DNA of 51,578 bases from Betaproteobacteria bacterium (GTDB lineage Bacteria > Pseudomonadota > Gammaproteobacteria > Burkholderiales > SG8-41): contig JACPTK010000073.1 in the NCBI GenBank assembly GCA_016192825.1, positions 1 to 51,578 on the forward strand, given 5' to 3'. A model generated the notes under the pieces. That model had not been told where the DNA came from. It ran no database searches and saw only the letters and a list, made by a program, of their open reading frames with translations. Below, one piece after another: positions 1 to 51,578 of the stretch. The position numbers and the translations under genes were made by a program. Numbering within the stretch: position 1 is the stretch's first letter; every line of letters begins with the position of its first letter.

Positions 1-52
1 ACTCGTCGAACCATCTCACGACGCTTACGTTCAAGGGAGCTTTTTTAGCCAT
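1..52 (-). CDS. Partial hypothetical protein, N-terminus only
   Basis: An ATG on the minus strand at 52-50 opens a frame that runs off the left edge, giving 17 codons (MAKKAPLNVSVVRWFDE). A GGAG Shine-Dalgarno lies 10 nt upstream, which supports a real start. The fragment is too short to assign to a family. It points outward and is separated from the SucC-like gene by the paired 22-bp repeat. Confidence 0.35.
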   Translation of the reverse strand, partial: MAKKAPLNVSVVRWFDE

Positions 53-87
53 GTTCAACCTACTCCAAAACCCCTTACCCTATCTCA

Positions 88-134
88 AGTGTTGGACGAA
101 CGCTGAGCCTTAAGTGTTGGACAAACGCTGAGCC
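88..134 (+). repeat. Tandem pair of a 22-bp repeat, left end
   Basis: Two copies of a 22-mer (AGTGTTGGAC...GCTGAGCC) lie at 88-109 and 113-134, separated by TTA. The second copy has one change (GAC GAA to GAC AAA). The exact 22-mer occurs twice more in inverted orientation at the right end of the window (51445-51466 and 51489-51510). No such copies were noticed in between. Confidence 0.9.
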
Positions 135-149
135 TTGGCCAGTCACCAG

Positions 150-1286
150 TCACTTGTTGAGATGCTTTCGCACCTCGGCCAGCGCCGCATCGAGATCCGT
201 ATGGAGAACGATTCCGGCGGCAGCAAGCACCTCGCGCGCGGCGGGCAGGCCGTTGCCGACCAGCCGCGCGACGACGGGCACCTTCAGCTGCGGGGCGGCG
301 GCGATCGCCTCGACCAGCAGCCGCGAGAACTCGCCCAGCTCGGTGATCCCCGCGAAGATGTTGACTAGCAGCACCTTCACCCGTCGGCCCTCGCTGATCC
401 ATTGCAGCACCTGCGTGAGGCGCGTGGTCTCGCCGCGGAGCCCCCCGGTGCGGATGTCGAGAAAGTTGTAGGGCTTCATGCCCGCCGCCCGCATCTCGTC
501 GATCAGCATCATCGAAAGCCCCGCGCCGGTGGTGAGGAGGCCGATCTCCCCGGCGGGATCGACGACGACGTAATCGAAGCCGTGCGCGGCCTTGCGCGCG
601 ACGTCGGCGTAGGCACCCGAGCGCGAGTCGAGCAGCGCGCGAAGCGCCGGCTGGCGGGGCAGGGCGTTGTCGTCGGTGACGAACTTGGCGTCCCCGGCGA
701 TCCAGCGGCCGCCGTCCAGCACGAACAGGGGATTGATCTCGATCAGCATCGCCTCGAGCTCGAGGAACGCCCGCGCCAGCTTCTCGCCTGCGTCGCGGGC
801 GGCTGCCGCTGTTTCGAAAGGTAAGTTCCGCGCGAGCCGATGCACGCTGTCTGAAAGCGATCGAGCATCCGGCCGGGCGATTTCGCCATGAATGCGTTCG
901 CGCGGAACTTGCTCGATCTCCATGCCCCCGCTCGCCGACAGGATGACACGCACGCCGCCGCTGGCGGCATCGAGGAGAAAACCCGCGTACGCTTCGCGCA
1001 CCGACTTCACCTGCTGCTCGACGCGCACGGAGCCGACGCGCTGGTTTTTCACTTCGGCGCCGATGATCTCGCGCGCGTGCGCCTCGAGCTCGGCCCGGGT
1101 CGCCGCCTTGCGGATGATGCCGGCCTTGCCCCGCCCACCCGCGGCGATTTGCCCCTTGACCACCCAGGGGCCGGCGGGAAGCGGCGCCGAGTGCAGGGCA
1201 GTCGCGCTTTCGATCAGGACACCGGCGGGAACCGCAATGCCTCGACCGGCGAGGAGTTCCTTCGCGTCGTGCTCTAGCAAGTACAT
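150..1286 (-). CDS. SucC-like ATP-grasp acyl-CoA ligase beta subunit
   Basis: This 378-residue protein resembles the beta subunit of ADP-forming succinate-CoA ligase and malate-CoA ligase (usual length about 388). It should activate a carboxylic acid with CoA and ATP. The ATP-grasp half is at about residues 2-220, with a glycine-rich VVKGQIAAGGRGKAG loop near the N-terminus. The CoA-ligase half follows (GAGLSMMLIDEM, then VLLVNIFAGI). The usual NFLDxGGG loop reads NFLDIRTGG, so the substrate may not be succinate. The ATG at 1286 starts the conserved MYLLEHDAKELL; codons further upstream are repeat DNA. It is the last gene of a minus-strand operon. No SucD-type alpha subunit is in the window, which is unusual because the pair is normally adjacent. 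Confidence 0.8.
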   Translation of the reverse strand: MYLLEHDAKELLAGRGIAVPAGVLIESATALHSAPLPAGPWVVKGQIAAGGRGKAGIIRKAATRAELEAHAREIIGAEVKNQRVGSVRVEQQVKSVREAYAGFLLDAASGGVRVILSASGGMEIEQVPRERIHGEIARPDARSLSDSVHRLARNLPFETAAAARDAGEKLARAFLELEAMLIEINPLFVLDGGRWIAGDAKFVTDDNALPRQPALRALLDSRSGAYADVARKAAHGFDYVVVDPAGEIGLLTTGAGLSMMLIDEMRAAGMKPYNFLDIRTGGLRGETTRLTQVLQWISEGRRVKVLLVNIFAGITELGEFSRLLVEAIAAAPQLKVPVVARLVGNGLPAAREVLAAAGIVLHTDLDAALAEVRKHLNK

Positions 1287-1292
1287 GGAACA

Positions 1293-1441
1293 GCGTGACC
1301 TGATAAAGCGTGACGTGACAAGGCGCGACGTGGAAATGCGTGACGTGATGATGCGTTCATGGTGCGTAAACCCAGGCACGCTTTACCACGTCACGCCCCA
1401 TCCTGTCACGAATCACCACGTCACGAATCGCCAGGTCACGC
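1293..1441. repeat. Inverted intergenic repeat with 15-nt period
   Basis: The spacer is made of degenerate 15-mers. The left arm has four units starting GCGTGAC or GCGCGAC at 1293, 1308, 1323 and 1338. The right arm (1377-1441) has matching units in reverse orientation, each around CACGTCACG. The arms align unit by unit, including a shared CAGGTCACGC at the outer ends, so a long imperfect hairpin is possible. The unit looks like a 7+8 fusion of the heptads found in other spacers. Confidence 0.75.
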
Positions 1442-2206
1442 TCTTCCGCCTTTCTTGCGGTCAAGAAAGGCCTGCATGAGCCGCTTGGGCTCATCGGTGC
1501 GGCGCGCCGCGACGCAGGCGCGTATGCCGGTTTGCACCGCCTGCGCGATCGTCATGCGCTCCCAGTCGCGCACCAGCTTCTTCTGCAGCCGGATCGCGAG
1601 CGGGCCGGCCGCCAGTATCGAGGAAACCCACCGCTCGACGCCCGTGTCGAGGGCGGCGGGCTCCACCAGCTTCTCCAGGAATCCGCAACGCAGGGCCTCG
1701 GCGGCGTCGATGTGATCGCCGGTATAGACCAGCTCGCGCGTCTTGCCCCAGCCGACGAGCTGCGGCAGGAGGCACGCCTCCATTCCCGACGGGATCCCGA
1801 AGCGCACCTCGGGCATGCCGAATTTCGCGCTCGTGACGCCGATCCGCATGTCGCAGGAAGCCGCCAGCTCCATTCCGGCGCCGAAGCAGTAGCCGTTGAT
1901 GCGCGCGATGACCGGCACCGGCAGGTCGCGGATCGCCTCGCACGCGCGATGGGTCCAGGTGTGTTCCTCTTTTGCTCCCCTCGGCGCGAGGTCCTTCATT
2001 TCGGCGAGATCCGCGCCGGCGATGAATGAGCGGTCCCCGGCCCCCGTCAGGACCGCGACCCGCAGCGCCCTGTCCCTGGCCAGCTTCGTGAACACCCCGG
2101 TCAGCGCTTTCTTGCCCGCGATGCCGAGAACGTTGCGCCGCTCCGGGTTGTTGACCGTGACATGAACGACGTGCCCCGCCTCGCGCACTTCGAGGCGCAC
2201 GGTCAC
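1436..2206 (-). CDS. Enoyl-CoA hydratase/isomerase family protein
   Basis: This crotonase-fold enzyme of about 256 residues probably hydrates or isomerises an acyl-CoA. The first oxyanion-hole segment is SFIAGADLAEM and the second is FGAGMELAASCD. Both acidic positions of true hydratases appear kept: the Glu of PEVRFG and the Glu of TRELVYTG. I chose the GTG at 2206 because the downstream sequence (TVRLEV...NNPERRN) matches the usual crotonase N-terminus. A GTG at 2236 is in frame, but its first residues are encoded by the heptad repeat. No clear ribosome site was seen for either start. It lies between the aldehyde dehydrogenase and CoA ligase genes in the minus-strand operon. Confidence 0.85.
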   Translation of the reverse strand: MTVRLEVREAGHVVHVTVNNPERRNVLGIAGKKALTGVFTKLARDRALRVAVLTGAGDRSFIAGADLAEMKDLAPRGAKEEHTWTHRACEAIRDLPVPVIARINGYCFGAGMELAASCDMRIGVTSAKFGMPEVRFGIPSGMEACLLPQLVGWGKTRELVYTGDHIDAAEALRCGFLEKLVEPAALDTGVERWVSSILAAGPLAIRLQKKLVRDWERMTIAQAVQTGIRACVAARRTDEPKRLMQAFLDRKKGGRA

Positions 2207-2221
2207 CAATTGACCGAATTT

Positions 2222-2252
2222 CGAATCACGATTCACGAATCACGATTCAACG
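2222..2252 (+). repeat. 31-nt heptad module
   Basis: Four heptads, CGAATCA CGATTCA CGAATCA and CGATTCA, are followed by ACG. The module overlaps the stop codon of the aldehyde dehydrogenase and the upstream edge of the crotonase gene. Confidence 0.8.
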
Positions 2253-3746
2253 CAGGATGAATGGATTAGGAACCTCTGTCGCGGTGGATATCCAGACGCT
2301 CTTGACCTGCATGTAGTCCTTGATCATCTCCTGCCCGCTCTCGCGTCCGAGGCCGCTGCGCTTGTAGCCGCCGAAGGGGGAGAGGTAGGACACCGCGCGG
2401 TAGGTGTTGACCCACACCGTGCCGGCTTGCAGGCGCTCGGCCATCATGATCGAGCGGCGCATGCTCTGCGTCCACACGCCGGCGGCAAGGCCGTAGACGA
2501 CGTCGTTGCCGATCGCGATCGCATCCTCCTCGTCCTTGAACGGGATCACGGCGAGCACCGGGCCGAAGACCTCCTCCTGCGCGATGCGCATCGAGTTCTT
2601 CACGCCGGTGAAGATGGTGGGCTCGACGAACCAGCCGTCGCCGCACTCGGGGCGCGCCGCCCTGCCGCCACCCAGCACCGGCTTCGCGCCTTCGCCCCGG
2701 GCGATGTCGATGTAGTCGAGGATCTTCTTGAATTGCGGCGGATTGGTGACCGGCCCGACCTGGGTCTCGAGGCTCATCGGATTGCCCATCTTCGCGGTTT
2801 TCGCGAAGGCGACGAGTTTCTCGACGAAAACATCGTGGATGCTCCGCTGCACCAGCAGCCGCGAGCCGGCGATGCAGGTCTGGCCGGTGGCGGCGAAGAT
2901 GCCCGAGACCACGCCCTTGATGGCGTTCTCCATGTGCGCGTCGTCGAACACGATGTTGGGCGACTTGCCGCCGAGTTCCATGCTGACGCGCTTGAGGCCC
3001 TTGGCGGCGGTCTGGTAGATCAGCGTTCCGGTTCTGTCGGAGCCGGTGAACGCGACCTTGGCGACCAGCGGGTGCTCGACCAGCGGCGTGCCGACGTCGG
3101 GCCCGAAGCCGGTCACGACGTTCACGACACCGGGCGGGAATCCGGCCTGCTCGATGAGCTTCATGAATTCCAGCACGGAGGCCGACGTGAACTCGGACGG
3201 CTTGAGCACCACGGTGTTGCCGGCCGCGAGCGCCGGCGCGAGCTTCCACGCGGTGAGGAGCAGGGGAGAGTTCCACGGCGTGATGGCGGCGACCACGCCG
3301 AGCGGCTCGTAGCGCGTGTAGTTGAGCATGTCGGGCTTGTCGGTGGGGATGACGTGCCCTTCGATCTTGTCGGCAAGGCCGCCGTAGTAGTAATACCACT
3401 GCGCCATGTAGGCGGTCTGCGCGCTCATCTCGGCGTAGAGCTTGCCGTTGTCGCGCACTTCGATCTCGGCGAGGAATTTCGCCTTGTCGGCAATTAGATC
3501 GCCAAGCTTGCGCAGCAGCGCACCACGCTTCGAGGCGTTCAGCTTCGGCCACTCGCCCGAGGTGAACGCCTTGTGCGCCGCGCGCACCGCGCGGTCCGCG
3601 TCCTGCGCTCCCCCCTTCGGGATCAGCGCCCACGGCTTGCCGGTGAACGGGTTGTCGCTCTCAAAATGTTCCTTGGAGGCTGCGTCAACCCATTCGCCTC
3701 CGATGAACATTCGGTATTTGGTCAGCGTGCCGGTTGGGATATCCAT
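2247..3746 (-). CDS. NAD(P)-dependent aldehyde dehydrogenase
   Basis: This 499-residue protein of the ALDH superfamily (usual length 480-500) oxidises an aldehyde to a carboxylic acid. The general-base region MELGGKSPNIVFDD and the catalytic cysteine in GQTCIAGSRL are both intact. The N-terminal NAD-binding region includes AITPWNSPLLL. Two ATGs are possible. The one at 3746 has GGGAG six bases upstream, while the ATG at 3752 touches that motif directly, so 3746 is preferred. It is transcribed after the TPP decarboxylase pair and before the crotonase and CoA ligase. This order suggests that it oxidises the aldehyde the decarboxylase releases; the exact substrate cannot be read from the sequence. 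Confidence 0.92.
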   Translation of the reverse strand: MDIPTGTLTKYRMFIGGEWVDAASKEHFESDNPFTGKPWALIPKGGAQDADRAVRAAHKAFTSGEWPKLNASKRGALLRKLGDLIADKAKFLAEIEVRDNGKLYAEMSAQTAYMAQWYYYYGGLADKIEGHVIPTDKPDMLNYTRYEPLGVVAAITPWNSPLLLTAWKLAPALAAGNTVVLKPSEFTSASVLEFMKLIEQAGFPPGVVNVVTGFGPDVGTPLVEHPLVAKVAFTGSDRTGTLIYQTAAKGLKRVSMELGGKSPNIVFDDAHMENAIKGVVSGIFAATGQTCIAGSRLLVQRSIHDVFVEKLVAFAKTAKMGNPMSLETQVGPVTNPPQFKKILDYIDIARGEGAKPVLGGGRAARPECGDGWFVEPTIFTGVKNSMRIAQEEVFGPVLAVIPFKDEEDAIAIGNDVVYGLAAGVWTQSMRRSIMMAERLQAGTVWVNTYRAVSYLSPFGGYKRSGLGRESGQEMIKDYMQVKSVWISTATEVPNPFILR

Positions 3747-3765
3747 TGCCATCTCCCAGAGAGTA

Positions 3766-3858
3766 GCGTGAATGGTGAGTGGTGAGCAGTGAGTGGAAGC
3801 ACCTTTGAGTCATTAACGACTTTCAGTCTGCTCACTACTCTCCATTCACTGCTCACGC
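3766..3858. repeat. Inverted pair of 31-nt heptad modules
   Basis: The left arm is 3766-3796 and the right arm 3828-3858, each four heptads plus CGC in opposite orientation (right arm CTGCTCA CTACTCT CCATTCA CTGCTCA CGC). About 23 of 31 positions are complementary. The element fills the spacer between the TPP-enzyme beta-subunit gene and the aldehyde dehydrogenase gene. Confidence 0.85.
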
Positions 3859-3859
3859 T

Positions 3860-4456
3860 TCATTCGTAAGCCCTGCCGCCGAGCAGGGCTTCGCGAAAGC
3901 GGTGCTTGATCGCGGTTCCTTCGCGCACGGGCAGCACGAGCGGCGCGTCCGCTGTCGTCACCTTGATCGAGCAGAAGATCGGGCCGGGCTGGCGATAGAA
4001 CCGCGGCATCCACGCCTTGAGCTGCGGCGCGGTGTAGACCGTTCCCGCGGCACGGAACCCCGCAGCCCTCGCCATGGCGGGCAAATCAACGCCATGGCGG
4101 GTATGGGTGGGCTGCATGCCGGTCTCGCCGTAATGCTCGTTGTCGATCACGATGACCGCCAGGTTGCGGGGCTTTTGCACGCCGATGCTCGCGAGAGAGC
4201 CGAGTCCCATCAGCAGCTCGCCGTCGCCGGTGATCACCAGCACGCGCCGGCGCGGCTGGGCGAGCGCGAGGCCGAGCCCCATCATCGCGCACCCTCCCAT
4301 GCCGCCCCACGAGTAGAACGTCAGGGGATGATCGCCCGCGGCCGCGCAATCCCACGTCGGCGCGCCCAGGCCGGGCATGATCAGCGCGTCGCCGCGCCGC
4401 TCGAGGATCTGGGCGACAACCTTGCGCCGGTCGAGTATCGGTTTTCTATGTGCCAT
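3860..4456 (-). CDS. TPP-dependent decarboxylase beta subunit (sulfopyruvate/phosphonopyruvate type)
   Basis: This 198-residue protein is the C-terminal, cofactor-binding half of a two-subunit thiamine-pyrophosphate decarboxylase. The GDG...N Mg-TPP motif is clear: GDGELLMG at residues 77-84 and N106. Its closest recognisable relatives are the ComE subunit of sulfopyruvate decarboxylase and the C-terminal half of phosphonopyruvate decarboxylase. The reaction would be non-oxidative decarboxylation of a 3-substituted pyruvate to an aldehyde. The partner alpha subunit is encoded immediately upstream in the operon, and an aldehyde dehydrogenase gene follows. The substrate (sulfo-, phospho- or plain oxoacid) is not determined. 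Confidence 0.85.
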   Translation of the reverse strand: MAHRKPILDRRKVVAQILERRGDALIMPGLGAPTWDCAAAGDHPLTFYSWGGMGGCAMMGLGLALAQPRRRVLVITGDGELLMGLGSLASIGVQKPRNLAVIVIDNEHYGETGMQPTHTRHGVDLPAMARAAGFRAAGTVYTAPQLKAWMPRFYRQPGPIFCSIKVTTADAPLVLPVREGTAIKHRFREALLGGRAYE

Positions 4457-4511
4457 AGGTTAGCCGCCAATGCGCGAAGAGCGCCAAGAGAAATTGTTTA
4501 TAGGAGCGAAT

Positions 4512-4542
4512 CGAGTCACGTGTCACCAGTCACGAGTCACGG
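4512..4542 (+). repeat. 31-nt heptad module
   Basis: CGAGTCA CGTGTCA CCAGTCA CGAGTCA is followed by CGG in the spacer between the two decarboxylase subunit genes. No inverted partner arm is obvious on the other side of this spacer. Confidence 0.8.
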
Positions 4543-4549
4543 TATTGGG

Positions 4550-5080
4550 CTACTTGCCAAAGGCCTTCGAGCCGATCACGCGCTGCGAGATCAGCACGGC
4601 AACGGCACGGCCGGTGCTGAACGCCAGGCGGGCGGCGGCGGCGACGGTTTCCCCTGCTTCATCCGGCTGATCCACCGTCTGCACCGTGACCCCGATGGCG
4701 CTCAATGCCGGCACCGTGGCCTGCGACATTGGCACCTGCCACGGGTTGAATTCCCCCCAGTGGCCGCGCATGGTGAGGATCATCAGCAGCGGGAATCGGC
4801 ATTCGTTGATCATGCCGAGCATGTTGATGCAGTTTCCGGCCCCGGAGGACTGCATTAGCAGCGCGCCGCGCTCACCGCCGAGCCATGCGCCGGCCAGCAT
4901 CGCGACACCTTCCTCCTCCGTGGTGAGGCAGACGGCTCTCATTGCCTTGTCGGCATGGCAGGCTTTGATGAGCAGGGAATGTCCCGCATCGGGCACGTAG
5001 GCGACCTGGCGGATGCCGGCTTTCTTGAACACTTCGTAGATGTCCAGCGGCCAGGTCGGGGGTCTTGTCGCGGTTTCCAA
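4550..5080 (-). CDS. TPP-dependent decarboxylase alpha subunit
   Basis: This 176-residue protein is the N-terminal TPP-enzyme domain (pyrimidine-binding half), as in ComD of sulfopyruvate decarboxylase. The activating glutamate lies in CLTTEEEGVAMLAG (residues 55-57). The region QSSGAGNCINML is typical of the domain. It should pair with the beta subunit encoded just downstream so that the active site forms at their interface. It is the second gene of the minus-strand operon, after the DapA-like gene. Confidence 0.85.
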   Translation of the reverse strand: METATRPPTWPLDIYEVFKKAGIRQVAYVPDAGHSLLIKACHADKAMRAVCLTTEEEGVAMLAGAWLGGERGALLMQSSGAGNCINMLGMINECRFPLLMILTMRGHWGEFNPWQVPMSQATVPALSAIGVTVQTVDQPDEAGETVAAAARLAFSTGRAVAVLISQRVIGSKAFGK

Positions 5081-5163
5081 CGAGTTCTCCTGTCGGCTAT
5101 GGGGCCCGGTCTTGTGGTGGCCGTTCCGATGCTAGCGAGTGCGCTTGGTAACTGCAACAGACG

Positions 5164-6111
5164 TCACCAGCCGGTCGGCTCGCCGCCATCGAATACGCCG
5201 ATCCCTTCGAGCTCCTTGCGCAGCTTCTGCTTCTGCCCGGCATCGAGCGAGCGCATCGGCCCGCGCACCGGGCCGACCGGCCGTCCCATCATCTCCATCG
5301 CCGCCTTGATCGCCGCCGGGTATTCCGGCTTAAACAGCTGCCACAGGTGTGAGGCCTTGTCCTGGAGTGGTGCGGCTTCGAAGAATTTTCCCGCGGCGCA
5401 CAGGTCGTAGAGCTTCTGCATCAGCCGCGGCGCCACCCCGCCGGCGATCGACATGGAGCCCACGCCGCCCATCGAAACCGACGGGATGATGTACTCGACG
5501 CCCAGCAGCAGGCCGAACTCGGGCCGGACCGCCTGCGTCGCGCGCCGCGCCTCGATGAAGTACTCGAAATTGTGGCTGGCTTCCTTTTCACCGATGAAGT
5601 TCGGCAGCTCGTGCATCAGGCGGACGAGGAATTTCGGCGACAGGCTCACGCCCTGGAAAATCGGCGAGTTGTAGATCATGAAGGGCAGGGGCGTCGCTTT
5701 GGCGATTCTGATGAAGTGGTCGTGCAGCGCCTCTTCCGGCACCGGCCAGTAGTACGGGCTGAGGCAGATGATCGCGTCCGCGCCGGCTTTTTCCGCGTGG
5801 CGCGCCAGGTCGATCGCCTGGTCCGTGCCCGCCATGCTGACATTCGCAATGACCGGTACCCGGCCGTTCGTCACGCTGACCGAGATCTCGATGAGCTTCT
5901 TGTGCTCTTCCCTAGTCAGACTGACGGATTCGGCGATATGCAGGACTACACACAGCGACGAGGGGTTCTGCCTGACGTGCCAGTCCACCAGCTTCTCGAA
6001 GGTGTCGTAATCGACCGCCATGTGGGCCATGAACGGCGTGACCGGCACGTGCATGACGCCTTTGGGGACGCTGCGCAACGGCTGGCCGGTGCGCTTCCGG
6101 GGCGTGCTCAT
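5164..6111 (-). CDS. Dihydrodipicolinate synthase (DapA) family lyase/aldolase
   Basis: This 315-residue TIM-barrel protein belongs to the class I aldolase DapA/NanA family. The Schiff-base lysine is K176 (GEKEAS) and the catalytic tyrosine is Y147 in IYNSP. Both are present, so the enzyme should form or cleave a 2-oxo acid through an imine. The ATG at 6111 begins MSTPRKRTG and fits the family length; an upstream GTG-type extension would overlap the divergent SnoaL gene. It is the promoter-proximal gene of the operon running to position 150. It may supply the oxoacid used by the TPP decarboxylase. It is unlikely to be the lysine-biosynthesis enzyme, because of its catabolic setting. Confidence 0.85.
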   Translation of the reverse strand: MSTPRKRTGQPLRSVPKGVMHVPVTPFMAHMAVDYDTFEKLVDWHVRQNPSSLCVVLHIAESVSLTREEHKKLIEISVSVTNGRVPVIANVSMAGTDQAIDLARHAEKAGADAIICLSPYYWPVPEEALHDHFIRIAKATPLPFMIYNSPIFQGVSLSPKFLVRLMHELPNFIGEKEASHNFEYFIEARRATQAVRPEFGLLLGVEYIIPSVSMGGVGSMSIAGGVAPRLMQKLYDLCAAGKFFEAAPLQDKASHLWQLFKPEYPAAIKAAMEMMGRPVGPVRGPMRSLDAGQKQKLRKELEGIGVFDGGEPTGW

Positions 6112-6208
6112 ATCGTGGATAGGCTTCCTGCGTAAGGCATCGAGTCTAGCGTACCCGGCCGCCCTGATATGATCGCGGCGAAACATGCAGCCCTATCGGA
6201 GCGGAGAA

Positions 6209-6835
6209 ATGACCGACAACGCAAGGCTACAGGCCGTCATCGACAAGTTCGAGATCATCGAAGTGTCCACCCTCGCGATGATTTGCCGCGATACGGGCGA
6301 CTGGGTGCGCCTGCCGCAATGCTTCCATCCGGACGCGCGGCTGACGACGTCGTGGTTCGACGGCACGGCGCGCGAGTTTGCCGAGCAATCGAAGAACATG
6401 ATGGAAGGGCACCAGCCGGGCGACACCCAGCGCCACATGATGAGCAACCCGCGCGTGACGCTGAACGGGCGCCGCGCCATCAACGAGTTCTACCTGGTGC
6501 TCCACCAAGGGCGGACGCTCGACGGCTACGAGTTCGATTTTCAGACCTGGAGCGTCACGCTCGACCTGTGCGAGAAGCGCGACGGCGAGTGGCGCATCTC
6601 CAAGCGCATGATGATCTACGAGAAGGGCCGCATGGACCCGCGCACGCCGGGATCCGTGCCGCAGTCCTACTATGACGGGCTGGATCTGTCGCGCTTCCCG
6701 CACCCGATCCGCTATCACTGCTATCGCAACTACCGGAGCAGCGGTCACGTCCCGAGAAATCTCATCATGAAAGGCTCGCCGGAAGAGAGGGCGGCGCGGC
6801 AGTCGGCGCAGGAGTGGCTGGCCGCGGGAACGTGA
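6209..6835 (+). CDS. SnoaL-like/NTF2-fold protein
   Basis: This 208-residue protein has the SnoaL_4-type cone fold seen in small dehydratases, isomerases and ring-hydroxylating dioxygenase beta subunits. Recognisable elements are the N-terminal helix with ICRDTGDWVRLPQCFHPDARL and the later sheet DGEWRISKRMMIYEKGRMDP. The ATG at 6209 has GGAG seven bases upstream and is preferred to the ATG at 6185, which would overlap the divergent promoter region. It is transcribed away from the DapA-like gene. Its substrate is unknown. Confidence 0.75.
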   Translation: MTDNARLQAVIDKFEIIEVSTLAMICRDTGDWVRLPQCFHPDARLTTSWFDGTAREFAEQSKNMMEGHQPGDTQRHMMSNPRVTLNGRRAINEFYLVLHQGRTLDGYEFDFQTWSVTLDLCEKRDGEWRISKRMMIYEKGRMDPRTPGSVPQSYYDGLDLSRFPHPIRYHCYRNYRSSGHVPRNLIMKGSPEERAARQSAQEWLAAGT

Positions 6836-7066
6836 AGCGGGGCGGCTGCTAGCAGCCTGTCGGACTTACCTTGATGAACGATCGGCTCATCAGTCCTGCC
6901 TCACCATCAAAATGCCCTACCTACCCAACGTACCACACCCATTCAGGTTGACCGCCCCCGCCTGTAAACTGGCGTTCCCTATAGCAGTGTGTCGCCCGCC
7001 GGCATCGGCGATCATGATGACCCCGCCCGCCGAGAACCCGTGCGGAACCCAAAGTCCGACACATTG

Positions 7067-8086
7067 CTAGGCGTTGACGATGCCTTCGGCTTTTCCGCCG
7101 GCGAAGAAGCTTTGGATGTTCCGCAACGCGGCGGGGATGTCGACCTCCCAGCCGCGGTACGACCCGCCTCCCATGTGGGGGAGCAACACCACGTTGGGTA
7201 GCGTCAGCAACGGGCTCGTGGCCGGCAACGGCTCGTTCCGGTAGACGTCGAGCCCGGCCATCGCGATCCGTCCCGCTTGCAGCGCGGCGAAAAGGGCGCC
7301 TTCGTCGATCAACCCGCCGCGGCCGACGTTGATGAGGGTCGCGGACGGTTTCATCCGGGCCAGCTCGCGTGCGCCGATCAATCCCTCGGACTCGGGCGTG
7401 TGCGGGATCACCAGCACGACGTAGTCGGAGGCGGACAGGAGCGCGTCGAGGGGCAGGTAGCGGATGCCCAGCGACGCCTCGACATCCGAGGCGTGTGGCG
7501 TGCGTTGGTAATAGCAGACATTCATTCCAAAGGCGCGGCAGCGTTTGGCGATCTCCATTCCAATGTCGCCCATGCCTACGATGCCGGCGCTGGCCTGGAA
7601 CAGCTCGGAGACGCCGCGGATCCCGGGCCAGTTGCCGCGATAGTTCCGCTGCGACGTCACGATGGGCTCCAGCCCCATTTCCCGGTAGACGGCCCCGGCG
7701 ACCGCCTGGTGCCCGGGGATGACCTTGCGCGCGCACGCCAGCATCAGCGCCAATGCATGCTCGGCGACGGTCACGCTGCGCATCAATGGCAGCGTCGCCA
7801 CGCGGACCTTGCGCTGGGTGGCGGCCGCCACATCGATGTTCCGGCAGTTGATACCGTGCTTCTGGATCAGCCGGAGCGACGGCGCGGCCTGAATCACCGG
7901 GGCGGCGATGCCGGCCTGATAGCAGAGAATTGCGTCGGCCCCGGATGCCGACGCCCGCAGCGCCGCTTCCGCCTCGCTCTCGGGAAGGATCAGGCTGAAG
8001 ATTCGCGCCGCCGGCGATTCGCGCACGCGCAGGGTGAATTTCGCTGCGGCGCCATCGGCCACCAGGAGGCGAATCCGCTCGCCCAT
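7067..8086 (-). CDS. D-isomer-specific 2-hydroxyacid dehydrogenase
   Basis: This 339-residue NAD-dependent enzyme of the D-2-hydroxyacid dehydrogenase family reduces 2-oxoacids or oxidises 2-hydroxyacids. The Rossmann glycine motif is GIVGMGDIG. The catalytic triad appears intact: Arg in NVGRGGLIDE, Glu in DVYRNEP, and His in LLPHMGGG. The ATG at 8086 overlaps the TGA stop of the upstream Bug receptor by one base, so the two are translationally coupled. It is the last gene of the minus-strand GlcG-Gfo-Bug-dehydrogenase run. Confidence 0.9.
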   Translation of the reverse strand: MGERIRLLVADGAAAKFTLRVRESPAARIFSLILPESEAEAALRASASGADAILCYQAGIAAPVIQAAPSLRLIQKHGINCRNIDVAAATQRKVRVATLPLMRSVTVAEHALALMLACARKVIPGHQAVAGAVYREMGLEPIVTSQRNYRGNWPGIRGVSELFQASAGIVGMGDIGMEIAKRCRAFGMNVCYYQRTPHASDVEASLGIRYLPLDALLSASDYVVLVIPHTPESEGLIGARELARMKPSATLINVGRGGLIDEGALFAALQAGRIAMAGLDVYRNEPLPATSPLLTLPNVVLLPHMGGGSYRGWEVDIPAALRNIQSFFAGGKAEGIVNA

Positions 8087-9060
8087 CACTGGGGTTTAAT
8101 GCCCGCGGCCTTCATCAATTTCGCCCACTTGGGAATTTCCGTCCGGATCAGTTTCGCAAATTCCGCCGGCGTCACCGGAGTCGGAGTGATGCCGCGCGCC
8201 TCCAGCTGCTTCCTGACCTGCGGGTCGCCCAGGGCGTGGCGCAGCTCGGTGTTCAGGCGGTTCACGATTGCCGGCGGCGTCTTGCCGGGAACCAGCAGCC
8301 CGTACCAGCCCGTCACGTCGTAGCCTTTCAGGCCCGACTCGTCGAAGGTCGGCACTTCCGGCATCGCCGGCGCGCGCTGGGGCGTGGTCATCGCGATCGC
8401 CCGCAGCTTGCCGGCCCGGATGTGCGCCACCAGCGTCGAGATCGAGCCGAAGAACATCGGCACCCGGCCCGCCAGGAAATCGGGCATGACCTGGCCGCCG
8501 CCCTTGTAGGGGACGTGCACGAGGTCGAGGCCGGCCATCGAGCGAAGCAACTCGGCGGCGAGGTGCGGCGGGCTGCCGATCCCTGTGGATGCGTAGGTCA
8601 CCTGCCCGGGCCGGGCCTTGGCCCAGGCGATGAACTCGCCCAGCGTCTTGGCGGGAACCGACGGGTGCACCGTGAGCAGGTAGGGGCCGCTGCCGGCGAG
8701 GCCGACCGGCGCGAAATCGCGCAGGCTGTCGTAAGGCAGCTTCTTGCGCAGGCTCGGGTTCACGGCGAAGCCCGCGGCCACGATGACCATCGTGTACCCG
8801 TCGGGATTCGCCTGCGACACGATCTCGCAGGCCACCGCGCTGTTCGCGCCCGGGCGGTTGTCGGCGACGACCGGCTGCCCCAGGCGGGCGGCGAGCCCCT
8901 CGCCGACGATGCGGCCGACGGTATCGGCGGTGCCGCCCGGGGCGAAAGACACCACCAGCCGGATGGGGCGACTGGGATAGCCCGCCGCGCCCTGTGCGAA
9001 CGTGGTGCCGGCGACGGCCAGCGCGGCGAGCGCCGCCAGGATTCGAAGCGAATGTTTCAT
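8086..9060 (-). CDS. Bug/TctC-family periplasmic solute receptor
   Basis: This 324-residue receptor of the tripartite tricarboxylate transporter family binds a small carboxylate in the periplasm. Residues 1-23 form a signal peptide. The family start YPSRPIRLVVSFAPGGTADTVGR and the mid-domain YASTGIGSPPHLAAELL and VHVPYKGGG motifs follow. A strong GAGGAGG ribosome site precedes the ATG at 9060. No TctA or TctB genes are beside it, as is usual for the expanded orphan Bug receptors of Burkholderiales. Its ligand is unknown, but the adjacent hydroxyacid dehydrogenase and Gfo/Idh genes suggest a hydroxy- or sugar acid. Confidence 0.92.
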   Translation of the reverse strand: MKHSLRILAALAALAVAGTTFAQGAAGYPSRPIRLVVSFAPGGTADTVGRIVGEGLAARLGQPVVADNRPGANSAVACEIVSQANPDGYTMVIVAAGFAVNPSLRKKLPYDSLRDFAPVGLAGSGPYLLTVHPSVPAKTLGEFIAWAKARPGQVTYASTGIGSPPHLAAELLRSMAGLDLVHVPYKGGGQVMPDFLAGRVPMFFGSISTLVAHIRAGKLRAIAMTTPQRAPAMPEVPTFDESGLKGYDVTGWYGLLVPGKTPPAIVNRLNTELRHALGDPQVRKQLEARGITPTPVTPAEFAKLIRTEIPKWAKLMKAAGIKPQ

Positions 9061-9096
9061 GTTGTGTCCTCCTCGTGGTGGTTGGGCGCGACCCGT

Positions 9097-10104
9097 TCAG
9101 TCGCTCGCCAGGATTTCCGCGACTTCGACGCGGCGTCCCTCGCGCGCCGATTTTAACCCCGCGCGCAGCACGGCGAGCGAGCGGGTCGAGGCTTCGCCCT
9201 CCATTTCCGGCTTTCCTTTTCCGCGCACGGCGTCCGCGAATTCCTCCAGCTCCTCGCGGATCGTGTCGTTTTTCTCGCACGGCACCGGCACGACCTGGCT
9301 GGTGCCGCGCTTGAGCCAGCGCAGTCCCTGGTGCAGGTCGTAATAGGCGGTCGCCTCCTTGCCGTAGATGTTCATGAGGTAGTACTCGGAGGCGGAAGCA
9401 TAGCAGGCGTTGAGCGTGGAGCGCGCGCCGTTCTCGTGCTCCAGCAACAGGCTCGCGACGTCGGGATTCTCCCCGGGGAGCACGAGCTGGACCAGGCTGC
9501 CGCTCACGGCCTTGACCGGGCCCATCAGGTACTCGAGGACATCGGTGTAGTGGATGCCGATCTGGAGCATCACGCCCCCCGGCATGCCCTCCGCCGTGTA
9601 GCGCCACGAGCCAAGCTCGAACTGCCCGAGGCGGTCGCGGCTGATATTGGCTTCGGCGTTGACGAGCTTGCCGAACACGCCGTCGTCGATCTGCTTGCGG
9701 ATCCAGCGGAAGTGGCTCTCCTTGCGCCGCTGGTAGCCCAGCGCCAGCACCACGCCCGCCTCGCGGCACGCGTCGGTGAGCGCCCGCGCGTCGGTGATCG
9801 TATTCGCGATGGGCTTGTCGAGGAACACGTGCTTGCCGGCCCGGGCGGCGGCGCGCGTCGTCTCGAGATGCACGTTGTTGGGCGTCGTGTTGATGACCGC
9901 ATCGATGCCGCGGTCATTCAATATCTCTTCGTACGAGCGAGCTGGCTTGCAGCCATATTTCGCGGCAAAGGCCTGGCGCTTGTCGTCCGAGCGCGTGTAG
10001 CAGGAAACGATTTCGATCCGGTCCGAGCGCTTGATGGCGTCCGCCAGCACGTCCGACCACCAGCCCATTCCAATACTGGCCACTCTCAACGGCCCGGATG
10101 CCAT
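9097..10104 (-). CDS. Gfo/Idh/MocA family oxidoreductase
   Basis: This 335-residue NAD(P)-dependent dehydrogenase has an N-terminal Rossmann domain and a C-terminal alpha/beta dimerisation domain. Family marks are the glycine motif near residue 12 (GMGWWSD), the DKPIANT variant of the EKP motif, and GGVMLQIGIHYTDVLEYL with the conserved histidine. It probably acts on a sugar, cyclitol or sugar-acid substrate. It lies 36 bases upstream of the Bug receptor gene in the same operon. Confidence 0.9.
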   Translation of the reverse strand: MASGPLRVASIGMGWWSDVLADAIKRSDRIEIVSCYTRSDDKRQAFAAKYGCKPARSYEEILNDRGIDAVINTTPNNVHLETTRAAARAGKHVFLDKPIANTITDARALTDACREAGVVLALGYQRRKESHFRWIRKQIDDGVFGKLVNAEANISRDRLGQFELGSWRYTAEGMPGGVMLQIGIHYTDVLEYLMGPVKAVSGSLVQLVLPGENPDVASLLLEHENGARSTLNACYASASEYYLMNIYGKEATAYYDLHQGLRWLKRGTSQVVPVPCEKNDTIREELEEFADAVRGKGKPEMEGEASTRSLAVLRAGLKSAREGRRVEVAEILASD

Positions 10105-10133
10105 GGATACCCTATCCCCTTGTCAGGTCAGTT

Positions 10134-10246
10134 GCGTGATGCGTGATGCGTGATGCGTGATCGGTGAATGGTGAATGGACCGAGGCCGGGGCGTGCGACA
10201 CGGCGACGGTTCAGTCTACTCACTACTCACCAATCACCACTCACGC
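10134..10246. repeat. Inverted heptad array
   Basis: The left arm (10134-10178) has four GCGTGAT heptads, then CGGTGAA, TGGTGAA and TGG, for 45 nt. The right arm (10216-10246) is the 31-nt module CTACTCA CTACTCA CCAATCA CCACTCA CGC. The arms are in opposite orientation. The right arm overlaps the GlcG-family stop codon. Confidence 0.85.
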
Positions 10247-10693
10247 CTTGTCGATTTTCCAGCCGGCGCCGATTGCCTCCACCGCCTCGCGCGCGAGCTG
10301 GTCGTCGAGTTCCCAGTTGGCGCCGGAGACGCCGACGCCGCCGATGCATTCGCCGTCGACGATGATCGGATAGCCGCCTTCCATCGCGGTCCAGCGCTCG
10401 GCGCCCGCCGCGAGGGCGAGCCCGAGGGCGTGCATCGTGTCGAGCGATTGCCCCGCCGCGCCCGTCATGGTCGTGGGCCGCTTGTTCGAGGCGGCGCATA
10501 CCGCTTTCGTGGTGGAGGAGTGAACGGTATGAAAGCGCCCGCCGTCCATGCGCTGGACGAGGATCGCGTGGCCCCCGGCGTCCACGATGGAAACCGCCAC
10601 CGCGAATCCCGCACGCTCGGCGCCGGCGGTGGCCGACTCCATCATCTTCTTCGCCCCGGCCAGTGTAAGGCGTTTCGAGCTCGCAACGTACAT
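10241..10693 (-). CDS. GlcG/HbpS family protein (DUF336)
   Basis: This 150-residue protein of the GlcG/HbpS/PduO C-terminal family has the motifs VAVSIVDAGGHAILVQRMDG, STTKAVCAA and GGYPIIVDGECIGGVGVSGA. Members bind haem or cobalamin or act as small accessory proteins in catabolic operons; the biochemical role is usually uncertain. The ATG at 10693 has GGGAG seven bases upstream. It is the first gene of the minus-strand operon leading to the Gfo/Idh and Bug genes, and it is divergent from the acyl-CoA dehydrogenase across the 29-bp palindrome. Confidence 0.88.
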   Translation of the reverse strand: MYVASSKRLTLAGAKKMMESATAGAERAGFAVAVSIVDAGGHAILVQRMDGGRFHTVHSSTTKAVCAASNKRPTTMTGAAGQSLDTMHALGLALAAGAERWTAMEGGYPIIVDGECIGGVGVSGANWELDDQLAREAVEAIGAGWKIDKA

Positions 10694-10718
10694 CGTTTTC
10701 TCCCTCTCGCTTCGAATT

Positions 10719-10747
10719 CATCAAAACGGCCAATGGCCGTTTTGATG
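10719..10747. promoter_or_regulatory. 29-bp palindromic operator in a divergent promoter region
   Basis: Perfect 14-bp arms (CATCAAAACGGCCA and TGGCCGTTTTGATG) flank a single central A. No T-run follows, so it is not a typical terminator. It sits between the divergent GlcG and acyl-CoA dehydrogenase genes and covers the expected -35 position of the rightward promoter. It is probably the binding site of a dimeric regulator encoded elsewhere. Confidence 0.7.
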
Positions 10748-10755
10748 TTTCCATC

Positions 10756-10761
10756 TATAAT
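10756..10761 (+). promoter_or_regulatory. -10 box (TATAAT) for the acyl-CoA dehydrogenase operon
   Basis: This exact consensus hexamer lies about 35 bases before the start codon at 10796. The -35 position falls inside the palindrome and is a poor match to consensus, so activation or repression at the palindrome is likely. Confidence 0.5.
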
Positions 10762-10795
10762 CTCACGTATTTTCCATCATTCCCGCGACAGGTCA

Positions 10796-11962
10796 ATGAA
10801 GACCGCTTCCGGCGAAGACCAGCACGGCGAATTGCGCGAGGGCGTGCGCGTGCTGTGCCGGCAGTTCGACAGCGCGTACTGGCAGAAGGTGGACGAGGCG
10901 CGCGGCTACCCGGACGCGTTCGTCGAGTCGCTCACCAGGGCCGGGTGGCTGTCCGCGCTGATACCCGAGCCATACGGCGGTTCCGGCCTCACGCTGACCG
11001 AGGCCTCCGTCATCATGGAGGAAATCAACCGCTCGGGCGGCAATTCCGGCGCGTGCCACGGCCAGATGTACAACATGGGCACGCTGCTGCGGCACGGCTC
11101 GGAGGCGCAGAAGCGCCAGTACCTGCCGAAGATCGCGACCGGCGAGCTGCGGCTCCAGTCCATGGCGGTCACGGAGCCGACGGCGGGCACGGACACCACC
11201 AAGATCAAGACGATTGCGGTAAAGAAGGGCGACCGCTACGTGGTCAACGGGCAGAAGGTGTGGACTTCCCGCGTGCAGCACTCCGAGCTCATGATCCTGC
11301 TCGCGCGCACGACGCCGCTGGCGGACGTGAAGAAGAAGTCCGAGGGCATGTCCATCTTCATCGTGGACCTGCGCGCGGCGGCGAAGAAGGGCATGACGGT
11401 GAAGCCGATCCGCAACATGGTGAATCACGAGACCAACGAGCTGTTCTTCGACCAACTGGAGATTCCTGCGGAGAACCTGATCGGCGAGGAGGGGAAGGGC
11501 TTCAAGTACATCCTCGACGGGCTCAATGCCGAGCGCATCCTGATTGCCGCGGAATGCATCGGCGACGGCTACTGGTTCACCGACCGGGCGACGATGTACG
11601 CGAAGGAGCGCATCGTGTTCGACCGCCCGATCGGCAAGAACCAGGGCGTCCAGTTCCCGATCGCGCGCGCCTACGTCAACGTGCAGGCGGCGGACCTCAT
11701 GCGCTACCGGGCGGCGGCGCTGTTCGATGCCGGCAAGCCGTGCGGGGCGGAGGCCAACATGGCCAAGCTGCTCGCGGCGGACGCCTCGTGGGAAGCGGCC
11801 AACGTCTGCCTCCAGACGCACGGCGGCTTCGGCTTCGCCGCGGAGTACGACGTCGAGCGCAAGTTCCGCGAGACGCGGCTCTACCAGGTGGCGCCGATTT
11901 CCACCAACCTGATCCTGTCGTACATCGGCGAGCACGTTTTGGGCATGCCACGTTCCTTCTGA
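10796..11962 (+). CDS. Acyl-CoA dehydrogenase
   Basis: This 388-residue flavoenzyme introduces a double bond into an acyl-CoA and passes electrons to ETF. Domain order is normal: N-terminal helices, the middle FAD-contact strand LQSMAVTEPTAGTDTTKIKT, then the C-terminal helical domain. The C-terminal segment QTHGGFGFAAEYDVERKFRETRLYQVAPISTN is typical; the usual catalytic Glu of short-chain members is not obvious. The ATG at 10796 follows ACAGG. The frame is open back to 10175, but that part is antisense to the GlcG gene. A CaiB-type CoA-transferase gene follows, suggesting CoA activation and then oxidation of an imported acid. Confidence 0.92.
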   Translation: MKTASGEDQHGELREGVRVLCRQFDSAYWQKVDEARGYPDAFVESLTRAGWLSALIPEPYGGSGLTLTEASVIMEEINRSGGNSGACHGQMYNMGTLLRHGSEAQKRQYLPKIATGELRLQSMAVTEPTAGTDTTKIKTIAVKKGDRYVVNGQKVWTSRVQHSELMILLARTTPLADVKKKSEGMSIFIVDLRAAAKKGMTVKPIRNMVNHETNELFFDQLEIPAENLIGEEGKGFKYILDGLNAERILIAAECIGDGYWFTDRATMYAKERIVFDRPIGKNQGVQFPIARAYVNVQAADLMRYRAAALFDAGKPCGAEANMAKLLAADASWEAANVCLQTHGGFGFAAEYDVERKFRETRLYQVAPISTNLILSYIGEHVLGMPRSF

Positions 11963-11965
11963 ACC

Positions 11966-12066
11966 GCGTGAATGGTGATTGGTGAATAGTGATTGGATGA
12001 ATTCACAATCTTGCGGCCGCGACCTGCGGCCTGGTCCATTCACCATTCACTAATCACTCATCACGC
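11966..12066. repeat. Inverted pair of 31-nt heptad modules
   Basis: The arms are 11966-11996 and 12036-12066. The right arm is CCATTCA CCATTCA CTAATCA CTCATCA CGC, and the left arm is its imperfect reverse complement (25 of 31 positions by hand alignment). The element begins four bases after the acyl-CoA dehydrogenase stop codon. Confidence 0.88.
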
Positions 12067-12082
12067 CTTTTCGCGTGCAGAA

Positions 12083-13288
12083 ATGAGACCACTCGATGGG
12101 ATTACGGTCGTGTCGCTGGAGCAGGCGGTGGCGGCGCCATTCGCCACGCGCCACCTCGCCGATCTGGGCGCGCGCGTGATCAAGATCGAGCGCCCGAAAG
12201 TGGGCGACTTCGCGCGCGATTACGACCGCACGGTGAAGGGGATGTCGTCCCATTTCGTCTGGCTGAACCGCAGCAAGGAGAGCCTGACGCTCGACGTCAA
12301 GCATCCCAAGGCGAACGAGATTCTTTCACAGCTGATCGGCCGCGCCGATGTCTTCATCCAGAACCTTGCGCCCGGAGCGTCCGCCCGCCTGGGGCTGGCG
12401 GCGGAGACGTTGCTGGAAGCGCATCCGCGGCTGATCGTGTGCGACGTCTCGGGTTACGGAGACAGCGGCCCGTATGCCAGCAAGAAGGCGTACGACCTGC
12501 TGGTGCAGAGCGAAGCGGGCGTGCTGTCGGTGACCGGAACGCCGGAGATCCCGAGCAAGGTCGGCATCTCGATCGCCGACATAGCGACCGGGGTGTACGC
12601 GTACTCCGGCATCCTGACCGCGCTCTACCGCCGGGAGAAAACCGGCAAGGGCGGCCGCGTCGAAGTCACGATGCTCGAGGCGCTGGGGGAGTGGATGGGC
12701 TACCCGCTTTACTACGCCCATTTCAGCGGCGCCGCGCCGCCGCGCACCGGGCCGGATCACGCCACTATCGTGCCGTACGGCCGCTACCTGACCGGAGACG
12801 GCAGGAGCGTGATGCTCGGGCTGCAGAACGAGCGGGAGTGGGCGGTGTTCTGCGACAAGGTGCTCGGCCAGCCCGGGCTGGCGGCCGACGCGCGCTACGA
12901 CACGAACTTCAAGCGCAATGAACGCCGCGAGGAGGTCGCGGCGTTCATCAATAAAGTGTTTTCGACACTGACGGTCGAGCAAGTGGTCGCGAGGCTCGAT
13001 GAAGCCGGAATCGCCAACGCGCGCATGAATACCCCGGAAGCAGTGTGGGAGCACGCCCAGCTCAAGGCACGGGGACGGTGGCGCGAGGTCGGCTCGCCCG
13101 TGGGAAAGATTCCAGCGCTGCTGCCGCCGGCCACGGTCTCCGGCTTGGACGCGCGCATGGACCCGATCCCGGAGATCGGCGAGCACACCGAGCGCATCCT
13201 CGTCGAGCTCGGCTTCAGCGGCGCGGAAATCAGCGAGCTGAACGCCGCCGGCGCGATTTCATTCGAGCGGCGCAAGCCGCAGAATTGA
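12083..13288 (+). CDS. CaiB/BaiF (class III) CoA-transferase
   Basis: This 401-residue family III CoA-transferase moves CoA between carboxylic acids. The N-terminal LDGITVVSLEQAVAAPFATRHLADLGARVIKIE is canonical, and the catalytic aspartate lies in AYDLLVQSEAGVLSVTG. The C-terminal IPEIGEHTERILVELGFSGAEI matches the family end. The ATG at 12083 matches the family N-terminus; upstream codons are repeat DNA. It is co-directional with the acyl-CoA dehydrogenase, so the two probably work on the same substrate. Confidence 0.93.
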   Translation: MRPLDGITVVSLEQAVAAPFATRHLADLGARVIKIERPKVGDFARDYDRTVKGMSSHFVWLNRSKESLTLDVKHPKANEILSQLIGRADVFIQNLAPGASARLGLAAETLLEAHPRLIVCDVSGYGDSGPYASKKAYDLLVQSEAGVLSVTGTPEIPSKVGISIADIATGVYAYSGILTALYRREKTGKGGRVEVTMLEALGEWMGYPLYYAHFSGAAPPRTGPDHATIVPYGRYLTGDGRSVMLGLQNEREWAVFCDKVLGQPGLAADARYDTNFKRNERREEVAAFINKVFSTLTVEQVVARLDEAGIANARMNTPEAVWEHAQLKARGRWREVGSPVGKIPALLPPATVSGLDARMDPIPEIGEHTERILVELGFSGAEISELNAAGAISFERRKPQN

Positions 13289-13294
13289 GGAAAT

Positions 13295-13387
13295 ACGTGA
13301 TTTGTGATTAGTAATTGGATGAAACCCTCGGCAAGGGCGTGCAAATGCAGAACGGTCTAATCACTACTCACCAATCACTAATCACGC
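13295..13387. repeat. Inverted heptad array
   Basis: The left arm (13295-13318) has three heptads plus three bases. The right arm (13357-13387) is the 31-nt module CTAATCA CTACTCA CCAATCA CTAATCA CGC. The array sits between convergent genes and overlaps the stop of the citrate-synthase-like gene, so it could act as a two-way terminator hairpin. Confidence 0.85.
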
Positions 13388-14167
13388 CTTCCCGCTTCGA
13401 AGGTGGGCGGTAGCTTCCTCCTCCGCCCGCGCCTTGATCTCGCGCGCCATCGGCTCGCGCATTTCCTCGCGGATGTGTCCCACCAGCCCGATGGCGCGCG
13501 CCATGACGCCGATGCCGCGGATGATTCGCCACGGCAGCTGCAGCTCGCTGGCGATTGCGCCGATTGCGCCAGTCGCGTTGACCGGCAGTGATTTCCCGTA
13601 AACCGCTTCCGCCTCCTGCGCCACCCGTTTCATGAGCCTGACGTAAGGCCCGTCGTAGCCGTTCTCGGCGGCGATCTGGAACAGCCGCGGCGCCCGCGGG
13701 TCGACCGGCTTGTGCAGGTGGTGCCCGATGCCGGGAACGGCCTGCTTGCGGCCGTGGAAACGCTCGACGATCTGCCGCGCGAGCGCGTCGAAATCCGCCT
13801 TTTTGGAGGGGTCTGGAATCGCCTCCTGCAGCATGCGCGCCGCGGTTTCCATGCTGCCGACGAAGACGCTTCCCAACCCGCACAGACCGGCTGCGACCGC
13901 GGCCTGCATCGCCTCCGGCGCGCCAACGTAGGTCATGCGGGTCGTGATGGCGCTCGGCGTCAGGCCGTGCTCGACCAGCGTCACGGCGATCGCGTTGAAC
14001 ACGACCGATTCGCGGGTCGTCGGCAGGCGATCGGTCAGCTCGAGGAACGCCATGTCGCCGAGCGAGAGGGTGCCCAGAATGTCCTTGCACAAGTCGAAGC
14101 CCTTGATCGTGATCGTGGACGGCGTGCTCCAGGCGATGTCGGTGCGGATCGGTTTGCGCTTGGTCAT
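13382..14167 (-). CDS. Citryl-CoA lyase/citrate synthase-like protein
   Basis: This 261-residue protein corresponds to the citrate-synthase fold seen in short citryl-CoA lyase homologues; full citrate synthase is about 430 residues. The motif PGIGHHLHKPVDPRAPRLFQ carries the active-site histidine region, and LPVNATGAIGAIASEL matches the conserved C-terminal part. It may cleave a CoA thioester of a hydroxy-acid into acetyl-CoA and an oxoacid, consistent with the neighbouring CoA-transferase. It is convergent with the CaiB gene. Confidence 0.8.
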   Translation of the reverse strand: MTKRKPIRTDIAWSTPSTITIKGFDLCKDILGTLSLGDMAFLELTDRLPTTRESVVFNAIAVTLVEHGLTPSAITTRMTYVGAPEAMQAAVAAGLCGLGSVFVGSMETAARMLQEAIPDPSKKADFDALARQIVERFHGRKQAVPGIGHHLHKPVDPRAPRLFQIAAENGYDGPYVRLMKRVAQEAEAVYGKSLPVNATGAIGAIASELQLPWRIIRGIGVMARAIGLVGHIREEMREPMAREIKARAEEEATAHLRSGKA

Positions 14168-14338
14168 GGTGGCGGTTCCTGTTTCGAATGGGCTGGCCGA
14201 TCCGGGAATTCTAGCGGACGCGCGGGGTGACGGACTTCACCGACGAGGCGCTGCAGGACGAGCCCGACGTGCACGGCTTGCTGGCGACTGGATCCCACGG
14301 GCGTGGCTGGAATGCCGCCCGTAAGCGGTGATCTCGAG
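14168..14338. other. Intergenic stretch with one short open frame
   Basis: Upstream of the citrate-synthase-like gene this stretch holds only a 34-codon GTG frame at 14227-14331 (TDFTDEALQDEPDVHGLLATG...). It has protein-like composition but no family I recognise. It may be a remnant like the neighbouring CaiB fragment. No repeat module is present. Confidence 0.3.
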
Positions 14339-14351
14339 TTCACATTGCAAA
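14339..14351 (+). promoter_or_regulatory. Candidate IclR operator, copy 1
   Basis: TTCACATTGCAAA matches the two other sites in the cluster (17452-17464 and 21059-21071) with one change. It is an imperfect palindrome around a central T (TTCACA-T-TGYRAA). It lies upstream of the CaiB remnant and the dehydrogenase-like gene. Confidence 0.5.
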
Positions 14352-14398
14352 ATATCGGTTGCGGAGTAATCTAGCCGAACCTCGCGCAGGCGTTCATA

Positions 14399-14629
14399 TT
14401 GAATAAGTTCAGCTTCGGCGGCAAGGGCATTGCCGCGTCAATGGCGGACGTACTGGCGCCGCGGCTTGGTGAACGCGATGCCTGTCATTGCAGGAGCGGC
14501 CGGGATATTCCAAGGAGCGCCTGAACTCATTGCACGAGGCCGGCGTTTTCCGATGAACAAGTTCAAGACGTGATGCGCGGCACGCTTCGGGTTACCAGGA
14601 TTCCGGCCGACAAAGGGCTGCGGTCATGA
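14399..14629 (+). pseudogene. 3' remnant of a CaiB/BaiF CoA-transferase gene
   Basis: The family C-terminal signature survives in two frames. A-P-R-L-G-E is encoded at 14456-14473, and GYSKERLNSLHEAGVF at 14503-14550. In intact CaiB proteins about nine residues (27 bases) separate these motifs; here 29 bases do, which is a frameshift. A second shift near 14550 leads into a tail (DEQVQDVMRGTLRVTRIP) ending at the TGA that overlaps the next start codon. The rest of the gene is gone. The operator-like site upstream suggests it was once the first gene of this operon. Confidence 0.6.
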
Positions 14630-15651
14630 GCATCGCTGTAACGCTACTGCCGGGCGACGGGATCGGGCCTGAGATCGTCCGCGCCGCTCGCCGCGTGGTA
14701 GATGCGACGGGTGTGCGGGTGGACTGGGAGGAGATGACTGCGGGTGAGCTGGCATACGGCCGCCAGGGCACACCGGTGCCGGAGGAGGTGCTCGCCAGTG
14801 CGCGCCGCAGCGGGCTGGTGCTCAAGGGACCGTTGACGAACCCCGGGGGAACGCCCTACGGCAGTCCCACGATCATGCTGCGCCGGCGTTTGGGCCTGTT
14901 TGCCAGCGTTCGCTGTGGACGGGCGGGTCCCGGCGTTCCGTCCCGGTTTCCCGGTATGGACCTCGTTATCGTGCGGGAGATCACCGAAGATGTTTCCGCC
15001 GAGTCCAGCCAGGCTGTTGGCGACCAGGGAGGAATCGCCATCCGGGTGATCACTCGTCCCGCTTCGCTTCGCGTTTCCCGCTTTGCCTTCGATCTGGCGC
15101 GTCGGCTTGGGCGGACCTGCATCACTGTCGCCCATGTTGCCACCAACTTCAAGACCACCGACGGACTGTTCCTTGCGGCTGCGAGAGAGGTGGCAGCGGC
15201 GTACCCGGACATCGGCCTGAACGATGAGTTATTGGACGCCGTCTGCCTGCACCTTATGCGAAACCCCGCTCGGGTGGACATGCTGCTGACCCCCAACTTC
15301 TACGGCAATTTCCTCAGCGGGCTGATCGCCGGCATGGCGGGCAGCGTGGGAATGCAGTCGGGAGCCGACTACGGAGAGGGTGTCGCCATGTTCGAGGCTG
15401 GGCACGGCACTCTGCCCAGGCATGCGGGCAAGGACCTGGCCAACCCCGCCGGATTGATTCTTGCCGCGGCTCTCCTGCTGGACCACGCCGGGGAGACCCA
15501 GGCGGGCCAGGCCATCCGGAATGCGGTGGACTGCGTAACCGCTGCCGGCCGCGACGTGACTTACGATCTGGGAGGCGCCGCCGGGACCCAGGCCATGGCC
15601 GACGCAATTGTTGCCAGTCTTGGCGCGGAGGCAGGCATTAAGGCTGCATGA
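14626..15651 (+). CDS. Isocitrate/isopropylmalate dehydrogenase-family protein, catalytic residues replaced
   Basis: This 341-residue protein has the decarboxylating beta-hydroxyacid dehydrogenase fold. It keeps LLPGDGIGPEI near the N-terminus, the RRRLGLFASVR substrate-loop arginines and D204. The catalytic tyrosine of the NTEGxY motif is Ser124 (REITEDVSAES). The catalytic lysine of HKANxxK is Val171 (AHVATNFKTTDGLF). Two metal-binding aspartates of YGDxxSD are Asn228 and Gly232 (FYGNFLSGLIAG). Oxidative decarboxylation therefore looks impossible by the normal mechanism. The frame is intact and the fold residues are conserved, so this is probably a pseudoenzyme or a repurposed enzyme, not a decaying gene. 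It lies directly upstream of the UGSC selenoprotein gene. Confidence 0.85.
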   Translation: MSIAVTLLPGDGIGPEIVRAARRVVDATGVRVDWEEMTAGELAYGRQGTPVPEEVLASARRSGLVLKGPLTNPGGTPYGSPTIMLRRRLGLFASVRCGRAGPGVPSRFPGMDLVIVREITEDVSAESSQAVGDQGGIAIRVITRPASLRVSRFAFDLARRLGRTCITVAHVATNFKTTDGLFLAAAREVAAAYPDIGLNDELLDAVCLHLMRNPARVDMLLTPNFYGNFLSGLIAGMAGSVGMQSGADYGEGVAMFEAGHGTLPRHAGKDLANPAGLILAAALLLDHAGETQAGQAIRNAVDCVTAAGRDVTYDLGGAAGTQAMADAIVASLGAEAGIKAA

Positions 15652-15728
15652 ACGGCGCAGGCCAACGAAGTTGCGAGCAAAATGGCGCGTGGCCGAGGCG
15701 ACGACAACTCACAAACGGAGAGGGAAGA

Positions 15729-16268
15729 ATGAGCAAGACGAACACCTTTATCATCCCGGTTGCGCCGGTGCGGCAGCGTGCGGCGGTCGCCCGCGGGCGC
15801 AAAGCCGCCGGCACGGGCATTCGGTTTGGCGTCCTTGATAACGGCAAAGCCAACGCAGATCATTTGCTCAGCTTGCTCGTTGAAGGCTTGCGCGCGGCAT
15901 TGCCCGTCAGCTCCGTCGTATCGCTGCGAAAGCGCAGCGCGGCTGATGGTGCCGACGTCGCCATCCTCGATCAACTCGCGGCAGAGGCGGATTTCGTTGT
16001 CAGTGCAATGGCAGACTGAGGTGCCTGCACGTCGTGGAGTGTCCACGACATGGCTGATCTGAGGCGCCGAGGCCCGGCAACGGCAGTGGTGTGTTCCGAC
16101 GCTTTTCTCGGATTGGCGCGGAACCAGGCAAAGGTGTTCGGAGTTCCGGAAATGCCGCTCATCGTCATTCCCCATCCTCTGGGCGGGGTTCCGATGACTG
16201 AAATCAAGGCGCGCGCCGAAGGCGCGCTCCCTCAACTTCTCGACCAGTTGCGGGAGTATCTGCGATGA
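15729..16268 (+). CDS. UGSC-family selenoprotein (UGA read as selenocysteine at residue 97)
   Basis: The ATG at 15729 follows GGAGAGGG. The frame meets TGA at 16017-16019 and continues in the same frame for 83 more codons to a TGA at 16266, giving 179 residues. Across the TGA the protein reads SAMAD-U-GACTSWSVHDM, the signature of the UGSC family, whose redox motif is U/C-G-S-C; here it is UGAC. The part after the TGA (ARNQAKVFGVPEMPLIVIPHPLGG) is also family sequence. A perfect hairpin follows the TGA (see SECIS). The downstream gene overlaps the final stop by ATGA, which only makes sense if translation passes the internal TGA. It probably acts as a thiol/selenol redox protein; the substrate is unknown. 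Ordinary gene calling would split it in two. Confidence 0.9.
16017..16049 (+). promoter_or_regulatory. Selenocysteine UGA codon and bacterial SECIS element
   Basis: UGA at 16017-16019 is followed 11 bases later by GTCGTGGA (16031-16038), loop GTG, then TCCACGAC (16042-16049), a perfect 8-bp stem. The loop guanines lie 20 and 22 bases after the UGA, within the spacing known for bacterial SECIS elements that recruit SelB. Confidence 0.85.
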
Positions 16269-17380
16269 ACGGGCTTGGACCGTTGCTGCGTGACCCCGAA
16301 GCGAGCTTCGAGGCGGAAGATGATTACGAGAGGCTCAACGACCTCTATTTTGAGCGCGGCTGGAGCGATGGGCTTCCGGTTATTCCGCCCAGCATCAGGC
16401 GCGTTGAGAAAATGCTCGCTTACTGCGATCGGCCCTGGGACAAGCCGGTGGGATTGATACCGCCACGCTGGGGCGAGGCGACCCCCTGGCGCCTGGCGGC
16501 GAACGCGGTCATGGCGGGATGTCAACCGCGGTACTTCCCGTTGGTCGTGCTGGCGATCGAGGCGATGTGTCATGAGGAGTTCAACCTCTACGGGATCCAG
16601 GCCACGACCCACCTCTGTGCGCCCTTGGTCATCGTGAATGGGCCTGTGGCGCGCGAACTCGAGATCAACTGTGGGCACAATGCTTTCGGCCCGGGCTGGC
16701 GCAGCAACGCGACGATCGGGCGCGCCGTGCGCCTGGCATTGGTGAACATCGGTGGCGCCGTGCCGGGGAGCGGTGACATGGCGACATTCGGCTCTCCGGC
16801 GAAATTCAGCTATTGCATTGCCGAGAACGAGCAGGCAAGCCCATGGGAGCCGCTGCATGTGGAGCGGGGTTTTCCACGTGACGCGAGCACCGTCACCGTG
16901 GTCGGCGCTGAAGCACCGCACAACGTGAACGATCATGAAAGCGCCACGGCGGAGGGCGTTCTCAGGATGATAGCCGGTACGGCGGCCACGACCGGCACCA
17001 ACGATATTGCCTACTCCGGAGAGCCGGTGATCGCTTTTAGCCCCGAGCATGCCGCGACCGTGGCGGCGGGCGGCTGGTCGAAAGCGGAAGCCAAACGCTG
17101 CCTCTGGGACCACGCGTGGCTTCCGCTCGGACGCTTTTCCGAGGAAAACATCGAACGCCGCATGCGCGTGAAGTTTCCCGAGCGCTTGGCGAACGCCGGG
17201 CCCGACACGCCCGTGCCGCTGGTCCAGCGTCCGAAGGATCTTATCTTCATCGTGTTGGGCGGCGCGGGAAAGCACAGCGCTTTCATTCCGACGTTTGGCG
17301 CGACGCGTTCCGTCACGCTGCCGTTGCGCCGCCGCGACGGGGAGTGCGTGCATTCGGTGGAGGAGTTGCGAGGCGCTTGA
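16265..17380 (+). CDS. Conserved protein coupled to the UGSC selenoprotein, function unknown
   Basis: I cannot place this 371-residue protein in a family of known function. The ATG at 16265 overlaps the selenoprotein stop (ATGA), indicating translational coupling and probably a joint role. It is soluble by eye, with no signal peptide. Notable segments are ERGWSDGLPVIPPS near residue 35, GVLRMIAGTAATTGTND in the middle, and GGAGKHSAFIPTFGA near the end. Eight cysteines are spread along the chain (YCDRP, AGCQPR, AMCHEE, HLCAP, NCGHN, SYCIAE, RCLWD, ECVHS), so thiol chemistry with the selenoprotein is possible. Confidence 0.85.
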   Translation: MNGLGPLLRDPEASFEAEDDYERLNDLYFERGWSDGLPVIPPSIRRVEKMLAYCDRPWDKPVGLIPPRWGEATPWRLAANAVMAGCQPRYFPLVVLAIEAMCHEEFNLYGIQATTHLCAPLVIVNGPVARELEINCGHNAFGPGWRSNATIGRAVRLALVNIGGAVPGSGDMATFGSPAKFSYCIAENEQASPWEPLHVERGFPRDASTVTVVGAEAPHNVNDHESATAEGVLRMIAGTAATTGTNDIAYSGEPVIAFSPEHAATVAAGGWSKAEAKRCLWDHAWLPLGRFSEENIERRMRVKFPERLANAGPDTPVPLVQRPKDLIFIVLGGAGKHSAFIPTFGATRSVTLPLRRRDGECVHSVEELRGA

Positions 17381-17451
17381 ATTCTTGCACATGTATGGCG
17401 ATCCCGTCCCTGGGGGGCGGTTGACATGGCGACCACCTGCGCCGGTTTTAG

Positions 17452-17464
17452 TTCACATTGTAAA
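17452..17464 (+). promoter_or_regulatory. Candidate IclR operator, copy 2
   Basis: TTCACATTGTAAA is the exact reverse complement of the site upstream of the IclR gene. It lies about 95 bases before the Bug receptor start. A TTGACA hexamer sits nearby at 17421-17426, although no convincing -10 follows it. Confidence 0.55.
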
Positions 17465-17558
17465 ATTTCATATCCTGATATTCTCGGCCGAAGCTTGCGC
17501 CGCGTACGTGGCACGCAAATAATCGGTGCATAAAAACGGAACGAAAGCGAGGTGGATC

Positions 17559-18545
17559 GTGTCGCTGCTCTCATTATCGAAATTGCGCGTGCTGCTGGTC
17601 CTGTCGTTGGGCATGCTTGCAGGATTACTTGCTGCGCCGACTGTGGCCCAGACATATCCCGCTCGTCCTGTCCGGATCGTCGTGCCGTTCTCGCCCGGCG
17701 GCGGTACTGACATACTTGCGCGACTCATTGCGCAGAAGCTGACACAGTCTCTTGGGCAGCAAGTGATTGTCGACAACCGGCCCGGCGCCGGCAGCAGGAT
17801 CGGTACGGAAATCGTCGTGAGAGCCACACCCGACGGCTACACGTTCCTCATGGTGTCGGCAACTTATGCGGTCAACGCCGCCATCTACCGCCTGGATTTT
17901 GACCCGGCCAAAGATCTTTTGCCGGTCGCGCAGATGGCATCTGTACCATTCGTTCTCGTCGCGCATCCTTCTCTGCCCGTCTCCAACGTTAAGGAGTTGA
18001 TTGCGCTCGCAAAGGCCAGGCCGGGACAGATTATCTACGCGTCCACGGGGAATGGCTCGTCCCCGCATCTGGCAGGCGAGCTACTGGCCATGATGACCAA
18101 CGTGCGCATGGTCCACGTTCCCTACAAAGGCGGGGGACCGGCGATGATCGACCTGCTGTCCGGGCAGGTGCAATTGCTGTTCAATACGGTAGTTCAGAGT
18201 CTGCCGCACATCAATTCGGGCAGGCTGAAACCGCTCGCGGTGGGAAGCCTGAAGCGCTCTTCGGTGTTGCCGCAGGTAATGACGATCGATGAATCAGGGG
18301 TACGTGGCTACGACATCACCAACTGGTTCGGTCTGCTGGTGCCCGGGAAGACGCCCCAATCGATCGTGGCTCGGATCAACCGCGACGTGGTTCAGCACCT
18401 TCAGGCCGCCGATTTCAAGGCTCAGCTTGTCAGGCAAGGAGCCGAACCCGCCGGCGGAACCCCCGCAGATTTCGGGAAGCTAATCCGCGGCGATATTGCA
18501 AAATTCTCCCGCATCGTCAAGGCCGCGGGAATACGCATAGAGTGA
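17559..18545 (+). CDS. Bug/TctC-family periplasmic solute receptor
   Basis: This receptor of about 328 residues has a long hydrophobic signal segment (LLVLSLGMLAGLLAAPTVAQ) and then the family motif YPARPVRIVVPFSPGGGTDILAR. The YASTGNGSSPHLAGELL and VHVPYKGGGPAMIDLL motifs confirm the family. I prefer the GTG at 17559, which has GAGG six bases upstream, to the GTG at 17526. It is preceded by a candidate IclR operator, so it is probably induced with the rest of the cluster and captures its growth substrate. It converges with the MaoC-like gene after 26 bases. Confidence 0.9.
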   Translation: MSLLSLSKLRVLLVLSLGMLAGLLAAPTVAQTYPARPVRIVVPFSPGGGTDILARLIAQKLTQSLGQQVIVDNRPGAGSRIGTEIVVRATPDGYTFLMVSATYAVNAAIYRLDFDPAKDLLPVAQMASVPFVLVAHPSLPVSNVKELIALAKARPGQIIYASTGNGSSPHLAGELLAMMTNVRMVHVPYKGGGPAMIDLLSGQVQLLFNTVVQSLPHINSGRLKPLAVGSLKRSSVLPQVMTIDESGVRGYDITNWFGLLVPGKTPQSIVARINRDVVQHLQAADFKAQLVRQGAEPAGGTPADFGKLIRGDIAKFSRIVKAAGIRIE

Positions 18546-18571
18546 CGCGCGCGGTTCTCGTCTCCTGATGC

Positions 18572-19714
18572 TCAGTTTCGCCGCGGCAGTTTGACCACTG
18601 CCCAACCGGCGGCGGTGGATTCGCCGCGCTGGTTCACGGCTTCAATGTCGAGCTTCACCTTCCCGGTCCGGCCGTCCTGCGGCTCGCGGGATGCAACTCT
18701 TGCGCGGCAATAGGTCAGGTCGCCCACCAGATTGAAGCGTCGCACCTCGCAATAGAGTTCCGAGAGAAAGCCGTCGTCGCCGATCCAGTTCGTCAGCATC
18801 GTCGCGAGCCAGGCGATTCGCTCGGGACCGTAGTCGTATGCTTCCGGCACGCCGACGGAGCGCGCCAGGGGAGTATCCCAGTGGACCGCCTCCGGCGGCT
18901 CTGGGATGTTGTAGGTATTGGGGATGCCCGCAGCCGGGTGGCGCCGCAGGTAGTCGAACCAATAGCCATGGGCCTTGATGAACAGCCCACCCCACGCCTG
19001 CTCGAACGCTACCGCCGTGGTCGCGGTGTACGGTCCGCGCACGATCTCGGGCACGGATGAGCCGATGGTCACGTCCTCGAAATACAGCGTATCGCTACCG
19101 CGACATTTTTCCCGCGAGTAGAGGTGCGCGATCTCCTCGAGTTGCTCGCGCGTGTAGGGTTTCGCCAGCTCGGTCTTGTTATACTTGCCTTTCTTTCTCG
19201 CCGCGACCCGCTCAACGCGCATGCCCCACGATTCCGCTGAGGCAAGCTCGTGGCCATCCGCGGCCGGGAACCGGATGAGCGACAGTTGCTTGAACATGCG
19301 GCCTGCAAAGCGGCTGGGCAGCTCGATCAGATCCTTGAATGTAACTTCCGGCTCGATGCGCTCGCCCACTCGCACGGGCTCGTGCCAGCGCCAGTGCGAG
19401 CCGGCGAAGAAGGAGTGCACGCCGGGCAGCCCCCCGCGGTAGCCGATGGAAATGCGGCTAAAGGCATAGAGCTGACACGGTGGCGCAATCAGTCCGCCGT
19501 GCCGGGATGCGCGCGCGTACGATTCGTCCAGGAAAAGCGGGTTGCGGTCTCCGGTGGCGTGCGCCCAGTGTCGGACCGAGTCGCGCGTGACTTCGGTGAG
19601 ATGGGGCGGCTCGTTGATAGTGACCTTCTGGCCGATCTTCGCGCGCAATCGCCGGAGTTCCACTTCCGTCGCGCGCCCATATTCCTTTTTCGTCGTGTGT
19701 ACTTTTTCCTTCAT
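18572..19714 (-). CDS. MaoC/FAS1-like double hot-dog acyl dehydratase
   Basis: This 380-residue protein has two hot-dog domains. The N-terminal FAS1-like dehydratase part includes VRHWAHATGDRNPLFLDESYARASRHGGLIAPPCQL, where the D-x4-H type active-site region of MaoC hydratases lies. The C-terminal domain starts near residue 210 (TLYFEDVTIGSSVPEIVRG). It should hydrate or dehydrate an acyl-CoA. Its ATG overlaps the stop of the upstream CoA-transferase by four bases (19711-19714), so the two form a coupled operon. Confidence 0.85.
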   Translation of the reverse strand: MKEKVHTTKKEYGRATEVELRRLRAKIGQKVTINEPPHLTEVTRDSVRHWAHATGDRNPLFLDESYARASRHGGLIAPPCQLYAFSRISIGYRGGLPGVHSFFAGSHWRWHEPVRVGERIEPEVTFKDLIELPSRFAGRMFKQLSLIRFPAADGHELASAESWGMRVERVAARKKGKYNKTELAKPYTREQLEEIAHLYSREKCRGSDTLYFEDVTIGSSVPEIVRGPYTATTAVAFEQAWGGLFIKAHGYWFDYLRRHPAAGIPNTYNIPEPPEAVHWDTPLARSVGVPEAYDYGPERIAWLATMLTNWIGDDGFLSELYCEVRRFNLVGDLTYCRARVASREPQDGRTGKVKLDIEAVNQRGESTAAGWAVVKLPRRN

Positions 19715-20976
19715 CGCGTGTCCTTTTTCCTGGGGGTGGAGGCCTTGTCACCGGGTGTTGCCACAATGCCAGCGGCGATCAGTTTCTCGATTGTGGAATC
19801 TTCCATTCCTGCCAGCGAGCGCAACACCTCCCGGGTGTGCTCTCCCAGCAGCGGCGGCGGATCCAGGGGGCATCTGTCATAGCGGCCGGGGAAGCGCAGG
19901 GGGCTGCCAACCACCTTCACCGCGCCCGCGGTGGGGTGATGCGTTTCCCTGACGAAACCGCTCGCCCGCACCGCCGGCTGGTTCAGCGCGTCGCCGATAC
20001 TGTTGACCGGGCCGTGCGGCACGTCCGCCGCGTCGAGAATCGCCTGCCAATCAGCTACTGTTCGGGTCTTCATGATTTCCCCGACCAGGCGCTCCAGTTC
20101 GACTCGGTTCGCATACCGGTCCTTGACGGTGAGGAAGCGGGGATCCGAAATGAGGTCCTCCCGCCCGATGGCATGGCAAAAGTTGCGCCAGAATCCCCCG
20201 ACGTGCAGCGCCAGCACGATGTACCCGTCCTTCACTGGCATCAGGCCGTAGGGCACGATGTTGTGATGGCTGTTTCCCATGCGCCCAGGGCTTTCCCCCG
20301 TGACCAGGTAGATTTCGGCCAAGTATCCGAGCAGCCCCATCAGGCCTTCCAGCAGGCTGAGATCGATTCGAGACCCGCTGCCGGTTGTCCTGCGCTCATT
20401 GAGAGCGGCCAGCACGCCGATCGCCGCCCACAGGCCGCCGCCGATGTCGCCCAGCGGGATTCCGAGCTTGGTCGGCGGGCCGTCGGGGTAGCCATTGATG
20501 CTCATGACGCCGCTCAGTGCCTGGGTGACGAGGTCGAAGGACGGCTTGTCGCGCATGGGGCTGTTCGCGCCGAAGCCGCTGATCGAGCACACCACGATTC
20601 CCGGATTGAGCGCCTTGAGCGTGTCGTACCCGAGTCCGAGGCGCTCCATGACGCCGGGACGGAAGTTTTCCAGTACAACGTCGCAGTGTTGTGCCAGCTT
20701 GAGCAGGATGTCGCGACCTTCCGGCGTGCGGGAATCCAGCGCCACGCTGCGCTTGTTGCGGTTGATCGCGAGAAAATAGTGGCTTTGCCCATTCACGAAC
20801 GGCGGAATGGTGCGTGTCTGGTCCCCGGTGCCGATCTCCTCGATCTTGATCACTTCGGCGCCGAGATCGGCAAGAATCAGGGAGCAGAAGGGGCCGGCCA
20901 GTACCCGGGACAGGTCGAGAACGCGGATCCCGGACAATGGGCCGCGACGGCCGGCGCCGGTCTGATGGTCGCTCAT
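19711..20976 (-). CDS. CaiB/BaiF (class III) CoA-transferase
   Basis: This 421-residue family III CoA-transferase has the N-terminal LSGIRVLDLSRVLAGPFCSLILADLGAEVIKIE and a catalytic aspartate in PSFDLVTQALSGVMSING. The C-terminal LLGEHTREVLRSLAGMEDSTIEKL is intact; compare the decayed relative at 14.4 kb. It probably loads CoA onto the substrate that the coupled MaoC-like enzyme then processes. It is divergent from the IclR gene, with a shared operator-like site between them. Confidence 0.93.
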   Translation of the reverse strand: MSDHQTGAGRRGPLSGIRVLDLSRVLAGPFCSLILADLGAEVIKIEEIGTGDQTRTIPPFVNGQSHYFLAINRNKRSVALDSRTPEGRDILLKLAQHCDVVLENFRPGVMERLGLGYDTLKALNPGIVVCSISGFGANSPMRDKPSFDLVTQALSGVMSINGYPDGPPTKLGIPLGDIGGGLWAAIGVLAALNERRTTGSGSRIDLSLLEGLMGLLGYLAEIYLVTGESPGRMGNSHHNIVPYGLMPVKDGYIVLALHVGGFWRNFCHAIGREDLISDPRFLTVKDRYANRVELERLVGEIMKTRTVADWQAILDAADVPHGPVNSIGDALNQPAVRASGFVRETHHPTAGAVKVVGSPLRFPGRYDRCPLDPPPLLGEHTREVLRSLAGMEDSTIEKLIAAGIVATPGDKASTPRKKDTR

Positions 20977-21058
20977 GCTCGATGCTCCTTTTTCGGATGA
21001 TTATTTGTGGGCGATGCCGCCGGTGCAATAGTCCGGGAGCCGAAGGCGCTCCCAGTGT

Positions 21059-21071
21059 TTTACAATGTGAA
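21059..21071. promoter_or_regulatory. Candidate IclR operator, copy 3
   Basis: TTTACAATGTGAA lies in the divergent region between the CoA-transferase gene and the IclR regulator gene, 51 bases before the regulator start. It is an imperfect 13-bp palindrome, and its reverse complement is identical to the site at 17452. Its position suits autoregulation plus control of the leftward operon. Confidence 0.6.
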
Positions 21072-21121
21072 CTTATTACGACAGGCTGTCCTAGCGGTCC
21101 CTGCCGCCGAAGGTGCATGAC

Positions 21122-21910
21122 ATGGTGAAATCGCGCCGGCGATCCGGCACGCAGAGCGTCGAGCGCGCGGTGCTGCTGTTGAAGGAAATAACGGTGCGCA
21201 GCGAGGTCGGCTGGCGGCTGCTCGACCTGTCGGTGCAGTGTGGCCTCGACCGCGGAACGACGCACCGGCTGGTGTCCTGCCTGGTCCGAGAGCGGCTGGC
21301 GCAGCAGCATCCGGTGAACCGTCGCTATTTCCCCGGGCCACTGCTGTTCGAGCTCGGGCAGTCGCTTCCGGCGTACGCGCGGTTTGTCGCGGCCTGCGGC
21401 CCGGCGCTCAGCCGGGTCGCGAAGCGTATCGGCGGCACGGCTTTGCTCTATCTGCGCAGCGGGGACGATTTTGTGTGCACGGCGCGCGTCGGGTATGTGC
21501 CGATCAAGGCGTTGACCATCGACGCCGGTACGCGGCGGCCGCTCATTGTTTCCGTGGGTGGCGTGGCCATATTGATTGCCTTGCCGCGAGAGGAGGCGCG
21601 CGCGCTGATTGCGCGGAATCTGAAGCGGGTCGCCCGATTCGGTGCGGTCCGAATCCGCTCGCTGGAGCGGGTGATCCGGCAATCGGAGAGCCGGGGCTAC
21701 GGCATCAGCCAGAGCGAGATCGTGCCTGGCGTGAATGCCTATGGCGTTGCGGTTCGCGATGCCGATGGCGTCCCGTTTGGTTCTATCAGCGTGGTCGGGT
21801 CGGCGGAGACGTTTCCGCAAACGAGGGTGCCCGAGGTCATCGCGGCGCTGGAAGAGGAATCCCACTGGATTTCTCTGCAGTCAGTCCGTAACATCTCGAC
21901 AAACCGATGA
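21122..21910 (+). CDS. IclR-family transcriptional regulator
   Basis: This 262-residue regulator has an N-terminal winged helix (SGTQSVERAVLLLKEI, then CGLDRGTTHRLVSCLVRERLAQ) and a C-terminal IclR effector-binding domain with the RSGDDFVCTARVG and ESRGYGISQSEIVPGVNAYGVAV segments. The ATG at 21122 has GAAGG eight bases upstream. It is divergent from the CoA-transferase gene and followed after 22 bases by the old-yellow-enzyme gene. The three TTCACATTGTAAA-like sites in the cluster are its most likely targets; the effector is presumably a pathway substrate. Confidence 0.92.
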   Translation: MVKSRRRSGTQSVERAVLLLKEITVRSEVGWRLLDLSVQCGLDRGTTHRLVSCLVRERLAQQHPVNRRYFPGPLLFELGQSLPAYARFVAACGPALSRVAKRIGGTALLYLRSGDDFVCTARVGYVPIKALTIDAGTRRPLIVSVGGVAILIALPREEARALIARNLKRVARFGAVRIRSLERVIRQSESRGYGISQSEIVPGVNAYGVAVRDADGVPFGSISVVGSAETFPQTRVPEVIAALEEESHWISLQSVRNISTNR

Positions 21911-21932
21911 CGTATTCCTGAAGGACGGGAAA

Positions 21933-23048
21933 TTGGACCAGAAGACGCAACCACGGGAGGCGGGCGCGCAGCAGGCCGGGTCGCATCTCTTCCGCCCGAT
22001 CGCGTTCCGGTCGGTCACGGCGCGCAACCGCATCATGGTGTCGCCGATGTGCCAGTACTCGGCGACGGACGGCGTTCCGAACGACTGGCATTTCCAGCAT
22101 CTCGCGTCCCGCGCGGTGGGCGGCGCCGGCATCGTGATGACGGAAGCGACGAACGTCGAAGCGCGAGGCCGCATCACCCCCTATTGCACCGGCCTGTGGA
22201 ACGACGAGCAGCGCGATGCCTTTGCGCGCATTGTCCGCTTCGTCAAGGCGCAGGGGGCGGTGGCGGGAATCCAGCTGGGACACGCCGGCCGCAAGGGCTC
22301 CTCCGCGCGGCCGCGGGAGGGCGGCAAGGGTCTTGCCCCGGCACAGGGTGGGTGGCAAGTCATCGCGCCCTCGGCGATCCCGTTCGGCGAGGACCATCCC
22401 GTGCCGCAGGAAATGGACGAAAAAGCGATAGCCGCCACCGTGGCGCTATTCGCCGCGGCCGCGCGGCGCGCCCGCGAGGCGGGATTCGACGTCGTCGAGC
22501 TGCACGGCGCGCACGGCTACCTGATCTCAACCTTCCTGTCGCCGGTCACGAACCAGCGCAACGACCGGTACGGCGGCAGCTTTGACAACCGCGTTCGTTT
22601 CCTGCTGGAGGTCGTGGATGCCGTGCGCACCGAATGGCCGGACGACAAGCCGCTCTTCGTGCGTATTTCCTGCAGCGACTGGATAGACGGCGGCTGGGAC
22701 ATCGATTCCAGCGTGCGGCTCGCCCAGGTGCTGAAGGCCGGCGGCCAGGTGGACCTGATCGACTGCTCCAGCGGCGCCGTTGACCCGCGCCAGAAGGTGA
22801 AGGCGTATCCCGGCTACCAGGTGCCGTTTTCCGCGGCGATCCGCAGCCGCACGGGAATCGCCACGGGCGCCGTCGGAATGATCTCCAGTCCCGACATGGC
22901 GGAGCAGATACTCGCGAGCGGCGAGGCCGACCTCATCATCATGGCGCGCGCGCTCCTCAACGACCCGTACTGGCCGCTGCACGCGGCGAAGGCGCTGAAG
23001 GCGAAGACCCCCTGGCCGAAGCAGTACGAGCGGGGGGATATTTTTTGA
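21933..23048 (+). CDS. NADH:flavin oxidoreductase, YqjM-type old yellow enzyme
   Basis: This FMN enzyme of about 371 residues reduces activated C=C bonds or related substrates. The N-terminal MCQYSATDGVPNDWHFQHL carries the YqjM-type cysteine. The active-site HGAHGYLISTFLSPVTNQRNDRYGGSFDNRVRF is canonical, and GEADLIIMARALLNDPYWP ends the barrel. The most likely start is the TTG at 21933, preceded by GGACGGG. The frame is open further upstream, but that region belongs to the IclR gene. It is probably co-transcribed with IclR and acts on an unsaturated intermediate of the cluster. Confidence 0.9.
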   Translation: MDQKTQPREAGAQQAGSHLFRPIAFRSVTARNRIMVSPMCQYSATDGVPNDWHFQHLASRAVGGAGIVMTEATNVEARGRITPYCTGLWNDEQRDAFARIVRFVKAQGAVAGIQLGHAGRKGSSARPREGGKGLAPAQGGWQVIAPSAIPFGEDHPVPQEMDEKAIAATVALFAAAARRAREAGFDVVELHGAHGYLISTFLSPVTNQRNDRYGGSFDNRVRFLLEVVDAVRTEWPDDKPLFVRISCSDWIDGGWDIDSSVRLAQVLKAGGQVDLIDCSSGAVDPRQKVKAYPGYQVPFSAAIRSRTGIATGAVGMISSPDMAEQILASGEADLIIMARALLNDPYWPLHAAKALKAKTPWPKQYERGDIF

Positions 23049-23122
23049 GGGAAGAGGGAGGAGGGAGGAGGGCGGAGGGATGAGGGGTTGACCCGTCACC
23101 CATCACGCATCACGGATCAGGT
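23045..23122. repeat. Heptad arrays: GAGGGNN units and a 31-nt module
   Basis: The left part has about six heptads of the type GAGGGAG, GAGGGCG and GAGGGAT. The right part (23092-23122) is CCCGTCA CCCATCA CGCATCA CGGATCA GGT, the same 31-nt module as elsewhere. It overlaps the 3' end of the SDR gene. The two halves use different units, unlike the symmetrical loci. Confidence 0.75.
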
Positions 23123-23896
23123 TGCGTGGCGCACGGCGCGGCCGCCGTCCACGGTGACGATGGTGCCGCTGATGTAGGACGCGCGCGAGGAGGCAAGGTA
23201 GACCACCGTGTCGGCGACTTCCTCCGATCGGGCCAGCCGGCCGAAGGGCGGGCTGACGACCAGTTCGCGCCAGCGGCTGGCTTCGCCCAATTCCGCCTGT
23301 GCTTTGCGTTCGAGCCTTTGCCGGAGCCGGTCGGTCTCGACCTGCCCGGGATTCACGCCCACAACGCGCACGCCGCAGTCCACGCTCTCGCCGCCGAGAT
23401 TCTTCGTGAATGCCATCAACGCGGCGTTGCCGGTGCCGCCGGCGATATAGTCCTGGCGCAGTCGCTCGCCGGCGACGCCGATGACGTTGACGATCACGCC
23501 GCGGCGACGCGCGCACATCCGCCGGTAGATCTCGCGCGTGAGATTGATGTAGCCGAAGACCTTCAGCTCCCACCCGTCACGCCACTGCGCCTCGTCCAGG
23601 TCCTTGAGGTGCCCCGCGGGGATGCTGCCGGCATTGTTGATGAGAATATCCACGTTGCCGCAGCGCTGCGCGAGCAGGGGCGCGCTTTCGCTTTTGCTCA
23701 TGTCGAGCGCATGACACGCCACCGAAACCTTGTGCCGGCCCCGTATCGACGCGCTGGCCGTCGCGAGATCGTCCGCAGTGCGGGACACGAGGTGCAAGTT
23801 GCAGCCTTCGTGCGCGAGCCCCTGCGCAATGGCAAGACCAATGCCGCGCGAGGCGCCCGTGACCAGGGCGGTCAGTCCCTTGAGTTCGAGATCCAT
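23117..23896 (-). CDS. Short-chain dehydrogenase/reductase family protein, atypical active site
   Basis: This 259-residue SDR has the cofactor motif TGASRGIGLAIAQGL near residue 14 and NNAG (LINNAGSIPAG). The classical Ser and YxxxK do not line up: after VNVIGVAGE the tyrosine is in DYIAGGTGNAALMAF, where the lysine position is a glycine. It may be a non-classical SDR or use another proton relay. It converges with the old-yellow-enzyme gene across a repeat spacer. Confidence 0.82.
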   Translation of the reverse strand: MDLELKGLTALVTGASRGIGLAIAQGLAHEGCNLHLVSRTADDLATASASIRGRHKVSVACHALDMSKSESAPLLAQRCGNVDILINNAGSIPAGHLKDLDEAQWRDGWELKVFGYINLTREIYRRMCARRRGVIVNVIGVAGERLRQDYIAGGTGNAALMAFTKNLGGESVDCGVRVVGVNPGQVETDRLRQRLERKAQAELGEASRWRELVVSPPFGRLARSEEVADTVVYLASSRASYISGTIVTVDGGRAVRHAT

Positions 23897-23942
23897 TCAA
23901 TGTTCCATTCCGTGAACATCCGCGATAACCACAGGTCCGGTC

Positions 23943-23998
23943 TCATCCCTCATCCCTCATCCCTCATCCCTCATCCCTCATCCCTCATCCCTCATCCC
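23943..23998 (+). repeat. (TCATCCC)x8 perfect heptanucleotide tandem repeat
   Basis: Eight identical TCATCCC units run without a mismatch, directly between the SDR start and the end of the DUF2007 gene. It is the only perfect array in the window, so it is probably a recent expansion. Its 7-nt unit length matches the degenerate heptads in other spacers. Confidence 0.95.
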
Positions 23999-24009
23999 TC
24001 GCGACCCGG

Positions 24010-24327
24010 CTACGCCGGTCGCCGGGTGCCGCACTTCCAGCATTGCGTGAACTGGCCTTCCAGCTGTTCGCCGCACTTCGGGCAGCGCCAGCCTTGCCCG
24101 CGGAACTCGCGCGCGAAATCGCCTCGCAGGAAAGCCAGCAGCAACGCTTGCGCGCGATCGTACTGCCGGTCGTCCTCGATCCACACGCTGCACACGTCCA
24201 CCGGCAGTTCGCCCCAGCCGCTGGTGAGATATTCGCCGCGCACCACGGCGGCGATTCCATTCGACTCGAGAAAGCCCTTCACGAGGTGGGCTTCGGGAGC
24301 GTGCCTGGCGGCATGAACCTGCTTCAT
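24010..24327 (-). CDS. DUF2007-domain protein with C-terminal zinc ribbon
   Basis: This 105-residue protein starts with a DUF2007-like region (HAARHAPEAHLVKGFLESNGIAAVVRGEYL), a small ferredoxin-like fold often called a putative signal-transducing protein. It ends with a zinc ribbon of two CxxC knuckles (RCPKCGEQ and QCWKCGTR). The ATG at 24327 gives the usual start MKQVHAARH. Function is unknown. Confidence 0.8.
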   Translation of the reverse strand: MKQVHAARHAPEAHLVKGFLESNGIAAVVRGEYLTSGWGELPVDVCSVWIEDDRQYDRAQALLLAFLRGDFAREFRGQGWRCPKCGEQLEGQFTQCWKCGTRRPA

Positions 24328-24523
24328 TTGCGTGAGCTTACCGCGGCGTGAAAGCCAGCGCACGTGTGCTAGCATTCTGAACGGCGTGAGCCGCGATCGG
24401 TGATCCGTGGTTCCCGGAATCTCGACCGGCTGCACCCCGGTTTCATCGGTTCACGGTTCACCCTGGCCCTCGATCCACGACGCGGTTACGGATGCTTCCT
24501 GACGACACTGGAGAACGCGACAC

Positions 24524-24854
24524 GTGTCTGTTATTCGGATTTTGAGCGCCGGCGCGGCGCAGGCCGTGGTTGAGAACATAGCGGCGACGTGGTTCCGGGA
24601 AACCGGCCATCAAGGGGCTGGCGCAGAGCCGGGGGCTGCTCGAGGTGGGCATTACGCAGATCACCGAAATCCTGGCCAATCCCGGTGTAGCATATGCCGG
24701 ACCGCTGCCGGCGGCGCTGCAGGTGAAAACGGTCTATTCGGCCGGATTGGGTGCGCGGGCGCCGGAGCCGGGCGCCGCGCGGGAATTCATCGCGCGCCTG
24801 TCCGGACCCTCGGCGCGGCGCGTGCTCGCGCAAGCAGGCTACGAGCTTGAATAG
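24524..24854 (+). pseudogene. Molybdate-binding-like periplasmic protein gene with internal deletion
   Basis: The first 28 codons (SVIRILSAGAAQAVVENIAA..FRETGH) match the N-terminus of ModA-like substrate-binding proteins. A different frame from about 24606 gives the C-terminal 80 residues (RGLLEVGITQITEILANPGV...ALQVKTVYSAG...ARRVLAQAGYELE). Roughly 120 residues between are missing and the junction is out of frame. The gene is therefore a deleted remnant. Confidence 0.75.
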
Positions 24855-25116
24855 ACAGGATGGAGACGAATCGGACCCGCGACCACATCTCGCGCCACAT
24901 GACCGACGGCCATCTCGACTTCACGCTCGTCGAGAAAGCCGAGGCGGCGGGATAACCGCGGCAGGAACCGCGGGCGGGGCGGTGCCTGACGCTTCTGCTA
25001 CACTGGCCAGTGACGTATGCCGTCGCGCGAAATGCATTGCAAGAACGATGGCGCGGACGGCGCAAGCATTCATCGGTTGCATTGACGACCTGTGAGGAGG
25101 GACGGCGGGGGACGCC
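24855..25116. other. Intergenic stretch with a 31-codon open frame
   Basis: It holds a short ATG frame at 24860-24955 (HISRHMTDGHLDFTLVEKAEAAG at its end). The frame starts six bases after the ModA-like remnant and may be debris from the same decayed locus. Nothing else was recognised before the TctB start. Confidence 0.3.
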
Positions 25117-25599
25117 GTGATTGCCGTGGGTGCGTGGAAATCTGTCGACAAAAGCCAGCTGGTCGGCGCATTGCTGCTGGTTGCGCTCGGCGCCTTTGTC
25201 GCGGCCGACGCGTGGCGCTGGCCGTACCTGACCAAGGACGGGCCCGGGCCGGGCTTCTTCCCGCTGTGGATCGGAATCGCGCTGATTGTCCTGTCCGGGG
25301 CGCAGATCGTGGTGCAGGTCGCCACATCCAGGGACGGAAAGGATGCCGGCCGGACGAGCTGGAAGGGCGCAGCGCCGGTGCTCGCCGGCTGGGTCGCCTT
25401 GATGGTTGCCGCGGCGTTGATCCGGCCCGCAGGTTTCGTCGCCAGCTACGCGCTGCTGACGATATTCCTCATCCGGTTCGTGTTCCAGCGATCGTGGACG
25501 GCTGCCGTCACCGTCAGCCTTACGTCGGCAGCGGGATTCTGGGTCCTTTTCGTGAAGCTGCTGCGGGTGCAGCTGCCCGCCGGCCCCTGGGGATTCTAG
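25117..25599 (+). CDS. tctB: Tripartite tricarboxylate transporter small permease, TctB family
   Basis: This 160-residue integral membrane protein has about four hydrophobic segments (near residues 15-30, 45-65, 85-105 and 115-150). The TctB mark DGPGPGFFPLWIGIALIVLSG is present. It is the small membrane subunit of a sodium-coupled, binding-protein-dependent carboxylate importer. The start is GTG at 25117. It is followed after 12 bases by TctA, and the receptor comes third, so the gene order is B-A-C. Confidence 0.88.
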   Translation: MIAVGAWKSVDKSQLVGALLLVALGAFVAADAWRWPYLTKDGPGPGFFPLWIGIALIVLSGAQIVVQVATSRDGKDAGRTSWKGAAPVLAGWVALMVAAALIRPAGFVASYALLTIFLIRFVFQRSWTAAVTVSLTSAAGFWVLFVKLLRVQLPAGPWGF

Positions 25600-25611
25600 G
25601 AGGCGCCGCCC

Positions 25612-27123
25612 ATGGAAGTGCTTGCCGGCCTCGCGCAAGGCTTCGGGATCGCTCTGGAGCCGATGAATCTATTCTGGTGCTTCGTCGGCGTGTTCTTTGG
25701 CACCGTGGTCGGTGTGCTGCCCGGCCTTGGGCCATCGGCAACGGTGGCGCTGCTGTTGCCGCTCACCCTGCAGATGAACCCGACCGCCGGGATCATCATG
25801 ATGTCCGGCATCTATTACGGCGCCAAGTACGGCGGCTCCACCACGTCGATCCTGCTCAACGTGCCGGGAGAGTCCTCCTCGGTCGTGACGTGTCTGGACG
25901 GATTCGAGATGGCGCGCAAGGGGCGCGCCGGTCCCGCGCTGGGCATCGCGGCGATATCGTCGTTCATCGCGGGCACTGTCGGCGTCGTGCTGCTGATGCT
26001 CATCGCGCCGCCGATCGCGGAATTCGCGCTGCGGTTCGGGCCGCCCGAATATTTCGCGTTGATGGCGCTGGGGTTGTCGATGGTGGTGCTGCTGGCGGGG
26101 CGGTCCATGATCAAGGCGCTGCTGTCGATGTTCGCGGGCCTGTGGCTCGCGACGATCGGGATCGACCTCTTCACCGATATAGCGCGCTACACGTTCGACC
26201 GGATCGAGCTGATGGACGGCGTGAACTTCGTCGTGGTGGCGATCGGCACCTTCGCTGTTGGCGAGGTGCTCGCCAACCTCGGCGCGCGTTCGAGCGGGCA
26301 GAACTTCACCGTGCCGAAGGGCCTGCGCAACCTCATGCCCAACTGGCAGGACATGAAGGACTGCCGCTTCGCTTTTTTCAATGGCTCGCTGGTCGGATTT
26401 TTCGTGGGCGTATTGCCGGGGGCAGGCTCCACGATCGCGTCGTTCGTGTCATACGGGATCGAGAAAGCGGTTTCGCGCCACCCCGAGCGGTTCGGCACCG
26501 GCGCGGTTGAGGGCGTTGCCGCGCCGGAAGCGGCCAACAATTCGGAGACGGGCGGCGCGCTGGTGCCGCTACTCACCCTGGGCATCCCCGGCTCCGGGAC
26601 GACGGCGATACTGCTCGCGGCGCTGATCCTCTGGGGGCTCAAGCCGGGGCCGTTGCTGATCCAGGACCATCCGCAGATGTTCTGGGGACTCGTCGCGAGC
26701 ATGTACATCGGCAACCTGATGCTGCTGGTCCTCAACCTGCCGCTGGTGCCCGTGTTCGCCCAGATCCTGCGGCTGCCGGGCTACGTGCTGTACCCCGTCA
26801 TCCTGGGCGTTTCCATCGTCGGTGTCTACAGCGTGGACCAGCGGCTGATGGACGTCTGGCTGGTCGGCGGCTTCGGTTTGCTCGGATACGCGATGCGGCG
26901 GCTCGACTACCCGTCGGCGCCCCTGATACTGGGGCTTGTGCTGGGCGACCTCATGGAGAACGCCGTTCGCCAGTCGCTGATGATGTCGAACGGGGACATC
27001 TCGATTCTCTACTCTAGACCGCTGGCAGCCACGATGTTATTGTTTACAGCGGCAATTCTCGCGGGGCCGATGTTCCGGCAATTCAATTCCTGGCGCCTGA
27101 AGGCGACCGAGCAGGAAGCCTGA
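25612..27123 (+). CDS. tctA: Tripartite tricarboxylate transporter large permease, TctA family
   Basis: This 503-residue polytopic protein is of normal TctA length. Conserved glycine-rich loops are GVLPGLGPSATVALLLPLT near the N-terminus, YYGAKYGGSTTSILLNVPGE, and VGVLPGAGSTIASFVSYGIEK in the second half. A GGAGG site precedes the ATG. It forms the translocation pathway with TctB and takes substrate from the receptor encoded next. Confidence 0.95.
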   Translation: MEVLAGLAQGFGIALEPMNLFWCFVGVFFGTVVGVLPGLGPSATVALLLPLTLQMNPTAGIIMMSGIYYGAKYGGSTTSILLNVPGESSSVVTCLDGFEMARKGRAGPALGIAAISSFIAGTVGVVLLMLIAPPIAEFALRFGPPEYFALMALGLSMVVLLAGRSMIKALLSMFAGLWLATIGIDLFTDIARYTFDRIELMDGVNFVVVAIGTFAVGEVLANLGARSSGQNFTVPKGLRNLMPNWQDMKDCRFAFFNGSLVGFFVGVLPGAGSTIASFVSYGIEKAVSRHPERFGTGAVEGVAAPEAANNSETGGALVPLLTLGIPGSGTTAILLAALILWGLKPGPLLIQDHPQMFWGLVASMYIGNLMLLVLNLPLVPVFAQILRLPGYVLYPVILGVSIVGVYSVDQRLMDVWLVGGFGLLGYAMRRLDYPSAPLILGLVLGDLMENAVRQSLMMSNGDISILYSRPLAATMLLFTAAILAGPMFRQFNSWRLKATEQEA

Positions 27124-27160
27124 GCGCCGCACAGTCGAAGTTGAACGAGGAGGAGGTCGT

Positions 27161-28138
27161 ATGAAGATCAGAACGGCAGGGTTGGTCGCGGCGATCCTGG
27201 TATCCGCAGGCGTCGCCGATGCGCCCGCGCAGGGGTTTACGCCCGACCGCACGATCGAGTTCATGGTGCATTCGGGTCCGGGCGCGGGCAACGACGTGTT
27301 TGCGCGAAGCGTGCAGGGCGTGCTGGAGAAACTGAAGGCCGTGCCGCAGAACATACAGGTGCTCAACAAGACCGGCGGCGGCGGCCTGGTGGCGATGTCG
27401 TACCTGGCGGAGAAGAAGGCGGATACCCACCTGGTTGCCGTTTTCACCAGCATCTGGTTCGTCAACCCGCAAATCCGCAAGCAGGCCAAGATCACCATGG
27501 ACGACCTGACGCCCATTGCGAGGCTGGTTCTGGAGCCTGCGGTGATGGCGGTGCGCGCGGACTCGCCGTTCAAGACGACGAAGGACTTCCTCGATGCCGC
27601 CAAGCAGAATCCCGGGAAGATGAAGCAGTCGGGGGGCTCCTTGGCCAGCCGCGACAACAGCTACCGGTTTCTGCTCATGAAGAATACGGGGGCGGACTGG
27701 CAGTTCATCTCCATGAAATCCGGTGGCGAGCGTGTCGCGGCGCTGCTGGGCGGCCACGTGGACATGATGATCATGGAGCCTGCCGAAGCGCTGGAGCAGA
27801 TCCGCGCCGGCAAGGTGCGGGTGCTGGCGACGCTCATGAACAAGCGCCTGCCGAGCATGCCCAAGGTGGCGACCCTGAAGGAACAGGGCTTCGACGTGCC
27901 GGAAGTGCCGCAGGCGCGCGGTTTCGTCGGTCCGCCCGCCATGCCCGCTAACGTGAGGGCGTACTGGGAAGGCGTCTTTACCAAGATGTACAAATCGTCG
28001 GAGTGGCAGGGTTTCCTCAAGGACAACCTCTACGAGGACGGATTCCTGATCGGGCCGGGCCTCAACAAGTTCGTGGCGGACTACACCGCCACGATGCGGG
28101 GCATCCTCAAGGAAGCGGGGCTCAAGCTGGTTCGCTGA
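27161..28138 (+). CDS. tctC: TctC/Bug-family periplasmic receptor of the Tct transporter
   Basis: This 325-residue receptor has an N-terminal signal peptide (LVAAILVSAGVADAPAQ), and the motif FTPDRTIEFMVHSGPGAGNDVFAR replaces the more common PGGxxD pattern. A strong GAGGAGG ribosome site precedes the ATG. Its place next to tctA and tctB makes it the dedicated receptor. The sequence departs from the other two Bug proteins here, so a different ligand is likely. The MmgE/PrpD gene that follows hints at a tricarboxylate-like or branched dicarboxylate substrate. Confidence 0.9.
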   Translation: MKIRTAGLVAAILVSAGVADAPAQGFTPDRTIEFMVHSGPGAGNDVFARSVQGVLEKLKAVPQNIQVLNKTGGGGLVAMSYLAEKKADTHLVAVFTSIWFVNPQIRKQAKITMDDLTPIARLVLEPAVMAVRADSPFKTTKDFLDAAKQNPGKMKQSGGSLASRDNSYRFLLMKNTGADWQFISMKSGGERVAALLGGHVDMMIMEPAEALEQIRAGKVRVLATLMNKRLPSMPKVATLKEQGFDVPEVPQARGFVGPPAMPANVRAYWEGVFTKMYKSSEWQGFLKDNLYEDGFLIGPGLNKFVADYTATMRGILKEAGLKLVR

Positions 28139-28151
28139 TCCGCGACGGATC

Positions 28152-29522
28152 GTGAACGCGCCCGCGGCCAGCGCCGTAGCGGAGTCGTTGGCCGGGCGCG
28201 CGGCTGAGCTGCGGGCGGATTCGATACCGCCCGCGGTTCGGCGGCGCGCCGAGGAGCTGCTGGTCGACATCGTCGGGCTGTGCGTGGCGACGCGGCGCAC
28301 GGACTACGTGCAGGCGGTGGCGGGTGCCGTGGACACCGGCGGACCCTGCACCGCGATCGGCCACCCGTCGGGGTTCAGCGCCGAGAGCGCCGCCTTGATC
28401 AACGGGACCGCCGCGCACGGCGAGGACTTCGACGACACGTTCGAAGGCGGTCCCGTCCACTCCAGCGCCGTGGTCGTTCCCGCGGTGCTCGCCACCTGCG
28501 AGCGGTTCGGCTGCGACGGGCGCGCGGCGCTGGCCGGCATCGTCGCGGGCGTCGAGACGCTGTGCCGGCTCTCGATGGTCATCCCGAAGGCGATCCACAA
28601 GGCCGGGTTTCATCCCACCAGCGTGCTGGGCGCCCCCGCGGCGGCGCTGGCCGCCGCGCGGACGCTCGGGCTCGGCCGCCGGCCGATGGTGGACGCAATC
28701 GGCATCGCGGGAAGCATGGCGAGCGGCATCATCGAATACCTCGCCGAAGGCGCCTGGACCAAGCGCATGCATCCGGGGTGGGCCGCGCAGGCGGGCGTGC
28801 AGGCCGCGCGGCTCGCATCGCAGGGTTTCCTGGGGCCCCGGACGGTGCTCGAGGGGACCCACGGCCTGTTCCACGGCTTCGCGCGCTCGGTCGAGGGCGA
28901 TTACGGCATCCTCACGGAGGATTTCGGAAAGCGGTGGCTCATGGAAGGCATCACCTTCAAGCCGTATGCGACCGGCACCATGAACCAGCCCTACATCGAC
29001 TGCGCGCTGCGGCTGCGCAAGGAGGGTGCGCGGGCCGAGGACGTGAAGGAAATCCTGTGCGAGACGGCGGAAGGTTACGTGCACCGGCTGTGGGAGCCGC
29101 TCGCCTCCAAGCACCGCCCGGCGAACGCCTACGCGGCCAAGTTCAGCACACCGTTCAACATCGCGGTTGCATTCGTGACCGGCGGGGCGGGGCTCGCGGC
29201 CTTCACCGAGGAAACGGCGAAGGACGAGCGCATCCTCGCGCTCGCATCCAAAGTGCGTTACATCGTGGATCCCGGCAATCCTTATCCCAAGGCCTATACC
29301 GGTCACGTCCGCATGACGATGAAAGACGGCCGTGTCATCGAGGAGCGGCAGCCGCACATCCGCGGCGGAGCACACGAGCCGCTCACGCGCGCGGAAATCG
29401 AGGCGAAGTTTCTCGGCAACTGTGAATACGGCGGGTGGAGCAAGGGGCAAGCCGACTGGTTCCTTGCGTCGGTACCTAAATTTTTCGACGGCCCGCTCGA
29501 CCTCACGCCGCTACGCGGCTAG
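28152..29522 (+). CDS. MmgE/PrpD family protein
   Basis: This 456-residue protein belongs to the 2-methylcitrate dehydratase (PrpD)/cis-aconitate decarboxylase/iminodisuccinate epimerase family. Typical segments are INGTAAHGEDFDDTFEGGPVHSSAVVVPA, KAGFHPTSVLGAPAAALAAARTLGL and FKPYATGTMNQPYIDCALRL. It starts with GTG at 28152, 13 bases after the receptor gene, so it is in the transporter operon. It probably dehydrates, decarboxylates or isomerises the imported acid. The exact reaction cannot be told from sequence. Confidence 0.9.
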   Translation: MNAPAASAVAESLAGRAAELRADSIPPAVRRRAEELLVDIVGLCVATRRTDYVQAVAGAVDTGGPCTAIGHPSGFSAESAALINGTAAHGEDFDDTFEGGPVHSSAVVVPAVLATCERFGCDGRAALAGIVAGVETLCRLSMVIPKAIHKAGFHPTSVLGAPAAALAAARTLGLGRRPMVDAIGIAGSMASGIIEYLAEGAWTKRMHPGWAAQAGVQAARLASQGFLGPRTVLEGTHGLFHGFARSVEGDYGILTEDFGKRWLMEGITFKPYATGTMNQPYIDCALRLRKEGARAEDVKEILCETAEGYVHRLWEPLASKHRPANAYAAKFSTPFNIAVAFVTGGAGLAAFTEETAKDERILALASKVRYIVDPGNPYPKAYTGHVRMTMKDGRVIEERQPHIRGGAHEPLTRAEIEAKFLGNCEYGGWSKGQADWFLASVPKFFDGPLDLTPLRG

Positions 29523-29528
29523 CTTGGC

Positions 29529-29690
29529 TCGTGAGCCGTGATTCGTGACTCGTGATTCGAGAGAGCCGTGCTTCACCCCGATCTTGCCCCCGCCTGCGGG
29601 GAGAGGGGGAGTAATACTTCTCTCTCCCCCGGTTCGGGGAGAGAGAAAGTGAGGGGGCTCTAGTCACCAGTCACGAGTCACCAGTCACTG
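29529..29690. repeat. Composite spacer: heptad arms around a CTCTCCC-type hairpin
   Basis: The left arm (29529-29560) has TGANNCG heptads. The right arm (29660-29690) is CTAGTCA CCAGTCA CGAGTCA CCAGTCA CTG, the 31-nt module. Between them is a REP-like block with a CCCCCGCCTGCGGGG hairpin and facing CTCTCCCCC/GGGGAGAG arms, which could end transcription of the tct operon. Confidence 0.75.
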
Positions 29691-29697
29691 AAATTCT

Positions 29698-30267
29698 GTG
29701 CCAATAACTCCCTTCCACCTCGGTCCCGGCGCCCTGGTCAAGGCGGCGGCGCCGCGGCACTTCAGTTTCACGGTATTCGCGTTCTCGCAGGGGCTGATCG
29801 ACCTGGAGCCGATCGGATTCTTTATCTTCACCGGCGCGCCCATCCACGCCTACCTGCATACGTATCTCGGCGCGTTGCCCGTTTTTCTCGTGAGCTGGTG
29901 GGCGGGGCGCCCGGTGGGAGAGTGGGCGCTGCGGGTCTGGAATGCGTGGTTGAGCCCCGAGCAGGCCCGCTGGCTTGGGTACCAGCCGAAGATCTCCACG
30001 AAAGCGGCGGGCATCGGGGCCTTCATCGGCGCCTACAGCCACGTCGCCATCGACAGCATCATGCATGGGGACTTGGAACCGTTTGCGCCATTCTCGCCGG
30101 CCTCTCCCTGGCTGCATCTCGTATCCCTTGAGACCCTGCACCTCGCGTGCGTCGCGGCGGGTATTATCGCGGGGCTGTTCGTTCTTCGCTGGCTGGAATT
30201 GAATGGAAGATCTTCCGTCACCGGGAACGCCCTCAAGGGCGAAGGACGCAAAGGCCGCAGCGCTTGA
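29698..30267 (+). CDS. Membrane protein with conserved histidines, YdjM/DUF4184-like
   Basis: This 189-residue protein has three or four hydrophobic stretches. Its histidine-rich motifs TPFHLGPGALVKAA, HAYLHTYLGALP and YSHVAIDSIMHGD resemble those of YdjM-type membrane-bound metal-dependent hydrolases. The start is GTG at 29698, giving MPITPFHLGPG. The last 20 residues are basic and partly low-complexity. I recognise the general family type only; enzymatic activity is not shown. Confidence 0.65.
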   Translation: MPITPFHLGPGALVKAAAPRHFSFTVFAFSQGLIDLEPIGFFIFTGAPIHAYLHTYLGALPVFLVSWWAGRPVGEWALRVWNAWLSPEQARWLGYQPKISTKAAGIGAFIGAYSHVAIDSIMHGDLEPFAPFSPASPWLHLVSLETLHLACVAAGIIAGLFVLRWLELNGRSSVTGNALKGEGRKGRSA

Positions 30268-30369
30268 CCCGGACCAGCGCCCGGACTAGGGTGTTTGTCA
30301 TCCGCAACCAGCTCGGGCAAGGGGGATGCCGCGTGGCGAGTCCACCACTGCGTGCCCCGGGGGTGAAAA

Positions 30370-32346
30370 ATGATCACGGATATCCAAAACAGCATTTTCC
30401 TAGCCAAGTCGGGCGCGCGCAAGCTCAGCATTATCTACATCGGCGTGCTTGCGCTCTGGGTGATGGTCCAGAACGGCATTCCGATGGCATCGTACCTTGA
30501 CATCGAGGTCGATGAACCCGTGTGGCTGCAGACGCTGGCGGGCCTCGGCTTCGTGGCAGCCCTCGGCTGGCTGCTTTATCTCCTCATCGAACGGGGCCTG
30601 CGGCTCATCGTCGAAGCCCAGGAAGCGCTCAAGCTGCTGGTGCGGGCGATTGAATCGAGCGTCAACGCAGTGCTCATCAGCGATCATCAGCAGCCGAAGC
30701 GCCCCATTGTTTACGCCAATCCTGCGTTCGAGCGCATTACGGGTTATTCGCGCGCGGAGGCTCTCGGCAGGAATCCGCTGTTCCTGCAAGGGCGCGACCG
30801 CGACCAGCCCGAGCTCGAGGCGCTGGTGGAGGCGGTGCGCGCGGAACGGCCCTCCCGCGCGGTTCTGCGGAGCTATCGCAAGGACGGCAGCATGTACTGG
30901 ACCGAAGTCCACGTCGCGCCGGTGAGAAACGAGACCGGCTCGGTGGCGCATTACGTGACCGTGCTGAATGACATTACCGAGACGCGGTCCTACCAGGACG
31001 AGCTCGCGCGCCAGGCGAACTACGACTCGCTCACCAAACTGGCCAACCGCAACCTCCTCTCGGACCGCATTGCCCATGCGCTGGCGCGGTGCGAGCGGCA
31101 CAAGGCGGGCGTCGCGATATGCGTGATCGGACTCGACAAGTTCCGCCTCATCAACGACGGCCTCGGCTATCCGTCTGGAAGCGAGTTGCTCGGCGAGGTG
31201 GCGGCCCGGCTGCAATCCCGATTCCGGGCAGTGGACACGATCGCGCGGGTCGGCGGGGACGAATTCGCGCTGGTCCTCGTGGATCAGGCCATCGGCCCGG
31301 AGATCGCAGGCCAGATCCAGAGGATGCTGAACGTGTTCACCGCGCCGTTTCAGGTTCAAGGGCAAGACCTTTTCGTGACCGCCAGCATCGGCGTGGCGTT
31401 GTCTCCGCAGGACGGCGCCGATGCGGAAACGCTGCTCAAGCGCGCCGAAATCGCGATGCACCGCGCCAAGGAGCACGAAGGCAATGCGTTCCAGATGTTC
31501 ACCGCGGAAATGGACGCCCGCGTCACGGAGCGGGTATCCCTCGAGAACGACCTGCGGCGGGCGCTCGAGCGCGACGAATTCGTGCTCTATTACCAGCCAC
31601 GGGTGGACTTCGCGTCGGGCCGGATTTGCGGTGCGGAGGCGCTGATTCGCTGGAACCACCCGCAGCAGGGCCTGATGCCGCCTTCCAGGTTCATTCCGCT
31701 TGCCGAGGAAACGGGATTGGTGACGCCGATCGGCGAGTGGGCGTTGCGGAGCGCGTGCGCGCAGACCCGGGCGTGGGAGCAGGCCGGGCTCGCGCCGATC
31801 ACGATGGCCGTCAACATCTCCGCGCGCCAGTTCCGGCAGGAAGGGCTGGCGAGCCGCATTGGAGTCCTGCTCCGCGAGACCGGCCTCGAATCTCGCCATC
31901 TCGAGCTCGAGTTGACTGAAAGCGCCGTCATGCACGACGCGCAGGAGGTGATCGCGATCCTGCATGAGCTCAAGGCCATGGGGGTCAAGATCGCCATCGA
32001 CGACTTCGGCACCGGCTACTCGTCGCTCTCCCACCTCAAGCGCTTCCCGATCGACTATCTCAAGATCGATCAGTCGTTCGTGCGCGGCGTGCCCCGGGAC
32101 GCGGATGATGCAGCCATCATCATGGCGATCATCGCCATGGCGAGGAGCCTCGGTCTCAAACTGATCGCCGAGGGCGTCGAGACCGACGAGCAGCGCCAGT
32201 TCCTGTACCTCGCCGGATGCGAAGAGTGCCAGGGATATTTTTTCAGCAGGCCCGTGCCGGCGGAAGAATTCAGGACCCTCCTCGAAAGAAAAGTTCCGTT
32301 CCCGGGCAAATCACAACAACCGGGCGAGGCCAGCATTCTCCACTGA
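30370..32346 (+). CDS. PAS-GGDEF-EAL membrane protein (c-di-GMP turnover)
   Basis: This 658-residue protein has two N-terminal membrane segments (about residues 17-37 and 50-75) and a PAS domain (about 85-205, with YANPAFERITGYSRAEALGRNPLFLQG). A GGDEF domain (about 215-375) keeps the exact motif in RVGGDEFALVL, and an EAL domain (about 390-640) has GAEALIRW, NISARQF and DDFGTGYSSL. Both catalytic signatures look intact, so it could make and degrade cyclic di-GMP. The PAS domain would sense the input. It stands alone between repeat spacers. Confidence 0.95.
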   Translation: MITDIQNSIFLAKSGARKLSIIYIGVLALWVMVQNGIPMASYLDIEVDEPVWLQTLAGLGFVAALGWLLYLLIERGLRLIVEAQEALKLLVRAIESSVNAVLISDHQQPKRPIVYANPAFERITGYSRAEALGRNPLFLQGRDRDQPELEALVEAVRAERPSRAVLRSYRKDGSMYWTEVHVAPVRNETGSVAHYVTVLNDITETRSYQDELARQANYDSLTKLANRNLLSDRIAHALARCERHKAGVAICVIGLDKFRLINDGLGYPSGSELLGEVAARLQSRFRAVDTIARVGGDEFALVLVDQAIGPEIAGQIQRMLNVFTAPFQVQGQDLFVTASIGVALSPQDGADAETLLKRAEIAMHRAKEHEGNAFQMFTAEMDARVTERVSLENDLRRALERDEFVLYYQPRVDFASGRICGAEALIRWNHPQQGLMPPSRFIPLAEETGLVTPIGEWALRSACAQTRAWEQAGLAPITMAVNISARQFRQEGLASRIGVLLRETGLESRHLELELTESAVMHDAQEVIAILHELKAMGVKIAIDDFGTGYSSLSHLKRFPIDYLKIDQSFVRGVPRDADDAAIIMAIIAMARSLGLKLIAEGVETDEQRQFLYLAGCEECQGYFFSRPVPAEEFRTLLERKVPFPGKSQQPGEASILH

Positions 32347-32506
32347 GCGGGAGAGCGGGAGAGCGACAGATTCCGTGAGGGCGTCAGGGCGTGAGAGCGG
32401 GAGATGGGAAAACCCAGCACGAACTTCCGATCTGATAATCTCTCAGATTTTCGATCTCCCGATCTCCCGTGTTTCTTGGCCTACGATTCACGATCCACGG
32501 CGTAAC
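32347..32506. repeat. Spacer with 8-nt and 7-nt repeat units
   Basis: The left part has octads of GCGGGAGA type, then degenerate heptads (CGTGAGG, GCGTCAG, GGCGTGA). The right part has GATCTCCC octads in inverse sense and a short CGATTCA/CGATCCA heptad pair. Octads here resemble those at 38.7-38.9 kb. Confidence 0.65.
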
Positions 32507-32995
32507 GTGTGGCTGCTCCTAAAAAACCTTCTTTTCATCCTGTTGGTGCCGGGGACGGTGGCCGGCTACATTCCGTGGCTGCTGGTTCGCAATAAGACGT
32601 TCATTTTTTCTGCCTGGACCCCGCTCGCGGCGGCAGCTTTCTTGGCCGGTGTGGTGATATTCCTGTGGTGCGTATGGGACTTCGCAGTATTTGGCCGCGG
32701 CACGCCGGCGCCGATTGATGCTCCGAAGAAGCTGGTTGTGCGGGGACTGTATCAATACGTTCGAAATCCGATGTACGTAGGAGTCCTCACCGTAATCCTC
32801 GGCTGGGCGATCCTCTTCAAGGCAGTCGAGGTTGCCGTATATGGGGTGAGCATTGCAGCGGCTTTTCATTTGTTCGTCGTGTTCTACGAGGAGCCCCGCC
32901 TCGAGAAAACGTTCGGGCTGGAATACGACGAGTACCGCTCGAGGGTCGATCGCTGGATCCCGAAGATCAAGCAGGACCAGTCAGCCGTCAGTTAG
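32507..32995 (+). CDS. Isoprenylcysteine/phospholipid methyltransferase-family membrane protein
   Basis: This 162-residue integral membrane protein has the PEMT/ICMT C-terminal methyltransferase core: LVVRGLYQYVRNPMYVGVLTVILGWA and YEEPRLEKTFGLEYDEYRSRVDRWIPK. These two segments bind S-adenosylmethionine and the lipid-side acceptor. About four hydrophobic helices are present. The GTG at 32507 is the best start, because upstream codons are repeat DNA. The methyl acceptor is unknown. Confidence 0.85.
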   Translation: MWLLLKNLLFILLVPGTVAGYIPWLLVRNKTFIFSAWTPLAAAAFLAGVVIFLWCVWDFAVFGRGTPAPIDAPKKLVVRGLYQYVRNPMYVGVLTVILGWAILFKAVEVAVYGVSIAAAFHLFVVFYEEPRLEKTFGLEYDEYRSRVDRWIPKIKQDQSAVS

Positions 32996-33012
32996 CAGCC
33001 GTCAGCATGCAG

Positions 33013-33090
33013 CAACTGCAAACTGCACACTGCCCACTGCCCACTGCAAACTTATTGCCCTCATCCCGCATCCCGCATCCCTCATCCCTA
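33013..33090. repeat. Heptad arrays NNACTGC and CNCATCC (31-nt module)
   Basis: CAACTGC AAACTGC ACACTGC CCACTGC CCACTGC runs from 33013 to 33047. CTCATCC CGCATCC CGCATCC CTCATCC CTA occupies 33060-33090, again exactly four heptads plus three bases. The second block is closely related to the (TCATCCC)8 array at 23.9 kb. Confidence 0.8.
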
Positions 33091-33117
33091 CGTGTCGCAG
33101 AGGCGCTAAGATAGCGC

Positions 33118-34779
33118 ATGGCCTTCGTCCAGCCGCCGCCGGAGCTGGGTAACCAGTACACGGCCGATCGCGCGCTGCGCTCGTGCCTCGCGCGGGTGCT
33201 TCCCGCCGACGTGCGGGCCGAGATCGAGTCCGGACTCAGCGCCATGGGCGAGCTGGCGGGCGGGAAGCTTTACCGCTTCCAGCTCGCCGACCGCGAGAAT
33301 GAGCCGGTGCTCACGCAGTGGGACGCGTGGGGCAACCGGATCGACCGCGTCGAAGTGACGCCGCTGTGGCGCGAGGCGGAGCGCATCGCCGCCGAGCAGG
33401 GGCTCGTTGCCACCGCCTATGAGCGCAGGCATGGCATGTACTCCCGCGTCCACCAGTTCGCGCTGGTCTATCTCTTCACGCCCTCGAACGACCTCTACAG
33501 CTGCCCGCTCGCGATGACCGACGGCGCGGCGCGGGCGCTGATCGCTGCCGGCAACCGGGCGCTGATCGAGCGCGCCGTGCCGCATCTCACGAGCCGCGAC
33601 CCGCGAGAGTTCTGGACCAGCGGTCAGTGGATGACCGAGGCGACCGGCGGCTCGGATGTGGGGCTGACCGAGACCATTGCGCGCCGGGAAGGCGAGCGCT
33701 GGCGGCTTTACGGCCGCAAGTGGTTCACCTCCGCGAGCACCTCCCAGATGGCGCTGACGCTCGCCCGGCCCGAAGGCAACCCGCCGGGCGGCAAGGGGCT
33801 CGCCCTGTTCTACCTGGAGACGCGCGACGCACAGGGCCGGCCCAACGGCATTCTCGTCAACCGCCTGAAGCACAAGATGGGCACGCGCAAGGTGCCGACG
33901 GCGGAGCTGACACTCGACGGCACGCTGGCGCAGCTGGTGGCGGGCACTGGCGACGGCGTAAAGAACATCGCGCCGATGCTCAATGTCACGCGCACCTGGA
34001 ACTCGGTGAGCGCCTGCGCCTACGCGCGGCGCGGCCTCGCGCTCGCGCGCGATTACGCGCACAAGCGCATCGCGTTCGGCGCGCCGCTCGCCGAGAAGCC
34101 GCTGCACCTCGACACGCTGGCCGGCCTTGAAGCCGAATTTCTCGGCGCGCTGCACCTCACGTTCTTCGTGGCCGAGCTGATGGGACGCGAGGAGTCGGAC
34201 AGGGCGAGCGAAGGGCAGGGGAAGCTGCTGCGGGCGCTGACCCCCATCGTCAAGCTTCTCACCGGCAAGCAGGTCGTGCAGATCCTGTCGGAGGTGATTG
34301 AGTCCTTTGGCGGAGCCGGTTACGTGGAAGACACGGGGCTGCCCATGTTGTTGCGCGATGCGCAGGTGCTGCCGATCTGGGAAGGCACGACCAACGTGCT
34401 CTCGCTCGAAACGCTGCGCGCGCTGGAGGCGGTCGGTGGCTTGGCGGTGCTCAAGCGCGAGATCGGCATCGTGCTGCGCGAAGTGCGCGAGCCGGACCTT
34501 GTGAAAATCTCGGCGCAGGTCGAGCGCGCGGTAGAACAGGCCGAGGCGTGGATCGCGAAAGCAAGAGGTGCCGAGCTCGAAGCCGGGGCGCGACGCTTCG
34601 CCATGACGCTGGGGCGGGCAATGGAACTCGCACTGCTCGCGCGCCATGCGCAGTGGTCGCTGGAACAGGAGAAGGACCAGCGCGCGCGCTCGGCGGCGCG
34701 ACGGTTTGCGGCGCACGGTGTGAGCCTGCTCGCTGACATGGACGCCGCCGACTCGCGGCGTCTGGCCCGCGACGACTAA
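33118..34779 (+). CDS. Acyl-CoA dehydrogenase, long AidB-like form
   Basis: This 553-residue protein is longer than classical acyl-CoA dehydrogenases (about 380) and resembles the AidB/ACAD11-type architecture. The N-terminal region reads LGNQYTADRALRSCLAR. The FAD-contact segment is SGQWMTEATGGSDVGLTET, followed by the KWFTSASTSQMALTLARP strand. The C-terminal IESFGGAGYVEDTGLPMLLRDAQVLPIWEGTTNVLSLETLRAL carries the family end. A helical tail of about 120 residues follows. It may act on an acyl-CoA or, like AidB, in alkylation stress; the sequence alone does not decide. Confidence 0.9.
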   Translation: MAFVQPPPELGNQYTADRALRSCLARVLPADVRAEIESGLSAMGELAGGKLYRFQLADRENEPVLTQWDAWGNRIDRVEVTPLWREAERIAAEQGLVATAYERRHGMYSRVHQFALVYLFTPSNDLYSCPLAMTDGAARALIAAGNRALIERAVPHLTSRDPREFWTSGQWMTEATGGSDVGLTETIARREGERWRLYGRKWFTSASTSQMALTLARPEGNPPGGKGLALFYLETRDAQGRPNGILVNRLKHKMGTRKVPTAELTLDGTLAQLVAGTGDGVKNIAPMLNVTRTWNSVSACAYARRGLALARDYAHKRIAFGAPLAEKPLHLDTLAGLEAEFLGALHLTFFVAELMGREESDRASEGQGKLLRALTPIVKLLTGKQVVQILSEVIESFGGAGYVEDTGLPMLLRDAQVLPIWEGTTNVLSLETLRALEAVGGLAVLKREIGIVLREVREPDLVKISAQVERAVEQAEAWIAKARGAELEAGARRFAMTLGRAMELALLARHAQWSLEQEKDQRARSAARRFAAHGVSLLADMDAADSRRLARDD

Positions 34780-34788
34780 AAAGCTGAA

Positions 34789-34906
34789 CCACAAAGGACA
34801 CGAAAGACACAAAGGAAAATCGAAACTAAGAGCTGAACTGCCAAGCGCGCCGAGAACGCCAAGGAAAAACAACAAATAGACAGGATTAACAGGATTTACA
34901 GGATTA
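34789..34906 (+). repeat. Three short-period repeat blocks, including ACAGGATTN x3
   Basis: Block one repeats ACAAAGG and GACAC-type units from 34789. Block two has GCCAAG/GCCGAGAAC units near 34839-34864. Block three has ACAGGATTA, ACAGGATTT and ACAGGATTA at 34880-34906, an exact 9-nt period. Confidence 0.75.
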
Positions 34907-34958
34907 GCTACAAAACCCGATACACGACCAACGATTCACCATCCGCGGGTATTGGACT

Positions 34959-34989
34959 CGGTTCACGGCTCACGGATCACGATTCACGC
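34959..34989 (+). repeat. 31-nt heptad module
   Basis: CGGTTCA CGGCTCA CGGATCA CGATTCA CGC: four CNNNTCA heptads plus CGC. Here it is solitary, with no adjacent gene end and no inverted arm seen. Confidence 0.8.
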
Positions 34990-35166
34990 CGTTTACGCGA
35001 GTCGAATCAGAATTCGTGAAGCACGGGCGTTGGAGTTTTCGGCGCGGAAAATTCTTGTTGCGGATTAGGCAGATACCACATCCCCGCTCCGGTCGAAAAC
35101 TCACTAACGCGTAGCAATAGTATATGTATACTTGCACTAGATGCGACGTTTTGGTACCCGAACCTC

Positions 35167-35400
35167 GTGCTGAAGAAGAAACCAAACGCCGTGCTCAAGC
35201 GCTGCGAGTGGTGCAAGGACGATTACTGCTTGCCGGTCGACAACCTGCCGAAGGCCCCGGAAGCCCCTCACCCTGACCTTCTCCCAAAGCGAAAGGGGAG
35301 AATTCGGAGGCTCTCCCAAATGGCGAGAGAAAGGAACCTGGGACTCTCCCGAGGGACTAGGGGGAAAAATGGAGAACCAGGGCAGATGGAACTGATTTGA
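35167..35400 (+). CDS. Doubtful small protein or gene remnant
   Basis: A GTG frame of 77 codons starts with a protein-like segment holding closely spaced cysteines (LKRCEWCKDDYCLPVDNLP). From about codon 35 it runs into a repeat of the CTCACCCTGACCTTCTCCC type (35270-35345), so the second half is unlikely to be genuine. It may be the 5' remnant of a zinc-binding protein interrupted by the repeat. No family was recognised. Confidence 0.2.
   Translation: MLKKKPNAVLKRCEWCKDDYCLPVDNLPKAPEAPHPDLLPKRKGRIRRLSQMARERNLGLSRGTRGKNGEPGQMELI
35270..35345. repeat. CTCACCCTGACCTTCTCCC-type intergenic repeat
   Basis: CTCACCCTGACCTTCTCCC is followed by AAAGCGAAAGGGGAGAA and further CTCTCCC/GGGAC segments, giving facing arms. 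It is related to the block at 29.58-29.65 kb and to the REP-like elements common in proteobacterial spacers. Confidence 0.5.
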
Positions 35401-35425
35401 CCGCTGGGCGTTACACTGTGTATAT
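35397..35425 (+). promoter_or_regulatory. Sigma-70-like promoter of the ATPase gene pair
   Basis: TTGACC (35397-35402) and GTATAT (35420-35425) are separated by 17 bases. The start codon at 35468 lies about 40 bases downstream, preceded by AAAGG. Confidence 0.45.
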
Positions 35426-35467
35426 CCAATGCCCGTGCGAAGATAGCGGCTCAATCAAAGGTAATAC

Positions 35468-36613
35468 ATGACGACGCTGCAAATCAGTAACTTGGGTCAG
35501 ATCCGGCAGGCCCAACTGACATTCGGGGACCTGACGATGCTGGTCGGACCACAGGCGACGGGCAAGAGCATCACGCTGCAACTGCTCAAGCTGCTCGTGG
35601 ACGCCGGTTACGTGCAGCACGAACTGCGTCGTCACGGGATGGACTGGGAACGCGAGCTGCCAAAGTTCTTCGATCTGTACTTCGGCGAAGGGATGAAATC
35701 CATTTGGCATGAGAACAGTGCCGTTACCTGGAACGGAAACGCCATTGACATGATAGGGCTGTTTGATCGAATGAAAAAGCGGGGCGATGAAAAGCTTTTT
35801 TTTATTCCCGCGCAAAGGGTCCTTGCGCTTCGGGATGGCTGGCCGCGCCCGTTCACCGACTACGCGCCGGGGGACCCGTTTGCCGTTCGCGATTTCAGCG
35901 AAAAACTGCGTGTGCTGGTGGAACGGGAATTCACTACCGATAGTCTCTTCCCGCAACCGAAGCGGTTGAAGAGTTCCTTTCGGGAACTGCTACAACGCGA
36001 CGTATTCGCGAGTTTCCAGCTCAAGGTGGACAGGTATCGGTCGCAGAAGCGCTTGGTACTCGGAGCGGAAGCGGGGGCGGAATCACTGCCCTATATGGTG
36101 TGGTCGGCAGGACAGCGCGAATTCGTTCCGCTCTTGCTTGGGTTTTATTGGTTGATGCCGCCGACCAAGGTCGCGAAGCGCGGGAAGATTGAATGGGTGG
36201 TCATCGAAGAACTAGAGATGGGGCTGCATTCGCGAGCCATTTCCGTGGTGATGCTGATGGTTTTCGAGCTGCTTCGTCGCGGCTACAAGGTATGCATTTC
36301 GACACACTCGCCGCAGGTGCTCGAATGCGCTTGGGCATTGAATTACCTGAGGCGCTATCGCGCGCGGCCGGAAGCTCTTCTTGAAGTATTCAAGGTTCCC
36401 AGGAGTGGGGGATTGTATGAGGTGGCGGAGGCCGTACTGACCAAGGATATTCGAGCATTTCACTTCGATAGCGACTCGCAGCAAACACGGGACATCTCCA
36501 GCCTCGATCCGGAGACGGCCGAACCGGGTGTGGACGGATGGGGCGGTCTGTCCGAGTTCAGCAGCCGCGTAAATGAGGCCGTCGGTCGAGTCGCCGCGAA
36601 CAGCCCGCAATGA
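35468..36613 (+). CDS. ABC/OLD-like AAA ATPase (AAA_21 type)
   Basis: This 381-residue P-loop protein has Walker A GPQATGKS at residues 27-34. A signature-like SAGQREFVPLL lies before a Walker B region WVVIEELEMGLHSRAI, and the H-loop is CISTHSPQVLE. The insert between Walker A and the signature is long and family-unspecific. This build (AAA_15/21, OLD-like) is common in stand-alone defence ATPases such as those of PARIS, Gabija-like and retron-associated systems. The next gene overlaps by four bases (ATGA), so the two form a unit. The low-GC flank supports recent acquisition. A housekeeping role is not excluded. Confidence 0.85.
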   Translation: MTTLQISNLGQIRQAQLTFGDLTMLVGPQATGKSITLQLLKLLVDAGYVQHELRRHGMDWERELPKFFDLYFGEGMKSIWHENSAVTWNGNAIDMIGLFDRMKKRGDEKLFFIPAQRVLALRDGWPRPFTDYAPGDPFAVRDFSEKLRVLVEREFTTDSLFPQPKRLKSSFRELLQRDVFASFQLKVDRYRSQKRLVLGAEAGAESLPYMVWSAGQREFVPLLLGFYWLMPPTKVAKRGKIEWVVIEELEMGLHSRAISVVMLMVFELLRRGYKVCISTHSPQVLECAWALNYLRRYRARPEALLEVFKVPRSGGLYEVAEAVLTKDIRAFHFDSDSQQTRDISSLDPETAEPGVDGWGGLSEFSSRVNEAVGRVAANSPQ

Positions 36614-37062
36614 CGTTTCGGCAAGCGGTGGAGGCGACGCCTGAGATCGCCAATTCGTTCCGCGCGGGACTGCGTGCGTTGCGCGAGGTGGATCGCCAGA
36701 GAATAGCGGCCCAGCGCCCGCGTGCATTACGCGGGAGCGTGGACCTTGACAACGCGCTGGCGGAAACGTACCCGAACGCTCGAAGGTGGGATTACGCTAT
36801 TGGCGTGGAGCAGACCCGTTGCCAGCAGGTATATTGGGCGGAAGTGCATCCTGCTCGAGACGATCAGATCGCGGTGATGCGCGAAAAGCTTGAGTGGCTG
36901 AAACAATGGTTGAGAGATTCAGCGGTGGCACTGAACAATCTGCCCCGAGAGTTTGTATGGGTTTCCAGTGGTGCGACAGCGATTACGCCCAACTCGCCCA
37001 AACTTCGGGCGCTCGCGGTGCGAGGACTGGTATTCAAAGGTGGTCACTTTCGAATACCTTAG
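36610..37062 (+). CDS. Small partner protein of the ATPase, possible nuclease-like effector
   Basis: I do not recognise the family of this 150-residue protein. It starts inside the ATPase stop codon (ATGA), so translation is coupled. The central part RRWDYAIGVEQTRCQQVYWAEVHPA places D61 and E78-V-H80 on successive predicted strands, with K93 in a following helix. This is loosely like a PD-(D/E)xK nuclease core with His for Lys, but it is only a suggestion. The end FVWVSSGATAITPNSPKLRALAVRGLVFKGGHF is strand-rich. By context it is a candidate effector or regulator for the ATPase. Confidence 0.75.
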   Translation: MTFRQAVEATPEIANSFRAGLRALREVDRQRIAAQRPRALRGSVDLDNALAETYPNARRWDYAIGVEQTRCQQVYWAEVHPARDDQIAVMREKLEWLKQWLRDSAVALNNLPREFVWVSSGATAITPNSPKLRALAVRGLVFKGGHFRIP

Positions 37063-37101
37063 AAAAAGAGAGAGAAAAAGAGTGAGAGGTAATATAGCGG
37101 C

Positions 37102-38718
37102 ATGCAAGCAACGATGATGGACTTCCCGCTGACCCTCGCGCACATCTTCGAGCGCGCAGGGCGCCTTTTTCCCGAGTCCGAGATCGTATCGCGCATGCCG
37201 GACAAGTCGCTGCACCGCTACAAATACGCGGACTTCTACAGCCGTGCGCAGGCGCTCATCGCGGCGCTGCGGAAGCTCGGCTTGAAGCGGGGGGAGCGCG
37301 TCGCGACGCTCATGTGGAACCACCATGTGCACCTGGAGGCTTACTTCGCGATTCCCTGCATGGGCGGGGTGCTGCACACGCTCAACCTCCGGCTGAGCCC
37401 GGACGATATTGCGTACATCGCCAACCATGCGCAGGACCGTTTCCTGATCGTGGACGATGTCTTGCTCCCGCTCTACGACAAAATCCGTGCGAACACGAAT
37501 TTTGAAAAAGTTATTGTGGTCCCTCTTTCAAGATCCTCCGTGCCGGCGGGACTGGAGAACTATGAAACCCTGATATCGCGTCCCCGGCCTGTGAGGCTCC
37601 CCAGGCTGAAGGAGGAGGATCCTGCCGGCATGTGCTATTCCTCCGGCACGACGGGCCGGCCCAAGGGGGTGGTGTACACCCACCGGGCGCTGGTGCTGCA
37701 CTCGCTCGCTTCCGCGCTCCCCGACGTAATGGGCATCGGCAACAGCGATACGGTGACGCCGGTGGTGCCGATGTTCCACGTCAACGCCTGGGGCATTCCG
37801 TTCACCGCGGTCATGGTGGGGGCGAAGCTCGCCTTTCCCGGCCCGCACCTCGGCGCGGCGAGCCTGCTCGATTTGTACCAGTCCGAGCAGGTGACGCTCA
37901 CCGCGGGCGTGCCCACGATCTGGGCCGGCATCCTGCAGGCGCTCGACCATGAGCCGTCACGCTGGAAGCTGTCCGCCGGCATGCGCATGGTGGTGGGCGG
38001 CGCGGCGGCGCCCGAATCCATGATCCGCGCCTTCGACAAGTTCGGATTGCGTGTCATCCATGGCTGGGGAATGACCGAGACGACTCCGGTTGCAGCGGTG
38101 AATTACCTCAAGCGCGGATTGGAATCGGCCGTGGCCGATGAACAATACGCGCTTCGCGCGAAACAGGGCGTGCCGCTGCCGTTCGTGGAAGTGCGCGCGA
38201 TGACCGGCCAGGGCGAGGCGCCGTGGAACGGCACGACCATGGGCGAGCTCGAAGTGCGCGGCCCGTGGGTCGCGGCGGGCTATCACGATCTCGACTCGGA
38301 ATTGGACAAGTGGAGCGAGGACGGGTGGTTCCGCACCGGCGACGTCGTCACCATAGATGCGCGCGGCTACATCAAGATCACCGACCGCATCAAGGACCTG
38401 GTCAAGTCGGGGGGCGAATGGATCAGCTCGGTGGACCTGGAGAACGCCCTGGTGGGGCACCCCAAGGTGGCGGAGGCCGCGGTGATCGCGGTGTCGGACC
38501 CGAAGTGGGGCGAGCGCCCGCTGGCGGTGGTGGTGCTGAAGCCGGGACAGTCCGCCACCCAGGACGAGTTGCGCGGGCACCTCGCGCCGAAGTTCGCGAA
38601 GTTCTGGCTGCCGGACGCGTTCGAGTTCGTGGCGGAAATCCCGCGCACCTCGACGGGAAAGATGCTGAAGGCTAAACTGCGGGAGCAGTTCAAAGATTGG
38701 AAACCGGGAGGGCGGTAG
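37102..38718 (+). CDS. Acyl-CoA synthetase (AMP-forming), FadD-like
   Basis: This 538-residue member of the ANL adenylating family activates a fatty or aryl acid with ATP and CoA. The P-loop is MCYSSGTTGRPKGVVYTHRA, and the A5 motif is GWGMTETTPVAAVNYL. GWFRTGDVVTIDARGYIKITDRIKDLVKSGGEWIS is the hinge region. The C-terminal catalytic lysine lies in PRTSTGKMLKAKLREQF. All core motifs are present. The ATG at 37102 is used; one at 37111 is an alternative. It stands between the ATPase pair and the DsbA-like selenoprotein gene. Confidence 0.94.
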   Translation: MQATMMDFPLTLAHIFERAGRLFPESEIVSRMPDKSLHRYKYADFYSRAQALIAALRKLGLKRGERVATLMWNHHVHLEAYFAIPCMGGVLHTLNLRLSPDDIAYIANHAQDRFLIVDDVLLPLYDKIRANTNFEKVIVVPLSRSSVPAGLENYETLISRPRPVRLPRLKEEDPAGMCYSSGTTGRPKGVVYTHRALVLHSLASALPDVMGIGNSDTVTPVVPMFHVNAWGIPFTAVMVGAKLAFPGPHLGAASLLDLYQSEQVTLTAGVPTIWAGILQALDHEPSRWKLSAGMRMVVGGAAAPESMIRAFDKFGLRVIHGWGMTETTPVAAVNYLKRGLESAVADEQYALRAKQGVPLPFVEVRAMTGQGEAPWNGTTMGELEVRGPWVAAGYHDLDSELDKWSEDGWFRTGDVVTIDARGYIKITDRIKDLVKSGGEWISSVDLENALVGHPKVAEAAVIAVSDPKWGERPLAVVVLKPGQSATQDELRGHLAPKFAKFWLPDAFEFVAEIPRTSTGKMLKAKLREQFKDWKPGGR

Positions 38719-38916
38719 AGCGCGAGGGCGGGAGGGGGACAAAAGCCGTGAGGGCGGGAGAGCGAGAAAATCCGTGAGTGCGGAAGAGCGGGAGGGCGGG
38801 AGAGCGACGGAATCCGTGAGGGCGGAAGGGCGTGAAGGGGATGACGATCTTCTGTAGTTCCATCTCCCGACTTCCCGATCTCACGATCTCCCGATCTCAC
38901 GACCTCCCGATCTGGG
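38719..38916. repeat. Large octad array with inverted arms
   Basis: The left arm is about 120 bases of degenerate octads on the pattern GAGGGCGG, GAGAGCGA and GGAAGAGC. The right arm (38861-38916) is seven clean octads: CATCTCCC GACTTCCC GATCTCAC GATCTCCC GATCTCAC GACCTCCC GATCTGGG. The arms are broadly complementary. The array ends nine bases before the start codon of the selenoprotein gene. Confidence 0.8.
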
Positions 38917-38924
38917 GTGAGCAT

Positions 38925-39587
38925 ATGAGCGAAAAGACGCTGCGGATAGACATAGTCTCGGATGTAGTTTGACCCTGGTGCTTCATCGGGAAGCGCAAGC
39001 TGGAGAAGGCGATAGGCCTTTACCGCGAGCGGCATCCCGATGGGCCCGAGCCGGCCGTGCGCTGGCTCCCGTTCCAGCTCAACCCGGACCTTCCCGAGAG
39101 CGGCATCCCGCGCGAGGACTACGTCGCGCGCAAGTTCGGTGCGCGCGGCAAAGGCGTCAACGAGCGCGTGACGATGGCCGGCCGGCAGGTCGGCATCCCG
39201 TTCGCGTACGAGAAGATGGAGGTCCAGCCCAATACCCTCAACGCGCACCGGCTGATGATCTACGCCGAGCGCGAGGGCAGGCAGGACGAGATGGCCGAGG
39301 AGCTGTTCCGCGCCCACTTCATCGAGGGCGCCAGTCTCGTGGACCGGGAAACGCTGGCGGACATCGCCGCGCGCGCAGGCCTGGACCGCAAGGCGGCGGC
39401 CGGCTACCTCGCCAGCGAGGAAGACCGCGCGCTGATCGCGCAGGCCGACGCCGAGGCCCGCAACGCCGGCATCGGCGGGGTGCCGTTCTTCATCTTCAAC
39501 CGCAAGGTCGGCATCTCCGGCGCGCAGGACCCGGACACGCTGCTGGAAGCAATGGAACAGGCGCTGCGGGACAGCGAGGAGGTATGA
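38925..39587 (+). CDS. DsbA/FrnE-family selenoprotein (UPWC active site)
   Basis: The ATG at 38925 is preceded by GGGGTGA. The frame meets TGA at 38970-38972 (residue 16) and continues without a break to TGA at 39585, giving 220 residues. Across the TGA the protein reads IDIVSDVV-U-PWCFIGKRKLEKA. FrnE/2-hydroxychromene-2-carboxylate-isomerase-type DsbA proteins have DxxCPWCYIGKR at exactly this place, so the UGA replaces the first, nucleophilic cysteine. The rest is family sequence, including the cis-proline loop GIGGVPFFIFNRKVGISGAQ. A SECIS-like hairpin follows. There is no signal peptide, so it probably acts in the cytoplasm as a selenol oxidoreductase. Conventional calling would start the gene late and lose the active site. 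Confidence 0.92.
38970..38996 (+). promoter_or_regulatory. Selenocysteine UGA codon and SECIS-like hairpin
   Basis: After UGA (38970-38972) the arms GTGCTTC (38978-38984) and GAAGCGC (38990-38996) pair over seven positions, with one G-U, around the loop ATCGG. The loop guanines are 16 and 17 bases after the UGA, at the near edge of the bacterial SECIS range. Confidence 0.75.
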
Positions 39588-39590
39588 GGG

Positions 39591-39740
39591 CGATACGATG
39601 CGGGATACGAGATGCGGGATGAGGGACGATCAGTTTGCAGTGGACGGTTTGAAGTTGCTGCATACTGACGGCTGCCGACTCTCAGCACTCAGAACTCAGC
39701 ACTTATCTACTGCCAACTGACGGCTGCCGACTGCCAACTC
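39591..39740. repeat. Heptad-type spacer with mixed units
   Basis: It starts CGATACG ATGCGGG ATACGAG ATGCGGG ATGAGGG, a 7-nt period at 39591-39625. Later blocks use CTCAGCA/CTCAGAA and GCCGACT/GCCAACT units up to the kinase start. It fills the whole gap between the selenoprotein and kinase genes. Confidence 0.7.
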
Positions 39741-39743
39741 GTC

Positions 39744-41369
39744 ATGACGGAGACGACCACCTACCGCAACGCGCTGCAGCTCACTTCCATGCTCCTGGAG
39801 TACCGTCTCGAGTCGGTGCTCGGCGCGGGCGGGTTCGGCATGACCTATCTCGGGTGGGACACCCATCTCGAGAAGCACGTCGCGATCAAGGAGTACCTGC
39901 CGACCGACCTCGCGGTGCGCGCGCTCGACGGCAGCATCGTGCCGATCACGACCGAGCTCAAGTACAACTACCAGTGGGGCCTCGAGCGCTTCATCCTGGA
40001 GGCGCGCACGCTCGCCAAGTTCAGCCATCCCCATATCGTCCGGGTGAACCGTTATTTCGAGACGAACGGAACCGGCTACATGGTGATGGACTACGAGAAG
40101 GGCGAATCTCTCAACCAGATGCTGAAGCGCGGGCAGTCGCCGGACGAAGCAAAGCTGAAGGGCATCCTCATGCCGTTGCTCGACGGTCTGCAGGCGGTGC
40201 ACGCGGCGGGCTTTCTTCACCGCGATATCAAGCCTTCCAACATCTTCGTGCGCGAAAGCGGCAGCCCGGTGCTGATCGACTTCGGCGCCTCACGGCAGGC
40301 GGTGGGCGGTGCAACCAAGAGCCTCACTTCGGTGCTCACGCCCGGCTACGCGCCCCTCGAGCAGTATACGGGCGATGGCAACCAGGGGCCCTGGTCGGAC
40401 ATCTACGCGATGGCGGGCGTGCTCTACTGCGCGCTCACCCAGGACAACCCGCCGGATGCGGTGAGCCGGATGAAAGCCGACACCGTGACCGGGAAGCTCG
40501 CGATGATGCGCGGGCGCGTGAGCGAGCCGTTCCTGCGTGCGGTGGAATGGGCGCTCGCGGTCGACGAAAACCAGCGCCCGCAAAGCGTGGACGAATGGCG
40601 CCGCGCGCTGCAAGGGGCGGCCGCCGCGCCGGTCACGGCGCGCCCCGGCGTTCAAACGGTCCCGATCGCGCGTCGGGACGTTGCCGTGGCGCCCGCTGGC
40701 ACGGCCGCCGCCGCTCAATCCACGCCGAGGACGGAGCCGCGGCGCGTGACGCGGCCGCCACAGGAGCCGAAATCAGGCTGGCGCTGGGTCGGGATCGGAG
40801 CGCTCGCCCTGGTCGTCGTTTTTGCGGCGAGCGCATGGAACAAGCAGCGCCAGGCGGAACGGCGTGCGGCTGACGAGCTGGCCGTGGAACAGCGTGCCGC
40901 CAAGCAGCAGGAGGCTGAACGCCTGGCGAAGGAGAGGCGGGCGGCGGAGCGGCTCAGGTTGGAGGAGCGGGAGGCACGGGCACGCGAGGCCGAGCGGCGG
41001 GCGATGGAGCGGGAAACCGAGTTGCGCCGCGCGAACGAGGAGCGCTCGCGGCAGAGGTTCGCGGGAGCAGGGCCGGGCGACGTGAGGGGGGACCACCGAC
41101 CCCCGCCCGAGACCTGGCGCGAGCGCCCTCCGCGCGAGCGCGACGAGCGTCCCTATCCGGATGATCACGACGGGCCGAGGCGCAGGGCGGAAGCCGACTT
41201 CCGGTCAGCCGACAGAAACGGCGATGGCTATCTGAGCCGCGAGGAGGTGGTCGGGCGGCCGTTGTTAGTCAAGGAATTCCACCGGATCGATACGAACGGC
41301 GACGGACACGTCTCGCCGGAAGAATTCATGCGTTTCCGCAAGGCGATGTTCCAAAATTTCAGGAAGTGA
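39744..41369 (+). CDS. Serine/threonine protein kinase with membrane segment, coiled coil and two EF-hands
   Basis: This 541-residue protein begins with a Hanks-type kinase domain (about residues 18-290): glycine loop LGAGGFGMTYL, catalytic lysine in VAIKEYLP, HRDIKPSNIF, and LIDFGASRQ. After a proline/alanine linker there is one membrane helix (WVGIGALALVVVFAASAW, about 352-370), then a long Arg/Glu/Ala coiled coil. Two EF-hand loops end the protein: DRNGDGYLSREE and DTNGDGHVSPEE. The kinase would face the cytoplasm and the calcium-binding tail the other side. It is paralogous to the kinase at 42.7 kb. Confidence 0.92.
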   Translation: MTETTTYRNALQLTSMLLEYRLESVLGAGGFGMTYLGWDTHLEKHVAIKEYLPTDLAVRALDGSIVPITTELKYNYQWGLERFILEARTLAKFSHPHIVRVNRYFETNGTGYMVMDYEKGESLNQMLKRGQSPDEAKLKGILMPLLDGLQAVHAAGFLHRDIKPSNIFVRESGSPVLIDFGASRQAVGGATKSLTSVLTPGYAPLEQYTGDGNQGPWSDIYAMAGVLYCALTQDNPPDAVSRMKADTVTGKLAMMRGRVSEPFLRAVEWALAVDENQRPQSVDEWRRALQGAAAAPVTARPGVQTVPIARRDVAVAPAGTAAAAQSTPRTEPRRVTRPPQEPKSGWRWVGIGALALVVVFAASAWNKQRQAERRAADELAVEQRAAKQQEAERLAKERRAAERLRLEEREARAREAERRAMERETELRRANEERSRQRFAGAGPGDVRGDHRPPPETWRERPPRERDERPYPDDHDGPRRRAEADFRSADRNGDGYLSREEVVGRPLLVKEFHRIDTNGDGHVSPEEFMRFRKAMFQNFRK

Positions 41370-41538
41370 CTGATCGGAGCATGCGGTACGCGACCCGCGG
41401 CTCCTCGGGCACCAGCGCGTCGTCCTCCGTTTCGAGCGGCGCGCCCGTGCCGGGCAGGTCGTCGAACTCGCTTATCCGAATAAATCCAAAGGCATGCGCT
41501 AGCCGCCTGATTGCAATGGTCTTTCCTGCGCCGGACGA
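41359..41538 (-). pseudogene. P-loop NTPase fragment
   Basis: On the minus strand a 59-codon frame (SSGAGKTIAIRRLAHAFGF, then RISEFDDLPGTGAPLETEDDALVPEEP) starts right after an in-frame stop, just before a Walker A-like GAGKT. The text looks like genuine protein, but the start and most of the domain are missing. It lies in the spacer between the first kinase and the haem-sensor gene, overlapping the kinase stop by 11 bases. Confidence 0.35.
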
Positions 41539-41661
41539 CTATACTGGAGGCGTCCGGATCGGAATTTCCAAGAACTGAATGCAACCGGCGCGCCGCACGG
41601 TCTCCCGGGATTTCGCGCCCGGGACCGCGTTGAGCGCGGCCCGATTCGCGGAGGGGGAACG

Positions 41662-42534
41662 ATGGGACTTCGGCTCAAATTCAACCTGGTGCTGCTGGTG
41701 GTGTTCGCGCTCGGCCTGGGCGTCACCGGCTACGTTTCGTACGATCTGCTGCACAGGAACGCCCGCGACGAGGTGTTGCGCAACGCCGGCGTGATGATGG
41801 AGGCGGCGCTCTCGATGCGCGGCTACACGGTCAGCCAGATCCGCCCGTTGCTGCCCTACGATACGGAGAAGTTCCATCCGCAGAGCGTGCCGGCGTATTC
41901 GGCAACGGAGATCATGAATTCGCTGCGGAAGAAATATTCGGACTATTCCTACAAGGAAGCCGCCCTCAATCCGACCAATCCGCGCAACAAGGCGGTGGAA
42001 TGGGAGACCGATATCGTCAACGCTTTTCGCAACTCGGCGGATCTGAACGAGATCTCCGGCATGCGCGAGACGCCCACCGGCCCGTCCCTTTATCTCGCGC
42101 GCCCGTTCCAGATCAAGGACAAGGCCTGTCTCTCCTGCCATACCACGGCCGCCGAAGCGCCGCCCGCGATGGTCAGGATCTACGGGCCCAGCAACGGTTA
42201 CGGCTGGAAGCACAACGAAATCATCGGCGCGCAGATCGTTTCGGTGCCGATGGCGCTGCCGATCCGGAACGCGAATCGGGCGTTCTTAACCTTCATGGGT
42301 TCGCTCACGGTGGTGTTCGTGGTCCTGTTCGTCATTCTCAACATCATGATGAGCGCGCTGATCGTGCGGCCGATCACGAGCATGTCGGAGTCCGCCAACG
42401 AGATATCCACCGGCAACATGGAGATCCCCGAGTTCGCCGAAAAAGGCGGCGACGAGGTGGCGCTGCTGGCGAAGTCGTTCAACCGCATGCGCCGCAGCCT
42501 GGAGAAGGCGATCGAGTTGATCGAGAAAAAGTGA
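41662..42534 (+). CDS. Haem-c sensor protein with DUF3365 (Tll0287-like) and HAMP domains
   Basis: This 290-residue membrane protein has an N-terminal helix (about 7-25), a periplasmic DUF3365/Tll0287-like domain with a single haem-c site (KACLSCHTTA, about residues 153-162), a second helix (about 212-235) and a HAMP domain (IVRPITSMSESANEISTGNMEIPEF). It stops after HAMP without a kinase or cyclase output domain. It may pass a redox or gas signal to a partner. It lies between the two Ser/Thr kinase genes, which makes them candidate partners. Confidence 0.85.
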   Translation: MGLRLKFNLVLLVVFALGLGVTGYVSYDLLHRNARDEVLRNAGVMMEAALSMRGYTVSQIRPLLPYDTEKFHPQSVPAYSATEIMNSLRKKYSDYSYKEAALNPTNPRNKAVEWETDIVNAFRNSADLNEISGMRETPTGPSLYLARPFQIKDKACLSCHTTAAEAPPAMVRIYGPSNGYGWKHNEIIGAQIVSVPMALPIRNANRAFLTFMGSLTVVFVVLFVILNIMMSALIVRPITSMSESANEISTGNMEIPEFAEKGGDEVALLAKSFNRMRRSLEKAIELIEKK

Positions 42535-42542
42535 CTGATGCG

Positions 42543-42601
42543 GCGTGACTGGCGAGGCGTGACCGATGAATCGTGACTGGTGATTCGTGATTAGTGATGG
42601 G
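42543..42601 (+). repeat. Heptad array TGANNNN x8
   Basis: After GCG come eight heptads (TGACTGG CGAGGCG TGACCGA TGAATCG TGACTGG TGATTCG TGATTAG TGATGGG). It lies between the haem-sensor stop and the second kinase gene. Confidence 0.75.
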
Positions 42602-42660
42602 TTCTTGATTTATATCTGGCGACTTGGCGTTCTTGGCGGTGAGGGGTTGGGTTTCTAGCC

Positions 42661-44097
42661 ATGTCGGAAGCGACCCACGCGCTGCCCGCCGGCTACGCAC
42701 TGCACGAGTACCGCATCGACGCGGTGCTGGGCACCGGCGGCTTCGGCCTGACCTACCTCGCCACCGACGGCAACCTCAATCTCAAGGTGGCGCTCAAGGA
42801 GTACCTGCCAAGCGACTTTGCTTCCCGCAACGAGGACAGCACGGTACAGCCCAAGTCGGGCGATACGACCGAGTCGTTCCAGTGGGGGCTGCAGCGCTTC
42901 ATGGACGAGGCACGCACGCTGGCCTCCTTCCGACATCCCAACATCGTCCGGGTAATGCGCTTCTTCGAGGCAAACCGCACCGGCTACATGGTGATGGAGT
43001 TCGTCGAGGGCAAGCCGCTTTCGGAATGGATCGGCGCGCGCCGCCCGTTGCCGCAAAAAACGCTGCAGGTGCTCTCCGGATCGCTGCTCGACGGCCTGGA
43101 GGTGATTCACAAGTCGGGCTATCTCCACCGCGATATCAAGCCCGCCAACATCTTCATCCGGGACGACGGCAGCCCGGTACTGCTCGACTTCGGATCCGCA
43201 CGGCAGCTGCACGGCGGCAACCAGGAGTTGACCGCCGTGGTCTCGCCCGGCTACGCGCCGCTCGAGCAGTATCACGCCCACGGCAATCAGGGCCCGTGGA
43301 GCGACCTCTACGCCTTCGGCGGCGTGCTGTACTGGATGCTGACCGGCAACAAGCCAGTGGAAGCCGCCGCCCGCGTGCGCCAGGACATCCTGCCGCCCGC
43401 CACGAAGGCGGCCGAGGGGCGGGGCTACACGTCCGAATTCCTGGCGGCGGTGGATTGGGCGCTCAGGCCGCACGAGGACGAGCGGCCGCGGAGCGTCGCG
43501 GAGTTCAAGCGGACGCTGATTGGAGGCGCGCCGTCCGTCCCGGCGGATCGCACCATTCCACTGACCGCAGGGTCCGAGCCGACGGTGATCGCGCGCCCCG
43601 CGGATGCGGGCGGCGTAACGGGAATGACCGGCGTCGCGCTCGACCGCGAGCAGGTGAAGCGCGTCGAGGCGGAGCTGGCCCGGCACATCGGCCCGATCGC
43701 GCCCGTGGTGGCACGCAACGCCGCCAAGAAAGCGCTGTCCATTCCCGCGCTCGTCGAAGCCGTCGCGGGAGAGATTGCCGATGAGAAGGCGCGCGCGGCG
43801 TTCGTCCGGAAATTCTCGGGCGGGGAATCCTCGAGCCGGCCCGTCAGCCAGCCGGTCAGCGCGCCGGCGCTCACCGTTTCCCAGAAGTTTTCCGCCGAGA
43901 CGCTGCACAAGGCGGAAACGGCGCTCGCGCAGCACATCGGCGCGGTCGCGAAGGTGGTGGTCAAACGCGCGGCAGCGAAGGCGCGCGACGAGGCCGAGCT
44001 CTATCTTCTCATCGCCGACGAGATCAAGGACCCAGCCGAGAAGAAGGCCTTTGTGCGCAAGGCGGTTTCGATCTCAGGTCGGCCCGGCAGCCACTAA
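42661..44097 (+). CDS. Serine/threonine protein kinase with duplicated C-terminal helical domain
   Basis: This 478-residue protein has a kinase domain at about 13-285: LGTGGFGLTYL, VALKEYLPSDF, HRDIKPANIF, LLDFGSARQ and the YAPLEQY segment shared with the other kinase. The C-terminal part has two similar units of about 60 residues. One begins LDREQVKRVEAELARHIGPI and the other FSAETLHKAETALAQHIGAV; each ends in a similar AFVRK element. No membrane segment is visible, so it is probably cytoplasmic. The tandem units may be protein-binding modules. Confidence 0.92.
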   Translation: MSEATHALPAGYALHEYRIDAVLGTGGFGLTYLATDGNLNLKVALKEYLPSDFASRNEDSTVQPKSGDTTESFQWGLQRFMDEARTLASFRHPNIVRVMRFFEANRTGYMVMEFVEGKPLSEWIGARRPLPQKTLQVLSGSLLDGLEVIHKSGYLHRDIKPANIFIRDDGSPVLLDFGSARQLHGGNQELTAVVSPGYAPLEQYHAHGNQGPWSDLYAFGGVLYWMLTGNKPVEAAARVRQDILPPATKAAEGRGYTSEFLAAVDWALRPHEDERPRSVAEFKRTLIGGAPSVPADRTIPLTAGSEPTVIARPADAGGVTGMTGVALDREQVKRVEAELARHIGPIAPVVARNAAKKALSIPALVEAVAGEIADEKARAAFVRKFSGGESSSRPVSQPVSAPALTVSQKFSAETLHKAETALAQHIGAVAKVVVKRAAAKARDEAELYLLIADEIKDPAEKKAFVRKAVSISGRPGSH

Positions 44098-44136
44098 GTT
44101 TTTTGCCCGGCTCCGCCCGGGCGCACCCCGCGCGGC

Positions 44137-44880
44137 TTAATCCAGGTAGCGGGCATCCCACTGGACATACAACTCGTACGCCGCTGCTTTCATGGCGTAC
44201 TTGTCCGGGTAGTCCTTGGGGTCCAGCGGATCGTGCACGTAGAAGTTGGCGCGGTTGTTTACGGTGGTCACCATGTGCCAGAGCTTGTGCGGCAGCCGAT
44301 AGGGCGGTTGCCACTCGAAATCGTCCTGGGCCTCGTAGTGCAGGAACACCGGCAGGATCGGGACTCCGGTGCGCATCGAAACCTCGAAGGCTCCGGATTT
44401 AAACTCCTTGAACAGCCGGCGCCCCTTGCAGCCGCCTTCCGGGTAGAGGGCGATGTTACGGCCCGCGTTGACGGCTTCCACCATCGTCTCGATGATCTGC
44501 TGCCGCGACTCGGGATCGTCGCGGTCCACGAACAGCGTCCCGGCCGCCTTTGCGATCCGGCCCGCGATGAACCAGTCCTGGACCTGAAGCTTCGCCAGCG
44601 ACACCACGTCGAATACCGCGGGGATGCCGATGTCTTCGAACGCCGACGGGTGATTGGCGATGAGGATGTAGCGCTTCGGCAGCCGCCGGCGGTGTTTCTG
44701 ATGCACCCGCAGGTCGACGTCGAGCGCGCGCACGAAAGTCCGGCACCAAAGCTTGAACAGGCGGGCCACGGGGTGAGTGCCGCGCCATGGCAGCCAGGAC
44801 AGGACGTACACCAGCGCGGTCACCAGAAGGAAATCAAACCAGGCGACGAATTTGCGTATCAAGCGCAGCAGCAACTGCAT
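44137..44880 (-). CDS. 1-acylglycerol-3-phosphate O-acyltransferase (PlsC-like)
   Basis: This 247-residue membrane-associated acyltransferase has an N-terminal hydrophobic helix (FLLVTALVYVLSWLPW). The first catalytic block reads ANHPSAFEDIG, so the usual HX4D is HX4E, with an Asp one residue later. The second block is ALYPEGGCKGRRLFKEFKSGAF, replacing EGTRS with EGGCK. GVPILPVFLHYEA is the third. It would acylate a lysophospholipid or similar acceptor. The block changes suggest a divergent subfamily. Confidence 0.82.
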   Translation of the reverse strand: MQLLLRLIRKFVAWFDFLLVTALVYVLSWLPWRGTHPVARLFKLWCRTFVRALDVDLRVHQKHRRRLPKRYILIANHPSAFEDIGIPAVFDVVSLAKLQVQDWFIAGRIAKAAGTLFVDRDDPESRQQIIETMVEAVNAGRNIALYPEGGCKGRRLFKEFKSGAFEVSMRTGVPILPVFLHYEAQDDFEWQPPYRLPHKLWHMVTTVNNRANFYVHDPLDPKDYPDKYAMKAAAYELYVQWDARYLD

Positions 44881-44952
44881 GATGCCGGTCCCTGTCCTGT
44901 ACCGATATCCCTATGGTAAATCATGTTTCGCGCAAGGCGTGCCCGGGGACGG

Positions 44953-45810
44953 TCAACGGGAATCCAGAAACGCCCGCACCGCCGTGACCTGGTCCTCCGC
45001 CATCAGCGCCGGCGCGTGGCCGATGCCCTCGAATTCGATCAGATCCGCCTTCGGACCGCGCCGGGTCATGGCGAGGGCCGTGTCCTTCGACAGCAGATCG
45101 GACTGCGCGCCGCGAAGCAGCAGGGTGGGGCAGGCGACCGTGTCCCAGAATTTCCACAGATCCACGTCGGCGAGCGGCCCTTTCTGGAACGGGATGCCGA
45201 TGCCCGGGTCGTGGCACAGGCCCCAGGAACCGTCTTCATGCTGTTTCGCGCCGGTCACGGCGAGGTGCCGCCATTGCGCGTCGGTAAGCGGGCCGAACGG
45301 CGCCAGCACCACGCGCACCATGGCCTCGAGTTCCTCGAAGGACCCGAAGCGCGGGGTCTTGCCGACATAGGCCGCAATGCGCTCCTGCGCCGCCCTGGGG
45401 ATGATCGTGCCGACGTCGTTCAGCACCAGTTTCCGGATAGGCGACCCGGCGCGCGAGGCGAGCAGCATGCCGATGATGCCGCCCATCGAGGTGCCTACCC
45501 AGTAGATCGTTCTCGGCTTGTCGCCGGCCGTGACGCGCGCAATCAGCGCCGCCATATCGGCGCAGTACTGGGGATAGGCGTAATCCTCCTTGGCCTCAAG
45601 CCAGTCGCTCTTTCCGCGGCCCGCAAAATCCGGGCAGACCACGCGGAAGTCCGGCAGCAAGGCCTGCGCGAGAACGTCGAAATCGCGGCAATTACGCGTC
45701 AGCCCGTGCGCGCAGATGACGATTCGCCCGGCATCCGGGCTGCCCCAATCGAGGTAGTGGAGGCGGTGAAATCCCTTGCTGTCCAGTCCGAGGATGTAAT
45801 CGCTGTTCAT
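44953..45810 (-). CDS. Alpha/beta hydrolase
   Basis: This 285-residue hydrolase has the nucleophile elbow GTSMGG (serine), the oxyanion region CAHGLTRNCRDFD, PDFAGRGKSDW, and a late Asp/His pair (LLRGAQSDLL and GIGHAPALM). This fits esterase, lactonase or C-C hydrolase activity on a small ester. The ATG at 45810 starts MNSDYILGLDS, but no convincing ribosome site was seen. A long upstream extension of the frame is antisense to the next gene and is rejected. Confidence 0.88.
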   Translation of the reverse strand: MNSDYILGLDSKGFHRLHYLDWGSPDAGRIVICAHGLTRNCRDFDVLAQALLPDFRVVCPDFAGRGKSDWLEAKEDYAYPQYCADMAALIARVTAGDKPRTIYWVGTSMGGIIGMLLASRAGSPIRKLVLNDVGTIIPRAAQERIAAYVGKTPRFGSFEELEAMVRVVLAPFGPLTDAQWRHLAVTGAKQHEDGSWGLCHDPGIGIPFQKGPLADVDLWKFWDTVACPTLLLRGAQSDLLSKDTALAMTRRGPKADLIEFEGIGHAPALMAEDQVTAVRAFLDSR

Positions 45811-45869
45811 GGAAGATCGCGAAGCGCCGACGGGCATTATACGAGCGTCTCCGATGCCCGCCGCGCGCC

Positions 45870-46763
45870 TCAAAGCATGAACAGCCCCCCGCTGAGGGCG
45901 CCGACGAAGATGACGAGGTGCACCCAGCTCCAGTTGCGGTAGCGCGCCCCGAGCTTGTCGGGCATCTCGTTGGCGACCAGGAACAGACGGCCGTCGGCTG
46001 GCTTGCGCATCAGATGGACCCCTTCCACTGAGCGCGACTGCAATTCGGAATGGCGCTTTCGCACCTCGCGCTTCGCCTGCAGCCGGGCGAGTTCCCACTC
46101 CTTGAGGTCGACCTTGCCGTCCTTGTTTAGGTCGAAGCGCTCGTGCAACCGCTTCGGGTCGTCCTTCCATTCGGCCAGAAGCGCGCCCACGTCGGCTCGT
46201 TCCTCGCGCACGGCTACCGCCGCCGCCCCGGCCGTGCTGAATTCGCCGAGGGCGTAGAGAATCCCTTTCGGCAGCAACAGCCATTCGCTGTACCGGCGGT
46301 TGCCTTCCGTCCACGAGTTGTGGCCCTGGGTGAGGATTTCCGCACCGTCAGGTGAAATGACGCACTGGCCGGTGTCGTCCACCAGGAGGAACTGCTCTGT
46401 GCTCTTGCCGCTGTCCACGGTGCGCCACTTGTCCTTCGAGTCCCTTTCATCGATCTGGTAGGCATACCAGCAGCATGACGTCTTGCTCAGGCAACTTTGG
46501 ACCGGCACGCCGGGCAGCATCTCCGATTTGCCGAACAGCTCGACATAGCCTTGCGCGGCGGAAGCGACCTTGGAAGTGGGCAGGTCGTGAATCTGCCTGT
46601 AGCGGCGGTAGTTGCCGGCCCAGGCGAAGAAGCTCACCGCAGACATGGCGAGCAGGGCGTACGGCCAGACTTCCGCGGTGTCGGCCTGGAGCGCGAGGGC
46701 GATGATGACGAAATGAAAGGCGCCCGAGAGCCATCCGGGCTGGTGCAGCCGGGACTCGAACAT
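45870..46763 (-). CDS. GIDE-like membrane protein with EF-hand
   Basis: This 297-residue protein has N-terminal and C-terminal hydrophobic helices (residues 10-50 and about 275-295) enclosing a GIDE-like region (SKVASAAQGYVELFGKSEMLPGVPVQSCLSKTSCCWYAYQIDE). A single EF-hand loop, DLNKDGKVDLKE, lies near residue 217. GIDE-like proteins are typically encoded beside LemA, as here: LemA is 28 bases upstream in the same direction. Function is probably at the membrane but not established. Confidence 0.82.
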   Translation of the reverse strand: MFESRLHQPGWLSGAFHFVIIALALQADTAEVWPYALLAMSAVSFFAWAGNYRRYRQIHDLPTSKVASAAQGYVELFGKSEMLPGVPVQSCLSKTSCCWYAYQIDERDSKDKWRTVDSGKSTEQFLLVDDTGQCVISPDGAEILTQGHNSWTEGNRRYSEWLLLPKGILYALGEFSTAGAAAVAVREERADVGALLAEWKDDPKRLHERFDLNKDGKVDLKEWELARLQAKREVRKRHSELQSRSVEGVHLMRKPADGRLFLVANEMPDKLGARYRNWSWVHLVIFVGALSGGLFML

Positions 46764-46791
46764 TCAGCGTGCCGGGCGTGAACGCCCGCGG

Positions 46792-47367
46792 TCAGGACTT
46801 GAACAGCCTGCCAACGTCCACGTCGGCCTTTTCCTCCGCCGTGAACTCGAGCAGCTGCGCCGGCTTGAAATTGAACATCCCGGCGACGATGGAGTCCGGG
46901 AACTGCTCGATGCGCACGTTGTTGATGTTGACCGATTCGTTGTAGAACTCGCGCCGGTCGGCGATGGCGTTCTCCAGGCCGGAGATGCGGGTTTGCAACT
47001 GCTGGAAGGTCTGGTTGGTCTTGAGATCGGGGTAAGCCTCGGCCAGCGCGAAGAGGTTGCCGAGCGTGGCCCGCAGGGCGCCTTCCGCCGGGCCGAGCGC
47101 GGCAATGTTCTGCTGCTCGCGGGCCGTGAACACCTTGGAGCGCGCCTCCATCACCTTGGTGAGGGTCTCCTGCTCGAATTTCATGTACTGCTTGCAGGTT
47201 TCGACCAGCTTGGGCAGCTCATCGTGGCGCTGCTTGAGCAGCACGTCGATGTTGGCCCAGGCCTTGGAGACATTGTGCTTCACCTGGACCAGGTTGTTGT
47301 AGAGCATGACGGCGTAAACCACGACCACCAGCAGCACGCCCAGCACAATGATGGTTCCGATCCCCAT
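46792..47367 (-). CDS. lemA: LemA family protein
   Basis: This 191-residue protein has one N-terminal membrane helix (IIVLGVLLVVVVYAVMLY) and the LemA helical bundle. Family motifs are NNLVQVKHNVSKAWANIDVLLKQRHDELPKLVETCK, RREFYNESVNINN and FPDSIVAGMFNFKPAQLLEF. The ATG at 47367 has AGGGGAGG upstream. It is co-transcribed with the GIDE-like gene. Confidence 0.95.
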   Translation of the reverse strand: MGIGTIIVLGVLLVVVVYAVMLYNNLVQVKHNVSKAWANIDVLLKQRHDELPKLVETCKQYMKFEQETLTKVMEARSKVFTAREQQNIAALGPAEGALRATLGNLFALAEAYPDLKTNQTFQQLQTRISGLENAIADRREFYNESVNINNVRIEQFPDSIVAGMFNFKPAQLLEFTAEEKADVDVGRLFKS

Positions 47368-47504
47368 GGCGCCTCCCCTGGGAGCGAATGACGCCGGAAT
47401 TCTATACCACCGGCATGGCCACAACCATGATCCGCGGCGAGCGCAACACGGGCCGTTGCCGCGCGTCCGTTTCACGCGGGGCCGAATGCAGATGTCCTAC
47501 AAAC

Positions 47505-47654
47505 ATGCCTTTCCCCAGGAGCGGCACATTGCAGAGCGTCTGCGTCTTCTGTGGCTCGAATGCGGGTGCGGGTGAGGCCTATGCCGAGGCGGCGCTCGCG
47601 GCGGTGTGCCACGTGATCGGCGTCACGCCGCGGCGGCTGCTGGAAAGGGAGTGA
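47505..47654 (+). pseudogene. LOG-family (TIGR00730) gene remnant with internal deletion
   Basis: The 49-codon frame joins the N-terminus of a LOG/lysine-decarboxylase-like nucleotide hydrolase (SVCVFCGSNAGAGEAYAEA) directly to the segment AALAAVCHVIGVTPRRLLERE, which in intact proteins (EVIGVIPRALxxRE) lies about 50 residues further on. It then stops, so the catalytic PGGxGTxxE motif is absent. This is an in-frame internal deletion plus 3' loss. Confidence 0.65.
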
Positions 47655-47799
47655 GCAAATGGATGGGCCGCGCGAGCTGACCGGCGCGCGCCGGATTTCC
47701 GCTCGCTTATGCAGGCATAAGTAATTCCGCACGCAAGGTCGGGATTGTCCGCGTAGAATCATGTGGATGCGCTCGTTCCCGGACGCGCGCCTCCGCCGC

Positions 47800-50694
47800 A
47801 TGAGCACCCCATCCACCGACACCGTTGCGCCTCGCACCGAAACCCGCAATACCACCTGCTACATGTGCGCGTGCCGCTGCGGCATCCGCGTCACGCTGAG
47901 GGACGGCGAGGTCCGCTACATCGAAGGCAATCCCGAGCATCCGCTCAACAAGGGCGTGATCTGCGCCAAGGGCGCGTCCGGCATCATGAAGCAGTACTCG
48001 CCGGCGCGGCTGACGCGCCCCCTCAGGCGCAAGCCGGGCGCCGAACGCGGCGAGTCGGAATTCGAGGCGATTTCGTGGGACGAGGCCTTTTCCTTGATCG
48101 AAGAGCGCCTCGCGAAGATCCGCGCGACCGACCCGAAGCAATTCGCCCTGTTTACCGGTCGCGACCAGATGCAGGCGCTGACGGGTCTGTTCGCGCGCCA
48201 GTTCGGCACGCCCAACTACGCCGCGCACGGCGGCTTCTGCTCGGTCAACATGGCGGCGGGCATGATCTACACCATCGGCGGCTCGTTCTGGGAATTCGGC
48301 GGCCCGGACCTCGAGCGCGCGAAGCTTTTCGTGATGATCGGCACGGCGGAGGACCATCACTCGAATCCGCTCAAGATCGCGATCTCGAAGTTCAAGCGCA
48401 ACGGCGGGCGCTTCATCTCGGTGAACCCGGTGCGCACCGGCTATTCGGCGATCGCGGACGAGTGGGTGCCGATCCGGCCCGGCACCGACGGCGCGCTGCT
48501 GCTCGCCTTGTGCCACGAAATCATCCACGTCGGGCTCTACGACCGCGAATTTCTGGCGCGCTACACCAATGCCGGCTACCTCATCAACCTGGACGCGGCG
48601 GCGGACGATTACGGCCTGCCGGTGCTGGACCGCACGAAAAGCGAGGAGATTCCGGAATATCCGCGCCACAAGCTGTGGTGGGACCGGCACACGCAGCGGC
48701 CCGTGACATGCCACCTGCCGGACGCCGATCCGCACCTGCTCGGTGAATTCCGGCTGCCCGACGGCGTGGCGGTCAAGCCCGCGTTCCAGCTGCTCATGGA
48801 CCGGGTCAAGGACTACACCCCGGAGTGGGCGGAAGGCATCACCGGCATCCCGGCGCAGACGATACGGCGGCTGGCGCACGAGATGGGGGTCACGGCGCGC
48901 GACCAGAAAATCGAGCTGCCGATCGCGTGGACCGATTCCTGGGGCGTCGAGCACGAATCGGTGACCGGGAATCCGGTGGCGTTTCACGCGATGCGGGGGC
49001 TGGCGGCGCATTCCAACGGCTTCCACACCGTGCGGTCGCTGGCGATCCTGATGTCGCTCCTTGGCACCATCGACCGCCCGGGCGGCTTTCGCCACAAGGC
49101 GCCGTTCCCGCGCGGCATTCCGCCGCTCGCGAAGACGCCGAAGGGCCCCGAGGGCGTGCAGCCCGGAACGCCGCTGGGCGGGCTCGCGCTCGGCTGGCCC
49201 GGCACGCCCGACGACCTGTTCGTCGACGGCGAGGGCGCACCAGTGCGCATCGACAAGGCGTTCTCGTGGGAGTACCCGCTGGCGGTGCACGGCCTCATGC
49301 ACAACGTCATCACCAACGCCTGGCGCGGCGATCCCTACCGCATCGATACGCTGATGATTTTCATGGCGAACATGGCGTGGAATTCGACCATGAACACGGT
49401 CGAGGTGCGCCGCATGCTGAACGACCGCGAAGCGACCGGCGAGTACAAGATCCCGTTCATCGTCGTCTGCGACGCCTTCCAGTCGGAGATGACCGCGTTC
49501 GCGGATCTCGTGCTGCCCGACACGACCTATCTCGAGCGCCACGACGTGATGTCGATCCTCGACCGCCCGATCTCGGAGTTCGACGGACCGGTCGATTCGG
49601 TGCGCGTCCCGGTGGTGCCGCCGAAAGGGGAGTGCAAGCCGTTCCAGGAGGTGCTGATCGAGCTCGCGGGCCGGCTCAAGCTCCCGGCGTTCGTCAACCC
49701 GGACGGCTCGCGCAAGTACCGCGACTACCCCGACTTCATCGTCAATTTCGAGACCGAGCCGGGCTCGGGCATCGGGTTTCTCGCCGGCTGGCGCGGCAAG
49801 GGCGGCGAGAAATTCATGCACGGCGAGCCCAATCCACGTCAGTGGGAGATGTACGCGCGGAACAACTGCGTGTTCCAGCACCGGCTGCCGCGGTCGTACC
49901 AGTACATGCGCAACTGGAACCAGGGCTATCACGAGTGGGCGCAGCGCACCCGCCTGCGCCGCTATGCCGAGCCGATCGTCATCCAGATCTACTCGGAGGT
50001 GCTGCAGAAATTTCGGCTGGCGGCCCAGGGCAAGGGCCGCTACCGCAAGCGGCCGCCGGCGCACCTGCGGCGGCGCATCGAGACCTACTTCGACCCGCTG
50101 CCGTTCCATTACGCGCCATTGGAGTCGCAGGTCACCGACAGCACGACGTATCCGCTGGCCGCAATCACCCAGCGGCCGATGGCGATGTACCACTCGTGGG
50201 ATTCCCAGAACGCCTGGCTGCGGCAGATCCATGCCCACAACTATCTCTTCGTCAATCCCGGGACCGCGCGCGCACGGAACGTCGAAGACGGCGGCTGGAT
50301 CTGGGTCGAGTCGCCCCACGGGCGCGTGCGCTGCCTGTGCCGCACGAGCGAAGCGGTGGAGCCGGGCACGGTGTGGACGTGGAACGCGATCGGAAAGGCG
50401 AAAGGTGCGTGGCACCTTTCGCCTGATGCAAATGAATCGAAAAAAGGCTTCCTGCTGAATCATCTGATTGCGGACGAATTGCCCGTAGCAGGCGATGGCG
50501 GGCGGATTTCCAACTCCGATCCGGTGACCGGACAGGCCGGCTGGTACGACGTGCGGGTGCGGATCTACCCGGCGGCGCCGGGCGAGCCGCAGGAGAGCTG
50601 GCCGCAGTTCGACCGGGTCAAGCCCGCGCCGGGGACCAGCGCGGCGCGGCGCCTGTGGCAGGCGTTCGTCGCCGGCAAGGGGGAATTCAAATGA
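47800..50694 (+). CDS. Molybdopterin-dependent oxidoreductase, catalytic subunit (DMSO reductase family)
   Basis: This protein of about 964 residues has an N-terminal 4Fe-4S motif of four cysteines (C20, C23, C27, C55: TTCYMCACRCG ... GVICAKG), then the molybdopterin bis-MGD domains. The cysteine in AHGGFCSVNMAAG is a likely molybdenum ligand, as in polysulfide/arsenate-type members, and the C-terminal domain has the usual PLAAITQRP start. No Tat signal is visible, so it is probably cytoplasmic. The ATG at 47800 gives MSTPSTD; an in-frame ATG at 47761 is possible. The 4Fe-4S subunit gene overlaps its stop. The substrate is not clear; phenylacetyl-CoA oxidoreductase, polysulfide and arsenate enzymes are relatives. 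Confidence 0.9.
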   Translation: MSTPSTDTVAPRTETRNTTCYMCACRCGIRVTLRDGEVRYIEGNPEHPLNKGVICAKGASGIMKQYSPARLTRPLRRKPGAERGESEFEAISWDEAFSLIEERLAKIRATDPKQFALFTGRDQMQALTGLFARQFGTPNYAAHGGFCSVNMAAGMIYTIGGSFWEFGGPDLERAKLFVMIGTAEDHHSNPLKIAISKFKRNGGRFISVNPVRTGYSAIADEWVPIRPGTDGALLLALCHEIIHVGLYDREFLARYTNAGYLINLDAAADDYGLPVLDRTKSEEIPEYPRHKLWWDRHTQRPVTCHLPDADPHLLGEFRLPDGVAVKPAFQLLMDRVKDYTPEWAEGITGIPAQTIRRLAHEMGVTARDQKIELPIAWTDSWGVEHESVTGNPVAFHAMRGLAAHSNGFHTVRSLAILMSLLGTIDRPGGFRHKAPFPRGIPPLAKTPKGPEGVQPGTPLGGLALGWPGTPDDLFVDGEGAPVRIDKAFSWEYPLAVHGLMHNVITNAWRGDPYRIDTLMIFMANMAWNSTMNTVEVRRMLNDREATGEYKIPFIVVCDAFQSEMTAFADLVLPDTTYLERHDVMSILDRPISEFDGPVDSVRVPVVPPKGECKPFQEVLIELAGRLKLPAFVNPDGSRKYRDYPDFIVNFETEPGSGIGFLAGWRGKGGEKFMHGEPNPRQWEMYARNNCVFQHRLPRSYQYMRNWNQGYHEWAQRTRLRRYAEPIVIQIYSEVLQKFRLAAQGKGRYRKRPPAHLRRRIETYFDPLPFHYAPLESQVTDSTTYPLAAITQRPMAMYHSWDSQNAWLRQIHAHNYLFVNPGTARARNVEDGGWIWVESPHGRVRCLCRTSEAVEPGTVWTWNAIGKAKGAWHLSPDANESKKGFLLNHLIADELPVAGDGGRISNSDPVTGQAGWYDVRVRIYPAAPGEPQESWPQFDRVKPAPGTSAARRLWQAFVAGKGEFK

Positions 50695-51422
50695 CCCAGC
50701 TCGCCCTGGTCATCGACCTCAACGTCTGCGTCGGCTGCCATGCCTGCGTCACGAGCTGCAAGGAGTGGAATACCTCCGGGGCGGCGGGATTCCTGTGCGA
50801 CGACCGTCCCTACGACCGCGACCCCACCGGGACATTCTTCAACCGGGTGCAGACCTTCGAGGTCGGCGAATATCCGGACACCCAGACCGTGCATTTCCCG
50901 AAGTCCTGCCTGCATTGCGAGGACCCGCCCTGCGTCCCGGTGTGCCCGACCGGCGCGAGCTACAAGCGCGCCGAGGACGGCATCGTGCTGGTGGACTACG
51001 ACAAGTGCATCGGCTGCAAGTATTGCGCCTGGGCCTGCCCGTACGGGGTGCGCGAAGTCGACGAGCATCAGAAGGTCATGAAGAAATGCACGCTGTGCGT
51101 GGACCGCATCTACGACCAGTCATTGCTTGAAGCCGAGCGCAAGCCGGCGTGCGTGATGGCCTGTCCGACCAGCGCGCGCCTCTACGGCGACATTCACGAT
51201 CCGGAATCGGTCGTGTCCAAGGCGATACGCGAGCAGGGCGGGTATGCGCTGATGCCCGAATGGGGCACCCGGCCGGCAAACCATTACCTGCCAAGGCGCA
51301 AGACCGAGATTCGCATCCACAAGGATGAACTGGAGCGTGCCGACAACCCCCTGAAGATCGACGGGCTGCTGCCGAAACCGGGCGTCAAGGAGCCGGCGCT
51401 GGATGATGTCACTTCGTGGTAA
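50691..51422 (+). CDS. 4Fe-4S dicluster electron-transfer subunit of the molybdoenzyme
   Basis: This 243-residue protein carries four cysteine clusters of the DmsB/PsrB type: CVGCHACVTSCKEWN, CLHCEDPPCVPVCPTGA, CIGCKYCAWACPYGVR, and CTLCVDRIYDQ...CVMACP. It should carry electrons between the molybdenum subunit and a quinone or membrane anchor. The ATG at 50691 overlaps the previous stop by four bases. No NrfD/DmsC-type membrane anchor gene follows; the sequence goes directly into the 22-bp repeats. Confidence 0.95.
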   Translation: MTQLALVIDLNVCVGCHACVTSCKEWNTSGAAGFLCDDRPYDRDPTGTFFNRVQTFEVGEYPDTQTVHFPKSCLHCEDPPCVPVCPTGASYKRAEDGIVLVDYDKCIGCKYCAWACPYGVREVDEHQKVMKKCTLCVDRIYDQSLLEAERKPACVMACPTSARLYGDIHDPESVVSKAIREQGGYALMPEWGTRPANHYLPRRKTEIRIHKDELERADNPLKIDGLLPKPGVKEPALDDVTSW

Positions 51423-51444
51423 TGGGTGAGTAATCACGGGGCGT

Positions 51445-51510
51445 GGCTCAGCGTTCGTCCAACACTTTTTTGACGTTGACGTGACGGGGGCTCAGCGTTC
51501 GTCCAACACT
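51445..51510 (-). repeat. Pair of the 22-bp repeat, right end
   Basis: Copies at 51445-51466 and 51489-51510 are identical to each other and are the reverse complement of the left-end unit at 88-109. They are separated by 22 bases here but by 3 bases at the left end. They lie directly after the molybdoenzyme operon. Confidence 0.9.
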
Positions 51511-51578
51511 CATGATTCACCCTGGAATGGTTTGTGGATTCGATGATAGGGGATGGTGTTCAACAAGGGCTGTTCGCC

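Follow-up and report, generated by a model that had tools for sequence, protein, structure and literature searches.

The UGSC family is among the major selenoprotein families of ocean and lake metagenomes, in which 255 selenocysteine (Sec) forms were recorded against 21 cysteine forms, and a selenoprotein of thioredoxin-like fold was suggested in the accessible text of the same report (PMC2398784). Proteins carrying the UGSC motif have also been described in Geodermatophilaceae, together with a tRNA-Sec of anticodon CUA (PMC5330540), and in a 2016 survey covering over 5200 bacterial genomes, the entry for UGSC carries the figures 26 and 33, taken here as organisms and genes (PMC5029168). A further point of comparison is offered by protein B and PrdB, as UxxCxxC is the motif of GrdB (PMC13188914) and GrdB-like proteins have been proposed to cleave the C-F bond of fluoroacetate (PMC10838667). 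Neither a function of UGSC nor a link to GrdB is stated in the accessible text of PMC2398784, PMC13188914, PMC9312934, PMC9402790, PMC12013277, PMC5029168, PMC7435645, PMC5330540, PMC7539508, and PMC10838667, in keeping with an earlier note on the present DNA, which knew of no assigned function. The expansion of the family described below is likewise unreported in the accessible text of these papers.

The locus considered here lies within a window of 51.6 kb, by which the whole stretch of DNA analyzed is meant, belonging to a genome (G000) of 5.1 Mb in 123 contigs which is 96 percent complete and 5 percent contaminated. The UGSC gene (positions 15729 to 16268, plus strand) starts with ATG at 15729, contains an in-frame TGA at 16017 to 16019, and ends with the next stop, TGA, at 16266 to 16268; readthrough of positions 15729 to 16265 yields 179 residues, with Sec as residue 97 and the residue order U97-G98-A99-C100. 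The joined sequence produces one match to the Pfam family PF24696 (UGSC), which spans Sec (residues 9 to 175, E = 9e-42, 143.5 bits, the cut-off being 25), and reaches 121.2 bits with the NCBIfam model NF041046 (“UGSC family (seleno)protein”), slightly below the equivalog cut-off of 125; as this latter score is borderline, the window protein is filed under the Pfam family and not as an NF041046 equivalog. Features in common with the described family are the full-length match, the in-frame UGA, the U-G-x-C motif, and a SECIS-like stem. The window protein differs in carrying Ala in place of the Ser of UGSC, as the earlier note had also read, and in being encoded by a separate gene which overlaps that of a partner protein, whereas 8 of the 19 loci of its own genome have a partner-related domain in fusion with UGSC. 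The open frame through TGA and the family sequence on both of its sides, likewise claimed in that note, are borne out by the PF24696 match across Sec.

Several lines of evidence indicate that the internal TGA (16017 to 16019, plus strand) is read as Sec. A scan of named genomes confirmed 253 relatives, of which the best 80 were kept, their records being nearly all MAGs labelled Betaproteobacteria, Burkholderiales, or similar. TGA occupies the Sec site in all of these best 80 of 253 (78 through a motif search, and L161 and L183 through reading of the frame), as it does at 18 of the 19 UGSC loci of the own genome. Relative to the closest relative, L117, dN and dS amounted to 0.10 and 0.40 across the 73 codons upstream of TGA and to 0.069 and 0.484 across the 82 codons downstream; dN being lower than dS both before and after TGA, purifying selection is indicated for both halves. 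On the strength of these comparisons, of the Sec machinery, and of the stem described below, we regard it as virtually certain that positions 15729 to 16268 constitute a UGSC-family selenoprotein gene in which TGA is decoded as Sec. Were the TGA instead a true stop or an error, the gene would represent a truncated remnant, a reading for which the codon itself and the presence of one decayed copy (L028) elsewhere in the genome may be cited, but which is rendered extremely improbable by the invariance of TGA among the relatives, the low dN relative to dS after TGA, the conservation of the stem, and the Sec machinery of the genome. Standard gene calling truncates such genes at UGA, which also happened with the gene caller used here.

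The machinery in question comprises selA, selB, and tRNA-Sec (selC, anticodon TCA), which share a contig, and selD, which lies on another (C123) and the match to which contains one TGA; the search for selA, selB, selC, and selD which the earlier note had proposed thus returned all four genes and not the absence of all of them which it had held to speak against Sec. Between selB and selC, a thioredoxin-reductase-like flavoprotein is encoded (L001:462-1355, plus strand, G000:C50; TIGR01292, 240 bits against a cut-off of 343), and contig C20 specifies a second SelD-type protein, which is fused to a pyridine-nucleotide disulfide oxidoreductase domain (L086:3222-5756, minus strand).

A bacterial SECIS-like hairpin (16031 to 16049, plus strand) follows the Sec codon after a spacer of 11 bases (16020 to 16030), with positions 16031 to 16038 pairing with 16042 to 16049 around the loop GUG (16039 to 16041). 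The eight pairs, the G-containing loop, and the distance from UGA agree with the earlier description, and several of the stem pairs have changed on both sides across loci, such compensatory changes keeping the stem. A position-specific pair test was applied to 98 loci (18 own loci and 80 relatives, the best 80 of 253), which represent 41 distinct 36-base stretches, and all eight pairs were present in 33 of these, whereas 500 synonymous-codon shuffles retained them in 1.07 stretches on average and in 5 at most; the other 8 fail this test. In the window stretch itself, all eight pairs survived in 571 of 20000 synonymous recodings. The pair test was preferred because folding energy separates poorly: the window hairpin gave a z of -1.67, with 15 of 200 shuffles equally good (a weak test), and a z of -1.48 against synonymous recodings, just 6 of 18 own copies reached a z of -1.5 or lower, and L011, L014, L022, L023, and L027 folded no better than their own synonymous recodings. 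No Rfam match at gathering thresholds was obtained across the whole window.

Immediately downstream, a partner protein of 371 residues (16265 to 17380, plus strand) is encoded, the ATG of which, at 16265, overlaps the UGSC stop as ATGA, just as the earlier note had reported. A partner is fused to UGSC or located no more than 201 bp away at 18 of the 19 own loci, the separate genes occurring in either order, and the sole own locus without one (on C102) is situated at a contig end; among the called genes of 398 kb of background sequence, no partner match was found. Within the best 80 of 253 relatives, the partner lies no more than 300 bp from UGSC in 72, in 57 of which the UGSC stop reads ATGA as in the window, and the remaining 8 show no partner within the flanks examined. 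It is, therefore, almost certain, as judged from gene arrangement, that UGSC and the partner form a genomically tied pair, and this near-constant pairing, which represents the strongest functional clue, suggests that UGSC acts together with the partner. A fusion of UGSC to a conserved domain, Unknown_1, was previously described (Zhang and Gladyshev 2008, PMC2398784) and resembles the fused own-genome loci in that respect.

The partner is assigned to no Pfam or NCBIfam family, and at E ≤ 1 a set of 50 partner proteins produced scattered NCBIfam matches, none of which were to selenoprotein-B/PrdB models. A sequence search for solved relatives returned no matches, and the AlphaFold2 model (pLDDT 85.5) has no clear fold match, the best Foldseek result being at an E value of 2.5e-3 and a TM score of 0.23. 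Class I fumarases, cyclic amide hydrolases, and CyuA, which appeared with TM scores of about 0.2, were discarded as too weak. Profile alignment with hhalign gave probabilities of 1 to 2 percent against GrdB profiles (three GrdB sequences) and of 0.2 percent against two GrdE-type proteins, and PF09338, representing the GrdE/PrdA-type second subunit, was not matched.

UGSC itself presents a different picture with respect to protein B. When the 18 aligned own members were scanned against NCBIfam at E ≤ 10, all 18 matched their own UGSC model, followed by five selenoprotein-B/PrdB models, namely TIGR01917 (13 of 18), TIGR04483 (9 of 18, best 5.7e-6), NF040794 (8), NF040795 (7), and TIGR01918 (7), the next family being matched by 2. 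All of the selenoprotein-B/PrdB matches lie far below the family cut-offs, that of the window protein to TIGR01917 being at E = 0.029 and 13.3 bits against 602.2. Alignment of UGSC with full-length GrdB (three sequences of this lineage) yielded hhalign probabilities of 86.6 and 90.2 percent with Sec placed on Sec, compared with no more than 0.5 percent in five control alignments; PrdB-like small proteins gave 18.9 and 2.8 percent alone, which counts against homology, and 76.6 percent when pooled with GrdB. No UGSC member matched PF07355 at E ≤ 1, the matched part of that model ending at Sec. The UxxCxxC motif occurs in 4 of the 18 aligned own members (L010, L011, L014, and L021), and the Cys at Sec+3 is kept in 17; the window motif is UGACTSW and not UxxCxxC, with Trp in place of the third motif Cys of GrdB.

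Likenesses to protein B and PrdB (TIGR01917, TIGR01918, NF040794, NF040795, and TIGR04483) extend to the residues G-[ST]-C-T directly after Sec in several UGSC copies, to otherwise similar post-Sec residues, to a second protein encoded alongside, to the presence of many paralogs, and to neighboring TctC genes, which stand at two of three GrdB loci of this lineage. UGSC differs in scoring below all of the family cut-offs, in being too short to include the N-terminal part of GrdB, in having a partner without detectable likeness to GrdE, and in residing in a genome without detected GrdA. We consider it likely, from these profile comparisons, that the Sec domain of UGSC is distantly homologous to that of GrdB/PrdB, a relationship which falls short of family membership. 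A comparable arrangement is found in the fluoroacetate reductase operon farACEB, in which a predicted Sec-containing GrdB-like protein, a second subunit, and a transporter are proposed to serve one organic acid; this operon differs in that its proteins are GrdB/GrdE-related by name, in its occurrence in Synergistota, and in its radical SAM gene (PMC10838667).

GrdA (PF04723) was present in G003 and G010, and gave no match in G000 (96 percent complete) or in G086. Among the three full-length GrdB loci of the lineage that were examined, L087 and L088 have a TctC gene as neighbor, and L088 and L089 one of GrdE type. All 24 of the PF07355 loci examined (30 were fetched) read on through TGA; among six such loci from a phylum-wide search, the one from the own genome reads through TGA and the five from other genomes have Cys. 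A second Sec family of the own genome is represented by a PrdB-like protein on C20 (L198:721-2109, minus strand), the stop-to-stop length of which is 463 residues (102.6 bits with TIGR04483, the cut-off being 300) and the PF07355 match of which extends up to an in-frame TGA with PNCTC after it, the identical TGA context being found at 21 loci in relatives.

The AlphaFold2 model of UGSC (pLDDT 86.1) consists of five alternating beta-alpha units, with Sec97 located immediately before the helix formed by residues 98 to 114, and this predicted fold is read here as flavodoxin-like, not thioredoxin-like as had been suggested. Foldseek matches to the PDB were generic, a glycosidase domain being the best (E 1.5e-4, TM 0.52), with flavodiiron and flavodoxin-like proteins as well as FtsZ among the further matches; no GrdB structure was present among the 50 matches listed. 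In a sequence search for a solved relative, the best candidate was adenosylhomocysteinase (E 0.042), which was discarded.

In the window, the UGSC gene forms part of a run in which an isocitrate/isopropylmalate-dehydrogenase-family enzyme (14626 to 15651, plus strand; PF00180, E = 2.2e-69) is encoded directly upstream and is possibly in one transcription unit with UGSC, and a TctC/Bug periplasmic solute-binding protein, a component of organic acid uptake (17526 to 18545, plus strand; PF03401, E = 3e-72), is encoded downstream of the partner. This order of dehydrogenase, UGSC, partner, and TctC is repeated in L117, the sole case among the best 80 of 253 relatives. TctC genes lie no more than 3 kb from 15 of the 19 own UGSC loci, as compared with 56 of 208 background genes, and occur at a density of 1.11 per 10 kb against 0.45 in the background (18 in 398 kb), an enrichment which is to be taken as indicative, as the background regions were chosen by hand; TctC is also present at 38 of the relatives' loci (best 80 of 253). 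MmgE/PrpD, DHDPS-family, and amidohydrolase genes are found near some UGSC copies. Across these neighborhoods, the partner and, less strictly, TctC recur with UGSC.

The frequency of TctC across the genome (18 genes in 398 kb of background) favors a rival reading in which UGSC, in line with the published view of a selenoprotein of thioredoxin-like fold, would act as a general-purpose thiol/disulfide or peroxide oxidoreductase and would have been multiplied for antioxidant defense, its TctC neighborhood being incidental. The UxxC motif is compatible with such a role; nevertheless, we consider it unlikely, as the modelled fold is read as flavodoxin-like and not thioredoxin-like, the partner is large and near-obligate, and dozens of divergent copies, many of which stand beside organic-acid uptake genes, fit general defense poorly.

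The earlier note had placed the UGSC gene in an IclR-controlled cluster for the catabolism of CoA thioesters. The IclR gene (21113 to 21910) is located approximately 2.6 kb past the end of the UGSC-partner-TctC run, beyond two genes on the minus strand. When 17 own-genome UGSC regions (11 to 20 kb each, and 51.6 kb in the case of the window) were compared using phmmer at E ≤ 1e-10, none of the other 16 harbored a homolog of the window IclR, acyl-CoA dehydrogenase, family III CoA-transferases, citryl-CoA-lyase-like protein, or MaoC. CoA-transferase homologs were seen at 7 and MaoC at 1 of the relatives' loci (best 80 of 253), the flanks of which, at 3 kb or less, are too short for IclR or acyl-CoA dehydrogenase. 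Nothing, therefore, links the IclR and CoA genes to UGSC generally, though they could still serve the window copy. The earlier interpretation is accordingly supported in part: it stands as regards the UGSC family, the Sec codon, the SECIS-like stem, the Ala for Ser, and the gene overlap, and finds no support as regards IclR control. What the present analysis adds is the other 18 UGSC loci of this genome, recognition of the partner, and the likeness to GrdB/PrdB.

The best explanation of these data, to which we give an even chance as a whole, is that UGSC and its partner form a two-part GrdB/PrdB-like reductase for organic acids imported via TctC. As regards its parts, that the pair reduces TctC-imported acids is held with slightly less confidence than this, the substrate and chemistry being deduced indirectly, and the cleavage of a carbon-heteroatom bond is a tentative suggestion, the type of bond being derived by analogy. 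UGSC would be related to the domain of protein B (GrdB/GrdF/GrdH) and PrdB that bears Sec, but would stand alone as a protein; its Sec97, placed where a helix begins within a flavodoxin-like domain, would constitute a selenol/thiol pair with Cys100. The partner would bind and position one specific organic acid imported by the neighboring TctC system, following which the selenolate would attack or reduce the acid such that a carbon-heteroatom bond beside the carboxylate, or a similarly activated bond, is broken, and the resulting Se-S bridge would be reset by a thioredoxin-type donor. As the search of the own genome for GrdA gave no match, its UGSC proteins are probably not feeding a glycine reductase of the classical kind; a donor of thioredoxin type seems likelier, with a thioredoxin-reductase-like gene lying between selB and selC. 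The many paralogs, with their differing TctC and catabolic neighbors, would be substrate versions, in the manner of the protein B variants of amino-acid fermenters.

Chemistry without net redox change may also be envisaged for the TctC-imported acids, the pair acting as an isomerase, lyase, or transferase with the selenol as covalent nucleophile. The very weak structural neighbors of the partner, being hydro-lyases (class I fumarase) and cyclic amide hydrolases, point in this direction, as do the MmgE/PrpD, DHDPS-family, and amidohydrolase genes near some copies; set against this are TM scores of just about 0.2 and the Cys at Sec+3, the retention of which in 17 of the 18 aligned own members points to resetting by redox chemistry. 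Sec is, moreover, seldom retained for non-redox chemistry, and a nonreductive role is consequently judged improbable. The reductase reading remains preferred, and the near-obligate partner, the probable protein B root, and the link to organic-acid uptake together provide what had been an “unknown redox protein” with an enzyme hypothesis that can be tested.

The own genome contains 19 UGSC loci, of which 18 have exactly one TGA; 17 of these look intact and one, L028 (G000:C30:15588-15746), is a decayed UGSC-partner remnant in which the Sec region is joined directly to the middle of the partner. The 17 other own copies aligned to the window protein share 17 to 63 percent identity with it. The nineteenth locus, L015 (G000:C108:19839-20342), is a fused copy with Cys for Sec and Ser for the second Cys (CGTS), and stop-free matches in open reading frames of comparable length (545 to 552 residues) were observed in G012, G027, and G039. 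At L073 (G000:C53:28255-31669), two UGSC genes lie on the same strand approximately 0.14 kb apart, with a partner gene on each side.

The distribution of the family was assessed in 80 genomes, the own genome included, and UGSC was detected in 51, comprising all 48 of the own taxonomic family and 3 of 32 from the rest of the order, counts which represent lower bounds, as up to 37 candidates were scored. When 397 other genomes were drawn from across the phylum, UGSC was present in 4, with 1 or 2 matches each, these counts again being lower bounds (up to 8 candidates scored per genome). The genome G010 (98 percent complete, 2 percent contaminated) yielded 58 UGSC matches, among which 51 have exactly one TGA and no further stop, 4 are stop-free, and 3 have a second stop; some of these other seven are fragments, and one lies below the cut-off. 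Pairwise identity among the best-scoring 30 of the 51 reaches a maximum of 69 percent, with a median of 34 percent, and the G010 copies are, therefore, not strain duplicates. When the 18 own copies and these 30 from G010 were placed in one tree, the two sets proved intermixed, with 11 label changes against a shuffled mean of 14.9 (10 of 500 shuffles being as low), which indicates that much UGSC diversity is older than the split of the own genome and G010 and that some clusters expanded later.

The copy number of G010 is of significance, its 51 single-TGA UGSC loci comparing with the figures 26 and 33 listed in the 2016 survey (PMC5029168). With the addition of one GrdA match with TGA and a GrdB with TGA (L089), at least 53 Sec genes are predicted in G010; the published maxima, for all selenoproteins per bacterium or MAG, are given as 57 and 63 in the accessible text of PMC13188914 and as 39 and 46 in that of PMC12013277. 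A broader proposition, which we regard as speculative and rather doubtful, is that an uncultured Burkholderiales family practices selenium-based reductive catabolism with up to dozens of substrate-specific UGSC-partner/TctC cassettes per genome, representing a protein-B-like class without GrdA and with a new second subunit. If true, its selenoproteomes would approach the largest published and would consist mostly of one family. Several of the UGSC-bearing MAGs (L130, L142, L145, L152, L153, and others) are titled “Bordetella parapertussis” or “Chitinophaga pinensis” and carry Betaproteobacteria-like UGSC genes; these titles look like mislabelled taxa.
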